The position numbers were made by a program, and so were the translations under genes. The notes below the pieces were generated by a model. The model saw only the letters and a list, made by a program, of their open reading frames with translations, was not told the DNA's origin and ran no database searches. From Planctomycetota bacterium (GTDB taxonomy: Bacteria > Planctomycetota > Planctomycetia > Gemmatales > Gemmataceae), in NCBI GenBank assembly GCA_016191165.1, contig JACPPF010000079.1:1-48403 (forward strand): a DNA stretch of 48,403 nucleotides. The letters run 5' to 3'. Of this stretch, positions 1-48,403 are shown piece after piece. The first letter of the stretch is position 1. Every line of letters starts with the position of its first letter.

Positions 1-102
1 AACCAATTCTCGACAAGCTCATCCCCAGCCCCGACGGCTAACGCATCGACGCCAAATTCCCCCGAGCCCCAAAAGATCACTCCGCGACCGTCCGAGACGC
101 CC

Positions 103-594
103 GTGGCCGTATATGCTGCGCAGAGATTGGACGGCTACCAGACCGGCAGGGGCGTCGCTTATGGTATCGACCCCTGGACAAAGCAAGCGGCATTGGAAGG
201 CATGATCGACCCGGAAAATATCCATTTTTGGGACCAATGTCCTTACGAGATAACGTACACCGATTGCGTCAAGGCCATCAAACGACTTGGCCTTCAAGGA
301 TATTGCCGTCTGATTCGCGCTCAGGCGCACACGGTTGCCAACCAATTCGCGGAAATTTCAGTGGGGCTTTTGCACCTGGACGGCAATCATTCGGCGGAGC
401 CGACAATACGTGAAACGCGTGAGTGGTTCCCAAAAGTTGCTGTGGGCGGTTTCATTGTCGTGGACGACATTGCCTGGAAAGAAGCGGATGTATTCACGGT
501 GCGGCCTGCGGTCGAATGGATGTTGGAACGGGGCTGTGCCATCGTTGATCAATCCGTGCGAAATTGCCTGGTTCTGGAAAAGCGATGCGAGTAA
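103..594 (+). CDS. Class I SAM methyltransferase-like protein, 5' end uncertain
   Basis: Resembles the C-terminal two thirds of a Methyltransf_24-type class I SAM-dependent methyltransferase. Visible motifs are GVAYGIDPW (about residues 25-33, second Rossmann strand), LLHLDGNHS (about 88-96) and GGFIVVDDIAW (about 121-131). The glycine-rich SAM loop expected just before AVYAAQ is not visible. Position 103 is a GTG. The frame stays open to the left window edge, but the upstream codons are Pro/Ser/Thr-rich and poor in third-position GC, so the true start cannot be placed. A different frame ends at 44 with a codon-typical PILDKLIPSPDG and a stop; this may be the end of an upstream gene or a frameshifted piece of this one. 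The gene converges on the next with a 44-base gap. The substrate cannot be inferred. It could be a truncated remnant. Confidence 0.55.
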   Translation: MAVYAAQRLDGYQTGRGVAYGIDPWTKQAALEGMIDPENIHFWDQCPYEITYTDCVKAIKRLGLQGYCRLIRAQAHTVANQFAEISVGLLHLDGNHSAEPTIRETREWFPKVAVGGFIVVDDIAWKEADVFTVRPAVEWMLERGCAIVDQSVRNCLVLEKRCE

Positions 595-638
595 CGCGGA
601 TCAACTCAACGTTGCTCGCAACAGCGAATTGGCTCTAC

Positions 639-2861
639 TCAATCCAGATAAACAAACTCATTCACGTTGAACAGCGCCCGGCAGAACTCGCTCAGCGGCG
701 ATTCGCGCAAGAATTCGCGAGCGAGACGCCGCTCCGCGTCGGACGGCGTGCGGCCCAGCGTCAGGCGATAGGCCAGCGTGATGCGCTCGCCTGCCGCGTT
801 CGCTTCTTTCTCCACACGCTTGGCCAATGCCTTGGCGGCGATCAACACATCGGAGGAGTTTAGCAGCGCAAGTGCCTGCGGCGCCGTCGTCGAGCGTTCG
901 CGCTTCGGGCAACTCTGGTTGGAATCGGGCGGATCGAACGACTCCAGAAACGGGAAGCGCAGGTTGCGCTGGGTGAAAATGTAAACGCTCCGCCGCGTGT
1001 GGTCGGCCGGGTCAATACTCGGCTTCCAGGTTTTCGCGCCGGGCTTGAAATCCGCGGGCAGCGGCGGAAACACGCTCGGACCGCCCACTTTGCGATTGAG
1101 CCGACCGCTCACGGCAAGAAGGCTGTCGCGAATGATTTCTCCTTCGAGCCGCAGGCGATTCATGCGGCCCAACAGTTGGTTGTTAGGATCCATCCTCAGG
1201 GTAGCTAGCGGCGCCTTCGTCGCTTGTTGATAGGTGGCGGATAGCAGCATCAAACGGTGCATGCGTTTGATGGTCCAACCAGCCCCACGCGCAAGCGTGC
1301 GGTCCTTGAGACCGGAATCCCCGAGCTTGCGCTCGGGGCTGCTTGGGGAGGTGAACTCGCAGGCCAGCCAGTCAAGCAAATCACGGTGCGTCGGCGCCGT
1401 GCCGCGCACGCCGAAGTCACTCGGTGTGGCGACGATGCCGCGCCCGAAGTGATGCTGCCAGAGGCGATTGACGAACACACGCGCCGTGAGCGGATGATCG
1501 GGCCGAGCGATCCAGTTCGCCAGGGCGGTACGTCGGCCTGAGGCGCCAGGTGAAGGCGACTTGATACTTGCCGTTACGGGCTTCCGGCCCGGGGAAAGAA
1601 TTGCCGGCCAACTCGGCTGCACCTCCTCGCCCTTGTTGCTCAGTTCGCCGCGGCGGAGAATGAAGGTCTTTACTTCCTTGCCGGTTTCTTGAAGGGCCAG
1701 CGCGGTTGGCAGCGCGGCGGGCCGGTGGCGGTCGTATTTCTTGAGTTCGGCCAGGATCTTGTCGTGGAGGCGTCGGTGTTCCTTGCTCATCGCGGCGGTG
1801 ATTTCCTTGGGTGTGACGACGAGTCGTCGCGCCGTGTTGACAACGCGGTTTTTCTGGGCGGGGGTGCGCTTCGCGTCGGGAGTTTCATGCGCCAGCCGGT
1901 CCTCGTCGGATAGTTTGGCAAGCCGGGCCTGATAGGCTTTTTCCCGATAAGGTTTTTCCATTGCGTCCAGACGCGTGCGAATTGCCCTGGTCAAGGCGTG
2001 ATAGGCCAGCAGCGTCCTCTGATGGGCCGCTCGTTGAATCCGATCGGCCACGGGTAGATCGCGGCGAAAATCCGCAGGCGTGAAGAACGCCTGGAGTCGA
2101 AAGTAGTCTCCCTGCGAGATCGGCTCGAACTTGTGATGGTGGCAGCGAGCGCAGCCCACGGTCAAACCCAGGAAGGCCAAACCCGTCGTATCGGTCATGT
2201 CGTCCAGGGTATTCTGCCGGCGCTGGGCCTGGCTTGACGCATCGGTCATGTCGGGCCCGAGCAGGTTGAAGCCGGTGGCGATGACCGCCTGCGGATCGTC
2301 CGGCCAAAGCTCATCGCCGGCGAGTTGCTCCTTGATGAAGCGATCGTACGGCTTGTCGGCGTTGAAGGCGGCGATGACGTATTCGCGATAGCGCCACGCA
2401 TTGGGCCGGGGTTCGTCAAATTCGTAGCCATTGGATTCAGCGAAACGCGCCAGGTCGAGCCAGTGTCGGCCCCAGCGTTCGCCGTAGTGCGGCGACGCCA
2501 GCAGCCGATCGATCACCTTTTCCCAGGCGTTGGCGGCACGGTCGCTGACGAAGGCGTCGATTTCCCTGGGCGTGGGCGGCAGGCCGATCAGATCGAAGGT
2601 CGCACGACGTATCAACTGCTCGCGGGAAGCACGCTCGGCCGGCTTCAAACCGGCGGCCTCAAGCCTTGCCAGAACAAAGCGATCGATCGGACTGCGAATC
2701 CAGGCGCTGTCCCGCACGGCGGGCGCCTGCGGGCGCGTTGGCGTTTTCCACGCCCAGTGGTTTTGCTTCTGTTCGCTCCAGGTCGGCTCATCGGCGTCCG
2801 CGCTTGGTAACGCCATGAAAGCCGCAACGATGGTCCAGGCAAACAGCCGTGACATGGTCAT
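639..2861 (-). CDS. Exported DUF1549/DUF1553 (PSCyt2-PSD1) protein
   Basis: 740 residues when started at the ATG at 2861, which has a clean AGGAG seven bases upstream; a TTG at 2867 is also in frame. A signal peptide (MSRLFAWTIVAAFMALPSADA) comes first. The DUF1549 domain follows (about 40-245) with a CARCHHHKF motif near residue 240, a CxxCH that could bind haem. The DUF1553 domain runs from about 440 to the end (GRRTALANWI, VFVNRLWQHHFG, LNVN-type end FNVNEFVYLD). These domain pairs are hallmarks of Planctomycetota and are thought to be exported; their reaction is not firmly established. The usual N-terminal cytochrome domain and a DUF1501 partner gene are absent here. An insertion of about 20 residues near 505-525 (ERKLGDSGLKDRTLARG) interrupts the DUF1553 domain and is encoded by a palindromic repeat. 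This is the last gene of the minus-strand train. Confidence 0.9.
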   Translation of the reverse strand: MTMSRLFAWTIVAAFMALPSADADEPTWSEQKQNHWAWKTPTRPQAPAVRDSAWIRSPIDRFVLARLEAAGLKPAERASREQLIRRATFDLIGLPPTPREIDAFVSDRAANAWEKVIDRLLASPHYGERWGRHWLDLARFAESNGYEFDEPRPNAWRYREYVIAAFNADKPYDRFIKEQLAGDELWPDDPQAVIATGFNLLGPDMTDASSQAQRRQNTLDDMTDTTGLAFLGLTVGCARCHHHKFEPISQGDYFRLQAFFTPADFRRDLPVADRIQRAAHQRTLLAYHALTRAIRTRLDAMEKPYREKAYQARLAKLSDEDRLAHETPDAKRTPAQKNRVVNTARRLVVTPKEITAAMSKEHRRLHDKILAELKKYDRHRPAALPTALALQETGKEVKTFILRRGELSNKGEEVQPSWPAILSPGRKPVTASIKSPSPGASGRRTALANWIARPDHPLTARVFVNRLWQHHFGRGIVATPSDFGVRGTAPTHRDLLDWLACEFTSPSSPERKLGDSGLKDRTLARGAGWTIKRMHRLMLLSATYQQATKAPLATLRMDPNNQLLGRMNRLRLEGEIIRDSLLAVSGRLNRKVGGPSVFPPLPADFKPGAKTWKPSIDPADHTRRSVYIFTQRNLRFPFLESFDPPDSNQSCPKRERSTTAPQALALLNSSDVLIAAKALAKRVEKEANAAGERITLAYRLTLGRTPSDAERRLAREFLRESPLSEFCRALFNVNEFVYLD
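1285..1342. repeat. Palindromic repeat inside the DUF1553 coding sequence
   Basis: Two hairpins lie back to back: CCACGC-GCAA-GCGTGCGG near 1285-1302, and a perfect 8-base stem CCCCGAGC-TTGC-GCTCGGGG at 1319-1338. On the coding strand the second hairpin closely matches one in hoxF (41971-42000): 27 of 30 bases agree, and two of the differences form a compensated stem base pair. The insertion is in frame and adds a charged segment to the protein. Confidence 0.75.
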
Positions 2862-2873
2862 CGCCAACTCCTG

Positions 2874-2902
2874 GTTTAGCCGCGACCCGAAGGGGAGCGC
2901 GG
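2874..2902. repeat. Intergenic palindromic repeat, single arm
   Basis: A 28-29 base unit beginning GTTTAGCCGCGACCCGAAGG and ending in GCGCGG, with an imperfect hairpin around a GAAG loop. The same unit recurs at 35100-35128, more than 30 kb away. It lies between the second VWA gene and the DUF1553 gene. Confidence 0.7.
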
Positions 2903-2945
2903 CTTCCGCGCGGACGCCACGCCGCCAGCGGCGGACACGACCGGC

Positions 2946-5162
2946 TCAGCCGCTCACCAATCCCTTGAATACGCGCAAGAACCAATCGGCCCCCAGCAGC
3001 GCGCAAAGGAGAAACATCCAGGTGAAGTTGCGCCACGGGTCGATGGTGTGGGTGTCGAGGATCGGGGGCAAGTCACTCGCGCCCGGCGCCGGCCAGGTTA
3101 CCGACAGGGCCGGATCGATGACGCGCCCTCCCGTGTCCTGGGCCAGGCGCGTGAGCGCCGCCGCATCGACGCCGAGGTCATCGTCCTCGCCACGCGGTTC
3201 CTCCGCCTGAAGGAGAACGCGCGCGTCAGCAAGCGACTTTCCCTCGACCCGCAGCGACGCGGCCAGACGATGCAGGCCAATCTCCGCGCATACGAGGCTC
3301 GCCCGGAAAAGACGCGGGTTCGACGCCTCGGCCGTGAACACGATCGGCACGCGCTGCCCCTGCGGCGTCGTCGCGGTCGCCTCGATCTGGGACGGCGGCA
3401 GCGTCCGACTCGTCTGCACTTCGGCGCGCAGGGCCACCGCGCGACCTACTTCCGTGCGCGTGCGGTCCGGCGTCAACCACAGATTAACGGATGCGCCGCC
3501 GGCCCGCGCGGGGGTCATCGCGCGGAAGGCCTGTTGCCAAAAAATGCTGTAGGGTGTGGGGCCATCCCTCGTCGGCGCCAGGGTTTGCCATTTCCACAGG
3601 GTGTCAGTCGCGATGAACAGAACGCGCCCGCGGCCAACCGTCTGCTCGGCGATCACGATCTGGGGCCCATAGGGACCGCGTTGCTGTGGCGCTTCCACCA
3701 ACACGGTCGCGCCGGCGCGTTTTCGCAGGGACGGATAGATCTGATCCAGCGGCGGCAGCTTTTCCTCCTCGCCGGCGCGGAACTGAAAGAAGAACGGCGA
3801 ATGCGAACCGTCCGAGCGCACCCGAACTCGGATCGGGCCTTCGACCGGCTTGCCCGACTCGGCCGTCAATTCCACGGGCAGAAGGATGTGCAACTCTGGA
3901 ATCTCGCGCAGTTTCGCCAGACCAGGCCCGGCGATCACGACAAGCGATCGGCCATCATCGGCGATCAGGCGTGCGAGGTCGCCGGCCAGTCCGCGCGGCC
4001 AATTCACCGGATCGATGTCGCCCAGGATAAGCGTGTCGAAACCCTCCAGGTCCGCCCGGCTTTGCGGGAAACCAAGCAGCTTGATCTTGCGGTCCGGCGA
4101 CCCGAATTGGGCAAACGCCCCGCGGCCACGACTGAGCATCGCGGTGAACCGGAAGCTTGGATCGTCCTCGAACAGTCGATGTAAGAACTTGTACTCCCAG
4201 CGCCAGCGATCCTCCAGGAACAGCACCTCGTACTTGTTGTCCAGGACTTGCACCGCGAGGGGATAAGGCCTGGTCGCGGCGCCGCCCGTATTAAGAATAA
4301 ACTCGTATTTCTTGACGCCCGCGGTTTCCGGGCGATGCGTCAGGTTGAGCCAGACCTCGGTGCGGCCTGCCGCGAAGCTGAGCGGGTGATCCAGAATGCG
4401 TTTGCCATCTTCGAGCACGCCCAGTCGGGCCTGCCGGTCCGCGCCGGCCGGGCGCTTGCTGACGATCGTAACACGGAAAATCGTCTCGGAACCGACGAGA
4501 ACGCGGCTCGCGCTCTGCACGTCGGCAATCTCTAGCGTCGGCAACCCTTCGGGCTTGCCATCGGCAGGCAAAAGAACGTCAACGCTCAGGCCGTGGCGGC
4601 GCGCCACGGTAACCGGGTCGTCGTCGCCCCGATCGTTGCCGTCACTCACCAGCAGCACCCGCTGCGGCGTCTTGCCAAGCGCACGCATATGCCGATAGGC
4701 CGCGTCGATGCTCGCGGCGTATTGAGTCGTCGTGCCATCCGCCTTCAGGCTGGCCGCGTCGGTCTCGTCTATTTGTTTGACTTTGCCAGCGAAGGTGAAC
4801 CAGCGCAGTTGATAACGTTCGCGAAGGGCCAGGGCAAAGTCACCCTGTTGAAGCACGCCGAGCGCATCCTCGAGCCGGTTCTTTTTTGCGCTGGTGCGAC
4901 TCATGCTTTTGGAGGTATCCACCAGCACCAGCATTTCGGGCAACTGCGGCGAGCTGCTCGTATAGGACAACGCCGGTTGGAGAAGGATCAACACGAACAC
5001 GCAAAACACGCCGGTACGCAGGCCGGTCAGGGCGATCCGCCAGTTGCGGGCCACCTGTTTCTGGCGCAGCACCCAGCCGCCATAAACAACGGCAGTCAAC
5101 AGCGCGGCGATCAGCGGCAGGCTGAGCCAAAAAGACAACAGGGGGTTGAACTGGATCGTCAT
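2946..5162 (-). CDS. Membrane-anchored VWA domain protein
   Basis: 738 residues from the ATG at 5162, which overlaps the TGA of the preceding gene (ATGA), so that start is well supported. Two N-terminal membrane segments (about 8-27 and 40-60) are followed by a von Willebrand factor A domain with a complete MIDAS opening, LVDTSKSMS (about 79-87), and the strand RVLLVSDGNDRG. The middle holds a glutamine-amidotransferase-like region (LLGFPQSRADLEGFDTLILGD), and the C-terminus has a last membrane helix (FTWMFLLCALLGADWFL). In related gene trains such proteins sit in the inner membrane with the VWA domain outside and work with MoxR and DUF58 partners. The exact client is unknown. Confidence 0.88.
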   Translation of the reverse strand: MTIQFNPLLSFWLSLPLIAALLTAVVYGGWVLRQKQVARNWRIALTGLRTGVFCVFVLILLQPALSYTSSSPQLPEMLVLVDTSKSMSRTSAKKNRLEDALGVLQQGDFALALRERYQLRWFTFAGKVKQIDETDAASLKADGTTTQYAASIDAAYRHMRALGKTPQRVLLVSDGNDRGDDDPVTVARRHGLSVDVLLPADGKPEGLPTLEIADVQSASRVLVGSETIFRVTIVSKRPAGADRQARLGVLEDGKRILDHPLSFAAGRTEVWLNLTHRPETAGVKKYEFILNTGGAATRPYPLAVQVLDNKYEVLFLEDRWRWEYKFLHRLFEDDPSFRFTAMLSRGRGAFAQFGSPDRKIKLLGFPQSRADLEGFDTLILGDIDPVNWPRGLAGDLARLIADDGRSLVVIAGPGLAKLREIPELHILLPVELTAESGKPVEGPIRVRVRSDGSHSPFFFQFRAGEEEKLPPLDQIYPSLRKRAGATVLVEAPQQRGPYGPQIVIAEQTVGRGRVLFIATDTLWKWQTLAPTRDGPTPYSIFWQQAFRAMTPARAGGASVNLWLTPDRTRTEVGRAVALRAEVQTSRTLPPSQIEATATTPQGQRVPIVFTAEASNPRLFRASLVCAEIGLHRLAASLRVEGKSLADARVLLQAEEPRGEDDDLGVDAAALTRLAQDTGGRVIDPALSVTWPAPGASDLPPILDTHTIDPWRNFTWMFLLCALLGADWFLRVFKGLVSG

Positions 5163-7306
5163 GGATTGCCCACAGGTTTCATGATGCCAACCACCGCTTC
5201 CGCGGCTTTGGGGCCGGCGCGCGGGCACAGGCGATGAACATACACCGTTTCAGCGACCAGCAGGCAGCCCGCCAGCAGGACCAGGGCAGGCCAAACCGGC
5301 CAGGCCTGTCCGGGCGCCTCCAGCGAACGCTCCGCGGCATCGCCCGAAATCACCTCGAAGGGCGCGGGCGTCCACCAGGTTTCCAGGGCCTTGCTATCCA
5401 TCGACGCCAGTGGACTGTCGCCGCGCGGCGCGTTGACGGTGAACGGATGAGTCTTGCCGCCGGGCAATTCCAGGCGATGGATTCCCATTTCATTCAAATC
5501 ATCCACGTACAGGAACGACTGTTGGCGTGCGACGATCAAACGGGGCGCCAGCTTGGCGCCGCCGGGCGTTGTCACCGTGGCGCCCTCCGGTGACTCCGCG
5601 CCCGGAATGGGCAAGGTTGCCGAGTCTCCGGTGGTGAAGGTGCGCTTGCGGCCACCTTCCGACAAGTAGGCGAGGGTTCGATCCAGTAACGGTAGAAAAC
5701 TTTTGCGGCGCGGAAGGTCGCTCCATTCGTCGTTGGCGGAGGTATTAAACAGGAGCACCCGGCCGGCTCCCAGCGGATGGGCGACAATTGCCGGAACGTC
5801 ATCGTCGAAGCGCGCCAGCACGGTGTCTTTTCCGGCCAACGCATTGGTGAGCGGATAGTACGCCCGATATCGGGTCGTCGTGAAATCGCTGAGAACGGGA
5901 TCCTTGAGCGGCGCGAGGACAGAGTGCGACCAGCGTGCGTTGGTGAGCACGCCGGGCTTGCCGGCCACGGCGCCGCCTTTCCAGATCGTTGGCAACAGCC
6001 CTTCGGCCGGCTGCTGGGACCGGTACATTTTCTGCTGGTAAAAAGACGTATTGAGGCGAGGCCCCAGGAAGACGGCCAACCCCGCGCCTCCGCGCACGCG
6101 GGCCTCGATCGCATCCAGGGTGGCGTCCACGAGGTCGGGCGCGCCGGCCAGGACGATGACGTCCGCCTTCCGCGCGTCCGCCGCGCTGACGCTTGCCGAG
6201 GTGCGGCGCATGACTGTGAGCATCTGGTTTTTCGAGGCAACCAGTGCCTCCATGCCCGCATGCAAGAATGTGCCCACCGGCCGCCCGTCTGAACCTGGCG
6301 CCTCGGGCTCGATCACGAGGACCCGCAACGCCAGGGCCGTGTCGAGATTTAGCCAATAGACATCATCGCTTGGCAGGGCGTCCTCCGGATCCAAACGCAG
6401 CTCGGCGATCTTGCCTTGCAGGGACAGGTTCGCGGGCAGCTGAAAATGAACGCGTGCCAGCTGGCCGCTCTTGAGCGTCACCTCGCGTGCGTCGTCGGCG
6501 CCCGCCAGGCCGGTGAGGCGAACCGTGCGGGCGCGCGCGTCGCCGACGCAGCCGACCTCCACGAGTATCCAGCGCTCGTCGTTGCCAAAGTCCAAAAGCC
6601 GGGCGTCGGCAATCCACACGTTGTTGGTGGCAAAGCCGACGTCGATGACCTTGACGCGCGTCGATCGCGGTCCGTCAGCGAGGTACGCCTGGATGTCCTC
6701 CTGCCGCCAGCGCCCGGGGCGATGATCGGTCAGGAAGACCAACTCCACGTCGCGGCTTGCCTCGGACGAGGCAGAGGAACTCAGTACGCTGAGCGCGGCA
6801 CTGAGGGATCCTTCGGCCAGGGTAGGTTTGGCGGATTGAAGGGCGGCGATCGCTGGCGATAGGTCGGCATTCAGCGGCGCCGCCAACCTTGGCGAACTGC
6901 CGACGAGAATCACCGCGGTGCGGTCGCCCGGCCTGGTCGTCCGCGCGACGCGGACCGCCAGATCCTTGGCCCGATCGAGCGGCGTTGGCGTCTCGGGCAT
7001 CTGGTAGGCCATGCTTCGACTCACGTCGAGCACGATGAAACGATCCGTCGGGTTCCCGCCGCCAAGCGTGCCGATCAGCGGCTTCGCCAGCGCCAGCACC
7101 AGCAGCAGGACACATCCGGCGCGCAGTAGAAACAGTAACCACTGGTGCCACTGGATGCGCCGCGACAGCCGCTGCCGGGTTTCCTTCAACCAGCGCAGGC
7201 TGCTGAACGGCGTCTGCTTCATCTTGCGCGGCTTGAACAAGTGCGCAAGGATCGGCACGATCAGGAGGAGCGAGCCGAGCAGGGCCATCGGTACGAGAAA
7301 AGTCAT
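5159..7306 (-). CDS. BatA-type VWA membrane protein
   Basis: 715 residues. The N-terminus matches the BatA (aerotolerance regulator) signature: a membrane helix (MTFLVPMALLGSLLLIVPIL), then HLFKPRKMKQTPFSSLRWL, and a second helix (WLLFLLRAGCVLLLVLALA). The VWA domain begins with IVLDVSRSM (MIDAS DxSxS intact, about residue 93). A glutamine-amidotransferase-like domain follows, and a C-terminal helix lies near 685-705. The stop overlaps the next gene's ATG by four bases. Bat/MoxR systems are thought to act as chaperone or stress systems for envelope proteins; that role here is inferred from the neighbours. The DUF58 gene upstream ends 57 bases away, across a degenerate repeat copy. Confidence 0.9.
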   Translation of the reverse strand: MTFLVPMALLGSLLLIVPILAHLFKPRKMKQTPFSSLRWLKETRQRLSRRIQWHQWLLFLLRAGCVLLLVLALAKPLIGTLGGGNPTDRFIVLDVSRSMAYQMPETPTPLDRAKDLAVRVARTTRPGDRTAVILVGSSPRLAAPLNADLSPAIAALQSAKPTLAEGSLSAALSVLSSSASSEASRDVELVFLTDHRPGRWRQEDIQAYLADGPRSTRVKVIDVGFATNNVWIADARLLDFGNDERWILVEVGCVGDARARTVRLTGLAGADDAREVTLKSGQLARVHFQLPANLSLQGKIAELRLDPEDALPSDDVYWLNLDTALALRVLVIEPEAPGSDGRPVGTFLHAGMEALVASKNQMLTVMRRTSASVSAADARKADVIVLAGAPDLVDATLDAIEARVRGGAGLAVFLGPRLNTSFYQQKMYRSQQPAEGLLPTIWKGGAVAGKPGVLTNARWSHSVLAPLKDPVLSDFTTTRYRAYYPLTNALAGKDTVLARFDDDVPAIVAHPLGAGRVLLFNTSANDEWSDLPRRKSFLPLLDRTLAYLSEGGRKRTFTTGDSATLPIPGAESPEGATVTTPGGAKLAPRLIVARQQSFLYVDDLNEMGIHRLELPGGKTHPFTVNAPRGDSPLASMDSKALETWWTPAPFEVISGDAAERSLEAPGQAWPVWPALVLLAGCLLVAETVYVHRLCPRAGPKAAEAVVGIMKPVGNP

Positions 7307-7327
7307 GGGTTCGTGCCAAGCGTTATC

Positions 7328-7356
7328 GTTTAGCCGCTCGCGGTTGGCGCACGCGG
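7328..7356. repeat. Degenerate copy of the GTTTAGCCGCTCGC intergenic repeat
   Basis: Begins GTTTAGCCGCTCGCGG and ends GCACGCGG. Only one arm is recognisable. It occupies most of the short gap between the DUF58 and BatA-type genes. Confidence 0.5.
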
Positions 7357-7363
7357 CAATGGA

Positions 7364-8383
7364 CTATCGCCGCGTGCGTGCCCGGCGGTTGAGGTAGGCG
7401 GACAGCACCTGATCGTAGGATTGCCGGGTGTTGACGAGGTGATAATCGATCCCCATCTCGGCCAGGCCTTTCTTGTAGAAGCCGCACAATTCCTGCATTT
7501 GTTCGAGGTAGGCGGCCCGGAGCGACGCGGGTTCGATTTCCATTTCCTCCCCGGTTTCCATATCGCGAAACAGGGCGGCCCCCTCGAACGAGAAATCAAG
7601 CTCGGTTGCGTCCTGCACGTGAAAGACGACGACCTCGTGACGATGCCCGGCGAGAAGCCGAATCGCCTTGAGCGTCTCGACCGGGTCGTCGATCAGATCG
7701 CTGATGATGACGACCAGCCCGCGCCTTTTGAGCTTACGCACGGTGGCGCGCAGGCTGGAGGCCACATCGGTCGGCCCGCGCGGGGCGTTGCGCACCATCG
7801 TCGCCATCAATTGCCGCAGGTGCGAGCGGCGGCACTTGGGCGGCACGTACAGCCCGGGCCCTGAACCAAAGAGTGCCAGCCCCACGGCGTCCTGCTGGCG
7901 CACCATCAGGTAGGCCAGGCAGGTCGCCAGGAAGCAGGCGTAATCCCACTTGGTCAGAACTCCCGTGCCATAGCCCATCGACGCGGAGTGATCGAGCAGG
8001 ATGTGGCAGCGCAGGTTCGTCTCTTCCTCGAAACGCTTGATGTAGTAGTGATCGGTGCGGGCATACAGCGCCCAATCCAGGTATTTCAGGTCGTCTCCGG
8101 GAACATACTCGCGATGCTCGGCGAATTCGACCGAAAAGCCGTGATAGGGACTTTTGTGTAGTCCACTCAGAAACCCCTCGACGACGATTTTCGCAAGCAG
8201 CGGCGAAAACCCGACGCGGGCCAGAATTGCCGGGTCGAGATAGCGCTGGGCATCGAGCCCGCGCATGGACTGGGCCATCTGGGGGCCGGCGTTCGTGACC
8301 ACGGCCTGGTGCAGGCGCCGGAACAGGGCGCGAGCCTGCGAGCCGAGGTTGTGGAGCCAGGCGGTGGAAAGCATCTTGTGCAT
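7364..8383 (-). CDS. DUF58 domain protein (VWA-like)
   Basis: 339 residues from the ATG at 8383, preceded by AAGGA; a TTG at 8434 overlapping the MoxR stop is an alternative. The DUF58 signature is clear: EYVPGDDLKYLDWALYART, then a VWA-like MIDAS strand ILLDHSASMGYG and the strand VVIISDLIDD. No membrane segment is evident, so it is probably cytoplasmic or peripheral. DUF58 proteins are almost always encoded beside MoxR ATPases and are thought to be partners or adaptors. Here it lies directly between moxR and the two membrane VWA genes, which supports a shared complex. Confidence 0.9.
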   Translation of the reverse strand: MHKMLSTAWLHNLGSQARALFRRLHQAVVTNAGPQMAQSMRGLDAQRYLDPAILARVGFSPLLAKIVVEGFLSGLHKSPYHGFSVEFAEHREYVPGDDLKYLDWALYARTDHYYIKRFEEETNLRCHILLDHSASMGYGTGVLTKWDYACFLATCLAYLMVRQQDAVGLALFGSGPGLYVPPKCRRSHLRQLMATMVRNAPRGPTDVASSLRATVRKLKRRGLVVIISDLIDDPVETLKAIRLLAGHRHEVVVFHVQDATELDFSFEGAALFRDMETGEEMEIEPASLRAAYLEQMQELCGFYKKGLAEMGIDYHLVNTRQSYDQVLSAYLNRRARTRR

Positions 8384-8430
8384 GGTCCTTGGAAGCCCGC
8401 TGGTGAGCGAAGCGACCCGGCGGGATTGAA

Positions 8431-9432
8431 TCAAGAGAGCGTCCGTTCCGGAATCGTTTCCAACAGCTTTTTGATTATGGCGTCCGTGGTGATTCCTTCC
8501 GCCTCCGCCGCGAAACTCGCCTGCAAGCGATGCCGCATGACAGGCAGGGCCAGGTGGCGTACGTCATCGCACGACACATTCACGCGGCCATGCAGGGCGG
8601 CGTAGGCCTTGGCGCAATGAATGAGCGCCTGGCTGGCGCGCGGCCCGGCGCCCCAGCCGACCTGCTCCTTGATGAACGCGGGAACGCCTGCCTCTTCCGG
8701 GCGCGTGGCACGCACCAGATCGACGGCATAGCCCGTCACGTGCTTCGACACCGGAATGCTGCGAATCAGCTCCTGAAACTTGAGTAAAAACTCGCGATCG
8801 AGAATCGGCTTGACATCGGGAACCAGATTCATCGTCGTGCGCTCGACAATGGATTCCTCATCGGCGAGCGTCGGATATTTGATGAACGTGTTCAGAAGGA
8901 AGCGGTCCTTCTGCGCCTCCGGCAACGGATAGGTTCCTTCCTGATCGATCGGGTTTTGCGTCGCCAGCACGAAGAAGGGCGGCTCTAGCTTGTACGTCTT
9001 GCCGCCGGCGGTGACTTCCTTCTCCTGCATCGCCTGCAAGAGCGCCGCCTGCGTCTTGGGAGGAGTGCGGTTGATCTCGTCGGCCAGAATGACGTTGGCG
9101 AAGATCGGTCCGGAGACGAACACCATCACGCGCTTGCCGGTCGTGTGGTCCTCCTCGATCACGTTCGTGCCGACGATGTCGGAGGGCATCAAGTCGGGCG
9201 TGAACTGGATGCGCTTGAACCGCAGGGAAACAAGGCGCGACAGCGTGCTGATCATCAGCGTCTTGGCCAGCCCGGGCACGCCCTCGAGCAAGTTGTGCCC
9301 GCCCGCGAAGACGGTGATGAGCAGTTCTTCGAGCACCTCGGTCTGGCCGACGATGACCTTGCCGAACTCGGCCAGCATTTTCTGATGCAGAGCGGAAAGT
9401 GCGGCGATGCGTTGTTCGATTTCTTTGTTCAT
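8431..9432 (-). CDS. MoxR family AAA+ ATPase
   Basis: 333 residues. The Walker A loop is [11 protein letters not shown] (about residues 51-61) and Walker B is [18 protein letters not shown] with the MoxR-typical NRTPPKTQ. A sensor 1 region [21 protein letters not shown] and a C-terminal lid ([20 protein letters not shown]) are also present. Members act as chaperone-like ATPases, often on VWA proteins. No Shine-Dalgarno sequence is seen; the upstream 84-base gap is filled by an inverted-repeat doublet that separates it from the DUF4159 gene. Confidence 0.94.
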
Positions 9433-9451
9433 GGGGTTTCAAGAAAGCAGT

Positions 9452-9512
9452 GTTTAGCCGCTCGCCTTGGGCGAGCGCTGGAAAACCGCGCGCCCAAGGC
9501 GAGCGGCTAAAC
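9452..9512. repeat. Inverted doublet of the GTTTAGCCGCTCGCC repeat (REPIN-like)
   Basis: The left arm 9452-9473 and right arm 9491-9512 are perfect reverse complements over 22 bases. Each arm contains its own small hairpin (CTCGCC-TTG-GGCGAG). The spacer is 17 bases. It lies in the gap between the DUF4159 stop and the moxR start and could partly attenuate transcription. Confidence 0.85.
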
Positions 9513-9516
9513 GAGT

Positions 9517-11109
9517 TTAGTTGGCGAGCGCATAGGTAATCACATTATTGACGACGCGCATGGCGTCGGTATCGAGCAGGCCCTTGGCGTAGGCGTTGGA
9601 TTCGCGGTTGACGCCGCTCATCAGGTCGTAGGGAGTGTAAAGAATCGCGAGTCGGCCGTTGAGGAAATAGCCGTAGAACTCGGGCGTCTCCAGCGTGGGA
9701 TTGTCGCGCATGGCGGGCGGGGTAAATGCGACGCGCCCGACCGGGTTCCAGCCGCCGGCGAACAGGGGATGACTGGCTGGAATGCGCGTCAGCGCCGCCT
9801 TGGGAAAGACCTTTTTCAACTCGCGTTTGAACGCCTTGTCGAACGGCTTGAGCCCCGCGCCCGCGCTGACGACCAGCAGGCCGCCGCGACTGAGGTAGCG
9901 CGCCAGGCCGGATGCCTCGGCACTGGACAACTGGAAGTCGTAGTGCCCGGTCATGAACAGAAGCGGGAAATGGCCCGTCTCCTTGGCGTCGAGCGTGACG
10001 GCGTAGGGGGTGAAATCGACGTCGATGTTGGTGTTTTCCTTGAGGCTCGCCAGCACGCTGTTCTGGATCGCGGGATTGATGTCCCAGCTCCCGGCGTACT
10101 TGACGGCGCCGAAGCGGACGACATCCCCGGCCCGGGTCCGGCCGGTGTATACGGGAAATTCCTGTGCGAGGAATCTCCCATACTCGGTGTTCCCCAGCAT
10201 GTAGGCGACGAGGTTGACGCCGAGGCGCTTGGCCGACTCGCCGACGATATGCCGGCCGTCGGGGTGATATTCGGTGTTACTCAGGGAGGCGCCCAGACCG
10301 CCGGGGACCAGGATGCACGCGGCGCGGGTGCCGATGTCGATCGAGTATATCTCCGGCGGCCTCATGGTGCGCACGCCGCCGATCATCAACATGACCTGCT
10401 GGATGCGGAAGCGGGCGTTGAAAATCGGATGGTCCAGGGGCAGCTTCATGAACGATTTGCGCGGGAAGACCTTGCGCATCTCGCGCACCACGGACTGCGA
10501 AAACTCCTGCCGGCCGCGGGCGGCGTTGAAGACGATCGTCCCGCCGCCCGTGACGAACTTGCGCCGGTTCTCAACCTCGGCGGGCTTGAGGGTGAAGTCG
10601 TAATCGCCGGCCATGTAGAGGATCGGAATGTCGATCGGGTCGAACCCGCCGCTGGCGAGTTTCTTGGTGGCGTATTGATAGTTGTTCCCGTCCGCGAGGC
10701 GTTCGTTCGTCAAGGTGACGAGGTTCGAGGCGTCGTTGGGATAACTCTTCCATTGCTCGAATTTCTGGATCGTGCCGTTGGCGTGTTTGTATTGAAGGAC
10801 TTCGCCGTACTCGACCTTGTAAATGACCGCCAGATTCGTTGGCGGCGGCGGAGTTTGATGTTTCGTCTTTCGCATCGACGGACCCGGATCGGGAATGATG
10901 TCCGTCTCTTCACCGCCCGACGCGGTGCGCGGCGGCGCCTTCGCGGGCGGCGGGGGCGGCGCTTCCGCGGGCGGGAAATTAACGGTGCGCTGCCCATAGG
11001 CGGCGCTCACCCACCCAATCATCAAAACGACAACCCAGACCCGTATCAGGACTCGCTTGGCGGTTTCGCGCATTGCGCCCGCCCATAAGTTTTTTATTGC
11101 GCGCATCAT
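9517..11109 (-). CDS. Exported DUF4159 protein with two copies of the domain
   Basis: 530 residues. The start at 11109 overlaps the preceding stop by four bases (ATGA); the ATG at 11073 would give a tidier signal peptide (RVLIRVWVVVLMIGWVSAAYG). A Pro-rich linker follows. There are then two DUF4159-like units, about 95-300 and 310-525. Each contains an ILYMAGDYDF or LLFMTGHYDF strand, a GGTIVFNA or GGLLVVSAG turn, and a KVFPRKSFMKLPLDHPIF or KVFPKAALTRIPASHPLF segment. DUF4159 looks like a degenerate glutamine-amidotransferase fold and often accompanies MoxR/DUF58 genes; its function is unknown. The visible internal duplication suggests one gene encoding both halves of a pseudo-dimer. Confidence 0.88.
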   Translation of the reverse strand: MMRAIKNLWAGAMRETAKRVLIRVWVVVLMIGWVSAAYGQRTVNFPPAEAPPPPPAKAPPRTASGGEETDIIPDPGPSMRKTKHQTPPPPTNLAVIYKVEYGEVLQYKHANGTIQKFEQWKSYPNDASNLVTLTNERLADGNNYQYATKKLASGGFDPIDIPILYMAGDYDFTLKPAEVENRRKFVTGGGTIVFNAARGRQEFSQSVVREMRKVFPRKSFMKLPLDHPIFNARFRIQQVMLMIGGVRTMRPPEIYSIDIGTRAACILVPGGLGASLSNTEYHPDGRHIVGESAKRLGVNLVAYMLGNTEYGRFLAQEFPVYTGRTRAGDVVRFGAVKYAGSWDINPAIQNSVLASLKENTNIDVDFTPYAVTLDAKETGHFPLLFMTGHYDFQLSSAEASGLARYLSRGGLLVVSAGAGLKPFDKAFKRELKKVFPKAALTRIPASHPLFAGGWNPVGRVAFTPPAMRDNPTLETPEFYGYFLNGRLAILYTPYDLMSGVNRESNAYAKGLLDTDAMRVVNNVITYALAN

Positions 11110-12704
11110 TTCAACAGCACCTCCAGCGTGGGCGTCGCATCGTCTCGTTTGGCGCGGAACGAATTCTCCGCGGGGCGGAACGGGACGGACTTCAAAACCG
11201 GGCGTGCCGCTCCCGCCTTGGGCGCGGGCCCCAGCACCTTGACATTGTATGAGGGACTAACGATTAGTTTTCCCTTCAGGTCGATCGTCCAGGCCTTCAC
11301 GGTCAGCGGATTGAGCGCCCCGGGCAGCGGCGTCAGTCCATCCGTCAGCGGCGCCGGCGAATTGCGCACGTTTGGGTCGGCGCCATCGGCAGCCAGCTTC
11401 GGGTCGTCGGTTCGAATGTCGATGCGCGCATCGGCCGGGGCGTCCTTGACGCGGATCACGACATACTGCAAACAAGTCACGGGAACGCCCGTCGCTTTTG
11501 GCCCCTGGGGCGCGACCTTGATCTGTCCGGGCGCGATGTTGCAGTTGAGAAGCGAAAGCGCTCCATCGTCAAAAAGAACGGCGGTGCCCTTGGCGGCGAG
11601 GTCTTTGATCTGAAAATTCGTCAGTTGCAGGTTGGCATTCTGATGGTGAAAAGCGATCCTGGCTCTTTCGACGACCGTGTCCTCGACGACGCCGTTGCCG
11701 CCTTCGAGGCGAATGCCGAGGTCGCAATCGCGGATGACGCATTTCTGGATCATGGTGTTGGGAATGCCATACCCGCCGGTGATGCCGGCGTCGCATTTTT
11801 CGATGGTGTTGTCCACGACGACCGAATCGCTCTGGTAGTTGACGGTGATGCCGATGGCGAATTTGCCGCGGATGGTGTTGCCCTTGATTTCGGTGAGGGG
11901 GCTGAACAGAACGCTGATGGCGGCCTCGGTTAAAGAGGTCTTGCCTGGGTAGTCGAAATGGTTCTTGGCGATGACGGGCGTATCGCACTGGCGAAGCCAG
12001 ACGCGGGCTTGTCCGGTGAAGCGGTTGCTGATGAGGTTGATTCGCTCGTTGGCCTTGGAGCCGGTGTTGTCGATGTTGAGGGCCTGCAGCTTGACATCGT
12101 GGAAGCGTGCATGTTGCCAGTCGAAGATGACCGCCCCGTCGGCATCGATGAAGGAGACGAGGTCGTCCTTTTGATCCGCGAGTTTGGGCGAGGTCAGGCC
12201 GACGTTGCGGCGATCCTTGGGCAGGTTGGCTTTTCCATAGAGCAAAAGCGCGGCCCCCTTGGCGAGCTTGATCTTGCGTTTGGCGGCGGTGTCGCCGACC
12301 ATGCGGAGTTCGATTTCGTCGGTCGCTGACTTGGTTCCATCGAGTTTGATGGCGCCAAAGCTTTCGATGACATCGCCCACGCAAAGGACGATCTTGCCCG
12401 CGCCGGTTTTGAAGAGCAGGCCGCCCCTGGGATCGATGTGCAGTTTTCGGCAGGAGATCTTGCCATCGTCATTGCGATCAAACGTGACGGCGTCGAACTT
12501 GCGGATCACGACGGTATCGCCTGGCCCGGGAACGGCATTGCCCTGCCAGGTAGCCGGAGCGCTCCAGGGCCCGCCGCCGGTGCCGTTGGTGGTGATCTCG
12601 GCCGCGGCGGCGATGTCGGTCTGCGCGCCAAAAAAAACACAAACAACAAGCGTAATCACGTTTACCCGCTCGCCTCTGGCGAGCGCGCGGAAAACCATAT
12701 TCAT
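11106..12704 (-). CDS. Exported right-handed parallel beta-helix protein
   Basis: 532 residues from the ATG at 12704, which overlaps the previous TGA (ATGA). The mature part starts AEITTNGTGGGPWSAPATWQ, resembling a G8-like cap (GDTVVIRKFDAVTF), and continues into repeated beta-helix rungs (for example VIAKNHFDYPG, VVDNTIEKCDAGITGG, VIRDCDLGIRLEGGNGVVED). Such proteins bind or cleave polysaccharides, but no catalytic set is visible. The start is odd. The first 15 codons include a copy of the intergenic palindromic repeat (encoding RALARGERVN), just before the hydrophobic signal segment VITLVVCVFFGAQTDIAAAA. A GTG at 12659, right after the repeat, could be the ancestral start. Confidence 0.82.
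   Translation of the reverse strand: MNMVFRALARGERVNVITLVVCVFFGAQTDIAAAAEITTNGTGGGPWSAPATWQGNAVPGPGDTVVIRKFDAVTFDRNDDGKISCRKLHIDPRGGLLFKTGAGKIVLCVGDVIESFGAIKLDGTKSATDEIELRMVGDTAAKRKIKLAKGAALLLYGKANLPKDRRNVGLTSPKLADQKDDLVSFIDADGAVIFDWQHARFHDVKLQALNIDNTGSKANERINLISNRFTGQARVWLRQCDTPVIAKNHFDYPGKTSLTEAAISVLFSPLTEIKGNTIRGKFAIGITVNYQSDSVVVDNTIEKCDAGITGGYGIPNTMIQKCVIRDCDLGIRLEGGNGVVEDTVVERARIAFHHQNANLQLTNFQIKDLAAKGTAVLFDDGALSLLNCNIAPGQIKVAPQGPKATGVPVTCLQYVVIRVKDAPADARIDIRTDDPKLAADGADPNVRNSPAPLTDGLTPLPGALNPLTVKAWTIDLKGKLIVSPSYNVKVLGPAPKAGAARPVLKSVPFRPAENSFRAKRDDATPTLEVLLK
12660..12690. repeat. Palindromic repeat arm overlapping the start of the beta-helix gene
   Basis: GTTTACCCGCTCGCC-TCT-GGCGAGCGCG, one mismatch from the GTTTAGCCGCTCGCC family found between other genes. 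It lies inside the annotated 5' coding end of the beta-helix gene. Confidence 0.75.
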
Positions 12705-15397
12705 GGCGCCTTGCCCCCCTCCAGGAAATTGACGAGCGAATCGACCTGGCGATCGGTGACGGGCCGGATCGTTAGCGCGTCGTACAGGGTCGCGCCCGTG
12801 TGATTGTAAAAGGACAGCTTGAGCTGACAATCCTGGGCGAGGGGGGCCTTGATCTTGAACGAGAGCTTGTGCCACTGGTGGTGCGAGGTGCGGTGCAGCG
12901 TCGCCGAGGCGAGCGTTTCTTCCTTGGTCTGGTCGGCGATCAGCCGCAGGTGAATGTAGGCGTACTGATAGGCGAGCGGCGGCGCCGGGCGGAAGATGTC
13001 GCGATACCAGATTTCGACCCAGTAGGCGCCGCCGGGCGTCAGGTTTTTCAGGGGGCGAACGTAATCGATCAGGCCGCCAAGGTCCTTCGGGTAAATGTCA
13101 ATCAGCCCCGCGTGTGGCCCATCGAGGCCGGGGGAACGCACGAAGGGAAACGTGATCGCCTGCCCGAACCATTCTGGCTCATCGGGCTCAAAGCCCGTGC
13201 GGTAGCCCTTGAAGAAGGCGTCCGCCGGCTTCTTCGCGGCCTTGATTCGCGCCAGGCGGGCGTCGATCAGCTTGACGAAAGCATCGCCCTTCTGGGCCGC
13301 GTAGAATTTTGGATGGACCTCTTTGAGATTTTGGTAGAGCTTGAGCGTCTTGTCCAGGTCGCCCATGCGCCAGTAGGTGTCGGCCAGGCCATAGGTGGCG
13401 CGGTCGCGATAACCGGCCCATTGCGGGAGCTTGAAGATCATCTCGTAATGGCGCAGGGCGTCTTCATATCGGCCGCGGCTGCGATCGGTCTCGGCACGCA
13501 GGAAACAATACAGCCCGTCGATGCGCCGGCCTGGATAGTCCAGCTCGACGCGCTGCAACAACTGGCGCGTTGCCTGGATGTCTCCCGCCTTCAGTTTTTG
13601 CTCGGCAATGCGCATGAGCGCGCCGCGCGTGGTCGCCTCGGTGAGGGCGGTGCCGGCGAATTTCTCGCCGCCCAGCGTGGCGGCGATGCGGTAGGTTTCA
13701 CTCGCGCGAACGAGATCCCCCGACTCGGCAAACAGATCGCCCCAGCGAATCCCCGCCACGCGCAGGTTGGGGTGTTCGATGCGTTTGTTTTCCTCAAGGA
13801 TCGCCTTGTAAATCTTGCTGGCGGCGCTGAAGTCCTTGTAGTAATACTGGTGGATCGCCGCCACGCTGAGCTGGACGCGGATGTGTAAGACGGGCGTCTT
13901 CACGAAATCCGGCAACACCTGAGCGGCGAATTTCAGCGCGGCGGCGGCCTTGCCTTCTTGCGTCAGCGCCTCGATTCGCGCCGCGACGTACTGGGCGCGC
14001 GATTCCAGGTCCACGTCCTTTTGCGCCAGCAGGTGCTGCGCGACCTGATCCAGAAGCGCCCAGCCGTTCGCTTGTTCGGATAGCCGCAGGAAGGTGAAGA
14101 TTTCCCGTACGCGCGAAAGCTCGAGCTTTTTCCATTCCAGCGAAGACAACGCGTCAACCGCGGTCGCCAGCGACAACGGGCTCGAGTCCCCTGGCTCCGG
14201 CCAGATACGCACGCGGCGTTTGAACGGAGGCAAGCCGCCGCCGGCATTCAACGAGACGATGTAGTCGTTTTCCTTGAAGTAAATGTGCGTCGGTGAGCGG
14301 CCTGTGGCGGTCATACCGTCGCCGAAGGCCCATCGAAGTTTGACTGGCTCGTTGAAGTCGCCGTCGGCTTCGAACTTGACAAGGAATAGTTTGAGCCCGC
14401 CCGATTCGAGCGTGTCATCGATCCCCGACGAAAACACACCGGCTGGCGATCCATCAGGGCGTTCGGCTGCCGCCACGCGCGCGTACAGCGGATGGGCAAT
14501 CGCGGTCTGCGGCACGAGTGCGAATTTTTTCTGATCGGGCGTCCGCCACGCCAGGACGCAGGCGCCGCGCGACTGGGGGCTGGCGCCGATCGCCTGGTGG
14601 ACTTCAAACGCATGAACGCCCGCCTTCAAATCGACCTTGCCGGCGATCTTGTCGAGTGCCGAGACTTTCACGGTCCCCAGCGGGCGATTGACGCCGGGCC
14701 GCTCGAAGACCTTGAAGCCGTCGATGAAAAGGAAGGTCGCGTCCTCGCCGTTGACGAGAAAAGTGTAAACGCCGGGCTTTTTGATATTGAGATGGCCGCG
14801 ATAGGACGCGGCGAACCGATTGGGCACGTCGGGCCGGGCCGGGTTGGTATTTTGTACGACCTCGGTCACGATGGCGTTGCCGATCACGTTGGAGCTTTTC
14901 GCCAGACCTTCGCGGACCTTGGCCCAGCTTTTCAGGTCATCGCCGGACCAGTCGCGCAGCTCGAGCGTCAAGCCTTCCCTAAACGCGAGCTCGGTCTTGG
15001 CATCGATCTTGGCCAGCGGCGGCGCCTTGGGATTGACGCCGTAGACCCAGTACCAGGCGTCGTTGCCTTGCCGGGCGAACTGGAGGATCGTGTCGCCGAG
15101 CGGATCGTGCGAAAGCACGCGCATCGGCAGAAGTTTGCCGGCGGAGGTTTGCACCGCGAGGTCGGCGGCATCCGCCTTGAGCCAGCCGCCAGTCGGAATG
15201 CGGACGACCACGCTTTGTGAAAGTTGTTCATGCGGCTCGCCAAGGATGCGCACCGGCCAGCGCACCTCGTACCCCGCGAGCCAGACCGGCGCCTGCGGCG
15301 GCAGCGGATGCACCGCGTTGATCATCGGCTGGGCGCATGCCAAAATGGGAGCCGCAACGAGGGCACTGATCGTGAATAAATATCGGTTGAAGCGCAT
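12701..15397 (-). CDS. Large exported protein with PA14-like, PKD-like and TPR regions
   Basis: 898 residues from the ATG at 15397. A signal peptide (MRFNRYLFTISALVAAPILACA) leads. A PA14-like carbohydrate-binding region lies at about 180-310 (SYRGHLNIKKPGVYTFLVNG, ATFLFIDGFKVFERPG). It is followed by a PKD-like Ig fold (RWAFGDGMTATGRSPTHIYF) and a long helical TPR-like array (about 440-730, for example YCFLRAETDRSRGRYEDALR). The C-terminal region resembles a carbohydrate-binding beta-sandwich (AYIHLRLIADQTKEETLASA). It is probably periplasmic or surface-exposed and acts as a scaffold or glycan-binding protein. The stop overlaps the next start (ATGA). Confidence 0.82.
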   Translation of the reverse strand: MRFNRYLFTISALVAAPILACAQPMINAVHPLPPQAPVWLAGYEVRWPVRILGEPHEQLSQSVVVRIPTGGWLKADAADLAVQTSAGKLLPMRVLSHDPLGDTILQFARQGNDAWYWVYGVNPKAPPLAKIDAKTELAFREGLTLELRDWSGDDLKSWAKVREGLAKSSNVIGNAIVTEVVQNTNPARPDVPNRFAASYRGHLNIKKPGVYTFLVNGEDATFLFIDGFKVFERPGVNRPLGTVKVSALDKIAGKVDLKAGVHAFEVHQAIGASPQSRGACVLAWRTPDQKKFALVPQTAIAHPLYARVAAAERPDGSPAGVFSSGIDDTLESGGLKLFLVKFEADGDFNEPVKLRWAFGDGMTATGRSPTHIYFKENDYIVSLNAGGGLPPFKRRVRIWPEPGDSSPLSLATAVDALSSLEWKKLELSRVREIFTFLRLSEQANGWALLDQVAQHLLAQKDVDLESRAQYVAARIEALTQEGKAAAALKFAAQVLPDFVKTPVLHIRVQLSVAAIHQYYYKDFSAASKIYKAILEENKRIEHPNLRVAGIRWGDLFAESGDLVRASETYRIAATLGGEKFAGTALTEATTRGALMRIAEQKLKAGDIQATRQLLQRVELDYPGRRIDGLYCFLRAETDRSRGRYEDALRHYEMIFKLPQWAGYRDRATYGLADTYWRMGDLDKTLKLYQNLKEVHPKFYAAQKGDAFVKLIDARLARIKAAKKPADAFFKGYRTGFEPDEPEWFGQAITFPFVRSPGLDGPHAGLIDIYPKDLGGLIDYVRPLKNLTPGGAYWVEIWYRDIFRPAPPLAYQYAYIHLRLIADQTKEETLASATLHRTSHHQWHKLSFKIKAPLAQDCQLKLSFYNHTGATLYDALTIRPVTDRQVDSLVNFLEGGKAP

Positions 15398-15411
15398 TGA
15401 AAAACCATTCC

Positions 15412-15441
15412 GTTTAGCCGCTCGCCTTGGGCGAGCGCGGG
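15412..15441. repeat. Intergenic palindromic repeat, single arm
   Basis: GTTTAGCCGCTCGCC-TTG-GGCGAGCGCGGG, the same arm as in the doublet at 9452. It fills most of the 52-base gap between the DNRLRE-type gene and the PA14/TPR gene. Confidence 0.75.
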
Positions 15442-15449
15442 CCCCAAAC

Positions 15450-16151
15450 TCATTTGGGCTCAAATGTAATTTGCAGTTTCCAGGTTTTTGCCCCGCCGGC
15501 ATGGGGAGCATAAGGCGAGGGCACATAGACGATGCCCAGGTTATTGTCATGCGTGAAGATCCAGCCGCGGTTCTTGACGGCGCCGGTGTACCACAACTCG
15601 ATGTCCTCGGTGACATCCACGGTATGGTCGCCGACCTTGGTGATCTTGAATATCGCGCTATCCTTGGCGGCCCGGTCGGTCGCGCCCCCGAGCCCGCCGG
15701 GCTGAGTCCATTCCAGCTTTTTGGGGAAGGTCATGCGATGGGTATGACACACGCCGGTCCCCCAATCCGCGAGCAAACGACGCACCTGGATGTTGGCCGT
15801 TCCCGAAATATACGTCGGTCCGATCGTCAACTCGGCCTTGGTGATGCGCTGGCCCTTGGGAATCAGGTCTTTGACGGGAATGCGCAGGAGAACGGCGATC
15901 TTGCTCTCCCAGTACAGCGCCGGTTGCGTGTTGAAAATGCCGGCTGTGGTCGGCGGACCCATCGCCCAGCTCAGGCGCGGCGCATGCGCGGAAATCGAGG
16001 CCATCGCGTCCGCGTCCTCCGCGGTGAGCGTGATCGTGCGCGCGCTTGCCGACGAGGCCAACAGAAAACAAAAGACCGAACCCGTCACGGCAGCGAGGGC
16101 GTTCGCCCACCTTTGCTTACGCTTCAGGCTCGGGAGGGTTGAAGAATTCAT
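15450..16151 (-). CDS. Exported DNRLRE-type (CBM96-like) protein
   Basis: 233 residues. A signal peptide (ALAAVTGSVFCFLLASSASA) precedes a single beta-sandwich of the DNRLRE/CBM96 type. Visible are ESKIAVLLRIPVKDLIPKGQ, KAELTIGPTYISGTANIQVR, a WTQPGG segment, VDVTEDIELWYTG, and a closing WKLQITFEPK. In this family the DxxxR-type strands stabilise surface proteins or bind glycans; no catalytic residues are evident. The ATG overlaps the TGA of the preceding gene by four bases. Confidence 0.8.
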   Translation of the reverse strand: MNSSTLPSLKRKQRWANALAAVTGSVFCFLLASSASARTITLTAEDADAMASISAHAPRLSWAMGPPTTAGIFNTQPALYWESKIAVLLRIPVKDLIPKGQRITKAELTIGPTYISGTANIQVRRLLADWGTGVCHTHRMTFPKKLEWTQPGGLGGATDRAAKDSAIFKITKVGDHTVDVTEDIELWYTGAVKNRGWIFTHDNNLGIVYVPSPYAPHAGGAKTWKLQITFEPK

Positions 16152-17443
16152 TTGCTCACCTCCACGCCGACGTAAGCGCGATCGAAACGCTCGGAATAAA
16201 CGAGTGCCTTCACGAACGGATTGTTGACCAGCATGCGCGTCGGCACGCCGGTCGGAAGGCCGACTTCATCGAGATCCATCACGTAAACGAGATACTCCCC
16301 GCCGATCGCGAGCTTTTTCCGCTTGGTCAACACGGCCGGCGGGCCGCTGAGCTTGCTATCTGCGATGACGTATTGTCTGGGCAACGAGGTTAGATAGCCA
16401 TCGGTCTGCTCCGCGTGGAAGAAGCCATCGGAACGAACGCCATTGGTCACGGTCGCAAAGATGGCGGGCAGCGTCGGATGAACGCAAAAGCGTGTGTGCC
16501 CGCCGATTTTCAGCGGCAGGCCGTGCAGCGTGGCGTGCTTGTCATCGGGGCGCCAGGTCATCAGGCCTTGCGACGCGCTGGCGATCACCGCATCCTTGCC
16601 GATCGGCGTCAGACTGTGGCCCACGCCGAACGCATTGCTGGGGAAAAGGTGGACATATTCAATCGGCGTGACGCCGGTAGGCGCGAACTTGCCAGCCGCG
16701 TTCAAGGCGATCAGCTTCTGGGTTCGCGCCGGCACAGCTTCCTTGGAATCGACGAGCGCCGGCAAGCCGTCCGCGTCGAGCGGAAAACGCCCGAGCCGCA
16801 AGAAACCGGCGTTCTTCACATCGCGCACATTCGGAATGTAAAGGTAACTGCCCGTCGCATCGATCGCGACGGCGCCGCCGTACTGGCCGTACAGGTACTC
16901 GTCCCCCCTGCACAGGCTGACAAGCAGCTCGGGTGGATCCTTGGCGATGTTGAAGATGCACAGGTGATCAAACAGCTTCACATCCGGAGGCGGGGGTGGA
17001 CTGGGATACGGCACGGTCACATCGTTCCAAACATAGAGCAGCGGCAGCTTCGGGTGAAACGCCAGGCCGGTGACGAAATTGGAAAACTTGGCCAGGCCCT
17101 TGGGACATGGCAGCTTGACGTGAGTGGCGGAAGCCGCGGGGATGCCCTTGGCGTCAAGCTTGAAGAGCGAAAGGTGGGCGTCGGGGTGGGTCTTGTCATG
17201 GCCGAACGCCAGTACGCTGTGGACGTCGCTGACCGCGGCGCACAACGACCCTTGTGCCATGACGGGGACGATGGCGTCGAGTTTGCCGTTCCTTGGCGGG
17301 TCCAGGACAATGCGAGGTTGCCCATGAACCGCAATCGGCGCCAATAGGCAAAAAAGAAGGCCGGCGCATAGGAAGCCCGGAGCGCGAATAACGTGCCAGC
17401 GGCGCATGGCCGTTTGGACATTCGAGAGCATGAGATTACACAT
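16148..17443 (-). CDS. Exported beta-propeller-like protein
   Basis: 431 residues from the ATG at 17443; ATGs at 17431 and 17407 are alternatives, the last giving a compact signal peptide (MRRWHVIRAPGFLCAGLLF). The mature part has repeated four-stranded blades typical of YVTN/lactonase-like propellers, such as FVTGLAFHPKLPLLYVWND, GGAVAIDATGSYLYIPNV, AVIASASQGLMTWRPDD and FCVHPTLPAIFATVTNG. No lactonase active-site set can be recognised, so a scaffold or recognition role is as likely as an enzymatic one. It starts 18 bases after the stop of the large coiled-coil gene. Confidence 0.72.
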   Translation of the reverse strand: MCNLMLSNVQTAMRRWHVIRAPGFLCAGLLFCLLAPIAVHGQPRIVLDPPRNGKLDAIVPVMAQGSLCAAVSDVHSVLAFGHDKTHPDAHLSLFKLDAKGIPAASATHVKLPCPKGLAKFSNFVTGLAFHPKLPLLYVWNDVTVPYPSPPPPPDVKLFDHLCIFNIAKDPPELLVSLCRGDEYLYGQYGGAVAIDATGSYLYIPNVRDVKNAGFLRLGRFPLDADGLPALVDSKEAVPARTQKLIALNAAGKFAPTGVTPIEYVHLFPSNAFGVGHSLTPIGKDAVIASASQGLMTWRPDDKHATLHGLPLKIGGHTRFCVHPTLPAIFATVTNGVRSDGFFHAEQTDGYLTSLPRQYVIADSKLSGPPAVLTKRKKLAIGGEYLVYVMDLDEVGLPTGVPTRMLVNNPFVKALVYSERFDRAYVGVEVSK

Positions 17444-17460
17444 CCATCGCGGGAAGACGT

Positions 17461-20400
17461 TTATTGCCCCGCCAACTTGAGATAATATTGCCGCACCGCA
17501 TCCTCGTAGCCGGGCAGGCCGGGCGTGGGGGGTCCGTCCAGAACGCGGCCCTGGATGGCGCGTTCGCGCGGCAAGCTGGGCTGGAAGCCGGGGCTGGCGT
17601 TGCGGAAGACGCGCATGGCGGCGCGTAGCTTGTCCAGGGTTTGAACCTGCTGGCGAAACAATTCCGGATCGGGCTGTTCCTTGAGGCTCGCCAGGTTGGA
17701 TTCGAGCTGGGAGGCCAGGTCGTCGAGGTGCTCGGTCGGCAGGTACAGGTTGCGCAGCTCCTTCTTGATGGCGTTCAGGCGTTCGATGATCTGCTCCTGC
17801 TTGCTGGTGAAATCGCGCAGGAGGGCAGCGGTCTTGGCGTCCATCTTGTCGCCGATGCGTTCGACAATGTACTGTTTCTTTTGGGGCTTCTCCATCCGTT
17901 TGGCGTATTCGTCTTTCCATTTGCCTGCGTCGTGCAGGCTGAAGTGATTGTCGTCGGATTCGACTTTTTTGCCGCCGACGCCGGTGGCGGTGTCTTTTTG
18001 CATATCGTCGCTGTTTTTCATTTTGAGCGTGCCTTTTTGGTCGGCGACCTGCTCCTTGCCGTCGAGGGCCTTATCGCGGCCGCGGCGGTTGACGCCTTCG
18101 TCGTCGGCGACCATGCCGTAGGCGCGGGCGCCCTGCCGGCCGGTGCGCGAAAGGCCGCCGCTTTCCATGGTGGGCGGTTTCTTGTTGCCGGTCGCGGTGA
18201 CAGCCCCCGTGGAGTTGAGCGCCCCGCCGACTTTGCCGATCTCGCCCGGATCGTTGTTGTTCTGATTGGTGCTGAGCTTGATTGACTGGTAGTTCTTGTT
18301 CAGTTCCTCGGTTTCCTCCAGGAGTTTGCCGACGAGATCGTCGAACTTTTCCTGCACGAATGGCTTGACCACGTTCTCTTTGCTTGCCTTGTACATCTTC
18401 AGGATGGGCGTTTTCTCGGCGATCTTGCCAAGTTTGAGTGTGTAGGGGTCCTGACGCACGCCGGAGTCTTCCTTGAGTTCGATCTTTTTGGGATCCACTT
18501 CCAGGAGCGTGGTGTTTTTGAGATCGGGTTCTTCGCCGGGATTCTTGTCGGTGCGTTTCTTGGCGCCGGCGATGTCGCGGATGCGCATCAGGTCTTCGAG
18601 TTTTAGCTTGTCGGGGTAGTCCTTGAGGAACGCCTCGGTGCTGCCCGGAGTCAGCTTTTCCAGCTCCTTCTGCGCTTCGAGATCGGATTTGGCTTTTTCC
18701 TTCAGGGCGGCCAGCGCCTTTTGCGCGGCATCGCTCTGGGCCTTGCGAAGGAGTTCGTAGATCGCGGTCAGTTTCTCGGCCGCCTGTGCTTGATGTTGGC
18801 TGGCATCACTCCAGCGTCCGGCCTGGGCATCGTCCGCGGCCTGCGCCACGGGCTTGAGCAGGGCGTCGCTGGCGAGCATCTTCGAGCCGGCGAGAAATGC
18901 GCTGGCAACTTCGGGTTCCTGCAATTCAAGGCGAGCGGCCAGGCCGGTGAACGCGGGTTGAATCAACTTGCACAGGTCGAGCATTTTGAGCTGCCGACGG
19001 TGCATCGACTTGGCGGCCAGACCATTCTGCCCGGCCCCCTTGGCTGCGGTCAGGCGCGATTGATCGCGCATCTTGGCCTGACGTTCCGCGAGCATTTTCG
19101 TGAACGGGATCATGTACGACAGCTCCCAGTCGGAGCGGAAGGCCTGATACTGTTGCAGGATTTCCTCCAGGCTGCGGATGATCCGTTCCTGCGTGGCGCG
19201 CGCGTCGGCGAGGGCGGCCCGCTTGTCCTTCGGGGTTTCCCGGACGGGGACGGCGTCGTGAATGCGCTGAAGCCGAAGCATCTCGGTGTCGGCCAACATG
19301 CCCAGAGCGATGCGCAGGTTGCCCGTCAGCGGCAGCATCGCCTGGGCGGCCCGACCGGCCTCCTTTTGCAGGCGCCCCTGTTCCGCGCGGAAGCTCTTGA
19401 CAGCAGCGTGGAGGGCGTCGATATTTTTCGGATCGTCCCAGCGGAGGTCGCCGCCGCCATCGAGCTTGCGCAGCCAGACGATGGTGTAATTGAGCGACTC
19501 CTGCTCGGCCAGCACCAGCTTGCGCAGGTCCTTCTCGGAGCGAATGATGCGTTCGTATTGAATTTGCAAAAGCGCGCCGTCGCCGCCGACTTGAATCTCG
19601 AAGATCGGTCCGGTGGTCCAGACGCCCTTGCGGGCGGGATCGGTATCGCGGGCCCGCAGCGCCAGTTCGATCCGGTCCCCCTCGGCGGCTTGCAAGGCAG
19701 CCAGCGCGAGATTGTATTTGGCCTGGGTGAACGCGCGCTTTTGTCCGCCCTGCCAGATTTCGATGGACTGCCAGCCTTCATCGAGATTGGCGCGGGCCGC
19801 GCCGCCGCTCCCGGTGTCGTCCAGGGCGGCACGCCGATAGAACAGGCCGACCTGCTCCAGGCCGAAATCGTCGCTGGCGGTCAGGTTCAAGGTCAGCGCG
19901 GAATCAATCGCGAATTCGCTGCGGCGATCGATGCCTGTGATCTCCATCTTCGGCTCCTGGTCCTTGAGCGTGCGGATGGGATAGGCCTTGCTCGTCTCCA
20001 CGGGCTGATCGCCCTGGAGCGTTTCCAGGCGGTAACTCAACGCGCCATCCAGGGCGATCTCGCCGCTGAACTCCCTGGGCGAAACCCGCGTCAACGCCTG
20101 CATCTTCGGCGCGGGCTTGCCGATGTCCAGAAGGACCGAGGCGCTATCCACGGGCGTGTCGAAAACAAACGTCACCTGCGCCCGCGCGCCGCGCAGCGCT
20201 TCGAGATCGCCGCGCGTTTCGACCGTGCGGTTTGGCTCGTTGGTGTAGGCGGGGTATTGATAGGTGACGCGGACGCGCCCCAGCGAGGCGTGCGTCGGGA
20301 CCGTGATGCGGTAGGTCGGCGTCGTGAAGTCGCCGCCGCGCACGGCGTAGTCGATGGTTTGCCGAACGTCGCGGAAAGTGTACACGACCGGGCCCGCGCT

Positions 20401-21147
20401 GGGATCAACGGCAATGGTCTCGGTGAAGCGTTTGCCCTCGACCCGTTTGATCAGGATGAGGTTCTGGGGGCGCTCGCCCTTGATCGCGATGGAGATGGTG
20501 ATGTCGCCGGCGCCCTCGACATCGCCGGGATCGACCTCCAGGAGGGTGCGATAAAGCGGATCGATGCGCGCCAGCGGCAGAAAGATGCGCGTGGCGGCAT
20601 TGGAGAACTGGTCCGGACTGATGAGCCAAAACCCCAGGCCGATCAGGATCAAGACCCCCGCGATGCTCATTCGCACAATGGCCGGGCGCATCTGGGCGGC
20701 CTGCTCCAGTTTGATTTGCTCGAGGCGGTCGCAGTTTTCCTGCACGACGGCCTCGCTGAGTTGCTGGTCGGCTGGCTTGTCGCCGCGGGATATTTGCAGC
20801 GCGTTGATGAGCCGATTCTGGACACCGCCCACGGTCGAGCGTTCGATGGCCAGGGCGACCTGGTCTTCAGAAAGCTGTACCGAGCGCCAGCGTTGCCACA
20901 AATGCGCCCCTGCCGCGCCGACCCCGACCAGCAAACCGAGGCTGGCGAGCACGCGCCCAAACAGCGACAGATGCCAAAGGTTGTCCAGCAGAAAAACCGC
21001 CCACAGATAACCCAGCGGCGCCGCGACGGCCAGGCCGACGGCCTCCAGAAGAATGACCTTCTTCCAGCGCCGACCATTGGCATCGACGAGACCCCGCAAT
21101 CGCGCGAGGATGTCGGATGATTTCTGGGGGGAGTCGTTCTGGTTCAT
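17461..21147 (-). CDS. Very large membrane-anchored coiled-coil protein, DUF4175-like
   Basis: 1228 residues from the ATG at 21147, with GGAAC eight bases upstream. Two or three membrane helices come first (VILLEAVGLAVAAPLGYLWA, VLASLGLLVGVGAAGAHLW, IVRMSIAGVLILIGLGFWLI). An exported region with Ig-like strands follows (VRVTYQYPAYTNEP, ESDD-like LTASDDFGLEQVGLFYRR), and long charged helical segments run from about 550 to 1000. A low-complexity Lys/Asp/Gly stretch (about 960-1080) precedes a final helical bundle. The layout matches DUF4175-type proteins found beside MoxR/VWA genes. It is first in the minus-strand train, downstream of a candidate promoter and dyad. The biochemical role is unknown. 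Confidence 0.8.
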   Translation of the reverse strand: MNQNDSPQKSSDILARLRGLVDANGRRWKKVILLEAVGLAVAAPLGYLWAVFLLDNLWHLSLFGRVLASLGLLVGVGAAGAHLWQRWRSVQLSEDQVALAIERSTVGGVQNRLINALQISRGDKPADQQLSEAVVQENCDRLEQIKLEQAAQMRPAIVRMSIAGVLILIGLGFWLISPDQFSNAATRIFLPLARIDPLYRTLLEVDPGDVEGAGDITISIAIKGERPQNLILIKRVEGKRFTETIAVDPSAGPVVYTFRDVRQTIDYAVRGGDFTTPTYRITVPTHASLGRVRVTYQYPAYTNEPNRTVETRGDLEALRGARAQVTFVFDTPVDSASVLLDIGKPAPKMQALTRVSPREFSGEIALDGALSYRLETLQGDQPVETSKAYPIRTLKDQEPKMEITGIDRRSEFAIDSALTLNLTASDDFGLEQVGLFYRRAALDDTGSGGAARANLDEGWQSIEIWQGGQKRAFTQAKYNLALAALQAAEGDRIELALRARDTDPARKGVWTTGPIFEIQVGGDGALLQIQYERIIRSEKDLRKLVLAEQESLNYTIVWLRKLDGGGDLRWDDPKNIDALHAAVKSFRAEQGRLQKEAGRAAQAMLPLTGNLRIALGMLADTEMLRLQRIHDAVPVRETPKDKRAALADARATQERIIRSLEEILQQYQAFRSDWELSYMIPFTKMLAERQAKMRDQSRLTAAKGAGQNGLAAKSMHRRQLKMLDLCKLIQPAFTGLAARLELQEPEVASAFLAGSKMLASDALLKPVAQAADDAQAGRWSDASQHQAQAAEKLTAIYELLRKAQSDAAQKALAALKEKAKSDLEAQKELEKLTPGSTEAFLKDYPDKLKLEDLMRIRDIAGAKKRTDKNPGEEPDLKNTTLLEVDPKKIELKEDSGVRQDPYTLKLGKIAEKTPILKMYKASKENVVKPFVQEKFDDLVGKLLEETEELNKNYQSIKLSTNQNNNDPGEIGKVGGALNSTGAVTATGNKKPPTMESGGLSRTGRQGARAYGMVADDEGVNRRGRDKALDGKEQVADQKGTLKMKNSDDMQKDTATGVGGKKVESDDNHFSLHDAGKWKDEYAKRMEKPQKKQYIVERIGDKMDAKTAALLRDFTSKQEQIIERLNAIKKELRNLYLPTEHLDDLASQLESNLASLKEQPDPELFRQQVQTLDKLRAAMRVFRNASPGFQPSLPRERAIQGRVLDGPPTPGLPGYEDAVRQYYLKLAGQ

Positions 21148-21172
21148 ATTGTTCCAAAAAAAGAGCGACATC

Positions 21173-21197
21173 GGCAATTCCAGCTTCGGGAATTGCC
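21173..21197. promoter_or_regulatory. Perfect dyad in the leader of the minus-strand gene train
   Basis: GGCAATTCC and GGAATTGCC form a perfect 9-base inverted repeat with a 7-base spacer, 25 bases upstream of the first gene's start. It could be an operator or an RNA hairpin in the leader; it does not match the other palindrome families in the window. Confidence 0.45.
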
Positions 21198-21228
21198 AGC
21201 ATGGCGAGACGTAACCGGAGAGAAGGTT

Positions 21229-21258
21229 AGTTTACCCGATGCAGGGGGAGGTTTTCAA
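21229..21258 (-). promoter_or_regulatory. Candidate promoter of the minus-strand gene train
   Basis: On the minus strand TTGAAA (21258-21253) is followed after 18 bases by TAAACT (21234-21229), a 4 of 6 match to a -10 box. This would give a leader of about 75 bases that includes the perfect dyad at 21173-21197. It lies downstream of the glycosyltransferase stop. Confidence 0.3.
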
Positions 21259-21288
21259 CCAGGAATGACGGTTTGGTGGACATATTTT

Positions 21289-22257
21289 TCAACGAAGCGG
21301 TTTGCTGGCCAAGGTTTCGTCAACGCCCCAGGTATCGAACGGCGTAACCGCATCGCCGGCGAGTTCCCGCCGATGCGTCAACAAGGCGCGCAAACCGTGC
21401 CAGGCCTCCAGACGCCCAAATAGCCAGGGGGTCAGGTTGCCCTCACCGAGACGGCGCAAGGCCTTGCCGACCAAAACTGCGAAATGTTTTGGAAGCGCTT
21501 GCCAAAGGACTGGATCGGGCAGGTTACGCCAGAAAACGCGTTCCTCGTTGCACGATTGGCGTTGCAGCAGCTTTCTTCCAACTCGGCCATAGGAGGCGGA
21601 AACATGATGCAGAACCCGTGAGGCCGGTTCACAAACAGCGTGAAAGCCGGCCCGATTCAGACGGAACGCCAGATCGACATCCTCGAAGTAACTGCCAAAC
21701 GTTTCGGAAAAAAGGCCGACGCGATCAAGGGCTGCCCGGCGAAAAAAACCGGCGGCGGCGCTGGCGCCGAACACCCGGCACGGTTCCAGAAACGGTTCGG
21801 TCAACCGCTGCCCATGTCCGCGTTTGCTGGCGAACCCTCCGATGTAGTAGCAATCCCCCGCGGAATCAATGAGTTGGCCGTCAGGCCAACCGAGCACGAG
21901 CGGGGCGACCGCGCCGACATGGATGTTGTCGAACCAGCGCAAAGCCGCGTCGGCCCAGCCGGGTTGTACCTCGGTGTCGTCGTTGAGCATCTCGACCACC
22001 GCGCCTTGGCTGGCGCGGATGCCGGCGTTTGCCGCGGCCGCGAAACCGCGCTGCCGATCAAGTCGCACGACACGGACACCGGAAACCGCCCGGGCGGTTG
22101 CGCTCGCCACGGCGTCCGGCGAGGCGTCATCGACCACGATGATCTCGCTTCCCGCCGGCGCGTACTGGACCACGGAGCCTAGACAAACCCGTAAGAGATC
22201 GCTCCGATGGTGAGACGGGATGACGATGGACAATCGGTTGAGAGAGGGGATTGGCAT
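21289..22257 (-). CDS. Family 2 glycosyltransferase
   Basis: 322 residues from the ATG at 22257. It has a GT-A fold: LSIVIPSHHRSDLLRVCL at the N-terminus, IIVVDDASPD for nucleotide-sugar binding, FAAAANAGIRASQGAVVEML, the metal-binding NDDTEV, and the acceptor-side motif GSYFEDVDLAFRLNRAG. The rest of the C-terminus is short and has no membrane helix, so it probably acts in the cytoplasm on a lipid- or protein-linked acceptor. Family members of this type (rhamnosyltransferase-like) often build surface glycans. It is divergent from pyruvate carboxylase across 234 bases in which I see no repeat or clear promoter. Confidence 0.9.
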   Translation of the reverse strand: MPIPSLNRLSIVIPSHHRSDLLRVCLGSVVQYAPAGSEIIVVDDASPDAVASATARAVSGVRVVRLDRQRGFAAAANAGIRASQGAVVEMLNDDTEVQPGWADAALRWFDNIHVGAVAPLVLGWPDGQLIDSAGDCYYIGGFASKRGHGQRLTEPFLEPCRVFGASAAAGFFRRAALDRVGLFSETFGSYFEDVDLAFRLNRAGFHAVCEPASRVLHHVSASYGRVGRKLLQRQSCNEERVFWRNLPDPVLWQALPKHFAVLVGKALRRLGEGNLTPWLFGRLEAWHGLRALLTHRRELAGDAVTPFDTWGVDETLASKPLR

Positions 22258-22491
22258 CCGAATTCGTGGAGCACGATTGCGATCGTGCCCACTCCTGGTT
22301 TCTGCCGACGACATCAACGGTTGATCTAGCGATCGGCCAGCGCCTCCGCAACAAGAAACAAGGACCTGCTTTTTTGATTCGATTCAATCCGCGTGGCGCA
22401 CCGCCAGGGCGGGTCAGGTTCCCAATCGCCTGGTTGCCTGATAAGAAAACCACTCGAATACCAGGAAAGCAACCTCGAGGAATCATCGAAT

Positions 22492-25400
22492 ATGCAGGCA
22501 AGCCACGTTCCTCTCGCGTTGAAGCCGATTCGCAAGTTGATGGTCGCCAATCGCAGTGAAATCGCCATTCGGGTGTTTCGTTCGACACACGAACTCGGCA
22601 TTCGCACCGTCGCGATCTACGCTCATGAGGATCGCTTCGCCTTGCACCGCTTCAAGGCGGACGAGGCCTATCGCATTGGCAAGCCGGGGGAACCACTTCG
22701 GTCTTACCTCGATATCGACGCCCTCGTGGCGCTGGCCAAGGAGCGCGAGGTCGATGCGATTCATCCGGGTTATGGCTTCCTGTCGGAGAACGCCAACTTT
22801 GCGAAGGCCTGCCGCGACGCCGGCATTATTTTCATCGGCCCGCGCGTCGAAGTGCTTGAGCAACTGGGCGACAAACTGGCGGCGCGTCGCTTGGCGAAAC
22901 TGGCGCAGGTGCCGATCCTGTCCGGCGGGGATGAACCCCTGACTGACAAGGCCAAGGCGCGCAAGCTCGCCAAGAGCCTCGGCTTTCCGGTCATCGTCAA
23001 GGCGTCGATGGGCGGCGGCGGCCGGGGCATGCGCGTCGCCCACTCGCTCGAACAACTCGACGACGCCATCGAGCAAGCCCGCCGCGAGGCCGGCACGGCG
23101 TTCGGCGTGGCCGATGTTTTCCTCGAAAAATTCATCTCCCGCGCCCGCCACATCGAAGTGCAACTGCTGGGCGATCAACATGGCAACCTCGCCCATCTCT
23201 TTGAACGCGATTGCTCCTTGCAGCGCCGCCATCAAAAAGTCGTTGAACTGGCGCCCGCGCCCAACCTCGACGACGGCATCCGCCAGGCCATCCTCGACGC
23301 GGCCCTCGCCGTCGGCCGGGCCGCGCGCATCGACAACGCCAGCACCGTCGAATTCCTGCTCGACGCCGACAGCGGCAACTTTTACTTCATCGAAGTCAAC
23401 CCGCGCATTCAGGTCGAGCACACCGTGACCGAGGAGATCACCGGCTACGATATCATTCGCAGACAAATCCTGATCGCGCAGGGGCGGCCCCTGGACGACC
23501 CCGAAATCGGTTTGGGGGATCAAGCCAGGATCATGCGGCACGGTTTCGCGATCCAGTGCCGGGTGACCACCGAGGATCCCGCCAACAACTTCCTGCCCGA
23601 TCACGGGCGCCTGAGCCATTATCGTTCCGCGGGCGGCGCGGGCATCCGCCTCGACGCGGGCACGGCCTTTTCCGGCGCGGTCATCACGCCCTTCTTCGAT
23701 TCCTTGCTCGTCAAAGTAACGGCTCACGGGCTGCGCTTTGTCGATGCGGTGCGGCGCATGGAGCGCTGCCTGCAAGAATTCCGCGTGCGCGGCGTCAAGA
23801 CCAACCTGCCGTTTCTGATCAACCTGGTGCAGCACGAAGCGTTTTTGGCCGGTCAATGCACGACGCGGTTTCTGGACGAGACGCCGGCTTTGTTTGACCT
23901 TCCGGAACGCAAGGACCGGGCGACGCGCGTGCTGACTTACATCGCCGAGGTGATCGTCAACGGGCATCACGAGGCCGCGGTACAGGCATTGACGCCGGAG
24001 AAAAAGAAAACCATCCCGCGCGCGGAAGTTCCCACGCCCCCGATCGACGTCCCGGCGCCGCCCCCGGGGACGAAGCAAATACTCGATCGGGAAGGTCCCG
24101 AGGGCCTGGCGCGCTGGGTCAAGAAGCAAAAGAAGCTGCTGCTCACCGATACGACGTTCCGCGACGCCCATCAATCGCTCCTGGCTACCCGCATGCGCAC
24201 GCATGATATGCTGCGCATCGCGCCGGTTTATGCAAGCCGGCATGCCGACTTCTTCTCGCTGGAGATGTGGGGAGGCGCCACGTTCGATACGTCCCTGCGC
24301 TTTCTCAAGGAAGATCCCTGGCAGCGCCTTGCCGACCTGCGCGCCAGCATTCCCAATCTGCTCCTGCAAATGCTTCTGCGCGCCAACAACGCCGTCGGGT
24401 ACGCCAACTATCCCGACAACGTCGTGCGGTTGTTTATCCACGAGTCCGCGCAGGCGGGGATCGATCTGTTTCGCATCTTCGATGCGCTCAACTGGCTGCC
24501 CAATCTGAAACTCGCAATCGAATGCGTCCTGAAGGAAGGCAAAATCTGTGAACCAGCCATTTGTTACACGGGCGATATTCTCAACCCCAAACGCGACAAG
24601 TTCAGTCTGAAGTATTACGTCGATCTCGCCAAGCAATTCGAAAAAATGGGCGCAACCCTTTTGGGAATCAAGGACATGGCCGGCGTCTGCAAGCCGTATG
24701 CGGCGCAGAAACTGGTGCGCACGCTCAAAACGGAGATTGGCATCCCGATCCACTTTCACACGCACGACTCCGCCGGCGGACAGATCGCCTCGCTCCTGAT
24801 GGCGGCCAAGGAAGGGGTCGATATCGTCGATGTGGCGATGGGCCCCCTGTCCGGGATGACCAGCCAGGCGAACCTCAACACCCTGGTCGAGTGCCTGCGC
24901 TTCACCGACCGCGATACCGGCATGGATTTTGAAACGCTGCACGAAACCGCGCAATACTGGGAAGGCGTTCGCCACTACTATCTGCCATTCGAGTCCGCCC
25001 AGCTCGCCGCCAGCGCCGAGGTGTATCGCCATGAGATGCCCGGCGGGCAGTATACGAATCTTTACCAGCAGGCGCAGGCGCTGGGCATTGAAACGCGCTG
25101 GTCGGAATGTTGTCGAATGTACGCCGAGGTCAATCGCATGTTCGGCGACATCGTCAAGGTGACGCCAACCTCGAAGGTCGTTGGCGACATGGCGCTATTC
25201 ATGGTCGCCAACAACCTGACGCCCGAGGAGGTGCTGGACAGCAGCCGTGAGCTGGCGTTTCCTGAATCGGTGGTGGAGTTTTTCGAGGGGAAGCTCGGCC
25301 AGCCCGCGGGAGGCTTCCCCGCGAAGCTGCAAAAGCGCGTGCTCAAGGGACGCAAGGCGATCAGCGGTCGTCCCGGCGCGAACCTGCCGGACGCCGACGT

Positions 25401-25977
25401 GGCCGCCGCGCGAAAGTTGGTCGAGACGAAAACGGGCCATCCCGCGACCGACCGCGACGCCGTGACTCAGCTTTTATATCCGCGCGTCCATGCCGATTTC
25501 TTGAAACATGAGGCGAAGTATTCCGATGTCAGCGTTTTGCCGACGCCGGTTTTCTTTTACGGCATGGAAAAGGGGGACGAGATCAGCGCCGACATCGAGG
25601 AAGGCAAGACGCTCATCATCAAGTTCCTGACGGTGGGCGATCCGCACCTGGATGGCCGGCGGCTTGTGTTCTTTGAGTTGAACGGGCAGCCGCGCGAGGT
25701 GTCGGTGGTGGATCAATCCCTGGACAGCGACCTGCGCACGCATCCCAAGGCGGAACCAGGCAATCCGAAACACGTGGGCGCGCCGATGCCCGGACTGGTC
25801 GTGCGCATCAACGTCGCGGGCGGCGAGGAGATTGCCGCGGGACAAAAGCTGGTGACGATGGAAGCGATGAAGATGGAAACGACCGTGTACGCCGAGCAAG
25901 CGGGCAAGATCGCGGAGGTCCTCGTCAAGCCGCACATGCAGATCGAATCGGGAGATTTGATGATACGGTTCGAGTGA
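22492..25977 (+). CDS. pyc: Pyruvate carboxylase
   Basis: 1161 residues, the normal length for the single-chain enzyme that carboxylates pyruvate to oxaloacetate. The start ATG at 22492 has GAGGAA upstream. The biotin carboxylase domain (about 15-465) opens with KLMVANRSEIAIRVFRS and has the glycine-rich ATP loop KASMGGGGRGMRVA and the catalytic ERDCSLQRRHQK and EVNPRIQVEHTVTE segments. The carboxyltransferase domain (about 540-850) has LLTDTTFRDAHQSLLATRMR and the metal/lysine region GIKDMAGVCKP. A biotin carrier domain at the C-terminus carries MEAMKMET. It is likely anaplerotic. It is monocistronic and convergent with the next gene. Confidence 0.97.
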   Translation: MQASHVPLALKPIRKLMVANRSEIAIRVFRSTHELGIRTVAIYAHEDRFALHRFKADEAYRIGKPGEPLRSYLDIDALVALAKEREVDAIHPGYGFLSENANFAKACRDAGIIFIGPRVEVLEQLGDKLAARRLAKLAQVPILSGGDEPLTDKAKARKLAKSLGFPVIVKASMGGGGRGMRVAHSLEQLDDAIEQARREAGTAFGVADVFLEKFISRARHIEVQLLGDQHGNLAHLFERDCSLQRRHQKVVELAPAPNLDDGIRQAILDAALAVGRAARIDNASTVEFLLDADSGNFYFIEVNPRIQVEHTVTEEITGYDIIRRQILIAQGRPLDDPEIGLGDQARIMRHGFAIQCRVTTEDPANNFLPDHGRLSHYRSAGGAGIRLDAGTAFSGAVITPFFDSLLVKVTAHGLRFVDAVRRMERCLQEFRVRGVKTNLPFLINLVQHEAFLAGQCTTRFLDETPALFDLPERKDRATRVLTYIAEVIVNGHHEAAVQALTPEKKKTIPRAEVPTPPIDVPAPPPGTKQILDREGPEGLARWVKKQKKLLLTDTTFRDAHQSLLATRMRTHDMLRIAPVYASRHADFFSLEMWGGATFDTSLRFLKEDPWQRLADLRASIPNLLLQMLLRANNAVGYANYPDNVVRLFIHESAQAGIDLFRIFDALNWLPNLKLAIECVLKEGKICEPAICYTGDILNPKRDKFSLKYYVDLAKQFEKMGATLLGIKDMAGVCKPYAAQKLVRTLKTEIGIPIHFHTHDSAGGQIASLLMAAKEGVDIVDVAMGPLSGMTSQANLNTLVECLRFTDRDTGMDFETLHETAQYWEGVRHYYLPFESAQLAASAEVYRHEMPGGQYTNLYQQAQALGIETRWSECCRMYAEVNRMFGDIVKVTPTSKVVGDMALFMVANNLTPEEVLDSSRELAFPESVVEFFEGKLGQPAGGFPAKLQKRVLKGRKAISGRPGANLPDADVAAARKLVETKTGHPATDRDAVTQLLYPRVHADFLKHEAKYSDVSVLPTPVFFYGMEKGDEISADIEEGKTLIIKFLTVGDPHLDGRRLVFFELNGQPREVSVVDQSLDSDLRTHPKAEPGNPKHVGAPMPGLVVRINVAGGEEIAAGQKLVTMEAMKMETTVYAEQAGKIAEVLVKPHMQIESGDLMIRFE

Positions 25978-25979
25978 GT

Positions 25980-26040
25980 GTTTAGCCGCTCGCCTTTGGC
26001 GAGCGCGAATGCCCCGCTCGCCAAAGGCGAGCGGCTAAAC
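25980..26040. repeat. Perfect inverted doublet of the GTTTAGCCGCTCGCC repeat
   Basis: The left arm 25980-26005 and right arm 26015-26040 are exact reverse complements (26 of 26) around a 9-base spacer. Each arm also folds on itself (CTCGCC-TTT-GGCGAG). It sits in the convergent gap between pyc and the FlgI-like gene and could serve as a two-way terminator. Confidence 0.9.
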
Positions 26041-26051
26041 CGGGCGAAGTT

Positions 26052-27839
26052 TTACTCCCCGTTCTTCATCTCGCGACCGGCCTGAATGATCGTGGTCAGG
26101 GCCACCTCGGGCACGGTCCAACTCACGACCGGGTAGTTCGCATATTGGCGATCGTTGACCAGACGCAAGAAGGTCACCACATCGGCGTAGGTCGCGCCCA
26201 GGTCGGTCAGGGCGGCCAGCACGTCGTCGAGCCGGGTGGAGCAGGTGACCGGCTGGATCGGATCGCGGCCCAGCGTGATGCGCTTGACCTGAATCTTGTC
26301 GCCTTCCTTGGTGCAGACCACCGTGTAATCGCCGACGATCAAACGGGTGTCTTTCGCCAGCTGGATATTGCGGCCAAACAGGACGACCTGGGGGCGCTTG
26401 CTGGTCGAGTAGAAGACCATCGGGCTGGGCGCCCCGGGGATGCGGTAGAGCCAGAACGCCTCGTTCACGAATTGACCGCCCAGGCGCGGGTCCTCCTCGT
26501 CCAGGAGGGACAGGGCGTGAAAGGCGGCACAGCGCAGCGCTCGATCGTCGCTGACGAGCATGGCGCCGAGCTTTTGGCGGCAGATCGATTCGCCCAGGTT
26601 CGCCAGCGCCAGGGTGCAATGCCGGGCCAGGATCGGGTGTTTTCGCGGCAGCTGGGCCAATTCTTCCACGCCCAGAGTGCTGCCCAGGTAGGCGAGCGAC
26701 TCGGCACTGGCGAAACGAACGAGCGGGTGGTCGCTTTGCAGGCCGGGCTTCAAGAGATCGATGCTATCGCGCCCCATCGCCTCGAGCCGGCGCGCGGACA
26801 GGATGGTATCCTTGGGATCGAGCAGCATGTTTTTCAGGCGCTTGCGGTAGGTCATTAGTTTGGGATCGGACGCGCGGAGCGGCGTGACCGATGCCACGTG
26901 CAGGAAGTGGCCGTGATCGAAGCGATAGGCGAACGGGACGCGGACGTTGATCATGTCCTTGCTGGCTGCCTTGGCCATGTCGGTCTGCGACATGCCGGTC
27001 GGATCGTGCGCGTGATTGAGGTCCTTGGTGACTGCGCCCGTCAACAGGATTCGCTTTTCGCGGACGGTGAAGTCGGCGTGGCGCGCCTTGCTGTGCGGGT
27101 CGTCCTGGTACATGAAGTTGATGCGTTCCGCGACGCCGTTGGCAATCCTCACCGACTTGTCGTCGTTGCGCATGATAAGGGCGTAGGGGCGATGGATTCG
27201 GGACGTGCCGCCGAGCCAAACCTTGCCGCGTTTGAGTTCATGAAGATCGACGCTGCCGCCGAAGCCAACGACGAGCGGCCCCTTGGCATGGGCGAGGACA
27301 TGGCCGCCGACCAGCTGGTTGCTGCTCTCGTGGCGGGCGCTCAGTTCGGACTTGGCCTGATAGACGCGCAGCCAGGTGAGCAAGAGTTGGCCGCCGGCGA
27401 GGCTGATCGCCTTGCTGCCGTCGGGGAGCGAGACATCGGCGTCGAAGCGGTCGCCCTTGCGAGCGCCGGGGGGAATCTCCGCCTTGACGATGACCAGGCA
27501 GTTGTCGGGATTATCCAGGATCTTGCGAACGCTCTGTTCATTGGGCAGGTTGCGCAACTCGCCGCCGCGCGGGCCGCGGTTCTTGAGCAGATATTGTTCC
27601 ATGATGCCGCGGTAGTAACCGGCCGGCGAATGCCCGGTCCCCTGGAGCCCGGTGACCAGGCCGACGCCATGAACCTGGAGCGGCGCGGTGTTGTCGAAGA
27701 CGGCGACATCGGCGACGATGCGCACGTCCAGATCGCGTTTGCGTTCCGCTTCCTCGGCCAACTCCAGGCGTTTCTGGGGATCGACGCAGCCCGTGAAGAA
27801 CAGGCAGGTCAACCCCAGCGCTCCCACCAATCGCAGCAT
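26052..27839 (-). CDS. FlgI-like (P-ring-like) lipoprotein with HEAT-like repeats
   Basis: 595 residues. A lipobox ends the signal peptide (LTCLFFTGC, Cys18). The next 300 residues look like flagellar P-ring protein FlgI: VHGVGLVTGLQGTGHSP, CLVIVKAEIPPGARKGDRFD, and VSLPDGSKAISLAGGQLLLT correspond to FlgI landmarks. From about 340 to 480 there are helical HEAT-like repeats (HPLVRFASAESLAYLGSTLG, HCTLALANLGES). The C-terminus resembles a beta-rich domain. No other flagellar gene is present, so a P-ring role is unlikely; an envelope ring or anchor for another structure is possible. The specific function is unknown. Confidence 0.75.
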   Translation of the reverse strand: MLRLVGALGLTCLFFTGCVDPQKRLELAEEAERKRDLDVRIVADVAVFDNTAPLQVHGVGLVTGLQGTGHSPAGYYRGIMEQYLLKNRGPRGGELRNLPNEQSVRKILDNPDNCLVIVKAEIPPGARKGDRFDADVSLPDGSKAISLAGGQLLLTWLRVYQAKSELSARHESSNQLVGGHVLAHAKGPLVVGFGGSVDLHELKRGKVWLGGTSRIHRPYALIMRNDDKSVRIANGVAERINFMYQDDPHSKARHADFTVREKRILLTGAVTKDLNHAHDPTGMSQTDMAKAASKDMINVRVPFAYRFDHGHFLHVASVTPLRASDPKLMTYRKRLKNMLLDPKDTILSARRLEAMGRDSIDLLKPGLQSDHPLVRFASAESLAYLGSTLGVEELAQLPRKHPILARHCTLALANLGESICRQKLGAMLVSDDRALRCAAFHALSLLDEEDPRLGGQFVNEAFWLYRIPGAPSPMVFYSTSKRPQVVLFGRNIQLAKDTRLIVGDYTVVCTKEGDKIQVKRITLGRDPIQPVTCSTRLDDVLAALTDLGATYADVVTFLRLVNDRQYANYPVVSWTVPEVALTTIIQAGREMKNGE

Positions 27840-27888
27840 GGCTGGCCCTCTCGCTTTCGGAAATCCGAAGTTTCGCTAGAAGGCGAGA

Positions 27889-27916
27889 ACGATAATCGGG
27901 AAAGAAAATCTGTCAA
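27889..27916 (-). promoter_or_regulatory. Candidate promoter of the FlgI-like lipoprotein gene
   Basis: On the minus strand a perfect TTGACA (27916-27911) is followed after 16 bases by TATCGT (27894-27889). This predicts a transcript starting about 45 bases before the ATG at 27839. It lies in the divergent gap with aroDE. Confidence 0.45.
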
Positions 27917-27983
27917 GGGGATTCGTGGGCCGTCCTGGAAGAATGGGCGGACTGGGAACGCGTCCAGGGCCGGGATCACCGCG

Positions 27984-27989
27984 TATAAT
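27984..27989 (+). promoter_or_regulatory. Candidate -10 box upstream of aroDE
   Basis: A perfect TATAAT about 55 bases before the AroDE start. The -35 position (27961-27966) is poor. A small dyad TGCCGC-N5-GCGGCA follows at 28004-28020 in the predicted leader. Confidence 0.4.
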
Positions 27990-28044
27990 GATTGCACGAT
28001 TCCTGCCGCAATCCGCGGCAGCAAAACGACAAAGGACCCCCTTG

Positions 28045-29787
28045 ATGTTTCCCTTTGAAACCCCTGCGATTTGCGCCGTCATTGGTCGGACCCGGCACAA
28101 GATGATGCAGGCGGAGATCGCGGAGGCGGGCAAGCAGGGCGCCAGGCTGATCGAGTTGCGCCTCGACTTCCTGTCCAAACCCCCGGACTTCAAACGCCTG
28201 CTGGATGGCCGACCCTGTCCCCTCATCGCGACCTTCCGTCGCCCCGTCGATGGCGGGCAATGGCGTTCGAGCGAGGACCAGCGGCTGATGCTCATCCGGC
28301 AAGCGATTGTCGCGGGGTTCGACTACGTCGATCTGGAAAGCGACATTATCGACAAAATTCCCCGCTTCGGCAGGGTGAAGCGCATCGTCAGCTATCACAA
28401 CATTCGCGAAGTACCGGCCAATCTCGAAGAACTGCACAGGCAGATGTGTGCCGCGGACGCTGATGTCGTCAAGATCGTCGTGACGGCGCAGTCCGCCGCG
28501 GACAATCTGCGGCTGCTGGCGCTTCTGAAGGATGCGCCCAAGCCGACGGTCGCGTTTTGCATGGGCGACCTCGGCGTCTGCTCGCGCGTGCTGGGGGTCA
28601 GGCTGGGGATGCCCTACACCTATGGTGCATTCAACAAGGAGCGGCAAATCGCGCCGGGCATCCTGTCATTCACCGACCTGCAAAAAACCTTCGGCGTCGA
28701 ACGCATCAACCCGGACACGAAAGTCTTCGGCGTCATCGGCGATCCGATCGGCCATAGTCTGAGCCCGTTGATCCACAACGCGGCATTCAAGAAGCTGGGA
28801 ATCAACGCGGTGTATGTCCCCTTCCGCGTGCCGCGCGGCGAGTTGCCGACATTCCTGACGGGTTTTCAGACCATTCCGGTGCAAGGTTACAGCGTGACGT
28901 TGCCGCACAAGGAAGGCGCGGCCAAGTTTGCCGCTTCCCCGTCAACCTTGTTAGCCGGAGGCGCCAGCGCCGGTCACGCCGATCCATCGCCGTCAACCTT
29001 GTTAGCCGGTAGCGCCAGCGCCGGTCACGCCGATCCATCGCCGTCAACCTTGTTAGCCGGTAGCGCCAGCGCCGGTCACGCCGATCCGTCGCTGGCGCTT
29101 CCGGCCAACGGCGCCGCCAACACGCTGATCGCGACGCCTTCGGGATTCCGCGCATACAACACCGACGCGCAGGCGGCGCTCGATTCTCTCCAGGCCAACC
29201 TGCCGCTCGGGTCCGACAACCAGCAAGTCGCGCTGGCCTCGCGCAAGACGCTGATCCTCGGCGCTGGCGGCGTGGCGCGCGCCATCGCCTTCGCCCTGCA
29301 CCAGGAGGGCGTCTACATCACCATCACCAATCGCACCGACGATCGGGGGCAAAAGCTGGCGGAGGAAGTCGGTTGCAAGTTCGTCACCTGGCCGGCGCGC
29401 CATCAGGTTGAATGCGATCTCGTCATCAATTGCACTTCGGTCGGCATGACCCCCAATCTCGACGAGATGCCGGTGCATCAGAGCTTCCTGATCCCGGAGC
29501 GCATGATCTTCGACACCATCTACACGCCGGAGACCACGATGCTGATCCGCGAGGCGCGCATTCGCGGCGCTCACACCCTCACCGGCGTTGACATGTTCGT
29601 GCGTCAAGCAGGCCTGCAATTCGAGCTGTTCACCGGCCAGGCGCCGCCGCTGGACCTGATGGCCGCGGTTGTTCGCAAGGCGCTCTCGCCGGTCCACGTC
29701 AAGGACGATGGGGAGGTCGAATCGGCCGGCTCGAACCGGGTCCTTCCTGGGTCCGAAGAACCGGGCACAACTTCTGGACAGCCATGA
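28045..29787 (+). CDS. aroDE: Fused 3-dehydroquinate dehydratase / shikimate dehydrogenase (AroD-AroE)
   Basis: 580 residues from the ATG at 28045, preceded by AAAGGA. Residues about 5-225 are a type I dehydroquinase: ELRLDFLSK, the catalytic His in SYHNIREVP, and the Schiff-base Lys in VVKIVVTAQSAADN. From about 230 the shikimate dehydrogenase domain follows: GDPIGHSLSPLIHNAAF, the catalytic Lys in VTLPHKEGAAKFA, the NADP fold ILGAGGVARAIAFAL with NRTDDR, and a closing GVDMFVRQAGLQFELFTGQ. Between LPHKE and GAANTL there is a 50-residue-plus insertion of repeated 17-residue units (STLLAGSASAGHADPSP) where relatives have about 15 residues. It covers part of the substrate-binding half and is a clear in-frame insertion. 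It is coupled to shikimate kinase by an ATGA overlap. Confidence 0.93.
   Translation: MFPFETPAICAVIGRTRHKMMQAEIAEAGKQGARLIELRLDFLSKPPDFKRLLDGRPCPLIATFRRPVDGGQWRSSEDQRLMLIRQAIVAGFDYVDLESDIIDKIPRFGRVKRIVSYHNIREVPANLEELHRQMCAADADVVKIVVTAQSAADNLRLLALLKDAPKPTVAFCMGDLGVCSRVLGVRLGMPYTYGAFNKERQIAPGILSFTDLQKTFGVERINPDTKVFGVIGDPIGHSLSPLIHNAAFKKLGINAVYVPFRVPRGELPTFLTGFQTIPVQGYSVTLPHKEGAAKFAASPSTLLAGGASAGHADPSPSTLLAGSASAGHADPSPSTLLAGSASAGHADPSLALPANGAANTLIATPSGFRAYNTDAQAALDSLQANLPLGSDNQQVALASRKTLILGAGGVARAIAFALHQEGVYITITNRTDDRGQKLAEEVGCKFVTWPARHQVECDLVINCTSVGMTPNLDEMPVHQSFLIPERMIFDTIYTPETTMLIREARIRGAHTLTGVDMFVRQAGLQFELFTGQAPPLDLMAAVVRKALSPVHVKDDGEVESAGSNRVLPGSEEPGTTSGQP
28939..29109. repeat. In-frame 51-base tandem repeat ending in an inverted arm, inside aroDE
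   Basis: Three nearly identical 51-base units start at 28939, 28990 and 29041; the first differs from the others at only about two or three bases. Each contains a GTTAGCCGG-x-GCGCCAGCG arm. The block ends at 29086-29109 with the reverse complement of that arm (CGCTGGCGC-TTCCGGCCAAC), so the whole is an inverted doublet whose left arm was triplicated. A length of 51 keeps the reading frame. Confidence 0.9.
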
Positions 29788-30311
29788 AACGCCGTTTGAT
29801 CTTCCTGATCGGCTACCGCGGCGCCGGCAAGACGACGGTCGCACGTCTCCTTGCCGAAAAGCTGGGGTGGAGATGGCTCGACGCCGACGCCGTGCTGGAG
29901 GAGCGCGCGGGCAAGTCGATCCGCCAGATATTCACCGACGACGGCGAGCCCGCTTTTCGTGATCTCGAATCCGCTGTGCTGCGCGACCTTGGCACATTAG
30001 AGGAGCACGTCATCGCCACCGGCGGCGGGGTGGTGTTGCGTGAGGAGAATCGCGCAATCCTCAAAAAGGGCATTGTCGTCTGGTTGCGGGCGCCGGCGGA
30101 CGTGCTCTGGCAGCGAATGCAAAGCGATTTGACCACCACCGAACGCCGCCCGGACTTGACACAAGGCGGTCTGGCCGAGATTGAGGAAATGCTGCGCGTG
30201 CGCGAGCCGCTTTATGAGGCGTGTCGGGATGTTGTGGTGGAAGTCGAAAATCAAACCCCGGCCGACATCGCGGCAATGGTTCCTGTCATGGCGGGCGAAG
30301 CCCCGGGGTGA
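29784..30311 (+). CDS. aroK: Shikimate kinase
   Basis: 175 residues, normal for the family that phosphorylates shikimate at the 3-hydroxyl using ATP. It has the Walker A loop GYRGAGKTTVARLL, the shikimate-binding DADAVLEERAGKSIRQIF with FRDLE, the GGGVVLREENRAIL loop, and the lid residues R-x-x-RPDLTQ. The ATG overlaps the AroDE stop (ATGA), so three consecutive shikimate-pathway activities are made from one message. Confidence 0.95.
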   Translation: MKRRLIFLIGYRGAGKTTVARLLAEKLGWRWLDADAVLEERAGKSIRQIFTDDGEPAFRDLESAVLRDLGTLEEHVIATGGGVVLREENRAILKKGIVVWLRAPADVLWQRMQSDLTTTERRPDLTQGGLAEIEEMLRVREPLYEACRDVVVEVENQTPADIAAMVPVMAGEAPG

Positions 30312-30323
30312 GTGGTGCGCCAT

Positions 30324-30345
30324 CCCGCAGCCTTTCGGCTGCGGG
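30324..30345. terminator. Hairpin between convergent aroK and EF-G-like genes
   Basis: CCCGCAGCC-TTTC-GGCTGCGGG is a perfect 9-base stem with a tetraloop in the 42-base convergent gap. There is no U-tract. The same hairpin family recurs between hoxY and hoxH (44625-44702), so it may be a repeat used as a terminator rather than a dedicated one. Confidence 0.5.
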
Positions 30346-30353
30346 CGTTGGGG

Positions 30354-32489
30354 TTATTCCTCCTCTTCGTCCGTCATCTTCGCCTTGCTGACGATCTGTT
30401 GCTGTACGTTGCCGGGGACGATGTCGTAGTGGCTGAACTCCATCGTGTAGCTGCCCGTGCCCTGGGTGATGCTGCCGAGCTGGGCGGCGTAGCGCGTCAT
30501 TTCGGCCAGCGGCGCGATCGCCTTGATGACGGTCAGGTCGCCCGGCAAGCTGTCCTGATCCTCGACGCGGGCCCGCTTCGTGTTGATGTCGCTCAGGATC
30601 GCCCCGGTGTATTTCGATGGGATCGTCACTTCCATATGCACGATCGGCTCAAGCAGCACCGGGCGGGCTTCGCGGAACGCTTTCTTGAAGCACATGCGTG
30701 CCGCGGTCTTGAACGCCGCTTCCGAGCTATCGACGTCATGGGCCTTGCCGAAGTGAACCTCGACAGCGACGTCCTGAATGCGATAGCCAGCGAGCGCTCC
30801 CTGCTCCAGGACTTCCTTGCAGCCCTTTTCGATCGCCGGGATGAATTGATTCGGGATCGAACCGCCGACGATGTGGTCGACAAACACGAAGTTGTGGTTC
30901 GGCTCGTAATGGGCGGCTCGGAGTTTTTCGAATTTCGACTTGTTCGCGAACTTCTCCAGCATGTCCGCTTCCGACTTGATGTCGAGGTCCTTGAGCGGAT
31001 AGACGCGCAGGTGAACCTTGCCGTATTGGCCGCGCCCACCGCTTTGTTTCTTGTGCTGATACTCCGCATCGGCCGTGGAGGTTAGCGTCTCGCGGTACGG
31101 TATCTTCGGCTCGTGAGTGATGATTTCGAGATCGTAGCGCGCCTTGAGCCGGCGTTGCACCAGGTCGAGGTGCAGCTGGCTCATGCCGGTGATGACGAGT
31201 TCTTTGGTCTGAGCATCGCGGGTCATCTTGAACGTGGGGTCCTCATCGGCGATCTTGTGCAAACTGCCGGAGATCTTGGTTTCGTCGCCGCGCGCCTTCG
31301 GCTCGACGGCCAGGCCGAACATCGGCGTCGGATAGACCGGCGCCGGCAGTTTTGGCGCGTGCGTATTCAGGGCGACGGTGTCGCCGATGTGCAGGTCTTC
31401 CACCTTGGCCACCGCGACGATGTCTCCAGGAACGGCCTCGGTGATGGGCTTGTTGGCCTTGCCCTGGATCAGCAGCAGGCCGCTGGAGCGCCCGCCGCGA
31501 CCGGTCCGCAGACTCAGGATCGGTTGCTCCGGCGTGAGCTTGCCGGAGAGCACGCGGAAATAACTCAGGGAGCCAACGAACTTGTCGGAGATCGTCTTGA
31601 ATACGAAGCCGACGAATTCGCCGGACTCGCTGGGTTCGATGTCGATCTGCTCGGCGCCCCTGGTCCCCTTGCGGCGGGTCGCAGTCAAGGGGGACGGCGT
31701 ATCCTTGAGGATGGCTTCGAGCAATTCGGAGATGCCGAGGTCCTTGTCCTTCTTGGCGGCGGTACACAGGATCGGGATCACCGTTCCTGCCGCCAGGGCT
31801 TTCGGCAGCGTGGCGGTGAGCTCATCAACGGATAGGTCGCCCTCCAGGAGGTACTTTTCCATGAGGGCTTCATCGACCTCGACAATGCTGTCCAGAAGCT
31901 GCGAGCGGGCGGCAGCGAGATCGACGGCGCACCCGGTCGGCGGCGACGCGGGCGGCGTGAGCACGCTGACGACGCCGCTGAAGTTCGGCCCGACGTTGAC
32001 TGGCGCGTTGAACAACACGCAGGCATTTCCAAAGGTCTCGCGGATGTTCTTGAGAAGATCGTCGAAGTGGATGTTGTCGGAGTCGAGCTTGTTGATGACG
32101 ATCATCCGCGCCAGCCCGCGCTTGCCTGCCTCGTTGAACATGCGGCGGGTGTTGACCTGAATGCCGGCCGTCGCGGACACAACGATGACGGCGGTATCGA
32201 CGGCGTTGAGAGCGCCGAGCGCCTGGCCGACGAAATCGGGCTTGCCCGGCGTGTCGATCAGGTGAACCATCTTGCCGTCGTGTTCAAAGTGCAGCACGCT
32301 GGAATCGATGGAGTACTTGTGCTTCTTTTCCTCCTCATCAAAATCGGAAACGCTCGACCCGTCCTCGACGTTGCCGCGGCGATCGACCGCCTTGGCCTTG
32401 AAAAGCAGCGCGTCGGCCAGGGAGGTCTTACCGGTGACTTCGTGTCCAACGAGTGCGACCGTACGGATGTCTTCAACGCGATGTGCCAT
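30354..32489 (-). CDS. EF-G-like translational GTPase paralogue (FusA2-type)
   Basis: 711 residues from the ATG at 32489 with GGAG upstream. It has the EF-G domain order: G1 GHEVTGKTSLADAL, a G2 region DEEEKKHKYSIDSSV, G3 LIDTPGKPDFVG, G4 VINKLDSDN, then domains II-V with the domain IV strand QSGGRGQYGKVHLRVYPL. In canonical EF-G the G3 motif is DTPGH, where His activates water; here Lys replaces it. Paralogues with a non-His residue at this site are known (the FusA2 group) and are usually not the housekeeping factor, so a specialised or slow-GTPase role is likely. It lies apart from ribosomal protein genes. Confidence 0.87.
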   Translation of the reverse strand: MAHRVEDIRTVALVGHEVTGKTSLADALLFKAKAVDRRGNVEDGSSVSDFDEEEKKHKYSIDSSVLHFEHDGKMVHLIDTPGKPDFVGQALGALNAVDTAVIVVSATAGIQVNTRRMFNEAGKRGLARMIVINKLDSDNIHFDDLLKNIRETFGNACVLFNAPVNVGPNFSGVVSVLTPPASPPTGCAVDLAAARSQLLDSIVEVDEALMEKYLLEGDLSVDELTATLPKALAAGTVIPILCTAAKKDKDLGISELLEAILKDTPSPLTATRRKGTRGAEQIDIEPSESGEFVGFVFKTISDKFVGSLSYFRVLSGKLTPEQPILSLRTGRGGRSSGLLLIQGKANKPITEAVPGDIVAVAKVEDLHIGDTVALNTHAPKLPAPVYPTPMFGLAVEPKARGDETKISGSLHKIADEDPTFKMTRDAQTKELVITGMSQLHLDLVQRRLKARYDLEIITHEPKIPYRETLTSTADAEYQHKKQSGGRGQYGKVHLRVYPLKDLDIKSEADMLEKFANKSKFEKLRAAHYEPNHNFVFVDHIVGGSIPNQFIPAIEKGCKEVLEQGALAGYRIQDVAVEVHFGKAHDVDSSEAAFKTAARMCFKKAFREARPVLLEPIVHMEVTIPSKYTGAILSDINTKRARVEDQDSLPGDLTVIKAIAPLAEMTRYAAQLGSITQGTGSYTMEFSHYDIVPGNVQQQIVSKAKMTDEEEE

Positions 32490-32599
32490 AAATGCTCCGG
32501 AGAGTTTTTCAATAATTGGCCGGCGGGATAGCCCGCCGCGCCCCACGGCGAGCGATCTCGCCAAGGAAAAAAATACCCGATTGCGACACCGTTTTCATT

Positions 32600-33319
32600 T
32601 TATTTCTCGGAAATCAGCGCGAAAACTTCGCCCAGATTTAATCGTCCCTCATAAAGGGCCCGCCCGATGATGCAGCCTGCCAGGCCTTTTTCGTGAAGTT
32701 GGCGGACATCGTCAAGCGTCGTGACGCCACCCGAGGCAATGACGGGCAGCGGGACCGCGTCCTTCATCTGGCTCATGGCTGCGACGTTGGCGCCCTGCAT
32801 CATGCCGTCGCGGCTGATGTCGGTATAGATGATGGCCGACAGCGGCGGCCTGGCACACTGGCGGGCCAGATCGAATGCATCGATTTCGGAAACATCGAGC
32901 CAGCCTTGCGTGGCGACCTTGCCGTCTCTGGCGTCGATGCCCAGGGCGATCCGGCCCGGAAACCGCTCGGCCATCTTCGCCAGCCAGTCGGGGGATTGCA
33001 ATGCCCTGGTTCCGACAATGACGCGCGACACGCCCCAGGCAAGCACCTGCTTGATGTCGTCCTCGGTGCGCAAACCACCACCCAGCTGGCACGGGATGCC
33101 GGTCGCCTTGACGATGGCGCGAATACTGCGGCCATTGACGGGTCGGCCTTCGCGGGCGCCGTCCAGGTCGACGAGATGGAGGTAGGTCGCGCCGTCGTTG
33201 ACCCAGCGCAACGCCATCTCTGGGGGATCGGCGCCGAAGATGGTCTCCTGGGCGTAGTCGCCTTGCTTGAGGCGCACGCACTTGCCGTCGCGCAGATCGA
33301 TCGCGGGGTAGATTTGCAT
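32600..33319 (-). CDS. hisA: Phosphoribosylformimino-5-aminoimidazole carboxamide ribotide isomerase
   Basis: 239 residues from the ATG at 33319. A TIM barrel for the fourth histidine step (ProFAR to PRFAR). The catalytic Asp lies in YPAIDLRDGKCVRLKQGDY and the second in IIYTDISRDGMMQG. Phosphate-binding loops are QLGGGLRT and VIASGGVTTLDDV. It follows hisH across a near-palindromic repeat; hisF is not in the window. Confidence 0.95.
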   Translation of the reverse strand: MQIYPAIDLRDGKCVRLKQGDYAQETIFGADPPEMALRWVNDGATYLHLVDLDGAREGRPVNGRSIRAIVKATGIPCQLGGGLRTEDDIKQVLAWGVSRVIVGTRALQSPDWLAKMAERFPGRIALGIDARDGKVATQGWLDVSEIDAFDLARQCARPPLSAIIYTDISRDGMMQGANVAAMSQMKDAVPLPVIASGGVTTLDDVRQLHEKGLAGCIIGRALYEGRLNLGEVFALISEK

Positions 33320-33331
33320 GGCGGCTCCACA

Positions 33332-33389
33332 AGCCGCTTGCGGCTTAGCGTTCGCATGGCGCCGTGCGAACGCTAAGCCGCGAGCGGCT
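33332..33389. repeat. Inverted-repeat doublet between hisH and hisA
   Basis: Arms 33332-33359 and 33362-33389 pair with two mismatches over 28 bases (core GCGGCTTAGCGTTCGCA). The sequence differs from the GTTTAGCCGCTCGCC family, but the layout is the same. It ends one base before the hisH stop codon. Confidence 0.85.
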
Positions 33390-33390
33390 A

Positions 33391-34002
33391 TCACCATTGC
33401 GCGAAGTTTTTCAGCATCGCCAGCCCCACCTGCTGGCTTTTCTCCGGATGAAACTGTGTCGCCACGATGTTGTCGCGCCAGATCGCCGAGGTGAACGGCG
33501 TCGGGTAGTCCGTCTGGGTCGCGATGAGGGTGGCGTCGGCGGGCTTCACGTAGTAGGAATGCACGAAGTACACCGCGGGTTCGGGCGGCAGGTCGCGGAA
33601 GATCGGCGCCGGCTTGCGAATGGCCAGCTGATTCCAGCCCATGTGCGGGACTTTCAAGCCGGGAACCGCATCGAAGCGCACGACCTCCCCGGGGAAGATA
33701 TCCAGCCCCGAATAAACGCCGTCCTCGTGGCTCTTCGTGAACAAAAGCTGAAGCCCCAGGCAGATGCCGAGGAAGGGCTTGCCTTTGTTAATATGGTCCT
33801 TGATCGGCTCGACGAAACCGGCGTCACGCAAATGGGCGATGGCATCGCGAAAAGCGCCGACGCCGGGAAGCACCAGCTTGTCCGCCTCCGCGATTCGGTT
33901 CGGATCGCCGGTAATGACCGCGGCGGCGCCAACCTTCTCGAACGCCTTTTCCACGCTGCGCAGGTTGGCGAGACCGTAATCGAGGATGACGATCGGTTTC
34001 AC
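33391..34002 (-). CDS. hisH: Imidazole glycerol phosphate synthase glutaminase subunit
   Basis: 203 residues from a GTG at 34002 that overlaps the prepilin peptidase stop (GTGA). A class I glutamine amidotransferase: the catalytic Cys in [15 protein letters not shown] and the His-Glu pair in [11 protein letters not shown], with [11 protein letters not shown] at the N-terminus. It supplies ammonia to HisF, which must be encoded elsewhere. Joining a histidine gene to a prepilin peptidase by overlap is unusual and probably reflects compact packing. Confidence 0.95.
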
Positions 34003-35048
34003 GTTTGCTGTTCCTCTTTGCCTCGAATGAGCCGAAGCAAGAAACTCATGACGAACAGGGCACAGCCGCCCAACAGGGCGATGGCGATCAGGGCGGTGGC
34101 GTCGAAAAAGAAGACGCGCACGACATCGGGAACCCAGCGCCAGCCCAGGCAGGTCGCCATCACGCTCAGCGCCAGCGCGGGCCCGAACGGCAGCGAGTTG
34201 TCGTTCCGCGCCGCCAACAGAATGATACCAAACAAAAGGGCGGGGAACACGCTCAGGAAAAACGCGACCACGACGGCCTGCCAACCGAGGAAGGCGCCGG
34301 CCATCATCATCAGGTCGGCGTCTCCCAGGCCGAGCGCCTCTTTGCCCAGGCCCTTGCTGAAGATGAAGCCGATCGCGCGGAGTAGAAACGTGCCCGCCAT
34401 GGCGCCGCACATGCCGGTCGCAAGTCCCGTCTGCCAGTTGCTCCCGGGTTCAAACCAATCAGGCAGCGGGAACCAGAACGGCCAGTTGTAGATGCCATGA
34501 TGCGTCAGCGGCGCCGGCGGCGGCGTCAACGCGTGCGGCCAGGGCCACGGCAGGAACATGCTTCCGATCAACCCGACCAGCGTGCCGGTCAAGGTCAGTT
34601 GCAGCGGAATCTCCCGGCTCTTCAAATCGCAGATCGACGCGGCGATGAGGAACGACAACAGCAAAGCATGCCAGGCGAAGCCGAGGTACGACGCCCACGG
34701 GTAATGGCCCAGGCGGGGCGAAAAGGTCAGATGCCCCGGCCAGCGGTGGACGTTCTCGACCATCTCCAGCCAAAACAGCGCGACGAAGCCAAGGGCCGTG
34801 CCAAGTTCGACAAGGAAATAGGCAATCGAAAAGTGCTGCCCGCACGTTCGGCATCGGCCGCGCAGGAGGACGTAGCTTAACAACGGCAGGTTGTCATGCC
34901 AGCGAATGGGCTGAAGGCACGCGCCACAGCGTGAATTGGGCCAGAGCAGACTTTTCTCGAGCGGAAGTCGGGCAATGGCGACGTTCAGAAAGCTGCCGAC
35001 CGAGGCGCCGACGACGAACACGAAGATCAGCAGGAAAGCCAGCGCCAT
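33999..35048 (-). CDS. Prepilin peptidase (A24 family) with N-terminal methylase domain
   Basis: 349 residues from the ATG at 35048. It opens with a membrane helix ([21 protein letters not shown]). The zinc-type four-cysteine region is [10 protein letters not shown] followed by CRTCGQHF, as in PilD/GspO. The aspartyl protease core has DLKSREIP and [14 protein letters not shown] (GxGD). Several further membrane helices follow. It cleaves and N-methylates type IV prepilins or type II secretion pseudopilins. No pilin genes are near; only the stop-start overlap with hisH links it to its neighbour. Confidence 0.92.
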
Positions 35049-35099
35049 GCAAAAAATCCCGTAGCCGTCCGTCTCCACGCGGCGGGAAGTGACCGATTC

Positions 35100-35129
35100 G
35101 TTTAGCCGCGACCCGAAGGGGAGCGCGGG
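35100..35129. repeat. Second copy of the GTTTAGCCGCGACCCGAAGG repeat
   Basis: Matches the unit at 2874-2902 across about 28 bases, again upstream of a minus-strand gene (the prepilin peptidase). Confidence 0.7.
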
Positions 35130-35178
35130 TGTGACCACCGAGCCCCGCTGGCAGTATATGGAGCGTGCGGCATGGGCG

Positions 35179-35210
35179 TAAAAAAACCGCTCGCGACGTT
35201 GCGCGAGCGG
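35179..35210 (-). terminator. Rho-independent terminator of the Asn/Gln-rich protein gene
   Basis: On the minus strand a perfect 9-base stem (CCGCTCGCG, loop of six, CGCGAGCGG) is followed by a run of about eight T, 30 bases past the stop at 35241. This is the most standard terminator in the window. Confidence 0.8.
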
Positions 35211-35240
35211 TTGGGAGTGGATCACTTTGGGCGCCAACGC

Positions 35241-35993
35241 TCAACCGCCGAAGCCGAAACGTCCCGCGCCGAATCCGCCGTTGAATCCGCCGCCGGGGCC
35301 GAAGACGCCGGGGCCGAACATGCCGGGGTTGAACTGGCCCTGATTTCCAAACGGGTTGAACTGTCCCTGGTTGCCAAACTGATTGCCCCAGGGATTGAAC
35401 TGTCCGCCCCATTGGTTGCCGAACTGATTTCCGAACTGGTTACCCCAGGGGTTGAACTGTCCCTGGTTGCCGAACTGGTTGCCGTAGGGGTTGAACTGGT
35501 TGCCGAACTGGTTGCCGTAGGGATTGAACTGGTTGCCGAACTGGTTCCCAAACTGATTGCCGTAGGGATTGAACTGGTTGCCGAACTGTCCGAAGTAGCT
35601 TGGGCTTTGGCTGATAACGGAGTTACGAATGGCGTTGGAAATGGCTTGACCTTGAAGCCAGGCCTGAAAAATCTGCTGGGACTGAGCCTGGTAATCGACG
35701 CCGCGCTGGGTTGGCCGGTTGAAGTTGTAGCCGTTGCCGCCGTTGTAGCCGTAGCCATTGCCGTTGTAGCCGTAACCGCTGCCGGACTGTCCGCCGAAGT
35801 TGGGAGTGAACCCACCCCCGGGGCGAGAACCGCTGCCCTGTCCGGCGCCGCCGGAGGTGGAGGGGGCGCCGCCGCCGCCTTTTTTGGAGCCGCCCTTGCC
35901 GCCGGTGAGCCGTTGGGCCTCACAGGGCATGGAAATCCAGCCGAGCAGCGCCAGCGAGAAAATTCCGGTCAGCCAAAATCGTGTATTGAACAT
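35241..35993 (-). CDS. Exported low-complexity Asn/Gln/Phe/Gly repeat protein
   Basis: 250 residues with a signal peptide (FWLTGIFSLALLGWISMPCEA). A Gly/Ser/Lys-rich linker and a GYGYNGNGYGYNGG segment come first. A short non-repeated helix (YQAQSQQIFQAWLQGQAISN) is next, then about 110 residues of imperfect GNQFNPYGNQFGNQ and GNQFNPWGNQ repeats, and a Gly/Phe end. The composition resembles prion-like or amyloid-prone proteins such as curlin-type repeats, but no curlin motif is present. No folding function can be assigned; a matrix, holdfast or surface-fibre role is possible. It is divergent from nrfHA. Confidence 0.85.
   Translation of the reverse strand: MFNTRFWLTGIFSLALLGWISMPCEAQRLTGGKGGSKKGGGGAPSTSGGAGQGSGSRPGGGFTPNFGGQSGSGYGYNGNGYGYNGGNGYNFNRPTQRGVDYQAQSQQIFQAWLQGQAISNAIRNSVISQSPSYFGQFGNQFNPYGNQFGNQFGNQFNPYGNQFGNQFNPYGNQFGNQGQFNPWGNQFGNQFGNQWGGQFNPWGNQFGNQGQFNPFGNQGQFNPGMFGPGVFGPGGGFNGGFGAGRFGFGG
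35310..35590. repeat. Coding tandem repeats (Gly-Asn-Gln-Phe units)
   Basis: Imperfect repeats of the GGTTGCCGAACTG type (plus strand) encode the GNQF units. Spacing is a multiple of three and the copies vary mainly at third positions and at Tyr/Trp/Phe codons, so this is a protein repeat rather than an array such as CRISPR. Confidence 0.8.
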
Positions 35994-36313
35994 TGGTGCA
36001 CCTCGCGACTTGGAAACGCCCCTTCATTTTCTGCACTTTAGACGCATTTCACAACCCCTCTTGCGCTAAAAAGGCGAAAAAATTCCATGAATTTGGATGA
36101 ACTGGCCGGCAGGACGGAAAACTTCTCCCTTTCGCGGCATTGAAAACGCCCTTCGGTCTCCTTAGACGGAAGGCCACGCCCGCCTGCCGTGACACCGGGG
36201 CGGCAAGGTCTGGCTTGAGATTTGCTTTATCGAGCCAGGTGGGTTCAATCTATGGAAAAAACAGGCAGGCCGGTCCTTTGACGGGATTGAGCCCTGCGGC
36301 CTGGGCAACGTAG
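35994..36313. other. Divergent intergenic region upstream of nrfHA
   Basis: Holds no gene I can support. The one clear element is a dyad at 36210-36238. I see no copy of the palindromic repeat families here. Confidence 0.6.
36210..36238. promoter_or_regulatory. Candidate operator dyad upstream of nrfH
   Basis: CTGGCTTGA and TCGAGCCAG are inverted with one mismatch over 9 bases, spacer 11, about 75 bases before the nrfH start. The spacing does not fit an FNR or CRP box exactly. It could be a regulator site or a leader hairpin. Confidence 0.35.
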
Positions 36314-36793
36314 ATGTTGAAAATACTTTGCCGTCAAGGCGTCTCCGGCTGGGTCATATTGCTGTGCGGTACCGTCGGATCGGTGTGCGGTTTGGGCGTG
36401 TACACGTTCTGGTACGGCCAGGGCGGTTCCTATTTCAGCAGCGATCCGAAATCTTGTGTCAATTGCCACATCATGCGCGAGCAATACGATGGCTGGCAAC
36501 ATGCCAGTCATCATGCCCATGCCAAGTGCGTCGATTGCCATCTGCCTCACGATTTCGTGGGTAAATACATCGCGAAGGCGGAGAATGGTTTTTGGCATTC
36601 CAAGGGATTCACGTTGCAGGATTTCCACGAGCCGATCCGGATCAAACCCAAGAATTCGGCCATTCTCCAGGCCAACTGTGTGCGCTGCCACGCCGACCTG
36701 GTGAACGATTTGGGCGCTCACGGCGCGTTCGCCGATGGCTCGAACAACTGCGTGCGTTGCCATGCCGCGGTAGGCCACGGCCCATCGCGATGA
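36314..36793 (+). CDS. nrfH: Cytochrome c nitrite reductase small subunit NrfH
   Basis: 159 residues. One N-terminal membrane helix ([20 protein letters not shown]) and four haem c motifs: CVNCHIM near residue 48 (the CxxCHxM signature typical of NrfH, with Met as ligand), CVDCH, CVRCH and CVRCH. It takes electrons from the quinol pool and passes them to NrfA outside the membrane. nrfA follows 137 bases downstream, beyond a palindromic repeat. Confidence 0.95.
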
Positions 36794-36840
36794 TTTCGTA
36801 GGTCTAGCGAGGTTTCCACCTCAGACCAAAGCAACCCACG

Positions 36841-36911
36841 CATACTAGCCCGAAGCGTAAGCGAGGGATCGCTTGCAACGGAAAACCTCGCTAACGCTTC
36901 GGGCTAGTATG
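36841..36911. repeat. Inverted-repeat doublet between nrfH and nrfA
   Basis: Arms 36841-36866 and 36886-36911 pair over 26 bases with one mismatch (core ACTAGCCCGAAGCGT). The spacer is 19 bases. This is a third sequence family with the same doublet layout. It lies within what should be one operon. Confidence 0.87.
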
Positions 36912-36930
36912 CAAACTTGACTCAATCGCC

Positions 36931-38325
36931 ATGAGTTTCGCGTCCTCGCGCTGGCCAGCGCGATTGATCTACCTCGGCGTACTCCTCGTCACGGCGAGCG
37001 CCGCGGCGGCGGCTACCTATCTGCTGACCAACATCCAGGACCGCCAGCACGAAGCGCTGAGCCATTATTTCAAGCTGGAGGATTTGAGCGAGGACTCCGT
37101 CGACCCGAAGCTATGGCAAAAGAACTTCCCGCGCCAGTACGACAGCTATCTTCGCACCGCGGACATGGTCCGCGCCAAGCACGCGGGGAGCGATGCCATC
37201 GACAAACTGGCGGAAGACAAGTACCTCAAGCATCTCTTTGCGGGCTATGCATTCAGCATTGACTATCGTGAGAAGCGCGGCCATGCCTACATGCTGCTCG
37301 ATCAAGAAAACACGGAGCGCGTCAAGCAGAAAAAACAACCCGGCGCGTGTTTGCATTGCCATGCGTCGGTTTTGCCTGCGTACCGCGAAAAGGGCGGCGG
37401 CGATTCGTGGGCACAGGTGCAGAAGGGATTCGCCGAGGTCTGCGCGATGGAATGGAAGGACGCCCACGCCCTTGTTTCGCACCCGGTCACGTGCGTGGAT
37501 TGCCATGATCCGAAGACCGCCCAGCTGCGTGTGACCCGCCCCGCGTTCATCCTCGGCATTCAGGCGCTGGCCAAAAGCGACGACAAGGTGCCCCATCTGC
37601 CCAGCGTCGAGCGCTGGCGCCAGGGTAAACGAGCGCAGCCTTATGACCCGAACCAGGACGCCACTCGACAAGAAATGCGCACGCTGGCCTGTGCTCAGTG
37701 CCACGTCGAGTATTACTTTCAACCGAAAACCAACCTCCTGATCTATCCCTGGTTCAGGGGTCTGAAAGCCGAGCAGATCGAAAGCTACTACGACGAGATC
37801 GACTTCAAGGACTGGACGCACAAGGACTCGGGCGCGCCGATGCTGAAGGCCCAGCATCCCGAATTCGAAATGTGGAGTCAGGGCATTCACGCGCGCAGCG
37901 GCGTCTCGTGTGCCGACTGCCACATGCCCTACAAGCGGGAGGGCGCGGTCAAGGTGAGCGACCATCACGTGCGCAGTCCATTATTGAACCTGGCGCGCGC
38001 GTGCCAGACCTGCCATCACTATGATGAAAAAGAGATCAAGGGACGGGTGGAGACGATTCAGAATCTCACCAGGGCGCTCCTCGAACGTTCGGAAGTCGCC
38101 GTCAAGGATTTGATCGACTCGCTCAGGGCCGCCCGGAGTCAAGGAATGCCGGCCGCACGTTTGAAGACCGCCCAGGCGTTGCATCGCAAGGCGCAATGGC
38201 GTCTCGATTTCGTGATGGCGGAGAACTCGATGGGCTTTCACGCGCCCCAGGAGGCGGCGCGTATTTTGGCTGAAGCGGTCGATTTCGCGCGGCAAGGTCA
38301 GGTGGTGTTGCTCAAGAAGGACTGA
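36931..38325 (+). CDS. nrfA: Ammonia-forming cytochrome c nitrite reductase NrfA
   Basis: 464 residues. N-terminal signal or anchor helix (LIYLGVLLVTASAAAAATYLL). Five CxxCH motifs are visible: CLHCH, CVDCH, CAQCH, CADCH and CQTCH. The first stands where the active-site haem usually has CxxCK, so this is the CxxCH-type NrfA known from some lineages. Surrounding segments fit the family: GHAYMLLDQENTERV, VSHPVTCVDCHDPKTAQLRV, and FEMWSQGIHARSGVSCADCHMPY with the distal His. It reduces nitrite to ammonium with six electrons, for respiration or detoxification. Confidence 0.94.
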   Translation: MSFASSRWPARLIYLGVLLVTASAAAAATYLLTNIQDRQHEALSHYFKLEDLSEDSVDPKLWQKNFPRQYDSYLRTADMVRAKHAGSDAIDKLAEDKYLKHLFAGYAFSIDYREKRGHAYMLLDQENTERVKQKKQPGACLHCHASVLPAYREKGGGDSWAQVQKGFAEVCAMEWKDAHALVSHPVTCVDCHDPKTAQLRVTRPAFILGIQALAKSDDKVPHLPSVERWRQGKRAQPYDPNQDATRQEMRTLACAQCHVEYYFQPKTNLLIYPWFRGLKAEQIESYYDEIDFKDWTHKDSGAPMLKAQHPEFEMWSQGIHARSGVSCADCHMPYKREGAVKVSDHHVRSPLLNLARACQTCHHYDEKEIKGRVETIQNLTRALLERSEVAVKDLIDSLRAARSQGMPAARLKTAQALHRKAQWRLDFVMAENSMGFHAPQEAARILAEAVDFARQGQVVLLKKD

Positions 38326-38410
38326 ACGGCGCCGAGGCGCTTCGTTACGATGCCTCGCGGCCCTTTCTTGTGAACGTGGATCGGTCAACCGAACAACCCG
38401 AGGCGGCTGC

Positions 38411-41098
38411 ATGGATCGCTACGACTCCCTTGAAGCCTTCTTTCGACCCAGGTCGGTCGCGGTCGTCGGCGCCAGCGCGACGCCCGGCAGCGTCGGCAGC
38501 ATCCTCATGCACAACCTGCTGCAAACGCAGTTCGGCGGCGTGGTCTATCCGGTCAACCCGAAACGCAAGGCGGTGCATGGCGTTCTTTGCTATCCATCGT
38601 TAATGGACACGCCCGAGGCCGCCCAGCTCGCCGTCATCGCCACGCCGGCGGCCACGGTGCCGGCGATGATTGAGCAATGCGTGGAGCGCGGCGTCCGTTC
38701 CGCGATTGTTATTTCCGCGGGCTTTTCAGAACTCGGCGCCGAGGGGCGTGCGCTCGAAAAACGAATCCACGACATCGCTCTCGGCAAGCTGCGGATCATC
38801 GGACCGAACTGTCTGGGAATCATCCATCCACCCGGCGGGCTTAACGCGAGCTTTGCGTCGGCGATGGCGAAACCGGGCCGCATCGCGCTGCTCAGTCAGT
38901 CCGGCGCCATCTGCACGTCGATCCTCGACTGGGCGCGCGAACGCAACGTCGGGTTTTCGACGTTCGTTTCCGTCGGCACCATGCTGGATGTCGATTTCGC
39001 CGACCTCATCGACTACTTCAGCGACGATCCGGAAACGCGCAGCATCGTTCTCTACATGGAATCGGTCGGCGACGTGCGCAAGTTCATCAGCGCGGCACGG
39101 GCGGCGGCGCGGTCGAAACATGTCATCCTCGTCAAGGCCGGACGACACGAAGCCGGGGCGAAAGCGGCGGCGTCGCACACCGGCGCCCTGGCCGGGTCGG
39201 ACGCGGTCTTCGATGCCGCCGTGCGCCGCGCCGGTGTGTTGCGTGTGACGACCATCCCAGACCTTTTCAACATGGCCGAGATTCTGGCGCATCAGCCTTC
39301 GCCGCGCGGGCCGGGGCTGGCGATCGTCACCAACGCCGGCGGGCCTGGCGTGATGGCGACCGACGCCCTGATGCTTGCGGGCGGTCAACTCGCCGTGCTC
39401 CGTCCGGAATCGATCGCTGCCCTGTCCGCCGTGCTGCCCGCCTACTGGAGCCACGGCAATCCGATCGATGTGCTCGGCGATGCACCGCCCGAGCGCTATG
39501 AGCGAGCCCTTGAGATTTGCGCGCAGGATCCCAATGTTCAAGGGATCCTCATCCTCCTGGCGCCACAAGCGGTGACCGAGCCGACCGAGACGGCCCGGCG
39601 ACTCGCTCGATTTGCCCGCGTCGAGGGCAAACCCGTCCTCGCATCCTGGATGGGCGGCGCCGACGTGCGCGCCGGCCGGACGGTTCTGGGCGAAGCCGGC
39701 ATCGCCTCGTTCGATTCCCCGGAAGCCGCGGTCAAGGCGTTTCTGAACCTCGTCCAGTATCGGCGCAGCCAGGAACTGCTTTACGAAATGCCCGCCGCCT
39801 TGCCGGAAGATTGGCAGCCAGACCAGCAACGCGCGCGCACGTTGCTCGATGAAGTTCGCAAATCGGGTCGCACCCTGCTGACCGAGTACGAGGCCAAGGA
39901 GTTACTCGGCTGCTATGGCATTCCGACCGTGCCGACCGTGAACGCGCGCTCGGCCGACGAAGCCGTGATCGAGGCGAACCGGCTCGGCTACCCGGTCGTG
40001 CTGAAGCTGTGGTCGGAAACGATCACGCACAAGACCGATGCGGGGGGCGTGGTCTTGAACCTTGCCGATGACGCGGGGGTTCGGACAGCGTTTGCTCAAA
40101 TCCAGGCGAATGCTGGACGGTACGTTGAGACGCATCCGGTCGCTCACGCTGCCGGCCCGGCAGGCGCTTTTCTTGGCGTGACCGTGCAGCCGATGATTCG
40201 CATGAAGGGCTATGAGCTAATCATAGGCAGCTCGGTGGACGCGCAGTTTGGGCCAACGATACTGTTCGGCGCCGGCGGCATCCTCGTTGAAGTGTTTCAG
40301 GATCGCGCGCTGGGTTTGCCGCCGCTCAATCGCACGCTGGCGCGTCGGCTCATCGAGCGGACGCAAATCGCGCGGGCGTTGCAAGGCATTCGCGGCCAGC
40401 GCCCGGTGCCGCTCGATCAACTCGAAACGTTGCTGGTTCGGTTCAGCTACCTGCTGTGCGATTTTCTCGACATTCGGGAGATCGACATCAATCCCCTCCT
40501 GGCCAGCCCTGAAGGGTTGCTCGGGCTCGACGCCCGCGTTGTGCTCGGCGCCGCGCCAACAAAATTGGCGATTGAACCTTATCCGAATCAGCATACCGCA
40601 AGCTGGCGACTGCCGAATGGAACCGACATCGTCATGCGCGCGATTCGGCCCGAGGATGAACCGCTGATCGAGGATCATCACCAGGCCCTTTCCGAGCAAT
40701 CGATCCGCATGAGGTTCTTCAGCATGGTGAAGGCGCTCTCCCGCGATCGCTTGATTCGGCTGTGCCATCTTGATTACGCGCGCGAAATGGCCCTGGTCGC
40801 GGTGCGAAAGACCGCGGAAGGAAAGCCGGAGATCATCGGCGTGTCGCGCTATTACATGAACCCGCAGACGCGCGCAGCCGAATTTGCCGTCATCGTGCGC
40901 GACGCCTATCAAGGAGAAGGCCTCGGCCAGCACCTGATGGAATGCCTGATCACCGTGGCTCGCGAGCGCGGCGTGCGCCAACTCAACGGCGCCGTGCTAC
41001 GCGAGAACGGCCGGATGCTGGCGCTCGCGAAGGATCTCGGCTTTCGCGAGGGGACGGCCGTGGATCGCGACGCCGTGAAGGTCGTGCTTGACCTGTAA
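38411..41098 (+). CDS. ADP-forming acyl-CoA synthetase fused to a GNAT acetyltransferase
   Basis: 895 residues. CoA-binding Rossmann domain (about 8-130, SVAVVGASATPGSVGSIL), succinyl-CoA-ligase-like domain (150-460), ATP-grasp domain (about 490-700, LLTEYEAKELLGCYGIPTVP, KLWSETITHKTDAGGV) and a C-terminal GNAT domain (about 740-890, EGLGQHLMECLITVARERG). Proteins of this build include the lysine acetyltransferase Pat, in which the synthetase part is usually inactive. Here the phosphorylated His of active ADP-forming enzymes appears kept in KAAASHTGALAGSDAVFD, so it may still make ATP from acyl-CoA, or be regulated by it. It is placed between nrf and hox genes. Confidence 0.88.
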   Translation: MDRYDSLEAFFRPRSVAVVGASATPGSVGSILMHNLLQTQFGGVVYPVNPKRKAVHGVLCYPSLMDTPEAAQLAVIATPAATVPAMIEQCVERGVRSAIVISAGFSELGAEGRALEKRIHDIALGKLRIIGPNCLGIIHPPGGLNASFASAMAKPGRIALLSQSGAICTSILDWARERNVGFSTFVSVGTMLDVDFADLIDYFSDDPETRSIVLYMESVGDVRKFISAARAAARSKHVILVKAGRHEAGAKAAASHTGALAGSDAVFDAAVRRAGVLRVTTIPDLFNMAEILAHQPSPRGPGLAIVTNAGGPGVMATDALMLAGGQLAVLRPESIAALSAVLPAYWSHGNPIDVLGDAPPERYERALEICAQDPNVQGILILLAPQAVTEPTETARRLARFARVEGKPVLASWMGGADVRAGRTVLGEAGIASFDSPEAAVKAFLNLVQYRRSQELLYEMPAALPEDWQPDQQRARTLLDEVRKSGRTLLTEYEAKELLGCYGIPTVPTVNARSADEAVIEANRLGYPVVLKLWSETITHKTDAGGVVLNLADDAGVRTAFAQIQANAGRYVETHPVAHAAGPAGAFLGVTVQPMIRMKGYELIIGSSVDAQFGPTILFGAGGILVEVFQDRALGLPPLNRTLARRLIERTQIARALQGIRGQRPVPLDQLETLLVRFSYLLCDFLDIREIDINPLLASPEGLLGLDARVVLGAAPTKLAIEPYPNQHTASWRLPNGTDIVMRAIRPEDEPLIEDHHQALSEQSIRMRFFSMVKALSRDRLIRLCHLDYAREMALVAVRKTAEGKPEIIGVSRYYMNPQTRAAEFAVIVRDAYQGEGLGQHLMECLITVARERGVRQLNGAVLRENGRMLALAKDLGFREGTAVDRDAVKVVLDL

Positions 41099-41102
41099 AT
41101 CG

Positions 41103-41156
41103 CCGCTTGTGGCTTGACGTTCGCGCGACGTCCTGCGGACGCTAAACCGCAAGCGG
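41103..41156. repeat. Degenerate inverted-repeat doublet upstream of hoxE
   Basis: Arms CCGCTTGTGGCTTGACGT and ACGCTAAACCGCAAGCGG pair with several mismatches. It appears related to the doublet at 33332. It is in the 78-base gap before hoxE. Confidence 0.55.
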
Positions 41157-41176
41157 AAAACGCGTAGGAATCGAGT

Positions 41177-41671
41177 ATGCCCGAAAACCATCCCAGCGGC
41201 GACAAGCGTTTCAAGCTGCTCGACGCCGCCATGAAGAAGCACCAGTTCCAGGCCGATGCCTTGCTGGAGGTTCTGCACACGGCCCAGGAGTTGTTTGGAT
41301 TCCTGAACGCGGACCTGTTGATTTATGTCGCACGCCACCTGAAGCTGCCGCCGAGCCGGGTGTATGGGGTGGCGACCTTCTATCACTTTTTTACGTTCAC
41401 GCCGAAGGGCAGGCACAGTTGCAACGTGTGCCTGGGAACGGCATGTTACGTGAAGGGCGCCGCCAGCGTGCAGACGGCGCTGGAGCGCGAGCTGGGCATC
41501 AAGGCCGGGCAGACGCGCAGCGATGGGCTGGCGTCCGTGTCCATCGCGCGCTGTCTGGGCGCGTGCGGTCTGGCGCCGGCCGTCGTGTTCGACGGGAACG
41601 TCGCGGGGAATCTCACACCGGAGGCGGCCGTGGAGCATGTGAAAGGATGGGTCCCGCATGGAGCTAACTGA
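41177..41671 (+). CDS. hoxE: Bidirectional hydrogenase diaphorase subunit HoxE
   Basis: 164 residues, start preceded by AGGA. A NuoE-like thioredoxin fold with a [2Fe-2S] cluster: the first two cysteines in [10 protein letters not shown] and the second pair in [26 protein letters not shown] is a family landmark. It carries electrons between the hydrogenase module and the flavin subunit. The hoxF start lies 14 bases inside this gene. Confidence 0.93.
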
Positions 41672-43310
41672 GCTGCACCAGATTGCCGAGCATGAACGCG
41701 CCCAGCAAAAGCCGGTGCGCATCCGCTGCTGTGCCGCGGCAGGATGTGTTTCCTCGGGAAGCCTTGCCGTGAAGCAAGCGTTCGACCGCGCGATTGCCGA
41801 GCAGGGCTTGAGCGACCGCGTGCAAGCGTGCAGCGTCGGCTGCCTGCGCCTTTGCTGTGCCGGCCCGCTTGTGCAAATGGATCCCTCCCTGGAGCTTTAC
41901 GAGGAAGTGACGCCGGAGCAAGTGCCGTCGCTCGTGGCCTCGCTCCTGCCAGCCGCGGCGCCACCCTTATCAGCCCCGGGCGCAAGCCCGGGGATTCCGT
42001 CAGCCAAACGCGGCGACCCTCAGGCGCCGTTCTTCACCCGGCAGATGCCCATCGTCCTTGAGAATTCGGGCATCATCGAACCGGAGCGAATCGAATCCTA
42101 TATCGCGGCCGGCGGCTACCGCGCACTGCACCACGCGATTCGCGAGATGTCGCCGGCCCAGGTCGTTGAGTGCATCACCCGCAGCGGTCTGCGCGGGCGC
42201 GGCGGCGGCGGCTATCCCACGGGAGTCAAGTGGAGTCTGGTCGCCAAGATGCCCGGCCAGCGCAAGTTCATCGTTTGCAACGCCGACGAAGGAGACCCCG
42301 GCGCGTTCATGGACCGCAGCGTTCTGGAAAGCGATCCCCACCGCGTGCTCGAAGGCATGGCCATCGCCGCCTGTGCCGTCGGCGCGACGCAGGGCTACAT
42401 CTACGTGCGCGGCGAATATCCGCTGGCGATTCATCGACTCGAAGTCGCGATCAAGCAGGCGAAAAAGCTCGGTCTGCTTGGCGCTGGCATCTTTGATTCG
42501 CCGCTGAATTTTCGCATCGACCTGCGCATCGGCGCCGGCGCGTTTGTCTGTGGCGAAGAGACCGCCCTCATCGAATCGATCGAGGGTCGACGCGGCATGC
42601 CCCAGGTTCGACCTCCCTATCCCGCGGAGAAGGGGTTGTGGGATTGCCCGACGCTCATCAACAACGTGGAGACGTTTGCCAATATCGCGCCGATCATCAA
42701 CAAGGGCGCGGAGTGGTTCGCCGGCATTGGCACGGCGAAAAGCAAGGGAACGAAGGTGTTCGCCCTCGCCGGCAAGATCCGCCATACCGGCCTTGTCGAA
42801 GTACCAATGGGCATGACGCTGAACGCCATCGTCGAGGAACTTGGCGGCGGCGCTCCGAACGGCGGCACGATCAAGGCGGTGCAAACCGGCGGTCCCTCCG
42901 GCGGCTGCATCCCCGCCAGCCTCCTCGACACGCCCGTCGATTACGAATCGCTCCAGGCGCTGGGCTCCATCATGGGCTCCGGCGGCATGATCGTCATGGA
43001 TCAGACCACCAACATGGTCGAGGTCGCCAAGTTCTTCATGGAGTTCTGCATGGACGAATCGTGCGGCAAATGCATCCCGTGCCGCGCGGGGACCGTGCAG
43101 ATGTATCGCCTCTTGAGCCGAATCGTCGCCGGCGATGCCTCGCCAGCCGAGGTGAAGCAGCTCGAAATGTTGTGCGACATGGTCAAACACACGAGCCTGT
43201 GCGGCCTGGGGCAGTCGGCGCCGAACCCCGTGCTGAGCACGCTGCGCTATTTTCGGCCGGAGTATGATCGAGCGCTCAAGAATGGCCGCATTGCACTGCC
43301 GTTGCGTTAG
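41658..43310 (+). CDS. hoxF: Bidirectional hydrogenase NADH-binding subunit HoxF
   Basis: 550 residues, SD GAAAGGATGG. It has an N-terminal thioredoxin-like [2Fe-2S] domain ([17 protein letters not shown]), then the NuoF-like core: FMN loop [17 protein letters not shown] loop [19 protein letters not shown], and a C-terminal [4Fe-4S] motif [13 protein letters not shown] with a distal Cys (TSLCGLG). It oxidises or reduces NAD(H) in the cytoplasm. A short insertion near residues 104-114 ([11 protein letters not shown]), in the linker, is encoded by a palindromic repeat also seen in the DUF1553 gene. Confidence 0.95.
41971..42000. repeat. Palindromic repeat inside hoxF
   Basis: CAGCCCCGGGC-GCAA-GCCCGGGGATTCC holds a perfect 8-base stem. 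It matches the coding-strand sequence of the DUF1553 insertion at 27 of 30 bases, with one compensated stem pair (A-T versus G-C). The two genes read it in different frames. Confidence 0.78.
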
Positions 43311-43320
43311 ACCGCCTGGC

Positions 43321-43376
43321 GTTTAGCGCCCGCGGTGAAGTGCCATTCGATTGGCGCTTCACCGCGGGCGCTAAAC
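43321..43376. repeat. Inverted-repeat doublet between hoxF and hoxU
   Basis: Arms 43321-43345 and 43352-43376 pair with one mismatch over 25 bases (core GTTTAGCGCCCGCGGTGAAG). The hoxU SD (AAGAGGA) follows at once, so the element fits tightly without removing the start signals. Confidence 0.87.
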
Positions 43377-43391
43377 GAAGAGGAAAACGAA

Positions 43392-44108
43392 ATGCCGGTA
43401 AAAACCCTGACCATCGACGGCCAGCTCATCACGTCGCCGCGCGACCAGACGGTGCTCGACGCCGCGCGCGGGCATGGCATCAAGATTCCCACGCTCTGCC
43501 ATCTGGACGGCGTCAGCGAGGTCGGCGCGTGCCGGCTCTGCCTCGTCGAGATCGCCGGCTCGAACAAGCTCGTACCCTCGTGCTTGACGCAGGTCGCCGA
43601 GGGGATGAACGTGACGACGAATTCGCCACGGTTGCAAGACTATCGCAAGATGATCGTCGAGTTGTTATTTGCGGAACGTAATCACGTCTGCTCGGTTTGC
43701 GTCGCCAACGGGCATTGCGAGTTGCAGGAGCTCGCGGTCGCGGTCGGCATGGACCACGTGCGCTTCGAGTATCAATTTCCCCAGCTTCCCGTGGATGTGT
43801 CGCACGATCAGTTCGGCCTCGACCACAACCGCTGCGTGATGTGCACCCGGTGCGTGCGCGTGTGCGACGAGATCGAAGGCGCCCACACCTGGGACGTGTC
43901 AGGGCGCGGACACAACGCCCGCGTCATCACCGATCTCAACCAACCCTGGGGCGATGCGGAAAGCTGCACCTCGTGCGGCAAGTGCGTCCAGGCCTGTCCA
44001 ACCGGGGCGCTATTTCGCCAGGGCGCTACCGTGGCCGAGATGCAGAAGGATAAGGAAAAACTCGGATCCCTCATGCAAGCCCGGGAGAAGAAACAATGGG
44101 TCGTCTAA
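43392..44108 (+). CDS. hoxU: Bidirectional hydrogenase diaphorase subunit HoxU
   Basis: 238 residues from the ATG at 43392, with AGAGGA upstream. It is a short NuoG-like ferredoxin subunit. A [2Fe-2S] domain ([20 protein letters not shown]) is followed by [15 protein letters not shown] and two [4Fe-4S] motifs, [11 protein letters not shown] and [12 protein letters not shown]. It links HoxF to the HoxYH hydrogenase pair. Its stop overlaps the hoxY start by 13 bases. Confidence 0.95.
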
Positions 44109-44620
44109 AGTTCGCCACCGTCTGGCTCGGCGGTTGTTCCGGCTGCCATATGTCGTTCCTCGACCTCGACGAATGGCTGATCGAACTGGCCCAACACGTG
44201 GACGTCGTGTTCAGCCCCCTCGCGGACGTCAAGGAATACCCGGACAACGTGGACCTGGTCCTCGTCGAAGGGGCGGTCGCGAACGACGAGAACCTGGACA
44301 TGATCCGCAAGGTGCGCGCCCGGACCAAGACGCTCATCGCGCTTGGCGACTGCGCGATCACCGGCAACGTGACGGCCTTGCGCAACCCGCTTGGCGTCGC
44401 GCTCGAAGTATTGCGCCCCGTCTACGGCGAGAACTATCCCAATGAACCGCGGATTGTCCCGGTGCTACTCGATCGCGTGCTGGCTGTTCATGAGGTGGTG
44501 CCGGTCGATCATTACGTGCCGGGCTGTCCGCCGCCGGCGTCGCGCATCAAGGCGGTGTTGCAAGCGCTGCTCGAAGGCAAGGCCCCGGCTCTGGAAGGGA
44601 ACGAGATTCGATTCGGTTAA
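44096..44620 (+). CDS. hoxY: Bidirectional [NiFe] hydrogenase small subunit HoxY
   Basis: 174 residues, a short cytoplasmic small subunit with no Tat signal. The proximal [4Fe-4S] ligands are in [23 protein letters not shown] and [10 protein letters not shown]. It passes electrons from the NiFe site to HoxU. SD GGGAGAAG lies within the end of hoxU. Confidence 0.95.
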
Positions 44621-44624
44621 CCGG

Positions 44625-44702
44625 ACGCCCGCGGCCGAAAGGCCGCGGGATCAGCACCCCCGCGCGTCCCGCGCCTATCCCCCAGCCTGTCGGCTGCGGG
44701 CG
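44625..44702. repeat. Pair of inverted hairpins between hoxY and hoxH
   Basis: CCCGCGGCC-GAAA-GGCCGCGGG at 44628-44649 is a perfect stem. A degenerate partner in the opposite orientation (CAGCC-TGTC-GGCTGCGGG) ends at 44702. Both belong to the family of the hairpin at 30324. The spacer is about 40 bases. The hoxH SD (GAGGTAG) follows. Confidence 0.75.
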
Positions 44703-44719
44703 TGAGGTAGAAATAGGCC

Positions 44720-46192
44720 ATGACAAAACGCATCATCATCGACCCGGTGTCACGCATCGAAGGGCACGCCAAGATCACGATCTACCTTGACGATCGCGAC
44801 CAGGTGACCGACGCGCGCTTTCACGTCACCGAGTTTCGTGGCTTTGAGCGGTTTTGCGAGGGCCGGCCGTTCTTCGAGATGGCGGGTCTCGCTGCGCGCA
44901 TCTGTGGCATCTGCCCGGTCAGCCACCTACTCGCCTCGGCGAAGGCGGGCGACCGCATCCTCGCCGTCGCGATTCCGCCGGCCGCGGTCAAGCTGCGCCG
45001 GCTAATGAATCTCGCCCAGTTCATCCAGTCGCATGCCCTGAGCTTCTTCCACTTGAGCGCCCCCGATCTCTTGCTCGGCTGGGAATCCGACCCCGCGAAG
45101 CGCAATGTTTTCGGCCTGATCGACTCCCACCCGGAGCTGGCCCGCGGCGGCATTCGCCTGCGCCAGCTTGGCCAGGAGATCATCGAGGCCCTGGGCGGGC
45201 GCAAGATCCATCCCGCCTGGTCGGTCCCCGGCGGCGTGCGCGAAAACCTGCCGACCGAGGTGCGCGACCGCTTCCTCGCTTGCTTGCCCCAAGCTCATGC
45301 GGTCACACGCCAGGCGCTCGATTTCTTCAAGGGCTTCCTGGATCAACACGCGGAGGAGATCCAGGTCTTCGGCAATTTCCCGAGCCTGTTCATGGGCCTG
45401 GTGACACCAGAAGGCGACTGGGAAAACTACGACGGCAGGTTGCGTTTCATGGATGGCGCAACCCCCTCACCGCCAACCCCTCTCTCGCAAGGGGCGAGGG
45501 GGGAATGCGCAGGCAACGTTCTGCACGACATCGATCCGATCGAGTACGAACAACTCCTGGGCGAAAGAGTAGAGAAAGATTCGTTCCTGAAATCACCCTA
45601 CTACAAGCCGCTGGGCTATCCCGACGGCGTCTATCGCGTGGGCCCGCTCGCGCGCGTCAATATTTGCCGGCGCATGGGAGTGCCGCGGGCGGATGGTGAG
45701 CTTGTCGAGTTTCGCCAGCGGGCGGGGGGCGTCGCCAATGCGTCGTTCTTTTTCCACTACGCGCGCTTGCTTGAGATTCTGGCTTGCCTCGAATTCCTCG
45801 AACGGCTGTTGCCCGACCCCGATTTGCAATCCGACCTGGTGCGGGCCGAGGCGGGTGTCAATTGCCTCGAAGGTATCGGGGTCAGCGAGGCGCCGCGCGG
45901 CACGCTGTTCCATCACTACCACGTGGACCGAGATGGCCTTTTGACGAAAGTCAATCTCCTCATTGCCACGGGACAGAACGCCCTGGCCATGAACCGCGCC
46001 GTAACCCAGATCGCCAGGCATTACGTGAAGGGCCCAAAAATCGAGGAGCCAATCCTGAACCGCGTGGAGGCGGGCATCCGCTGCTTCGATCCGTGCCTGA
46101 GCTGCTCCACGCACGCCCTCGGCCAGATGCCCTTGCACGTGGAACTCCGCCGCAACGATGGCACGCTGCTTCAGGAACTGCGACGCACCTGA
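44720..46192 (+). CDS. hoxH: Bidirectional [NiFe] hydrogenase large subunit HoxH
   Basis: 490 residues. The nickel-iron ligands are intact: [11 protein letters not shown] near residue 60 and DPCLSCSTH near the end. A 25-residue C-terminal peptide ([15 protein letters not shown] and onward) follows the last His, as in the unprocessed precursor that HoxW must cut. It belongs to group 3d. An in-frame palindromic insertion at about residues 248-264 ([17 protein letters not shown]) separates LRFMDG from [14 protein letters not shown], where relatives continue directly. Confidence 0.94.
45461..45511. repeat. Palindromic repeat inside hoxH
   Basis: A C-rich arm (CCAACCCCTCTCTCGC) and a G-rich arm (AAGGGGCGAGGGGGGAA) form a hairpin. 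Removing 51 bases would join LRFMDGA to GNVLHDID, which fits the usual HoxH sequence. Elements of the CCCCTCTC/GAGGGG type are common between genes in many planctomycetes. Confidence 0.68.
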
Positions 46193-46231
46193 AAGAAAAC
46201 AATCACGCGCTTCGTTGTTGGGATCCGCACC

Positions 46232-46346
46232 AATGTAGTCATCACGCTCCGCGTGATGACCTCGCAGGAAGCACTCGAGAGTTTGGATTTCCGCGAAAAT
46301 CTCCAGGCTTCTCCGATGTCATCACGCGGAGCGTGATGACTACATT
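46232..46346. mobile_element. 115-base element with perfect 29-base terminal inverted repeats, inserted in hoxW
   Basis: Left end 46232-46260 and right end 46318-46346 are exact reverse complements (29 of 29). Each end is itself a hairpin (GTCATCACGC-TCC-GCGTGATGAC). The centre is 57 bases and has no coding potential. The layout is that of a REPIN or small MITE. No clear target duplication is seen. It separates codons for RFVVGIRT (46208-46231) from NGLGPAAADIV (46348 on), which belong to one protein family. Confidence 0.85.
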
Positions 46347-46737
46347 AAATGGTCTTGGCCCCGCGGCCGCGGACATCGTGAAATCCTGGCAACTCCCTGG
46401 CGTCAAGGTGAACGTCGTCCACCAGCTTGTGCCGGAGTTGATCGCGCCGATGGGAAACGTTCGACGAGTCCTTTTCATCGATGCCGCCATCGATTTGAAC
46501 GGCGGTCCTTTCGCTCATCACGTCCTGGAGCCGAAGAAATCAGGCCGCGCCTTCGGGCATCACGAAACCCCGGCGAATCTCCTGGCCAGGTTGCTCGAGC
46601 TGGAAGGGCAAGCGCCGAACGCATGGCTCCTGTCGATCGCCGCATTTTCTTTCGGTCACGGCGATGCGATATCGGACGTCGCCCGCAGTCATCTGAAAGC
46701 GGCACTGGTCTGGCTTCGCGCCTTCCTGACGGAATGA
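46336..46737 (+). CDS. hoxW: Hydrogenase maturation protease (HoxW-like), 5' end disrupted
   Basis: 133 residues if read from the ATG at 46336, which lies inside the repeat arm, with GGAG just before. GLGPAAADIVKSW, VHQLVPELI, VLFIDAAIDLN (metal Asp region) and GHHETPANLLARLLEL (metal His region) match HoxW/HybD peptidases that trim HoxH. The family's first strand and the G-N-x-L-x-x-D-D/E-G loop with the first nickel ligand are missing. A matching start, TRFVVGIRT, lies upstream in another frame, lacks an ATG, and runs into a stop. So the gene is likely interrupted and may be a pseudogene. It converges on the BBP7 gene with 19 bases between. Confidence 0.72.
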   Translation: MTTLNGLGPAAADIVKSWQLPGVKVNVVHQLVPELIAPMGNVRRVLFIDAAIDLNGGPFAHHVLEPKKSGRAFGHHETPANLLARLLELEGQAPNAWLLSIAAFSFGHGDAISDVARSHLKAALVWLRAFLTE

Positions 46738-46756
46738 GTCAGACGTGTCGCCAAAC

Positions 46757-47956
46757 TCAATAAGTGAACTCAAGGCCCAGGTTGATGCTTTGAATCCACA
46801 GCGAGGTGCGGTGCATGGAGAACGCGGGTTGATTGGGACTGGCGCCGGGAACGGCGGGCGGGAACAGGTTGGGGTTGATCAACGGTTCGATCTGATCGGG
46901 CGCGCGGACGATGTTGTCCAGCAGCAGGAACGTATAACCCAGACGCACGTTCAAGTTGGCCAGGACGCGCCAGCTCAGGGTGGCGGTAATCTCGGGCATC
47001 GTCTTCCAGTCGCTGCGCGTGAACAGGCCGCTGTTGGAGCTGAGCGCGTAGACCCCGCCAACCTGCGACACCGGGGCGGCGCCGGGGACGGCGACGATCT
47101 GGCTGCCGTCAATCTGGACCTCGCGATAGATTTTGCCAACCGCGATGCGGGTGAGCACGTCCAGGGTCAGACTGTCCCAGACGAACTGCGAGCGCACGCC
47201 AATGTCGCAGCCGTGGAAGTCGTTGCGTGTGGCAAAGATGTCCCTGGTGGTGAGGGTGGTGCCCGCGATGAAGTTCGGGTCGGTGGGCGTGACGACCTGC
47301 CCGATGCGCAGGCTTTCGTCATAGCGGTAGTAGCGATAGCCGATCTGCGCGTTCAGGCGAAACCAGCCTTCGTCGATCGCCTTTTCCGTGAACACGGCAT
47401 GCCCCGTGTAGAAGTTGGCGGTCTGGGCGCGGATGTCGATGGACCCGCTGGTGGCGCCCGGGAAGGCGACCAGGACGGCCTCCTGGGTTCCATCCAGCGC
47501 GCTGGTGTAGGGCCGAGCGAGAATCGGCGATCCATCAGAACTGCCGGAAAAAATCGCCGATTGGCTTTCGAGGACCAGAAAGCCAATATCGACGCCGAAG
47601 TTGCGATCGCCTTCAAACCACCAGCCAGCGCCGAGGCGAACGCCGGAGCGCAGCTCGTCGTTGGCCCAGCCGCCGAAGAGCGTGGTGGTGGTCGGCACGC
47701 CGAGAATTCCGGCGGCAGGCCGGGGGGTTCCGGGAACGCTCGTTGTCACCAACGAAGGAAGATGGCTGGCCCGATTGACGGCAAACAGGTAATCCACGGT
47801 GGTCCAGAAACTGCGCGCGCTGGCCGGGGGCGCGTTCACCTCGGACGTCAACAGCGAAGGCGCCGGGCTTTCCACCGGCTGCGCCAGCGGCTGGGCGAAC
47901 GCGGAAACCGCTGCCAGCAACATCGCAGCCAGTGCGGCGAGGATCCGTTTCGTCAT
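46757..47956 (-). CDS. BBP7-type outer-membrane beta-barrel protein
   Basis: 399 residues. A signal peptide (MTKRILAALAAMLLAAVSAFA) is followed by repeated amphipathic beta strands typical of an outer-membrane barrel: VRLGAGWWFEGDRNFGVDIGF, RLNAQIGYRYYRYDE, IGVRSQFVWDSLTLDVLTRI, LNVRLGYTFLLLDNIVRAPDQI. The final strand INLGLEFTY ends in an aromatic residue, as barrel proteins do. The BBP7 family is largely restricted to Planctomycetota. SD GGAG is ten bases before the ATG. It probably acts as a pore or surface protein; the substrate is unknown. Confidence 0.85.
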   Translation of the reverse strand: MTKRILAALAAMLLAAVSAFAQPLAQPVESPAPSLLTSEVNAPPASARSFWTTVDYLFAVNRASHLPSLVTTSVPGTPRPAAGILGVPTTTTLFGGWANDELRSGVRLGAGWWFEGDRNFGVDIGFLVLESQSAIFSGSSDGSPILARPYTSALDGTQEAVLVAFPGATSGSIDIRAQTANFYTGHAVFTEKAIDEGWFRLNAQIGYRYYRYDESLRIGQVVTPTDPNFIAGTTLTTRDIFATRNDFHGCDIGVRSQFVWDSLTLDVLTRIAVGKIYREVQIDGSQIVAVPGAAPVSQVGGVYALSSNSGLFTRSDWKTMPEITATLSWRVLANLNVRLGYTFLLLDNIVRAPDQIEPLINPNLFPPAVPGASPNQPAFSMHRTSLWIQSINLGLEFTY

Positions 47957-48233
47957 TGCAAATTCTCCACGACGGGGTCAACCGTTATGGATTTCATCGG
48001 CGTTAAACTGTGCCGACTTTGCATATTGTTCCTGAAAACACGTTTGTGCGGCCCGAGCGCACGGCTCCCAGGTTGCCCAGTTCTCCCGCTTGCGGTTTCG
48101 CGCCCCGTCGCCAAAAAAATCAAGAGTCGGCGGCCGGGCAGTCTGTATACTCACGCTAGGCGATACGAGCCGAAAGCGTTGGCGACGGTCCGGCGCTAAT
48201 ACTGCACGCGCTCGAGATTAGCACAATTACTAA
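47957..48233. other. Intergenic region before the IS element
   Basis: I see no gene, hairpin repeat or clear promoter here apart from the BBP7 ribosome-binding site at its left edge. Confidence 0.5.
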
Positions 48234-48403
48234 GAGCGTGTTTTACAATCGCCCATTTGCTTTGACCGCCTTTGATTTCTTGACAGCCAACCTTCGGGTC
48301 ATCAGGTGAATCATGCTGATATAAATCATAGTCTCGCTTGATTCGATCGTTCTTTCATGGTCTTTACTATGACGCCGATATCTGCCGAGCCAGCCGAAGG
48401 TGC
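48234..48403 (-). mobile_element. IS5-family-like insertion sequence, one end (cut by the window edge)
   Basis: The transposase end lies at 48243 onward. Just outside it, GAGCGTGTTTTACA at 48234 preceded by TAA looks like an IS terminal inverted repeat with a short target site. The other end is outside the window, so neither can be confirmed. Confidence 0.5.
48243..48403 (-). CDS. Transposase C-terminus, IS5-like (partial)
   Basis: The last 52 residues of an IS4/IS5-type DDE transposase read in from the right edge. TFGWLGRYRRHSKDHER contains the E-R-x-F-x-W/L-type Y-2 region that follows the catalytic Glu, and MIYISMIHLMTRRLA is the usual closing helix. A short basic tail (KKSKAVKANGRL) precedes the stop at 48243. 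It is truncated only by the window; whether the full gene is intact cannot be judged. Confidence 0.72.
   Translation of the reverse strand, partial: TFGWLGRYRRHSKDHERTIESSETMIYISMIHLMTRRLAVKKSKAVKANGRL

Follow-up and report, generated by a model that had tools for sequence, protein, structure and literature searches.

Introduction

Bacterial MITEs are non-autonomous derivatives of insertion sequences (ISs) and measure 70–300 bp. GTAG-tagged REP repeats, another kind of short repeat, have been reported from Planctomycetes (PMC3733652). In the hydrogenase maturation protease HybD, the likely metal ligands are Glu16, Asp62, and His93 (PMC2670836), and the same source describes each such protease as specific to a single type of hydrogenase. 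These systems meet at the locus presented here, which lies in a window of 48,403 nucleotides (the whole stretch of DNA analysed, contig JACPPF010000079.1 of a Planctomycetota bacterium). A 5′-truncated hoxW gene stands beside a truncated MITE; HoxW activity has most likely been lost, which would leave HoxH unprocessed.

The element resembles bacterial MITEs in its length of 200 bp, its lack of a transposase gene, its 28-bp terminal inverted repeats (TIRs), its 8-bp target duplications, and its four near-identical copies. It is unlike them in that its core holds two GTAG-tagged REP palindromes. Its genome also contains a shorter relative of 122 bp, as well as an IS whose TIR resembles its own without being identical. 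With the REP palindromes of the earlier report (PMC3733652) that core shares the GTAG tag, a 9-bp stem, a 3-base loop, the head-to-head dimer with conserved spacer, and dispersal of the palindrome in the genus, but the dimer here sits within a TIR-bounded element. Compared with the HoxW/HybD/HycI proteases, the hoxW remnant fits the family profile and retains the HQL motif of 3d-type HoxW, but it lacks the N-terminal strand, the GxGN loop, and the first metal ligand.

Results

A truncated MITE behind hoxH

A preliminary description of this DNA reported a 115-base block at 46232–46346 with exact inverted ends of 29 bases each, and the sequence bears this out. Three more copies of the block, 99% identical, were recovered by a search of its own genome at unrelated loci (contigs C135, C120, and C92). 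Because four near-identical copies occupy unrelated loci, a chance origin of the element is ruled out. The limits first given for it were those of the core. The full unit around that core is 200 bp with 28-bp TIRs, so that the element in the window actually runs from 46200 to 46351 and is missing its right-hand 48 bp. Left of the core, CAATCACCCGCTTCGTTGTTGGGATCCGCACC is found in all four copies with small differences; right of it, 53 bases are common to the C135, C120, and C92 copies and end in the matching inverted repeat. The TIRs of the full copies pair at 23–24 of 28 bases, and the window copy has the left TIR alone. Target duplications are 8 bp and exact for the C135 and C120 copies (AAAAAAAA and AAAAAAAG) and match at seven of eight positions for C92. 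The genome has four copies, each no longer than 200 bp and none holding a transposase gene, and the element is classed from its anatomy as a MITE (Table 1).

The core of this element consists of two GTAG-TCATCACGC-TCC-GCGTGATGA units in inverted order with their tags pointing outward, which in the terminology of PMC3733652 is a head-to-head dimer; GTAG-tagged REP palindromes form a class of repeats that is already known. Searches of congeners place the palindrome across the genus, whereas the full MITE was found in its own genome alone. The literature was also searched for comparable protease truncations or MITE-adjoining deletions, and nothing relevant was found beyond PMC3733652.

Other mobile elements are present in the same genome. 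A second MITE of 122 bp with CAATCACCCGCTTTATTGATGGGGT ends occurs as three identical copies (C13:3745–3866, C21:90785–90906, and C70:128–249). Its TIRs are almost perfect, its 8-bp duplications read AATTTTTT, AAAAAAAT, and TTCTTTAA, and the C21 copy adjoins a putative tRNA gene. The ends of an IS with TIR CAACCACCCGCTTTATTGATGGGRT lie at 13 contig ends (C1, C33, C35, C37, C56, C78, C102, C111, C119, C126, C139, C156, and C182; loci L096–L114), the contigs breaking some 130–140 bases inside the IS. A reading frame at one end starts MARRSPQEAGVARTV, and the opposite end has one that finishes LLRKLEKRYAASPHQ. The TIR of this IS and that of the 200-bp MITE are similar but non-identical, and the IS family is the likely mobilising family of the MITE. 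The 41-residue C-terminal end of the IS protein gave no useful match in plasmid tblastn, NCBIfam, or Pfam searches for its family, and a scan of viral contigs for CAACCACCCGCTTTATTGATGGGRT returned no match. Two loci with single TIR-like matches (L101 and L089) were considered as insertion sequences and set aside, as the surrounding reading frames do not look like those of such elements.

Table 1 Features of the hox operon and of the MITE–hoxW junction in the window
Feature	Position	Strand	Remarks
hoxE	41177..41671	+	Intact; NCBIfam NF005747 HoxE, above cut-off
hoxF	41658..43310	+	Intact; Complex1_51K, NADH_4Fe-4S; named from context
hoxU	43392..44108	+	Intact; NCBIfam NF005745 HoxU, above cut-off
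hoxY	44096..44620	+	Intact; PF01058; named from context
hoxH	44720..46192	+	490 aa, 25-residue C-terminal tail after DPCLSCSTH; PF00374; 86% identity to G004 HoxH
Left 8-bp target site copy, AAAGAAAA	46192..46199	+	A-rich; overlaps last base of hoxH stop; right copy lost; placed by position relative to TIR and by duplications of full copies
Truncated 200-bp MITE	46200..46351	+	152 of 200 bp kept, last 48 bp gone; matches C135, C120, C92; 97% in search with C135 copy
Left 28-bp TIR of MITE	46200..46227	+	Source of most of TRFVVGIRT
Left 29-bp arm	46232..46260	+	GTAG-tagged REP unit, GTAG TCATCACGC TCC GCGTGATGA
Right 29-bp arm	46318..46346	-	Second GTAG-tagged REP unit, inverted orientation
Possible ribosome site and starts	46328..46338	+	GGAG (46328–46331); GTG 46333 or ATG 46336; inside right hairpin arm
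hoxW remnant, 5′-truncated	46351..46737	+	128 codons plus stop (46735–46737), uninterrupted; profile match E 4e-49 (alignment A1); TIGR00072 E 8e-10, below cut-off

What is left of hoxW

To the right of the element, in-frame HoxW sequence runs from GLGPAAADIV to 46737, as had been proposed, with its first codon (46351) that of the first Gly of this motif. The remnant covers positions 14–145 of the 146 in a family profile built from 12 relatives (A1), and the same profile retrieves HybD and HycI from the PDB. Against the NCBIfam model TIGR00072 it scores 38.9 bits (cut-off 47.45), and the intact hoxW of a congener (G004) scores 80.3. About 19 codons are lost, and with them the start, the GxGN loop, the N-terminal beta strand, and the acidic pair with the first metal ligand. 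In the A1 profile this pair aligns with HybD Asp15–Glu16, and the region of the N-terminal GN loop and acidic pair is present in all 11 other aligned relatives, G004 included. The preliminary description had already noted that the first-ligand region was gone and that Asn precedes GLG; both are seen in the alignment, where the position of the first ligand (Glu16 in HybD, Asp in HoxW) is Asn in the window. The second and third ligands (equivalents of Asp62 and His93) are kept in FIDAA and GHH motifs, and both columns are invariant in A1.

It had also been proposed that the palindromic element splits hoxW, with TRFVVGIRT (46203–46229) as the first strand of the protease. A mobile palindromic element does lie at the hoxW start, but hoxW codons do not flank it on both sides: hoxW is not split, because the bases read as TRFVVGIRT belong to the left TIR of the MITE and the next few positions in all four copies, and so recur at unrelated loci.

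Six congeners were compared, and hox genes are carried by G004 only. There, hoxW is uninterrupted and starts 10 bases after the hoxH stop, reading MPEHPTIVIACGNRLRGDDGLGPAAAEIV; the comparison gives the uninterrupted hoxH–hoxW order but, at 86% HoxH identity in this single relative, no precise empty site. The short protein is absent from all aligned relatives, and a start at the corresponding position is not seen in any of them. A contig scan with the hoxW remnant returned one distant partial match only. In a small test of decay, the remnant retains 23 of 27 conserved columns and the G004 protein 24, with five inferred changes in each. As judged from these sequences, equal decay is compatible both with a recent event and with continued use, and does not tell the two apart.

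The hoxW frame is also open upstream, across the MITE and all of the 3′ part of hoxH, giving a 317-codon open reading frame (45784–46737). This chance overlap could mislead gene callers.

The only candidate for a new start lies in the right hairpin arm, where the GGAG (46328) and ATG (46336) pointed out previously are indeed present. Translation from this ATG would give 133 residues (MTTLNGLGP...). In folding of the isolated RNA, which ignores ribosomes and co-transcriptional folding, GGAG and ATG 46336 are paired with a probability of >0.999.

The rest of the hydrogenase system

HoxH retains the 25-residue C-terminal peptide first described for it, and no other large subunit of a NiFe hydrogenase was found in the genome. 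Full-length frames in the order hypF-C-D-E-A-B make up a hyp operon on contig C141, of which HypD was confirmed by family search and the remaining genes were named by length, order, and sequence start. No protease gene is seen within this operon. A profile search of the genome for a second HoxW/HybD-type protease, taken to E values of up to 10, retrieves the remnant alone; the assembly comprises 183 contigs and is 95% complete, and a second protease could lie in the missing part. PF01750 gave no match in the genome, a result of little weight since Pfam misses the intact G004 protein too.

Within hoxH, 17 extra in-frame residues relative to G004 (45455–45515) derive from a palindromic, C/G-rich repeat that has 38 further matches in the genome and is the second palindromic repeat inside the hox operon. 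The gene on the other side of hoxW (46757–47956) encodes a BBP7 porin, a family typical of planctomycetes.

Discussion

The junction between element and gene is directly seen; the order and extent of the events behind it are drawn from the full MITE copies and from the congener. In the simplest history, a non-autonomous 200-bp MITE would have inserted into the A-rich AAAGAAAA at the hoxH stop, to judge from how TIRs and target sites are arranged in the other copies. A deletion would then have joined base 152 of the element to a hoxW Gly codon, taking 48 bp of the MITE and about 19 hoxW codons. Up to three shared bases (ATG) are possible at this junction, and insertion and deletion could also have been a single event. 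What remains of HoxW has neither the first beta strand nor the GxGN loop, nor the residue that aligns with HybD Glu16, and its only plausible new start is buried in the hairpin. From established hydrogenase maturation biology, HoxH would then be expected to keep its C-terminal tail and stay inactive. The best reading of the sequences is that hoxW function was lost recently.

Three outcomes had been put forward for this locus, a dying hydrogenase, replacement of HoxW by another protease, and a working trimmed protein, and a dying maturation step fits best. It is unlikely that a shortened HoxW is made from ATG 46336 and either works or binds HoxH in the manner of a chaperone that does not cleave it. 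The spacing of GGAG and ATG is good, the remnant has no interruption and evolves no faster than the congener gene, and it retains the residues aligned with Asp62 and His93 as well as the HQL ‘HOXBOX’ motif; yet its start lies deep within a very stable hairpin, and the N-terminal region that it lacks, with the GxGN loop, the first metal ligand, and the first beta strand, is present in every aligned relative. Less probable still is a state in which the 5′-truncated protein, with its start inside the element, matures HoxH without the first ligand or the GxGN strand, or in which HoxH works with its tail attached. Were either true, the accepted model of NiFe hydrogenase maturation would change.

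Processing of HoxH by another protease would sit well with the full-length HoxEFUYH and hypFCDEAB frames and with a genome that is 95% complete. We nonetheless regard it as very improbable: a profile able to find HybD and HycI in the PDB retrieves no further protein from this genome at E values of up to 10, the hyp operon has no visible protease gene, and maturation proteases are described as acting on a single type of hydrogenase (PMC2670836). An assembly artefact, in which hoxW would be intact in the real population and the repeated MITE would have given rise to a chimeric junction, seems equally improbable. The MITE does occur in several copies, and some contig breaks in this assembly fall at a related IS, but this contig runs on at both sides. 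A repeat-driven misjoin moreover fails to explain the hoxW junction, because the junction is internal to the element rather than at its end and the overlap is at most about three bases. We return to a 5′-truncated, most likely inactive HoxW. It is the one visibly broken step in the hydrogenase system, because hoxEFUYH and hypFCDEAB are full length and no second protease was found, and so unprocessed, inactive HoxH would be expected.

Insertion of a MITE, together with a neighbouring deletion that took away the hoxW start, is a further case of a known type of event. The locus carries two warnings: a translated terminal repeat can pass for the motif of a protein family, and where annotation shows hoxEFUYH as intact, an active enzyme may nevertheless be absent. 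It offers a natural test of HoxH maturation without a complete HoxW. More broadly, a small mobile repeat can disable a multi-subunit hydrogenase through one maturation gene, with the structural and hyp genes all open.
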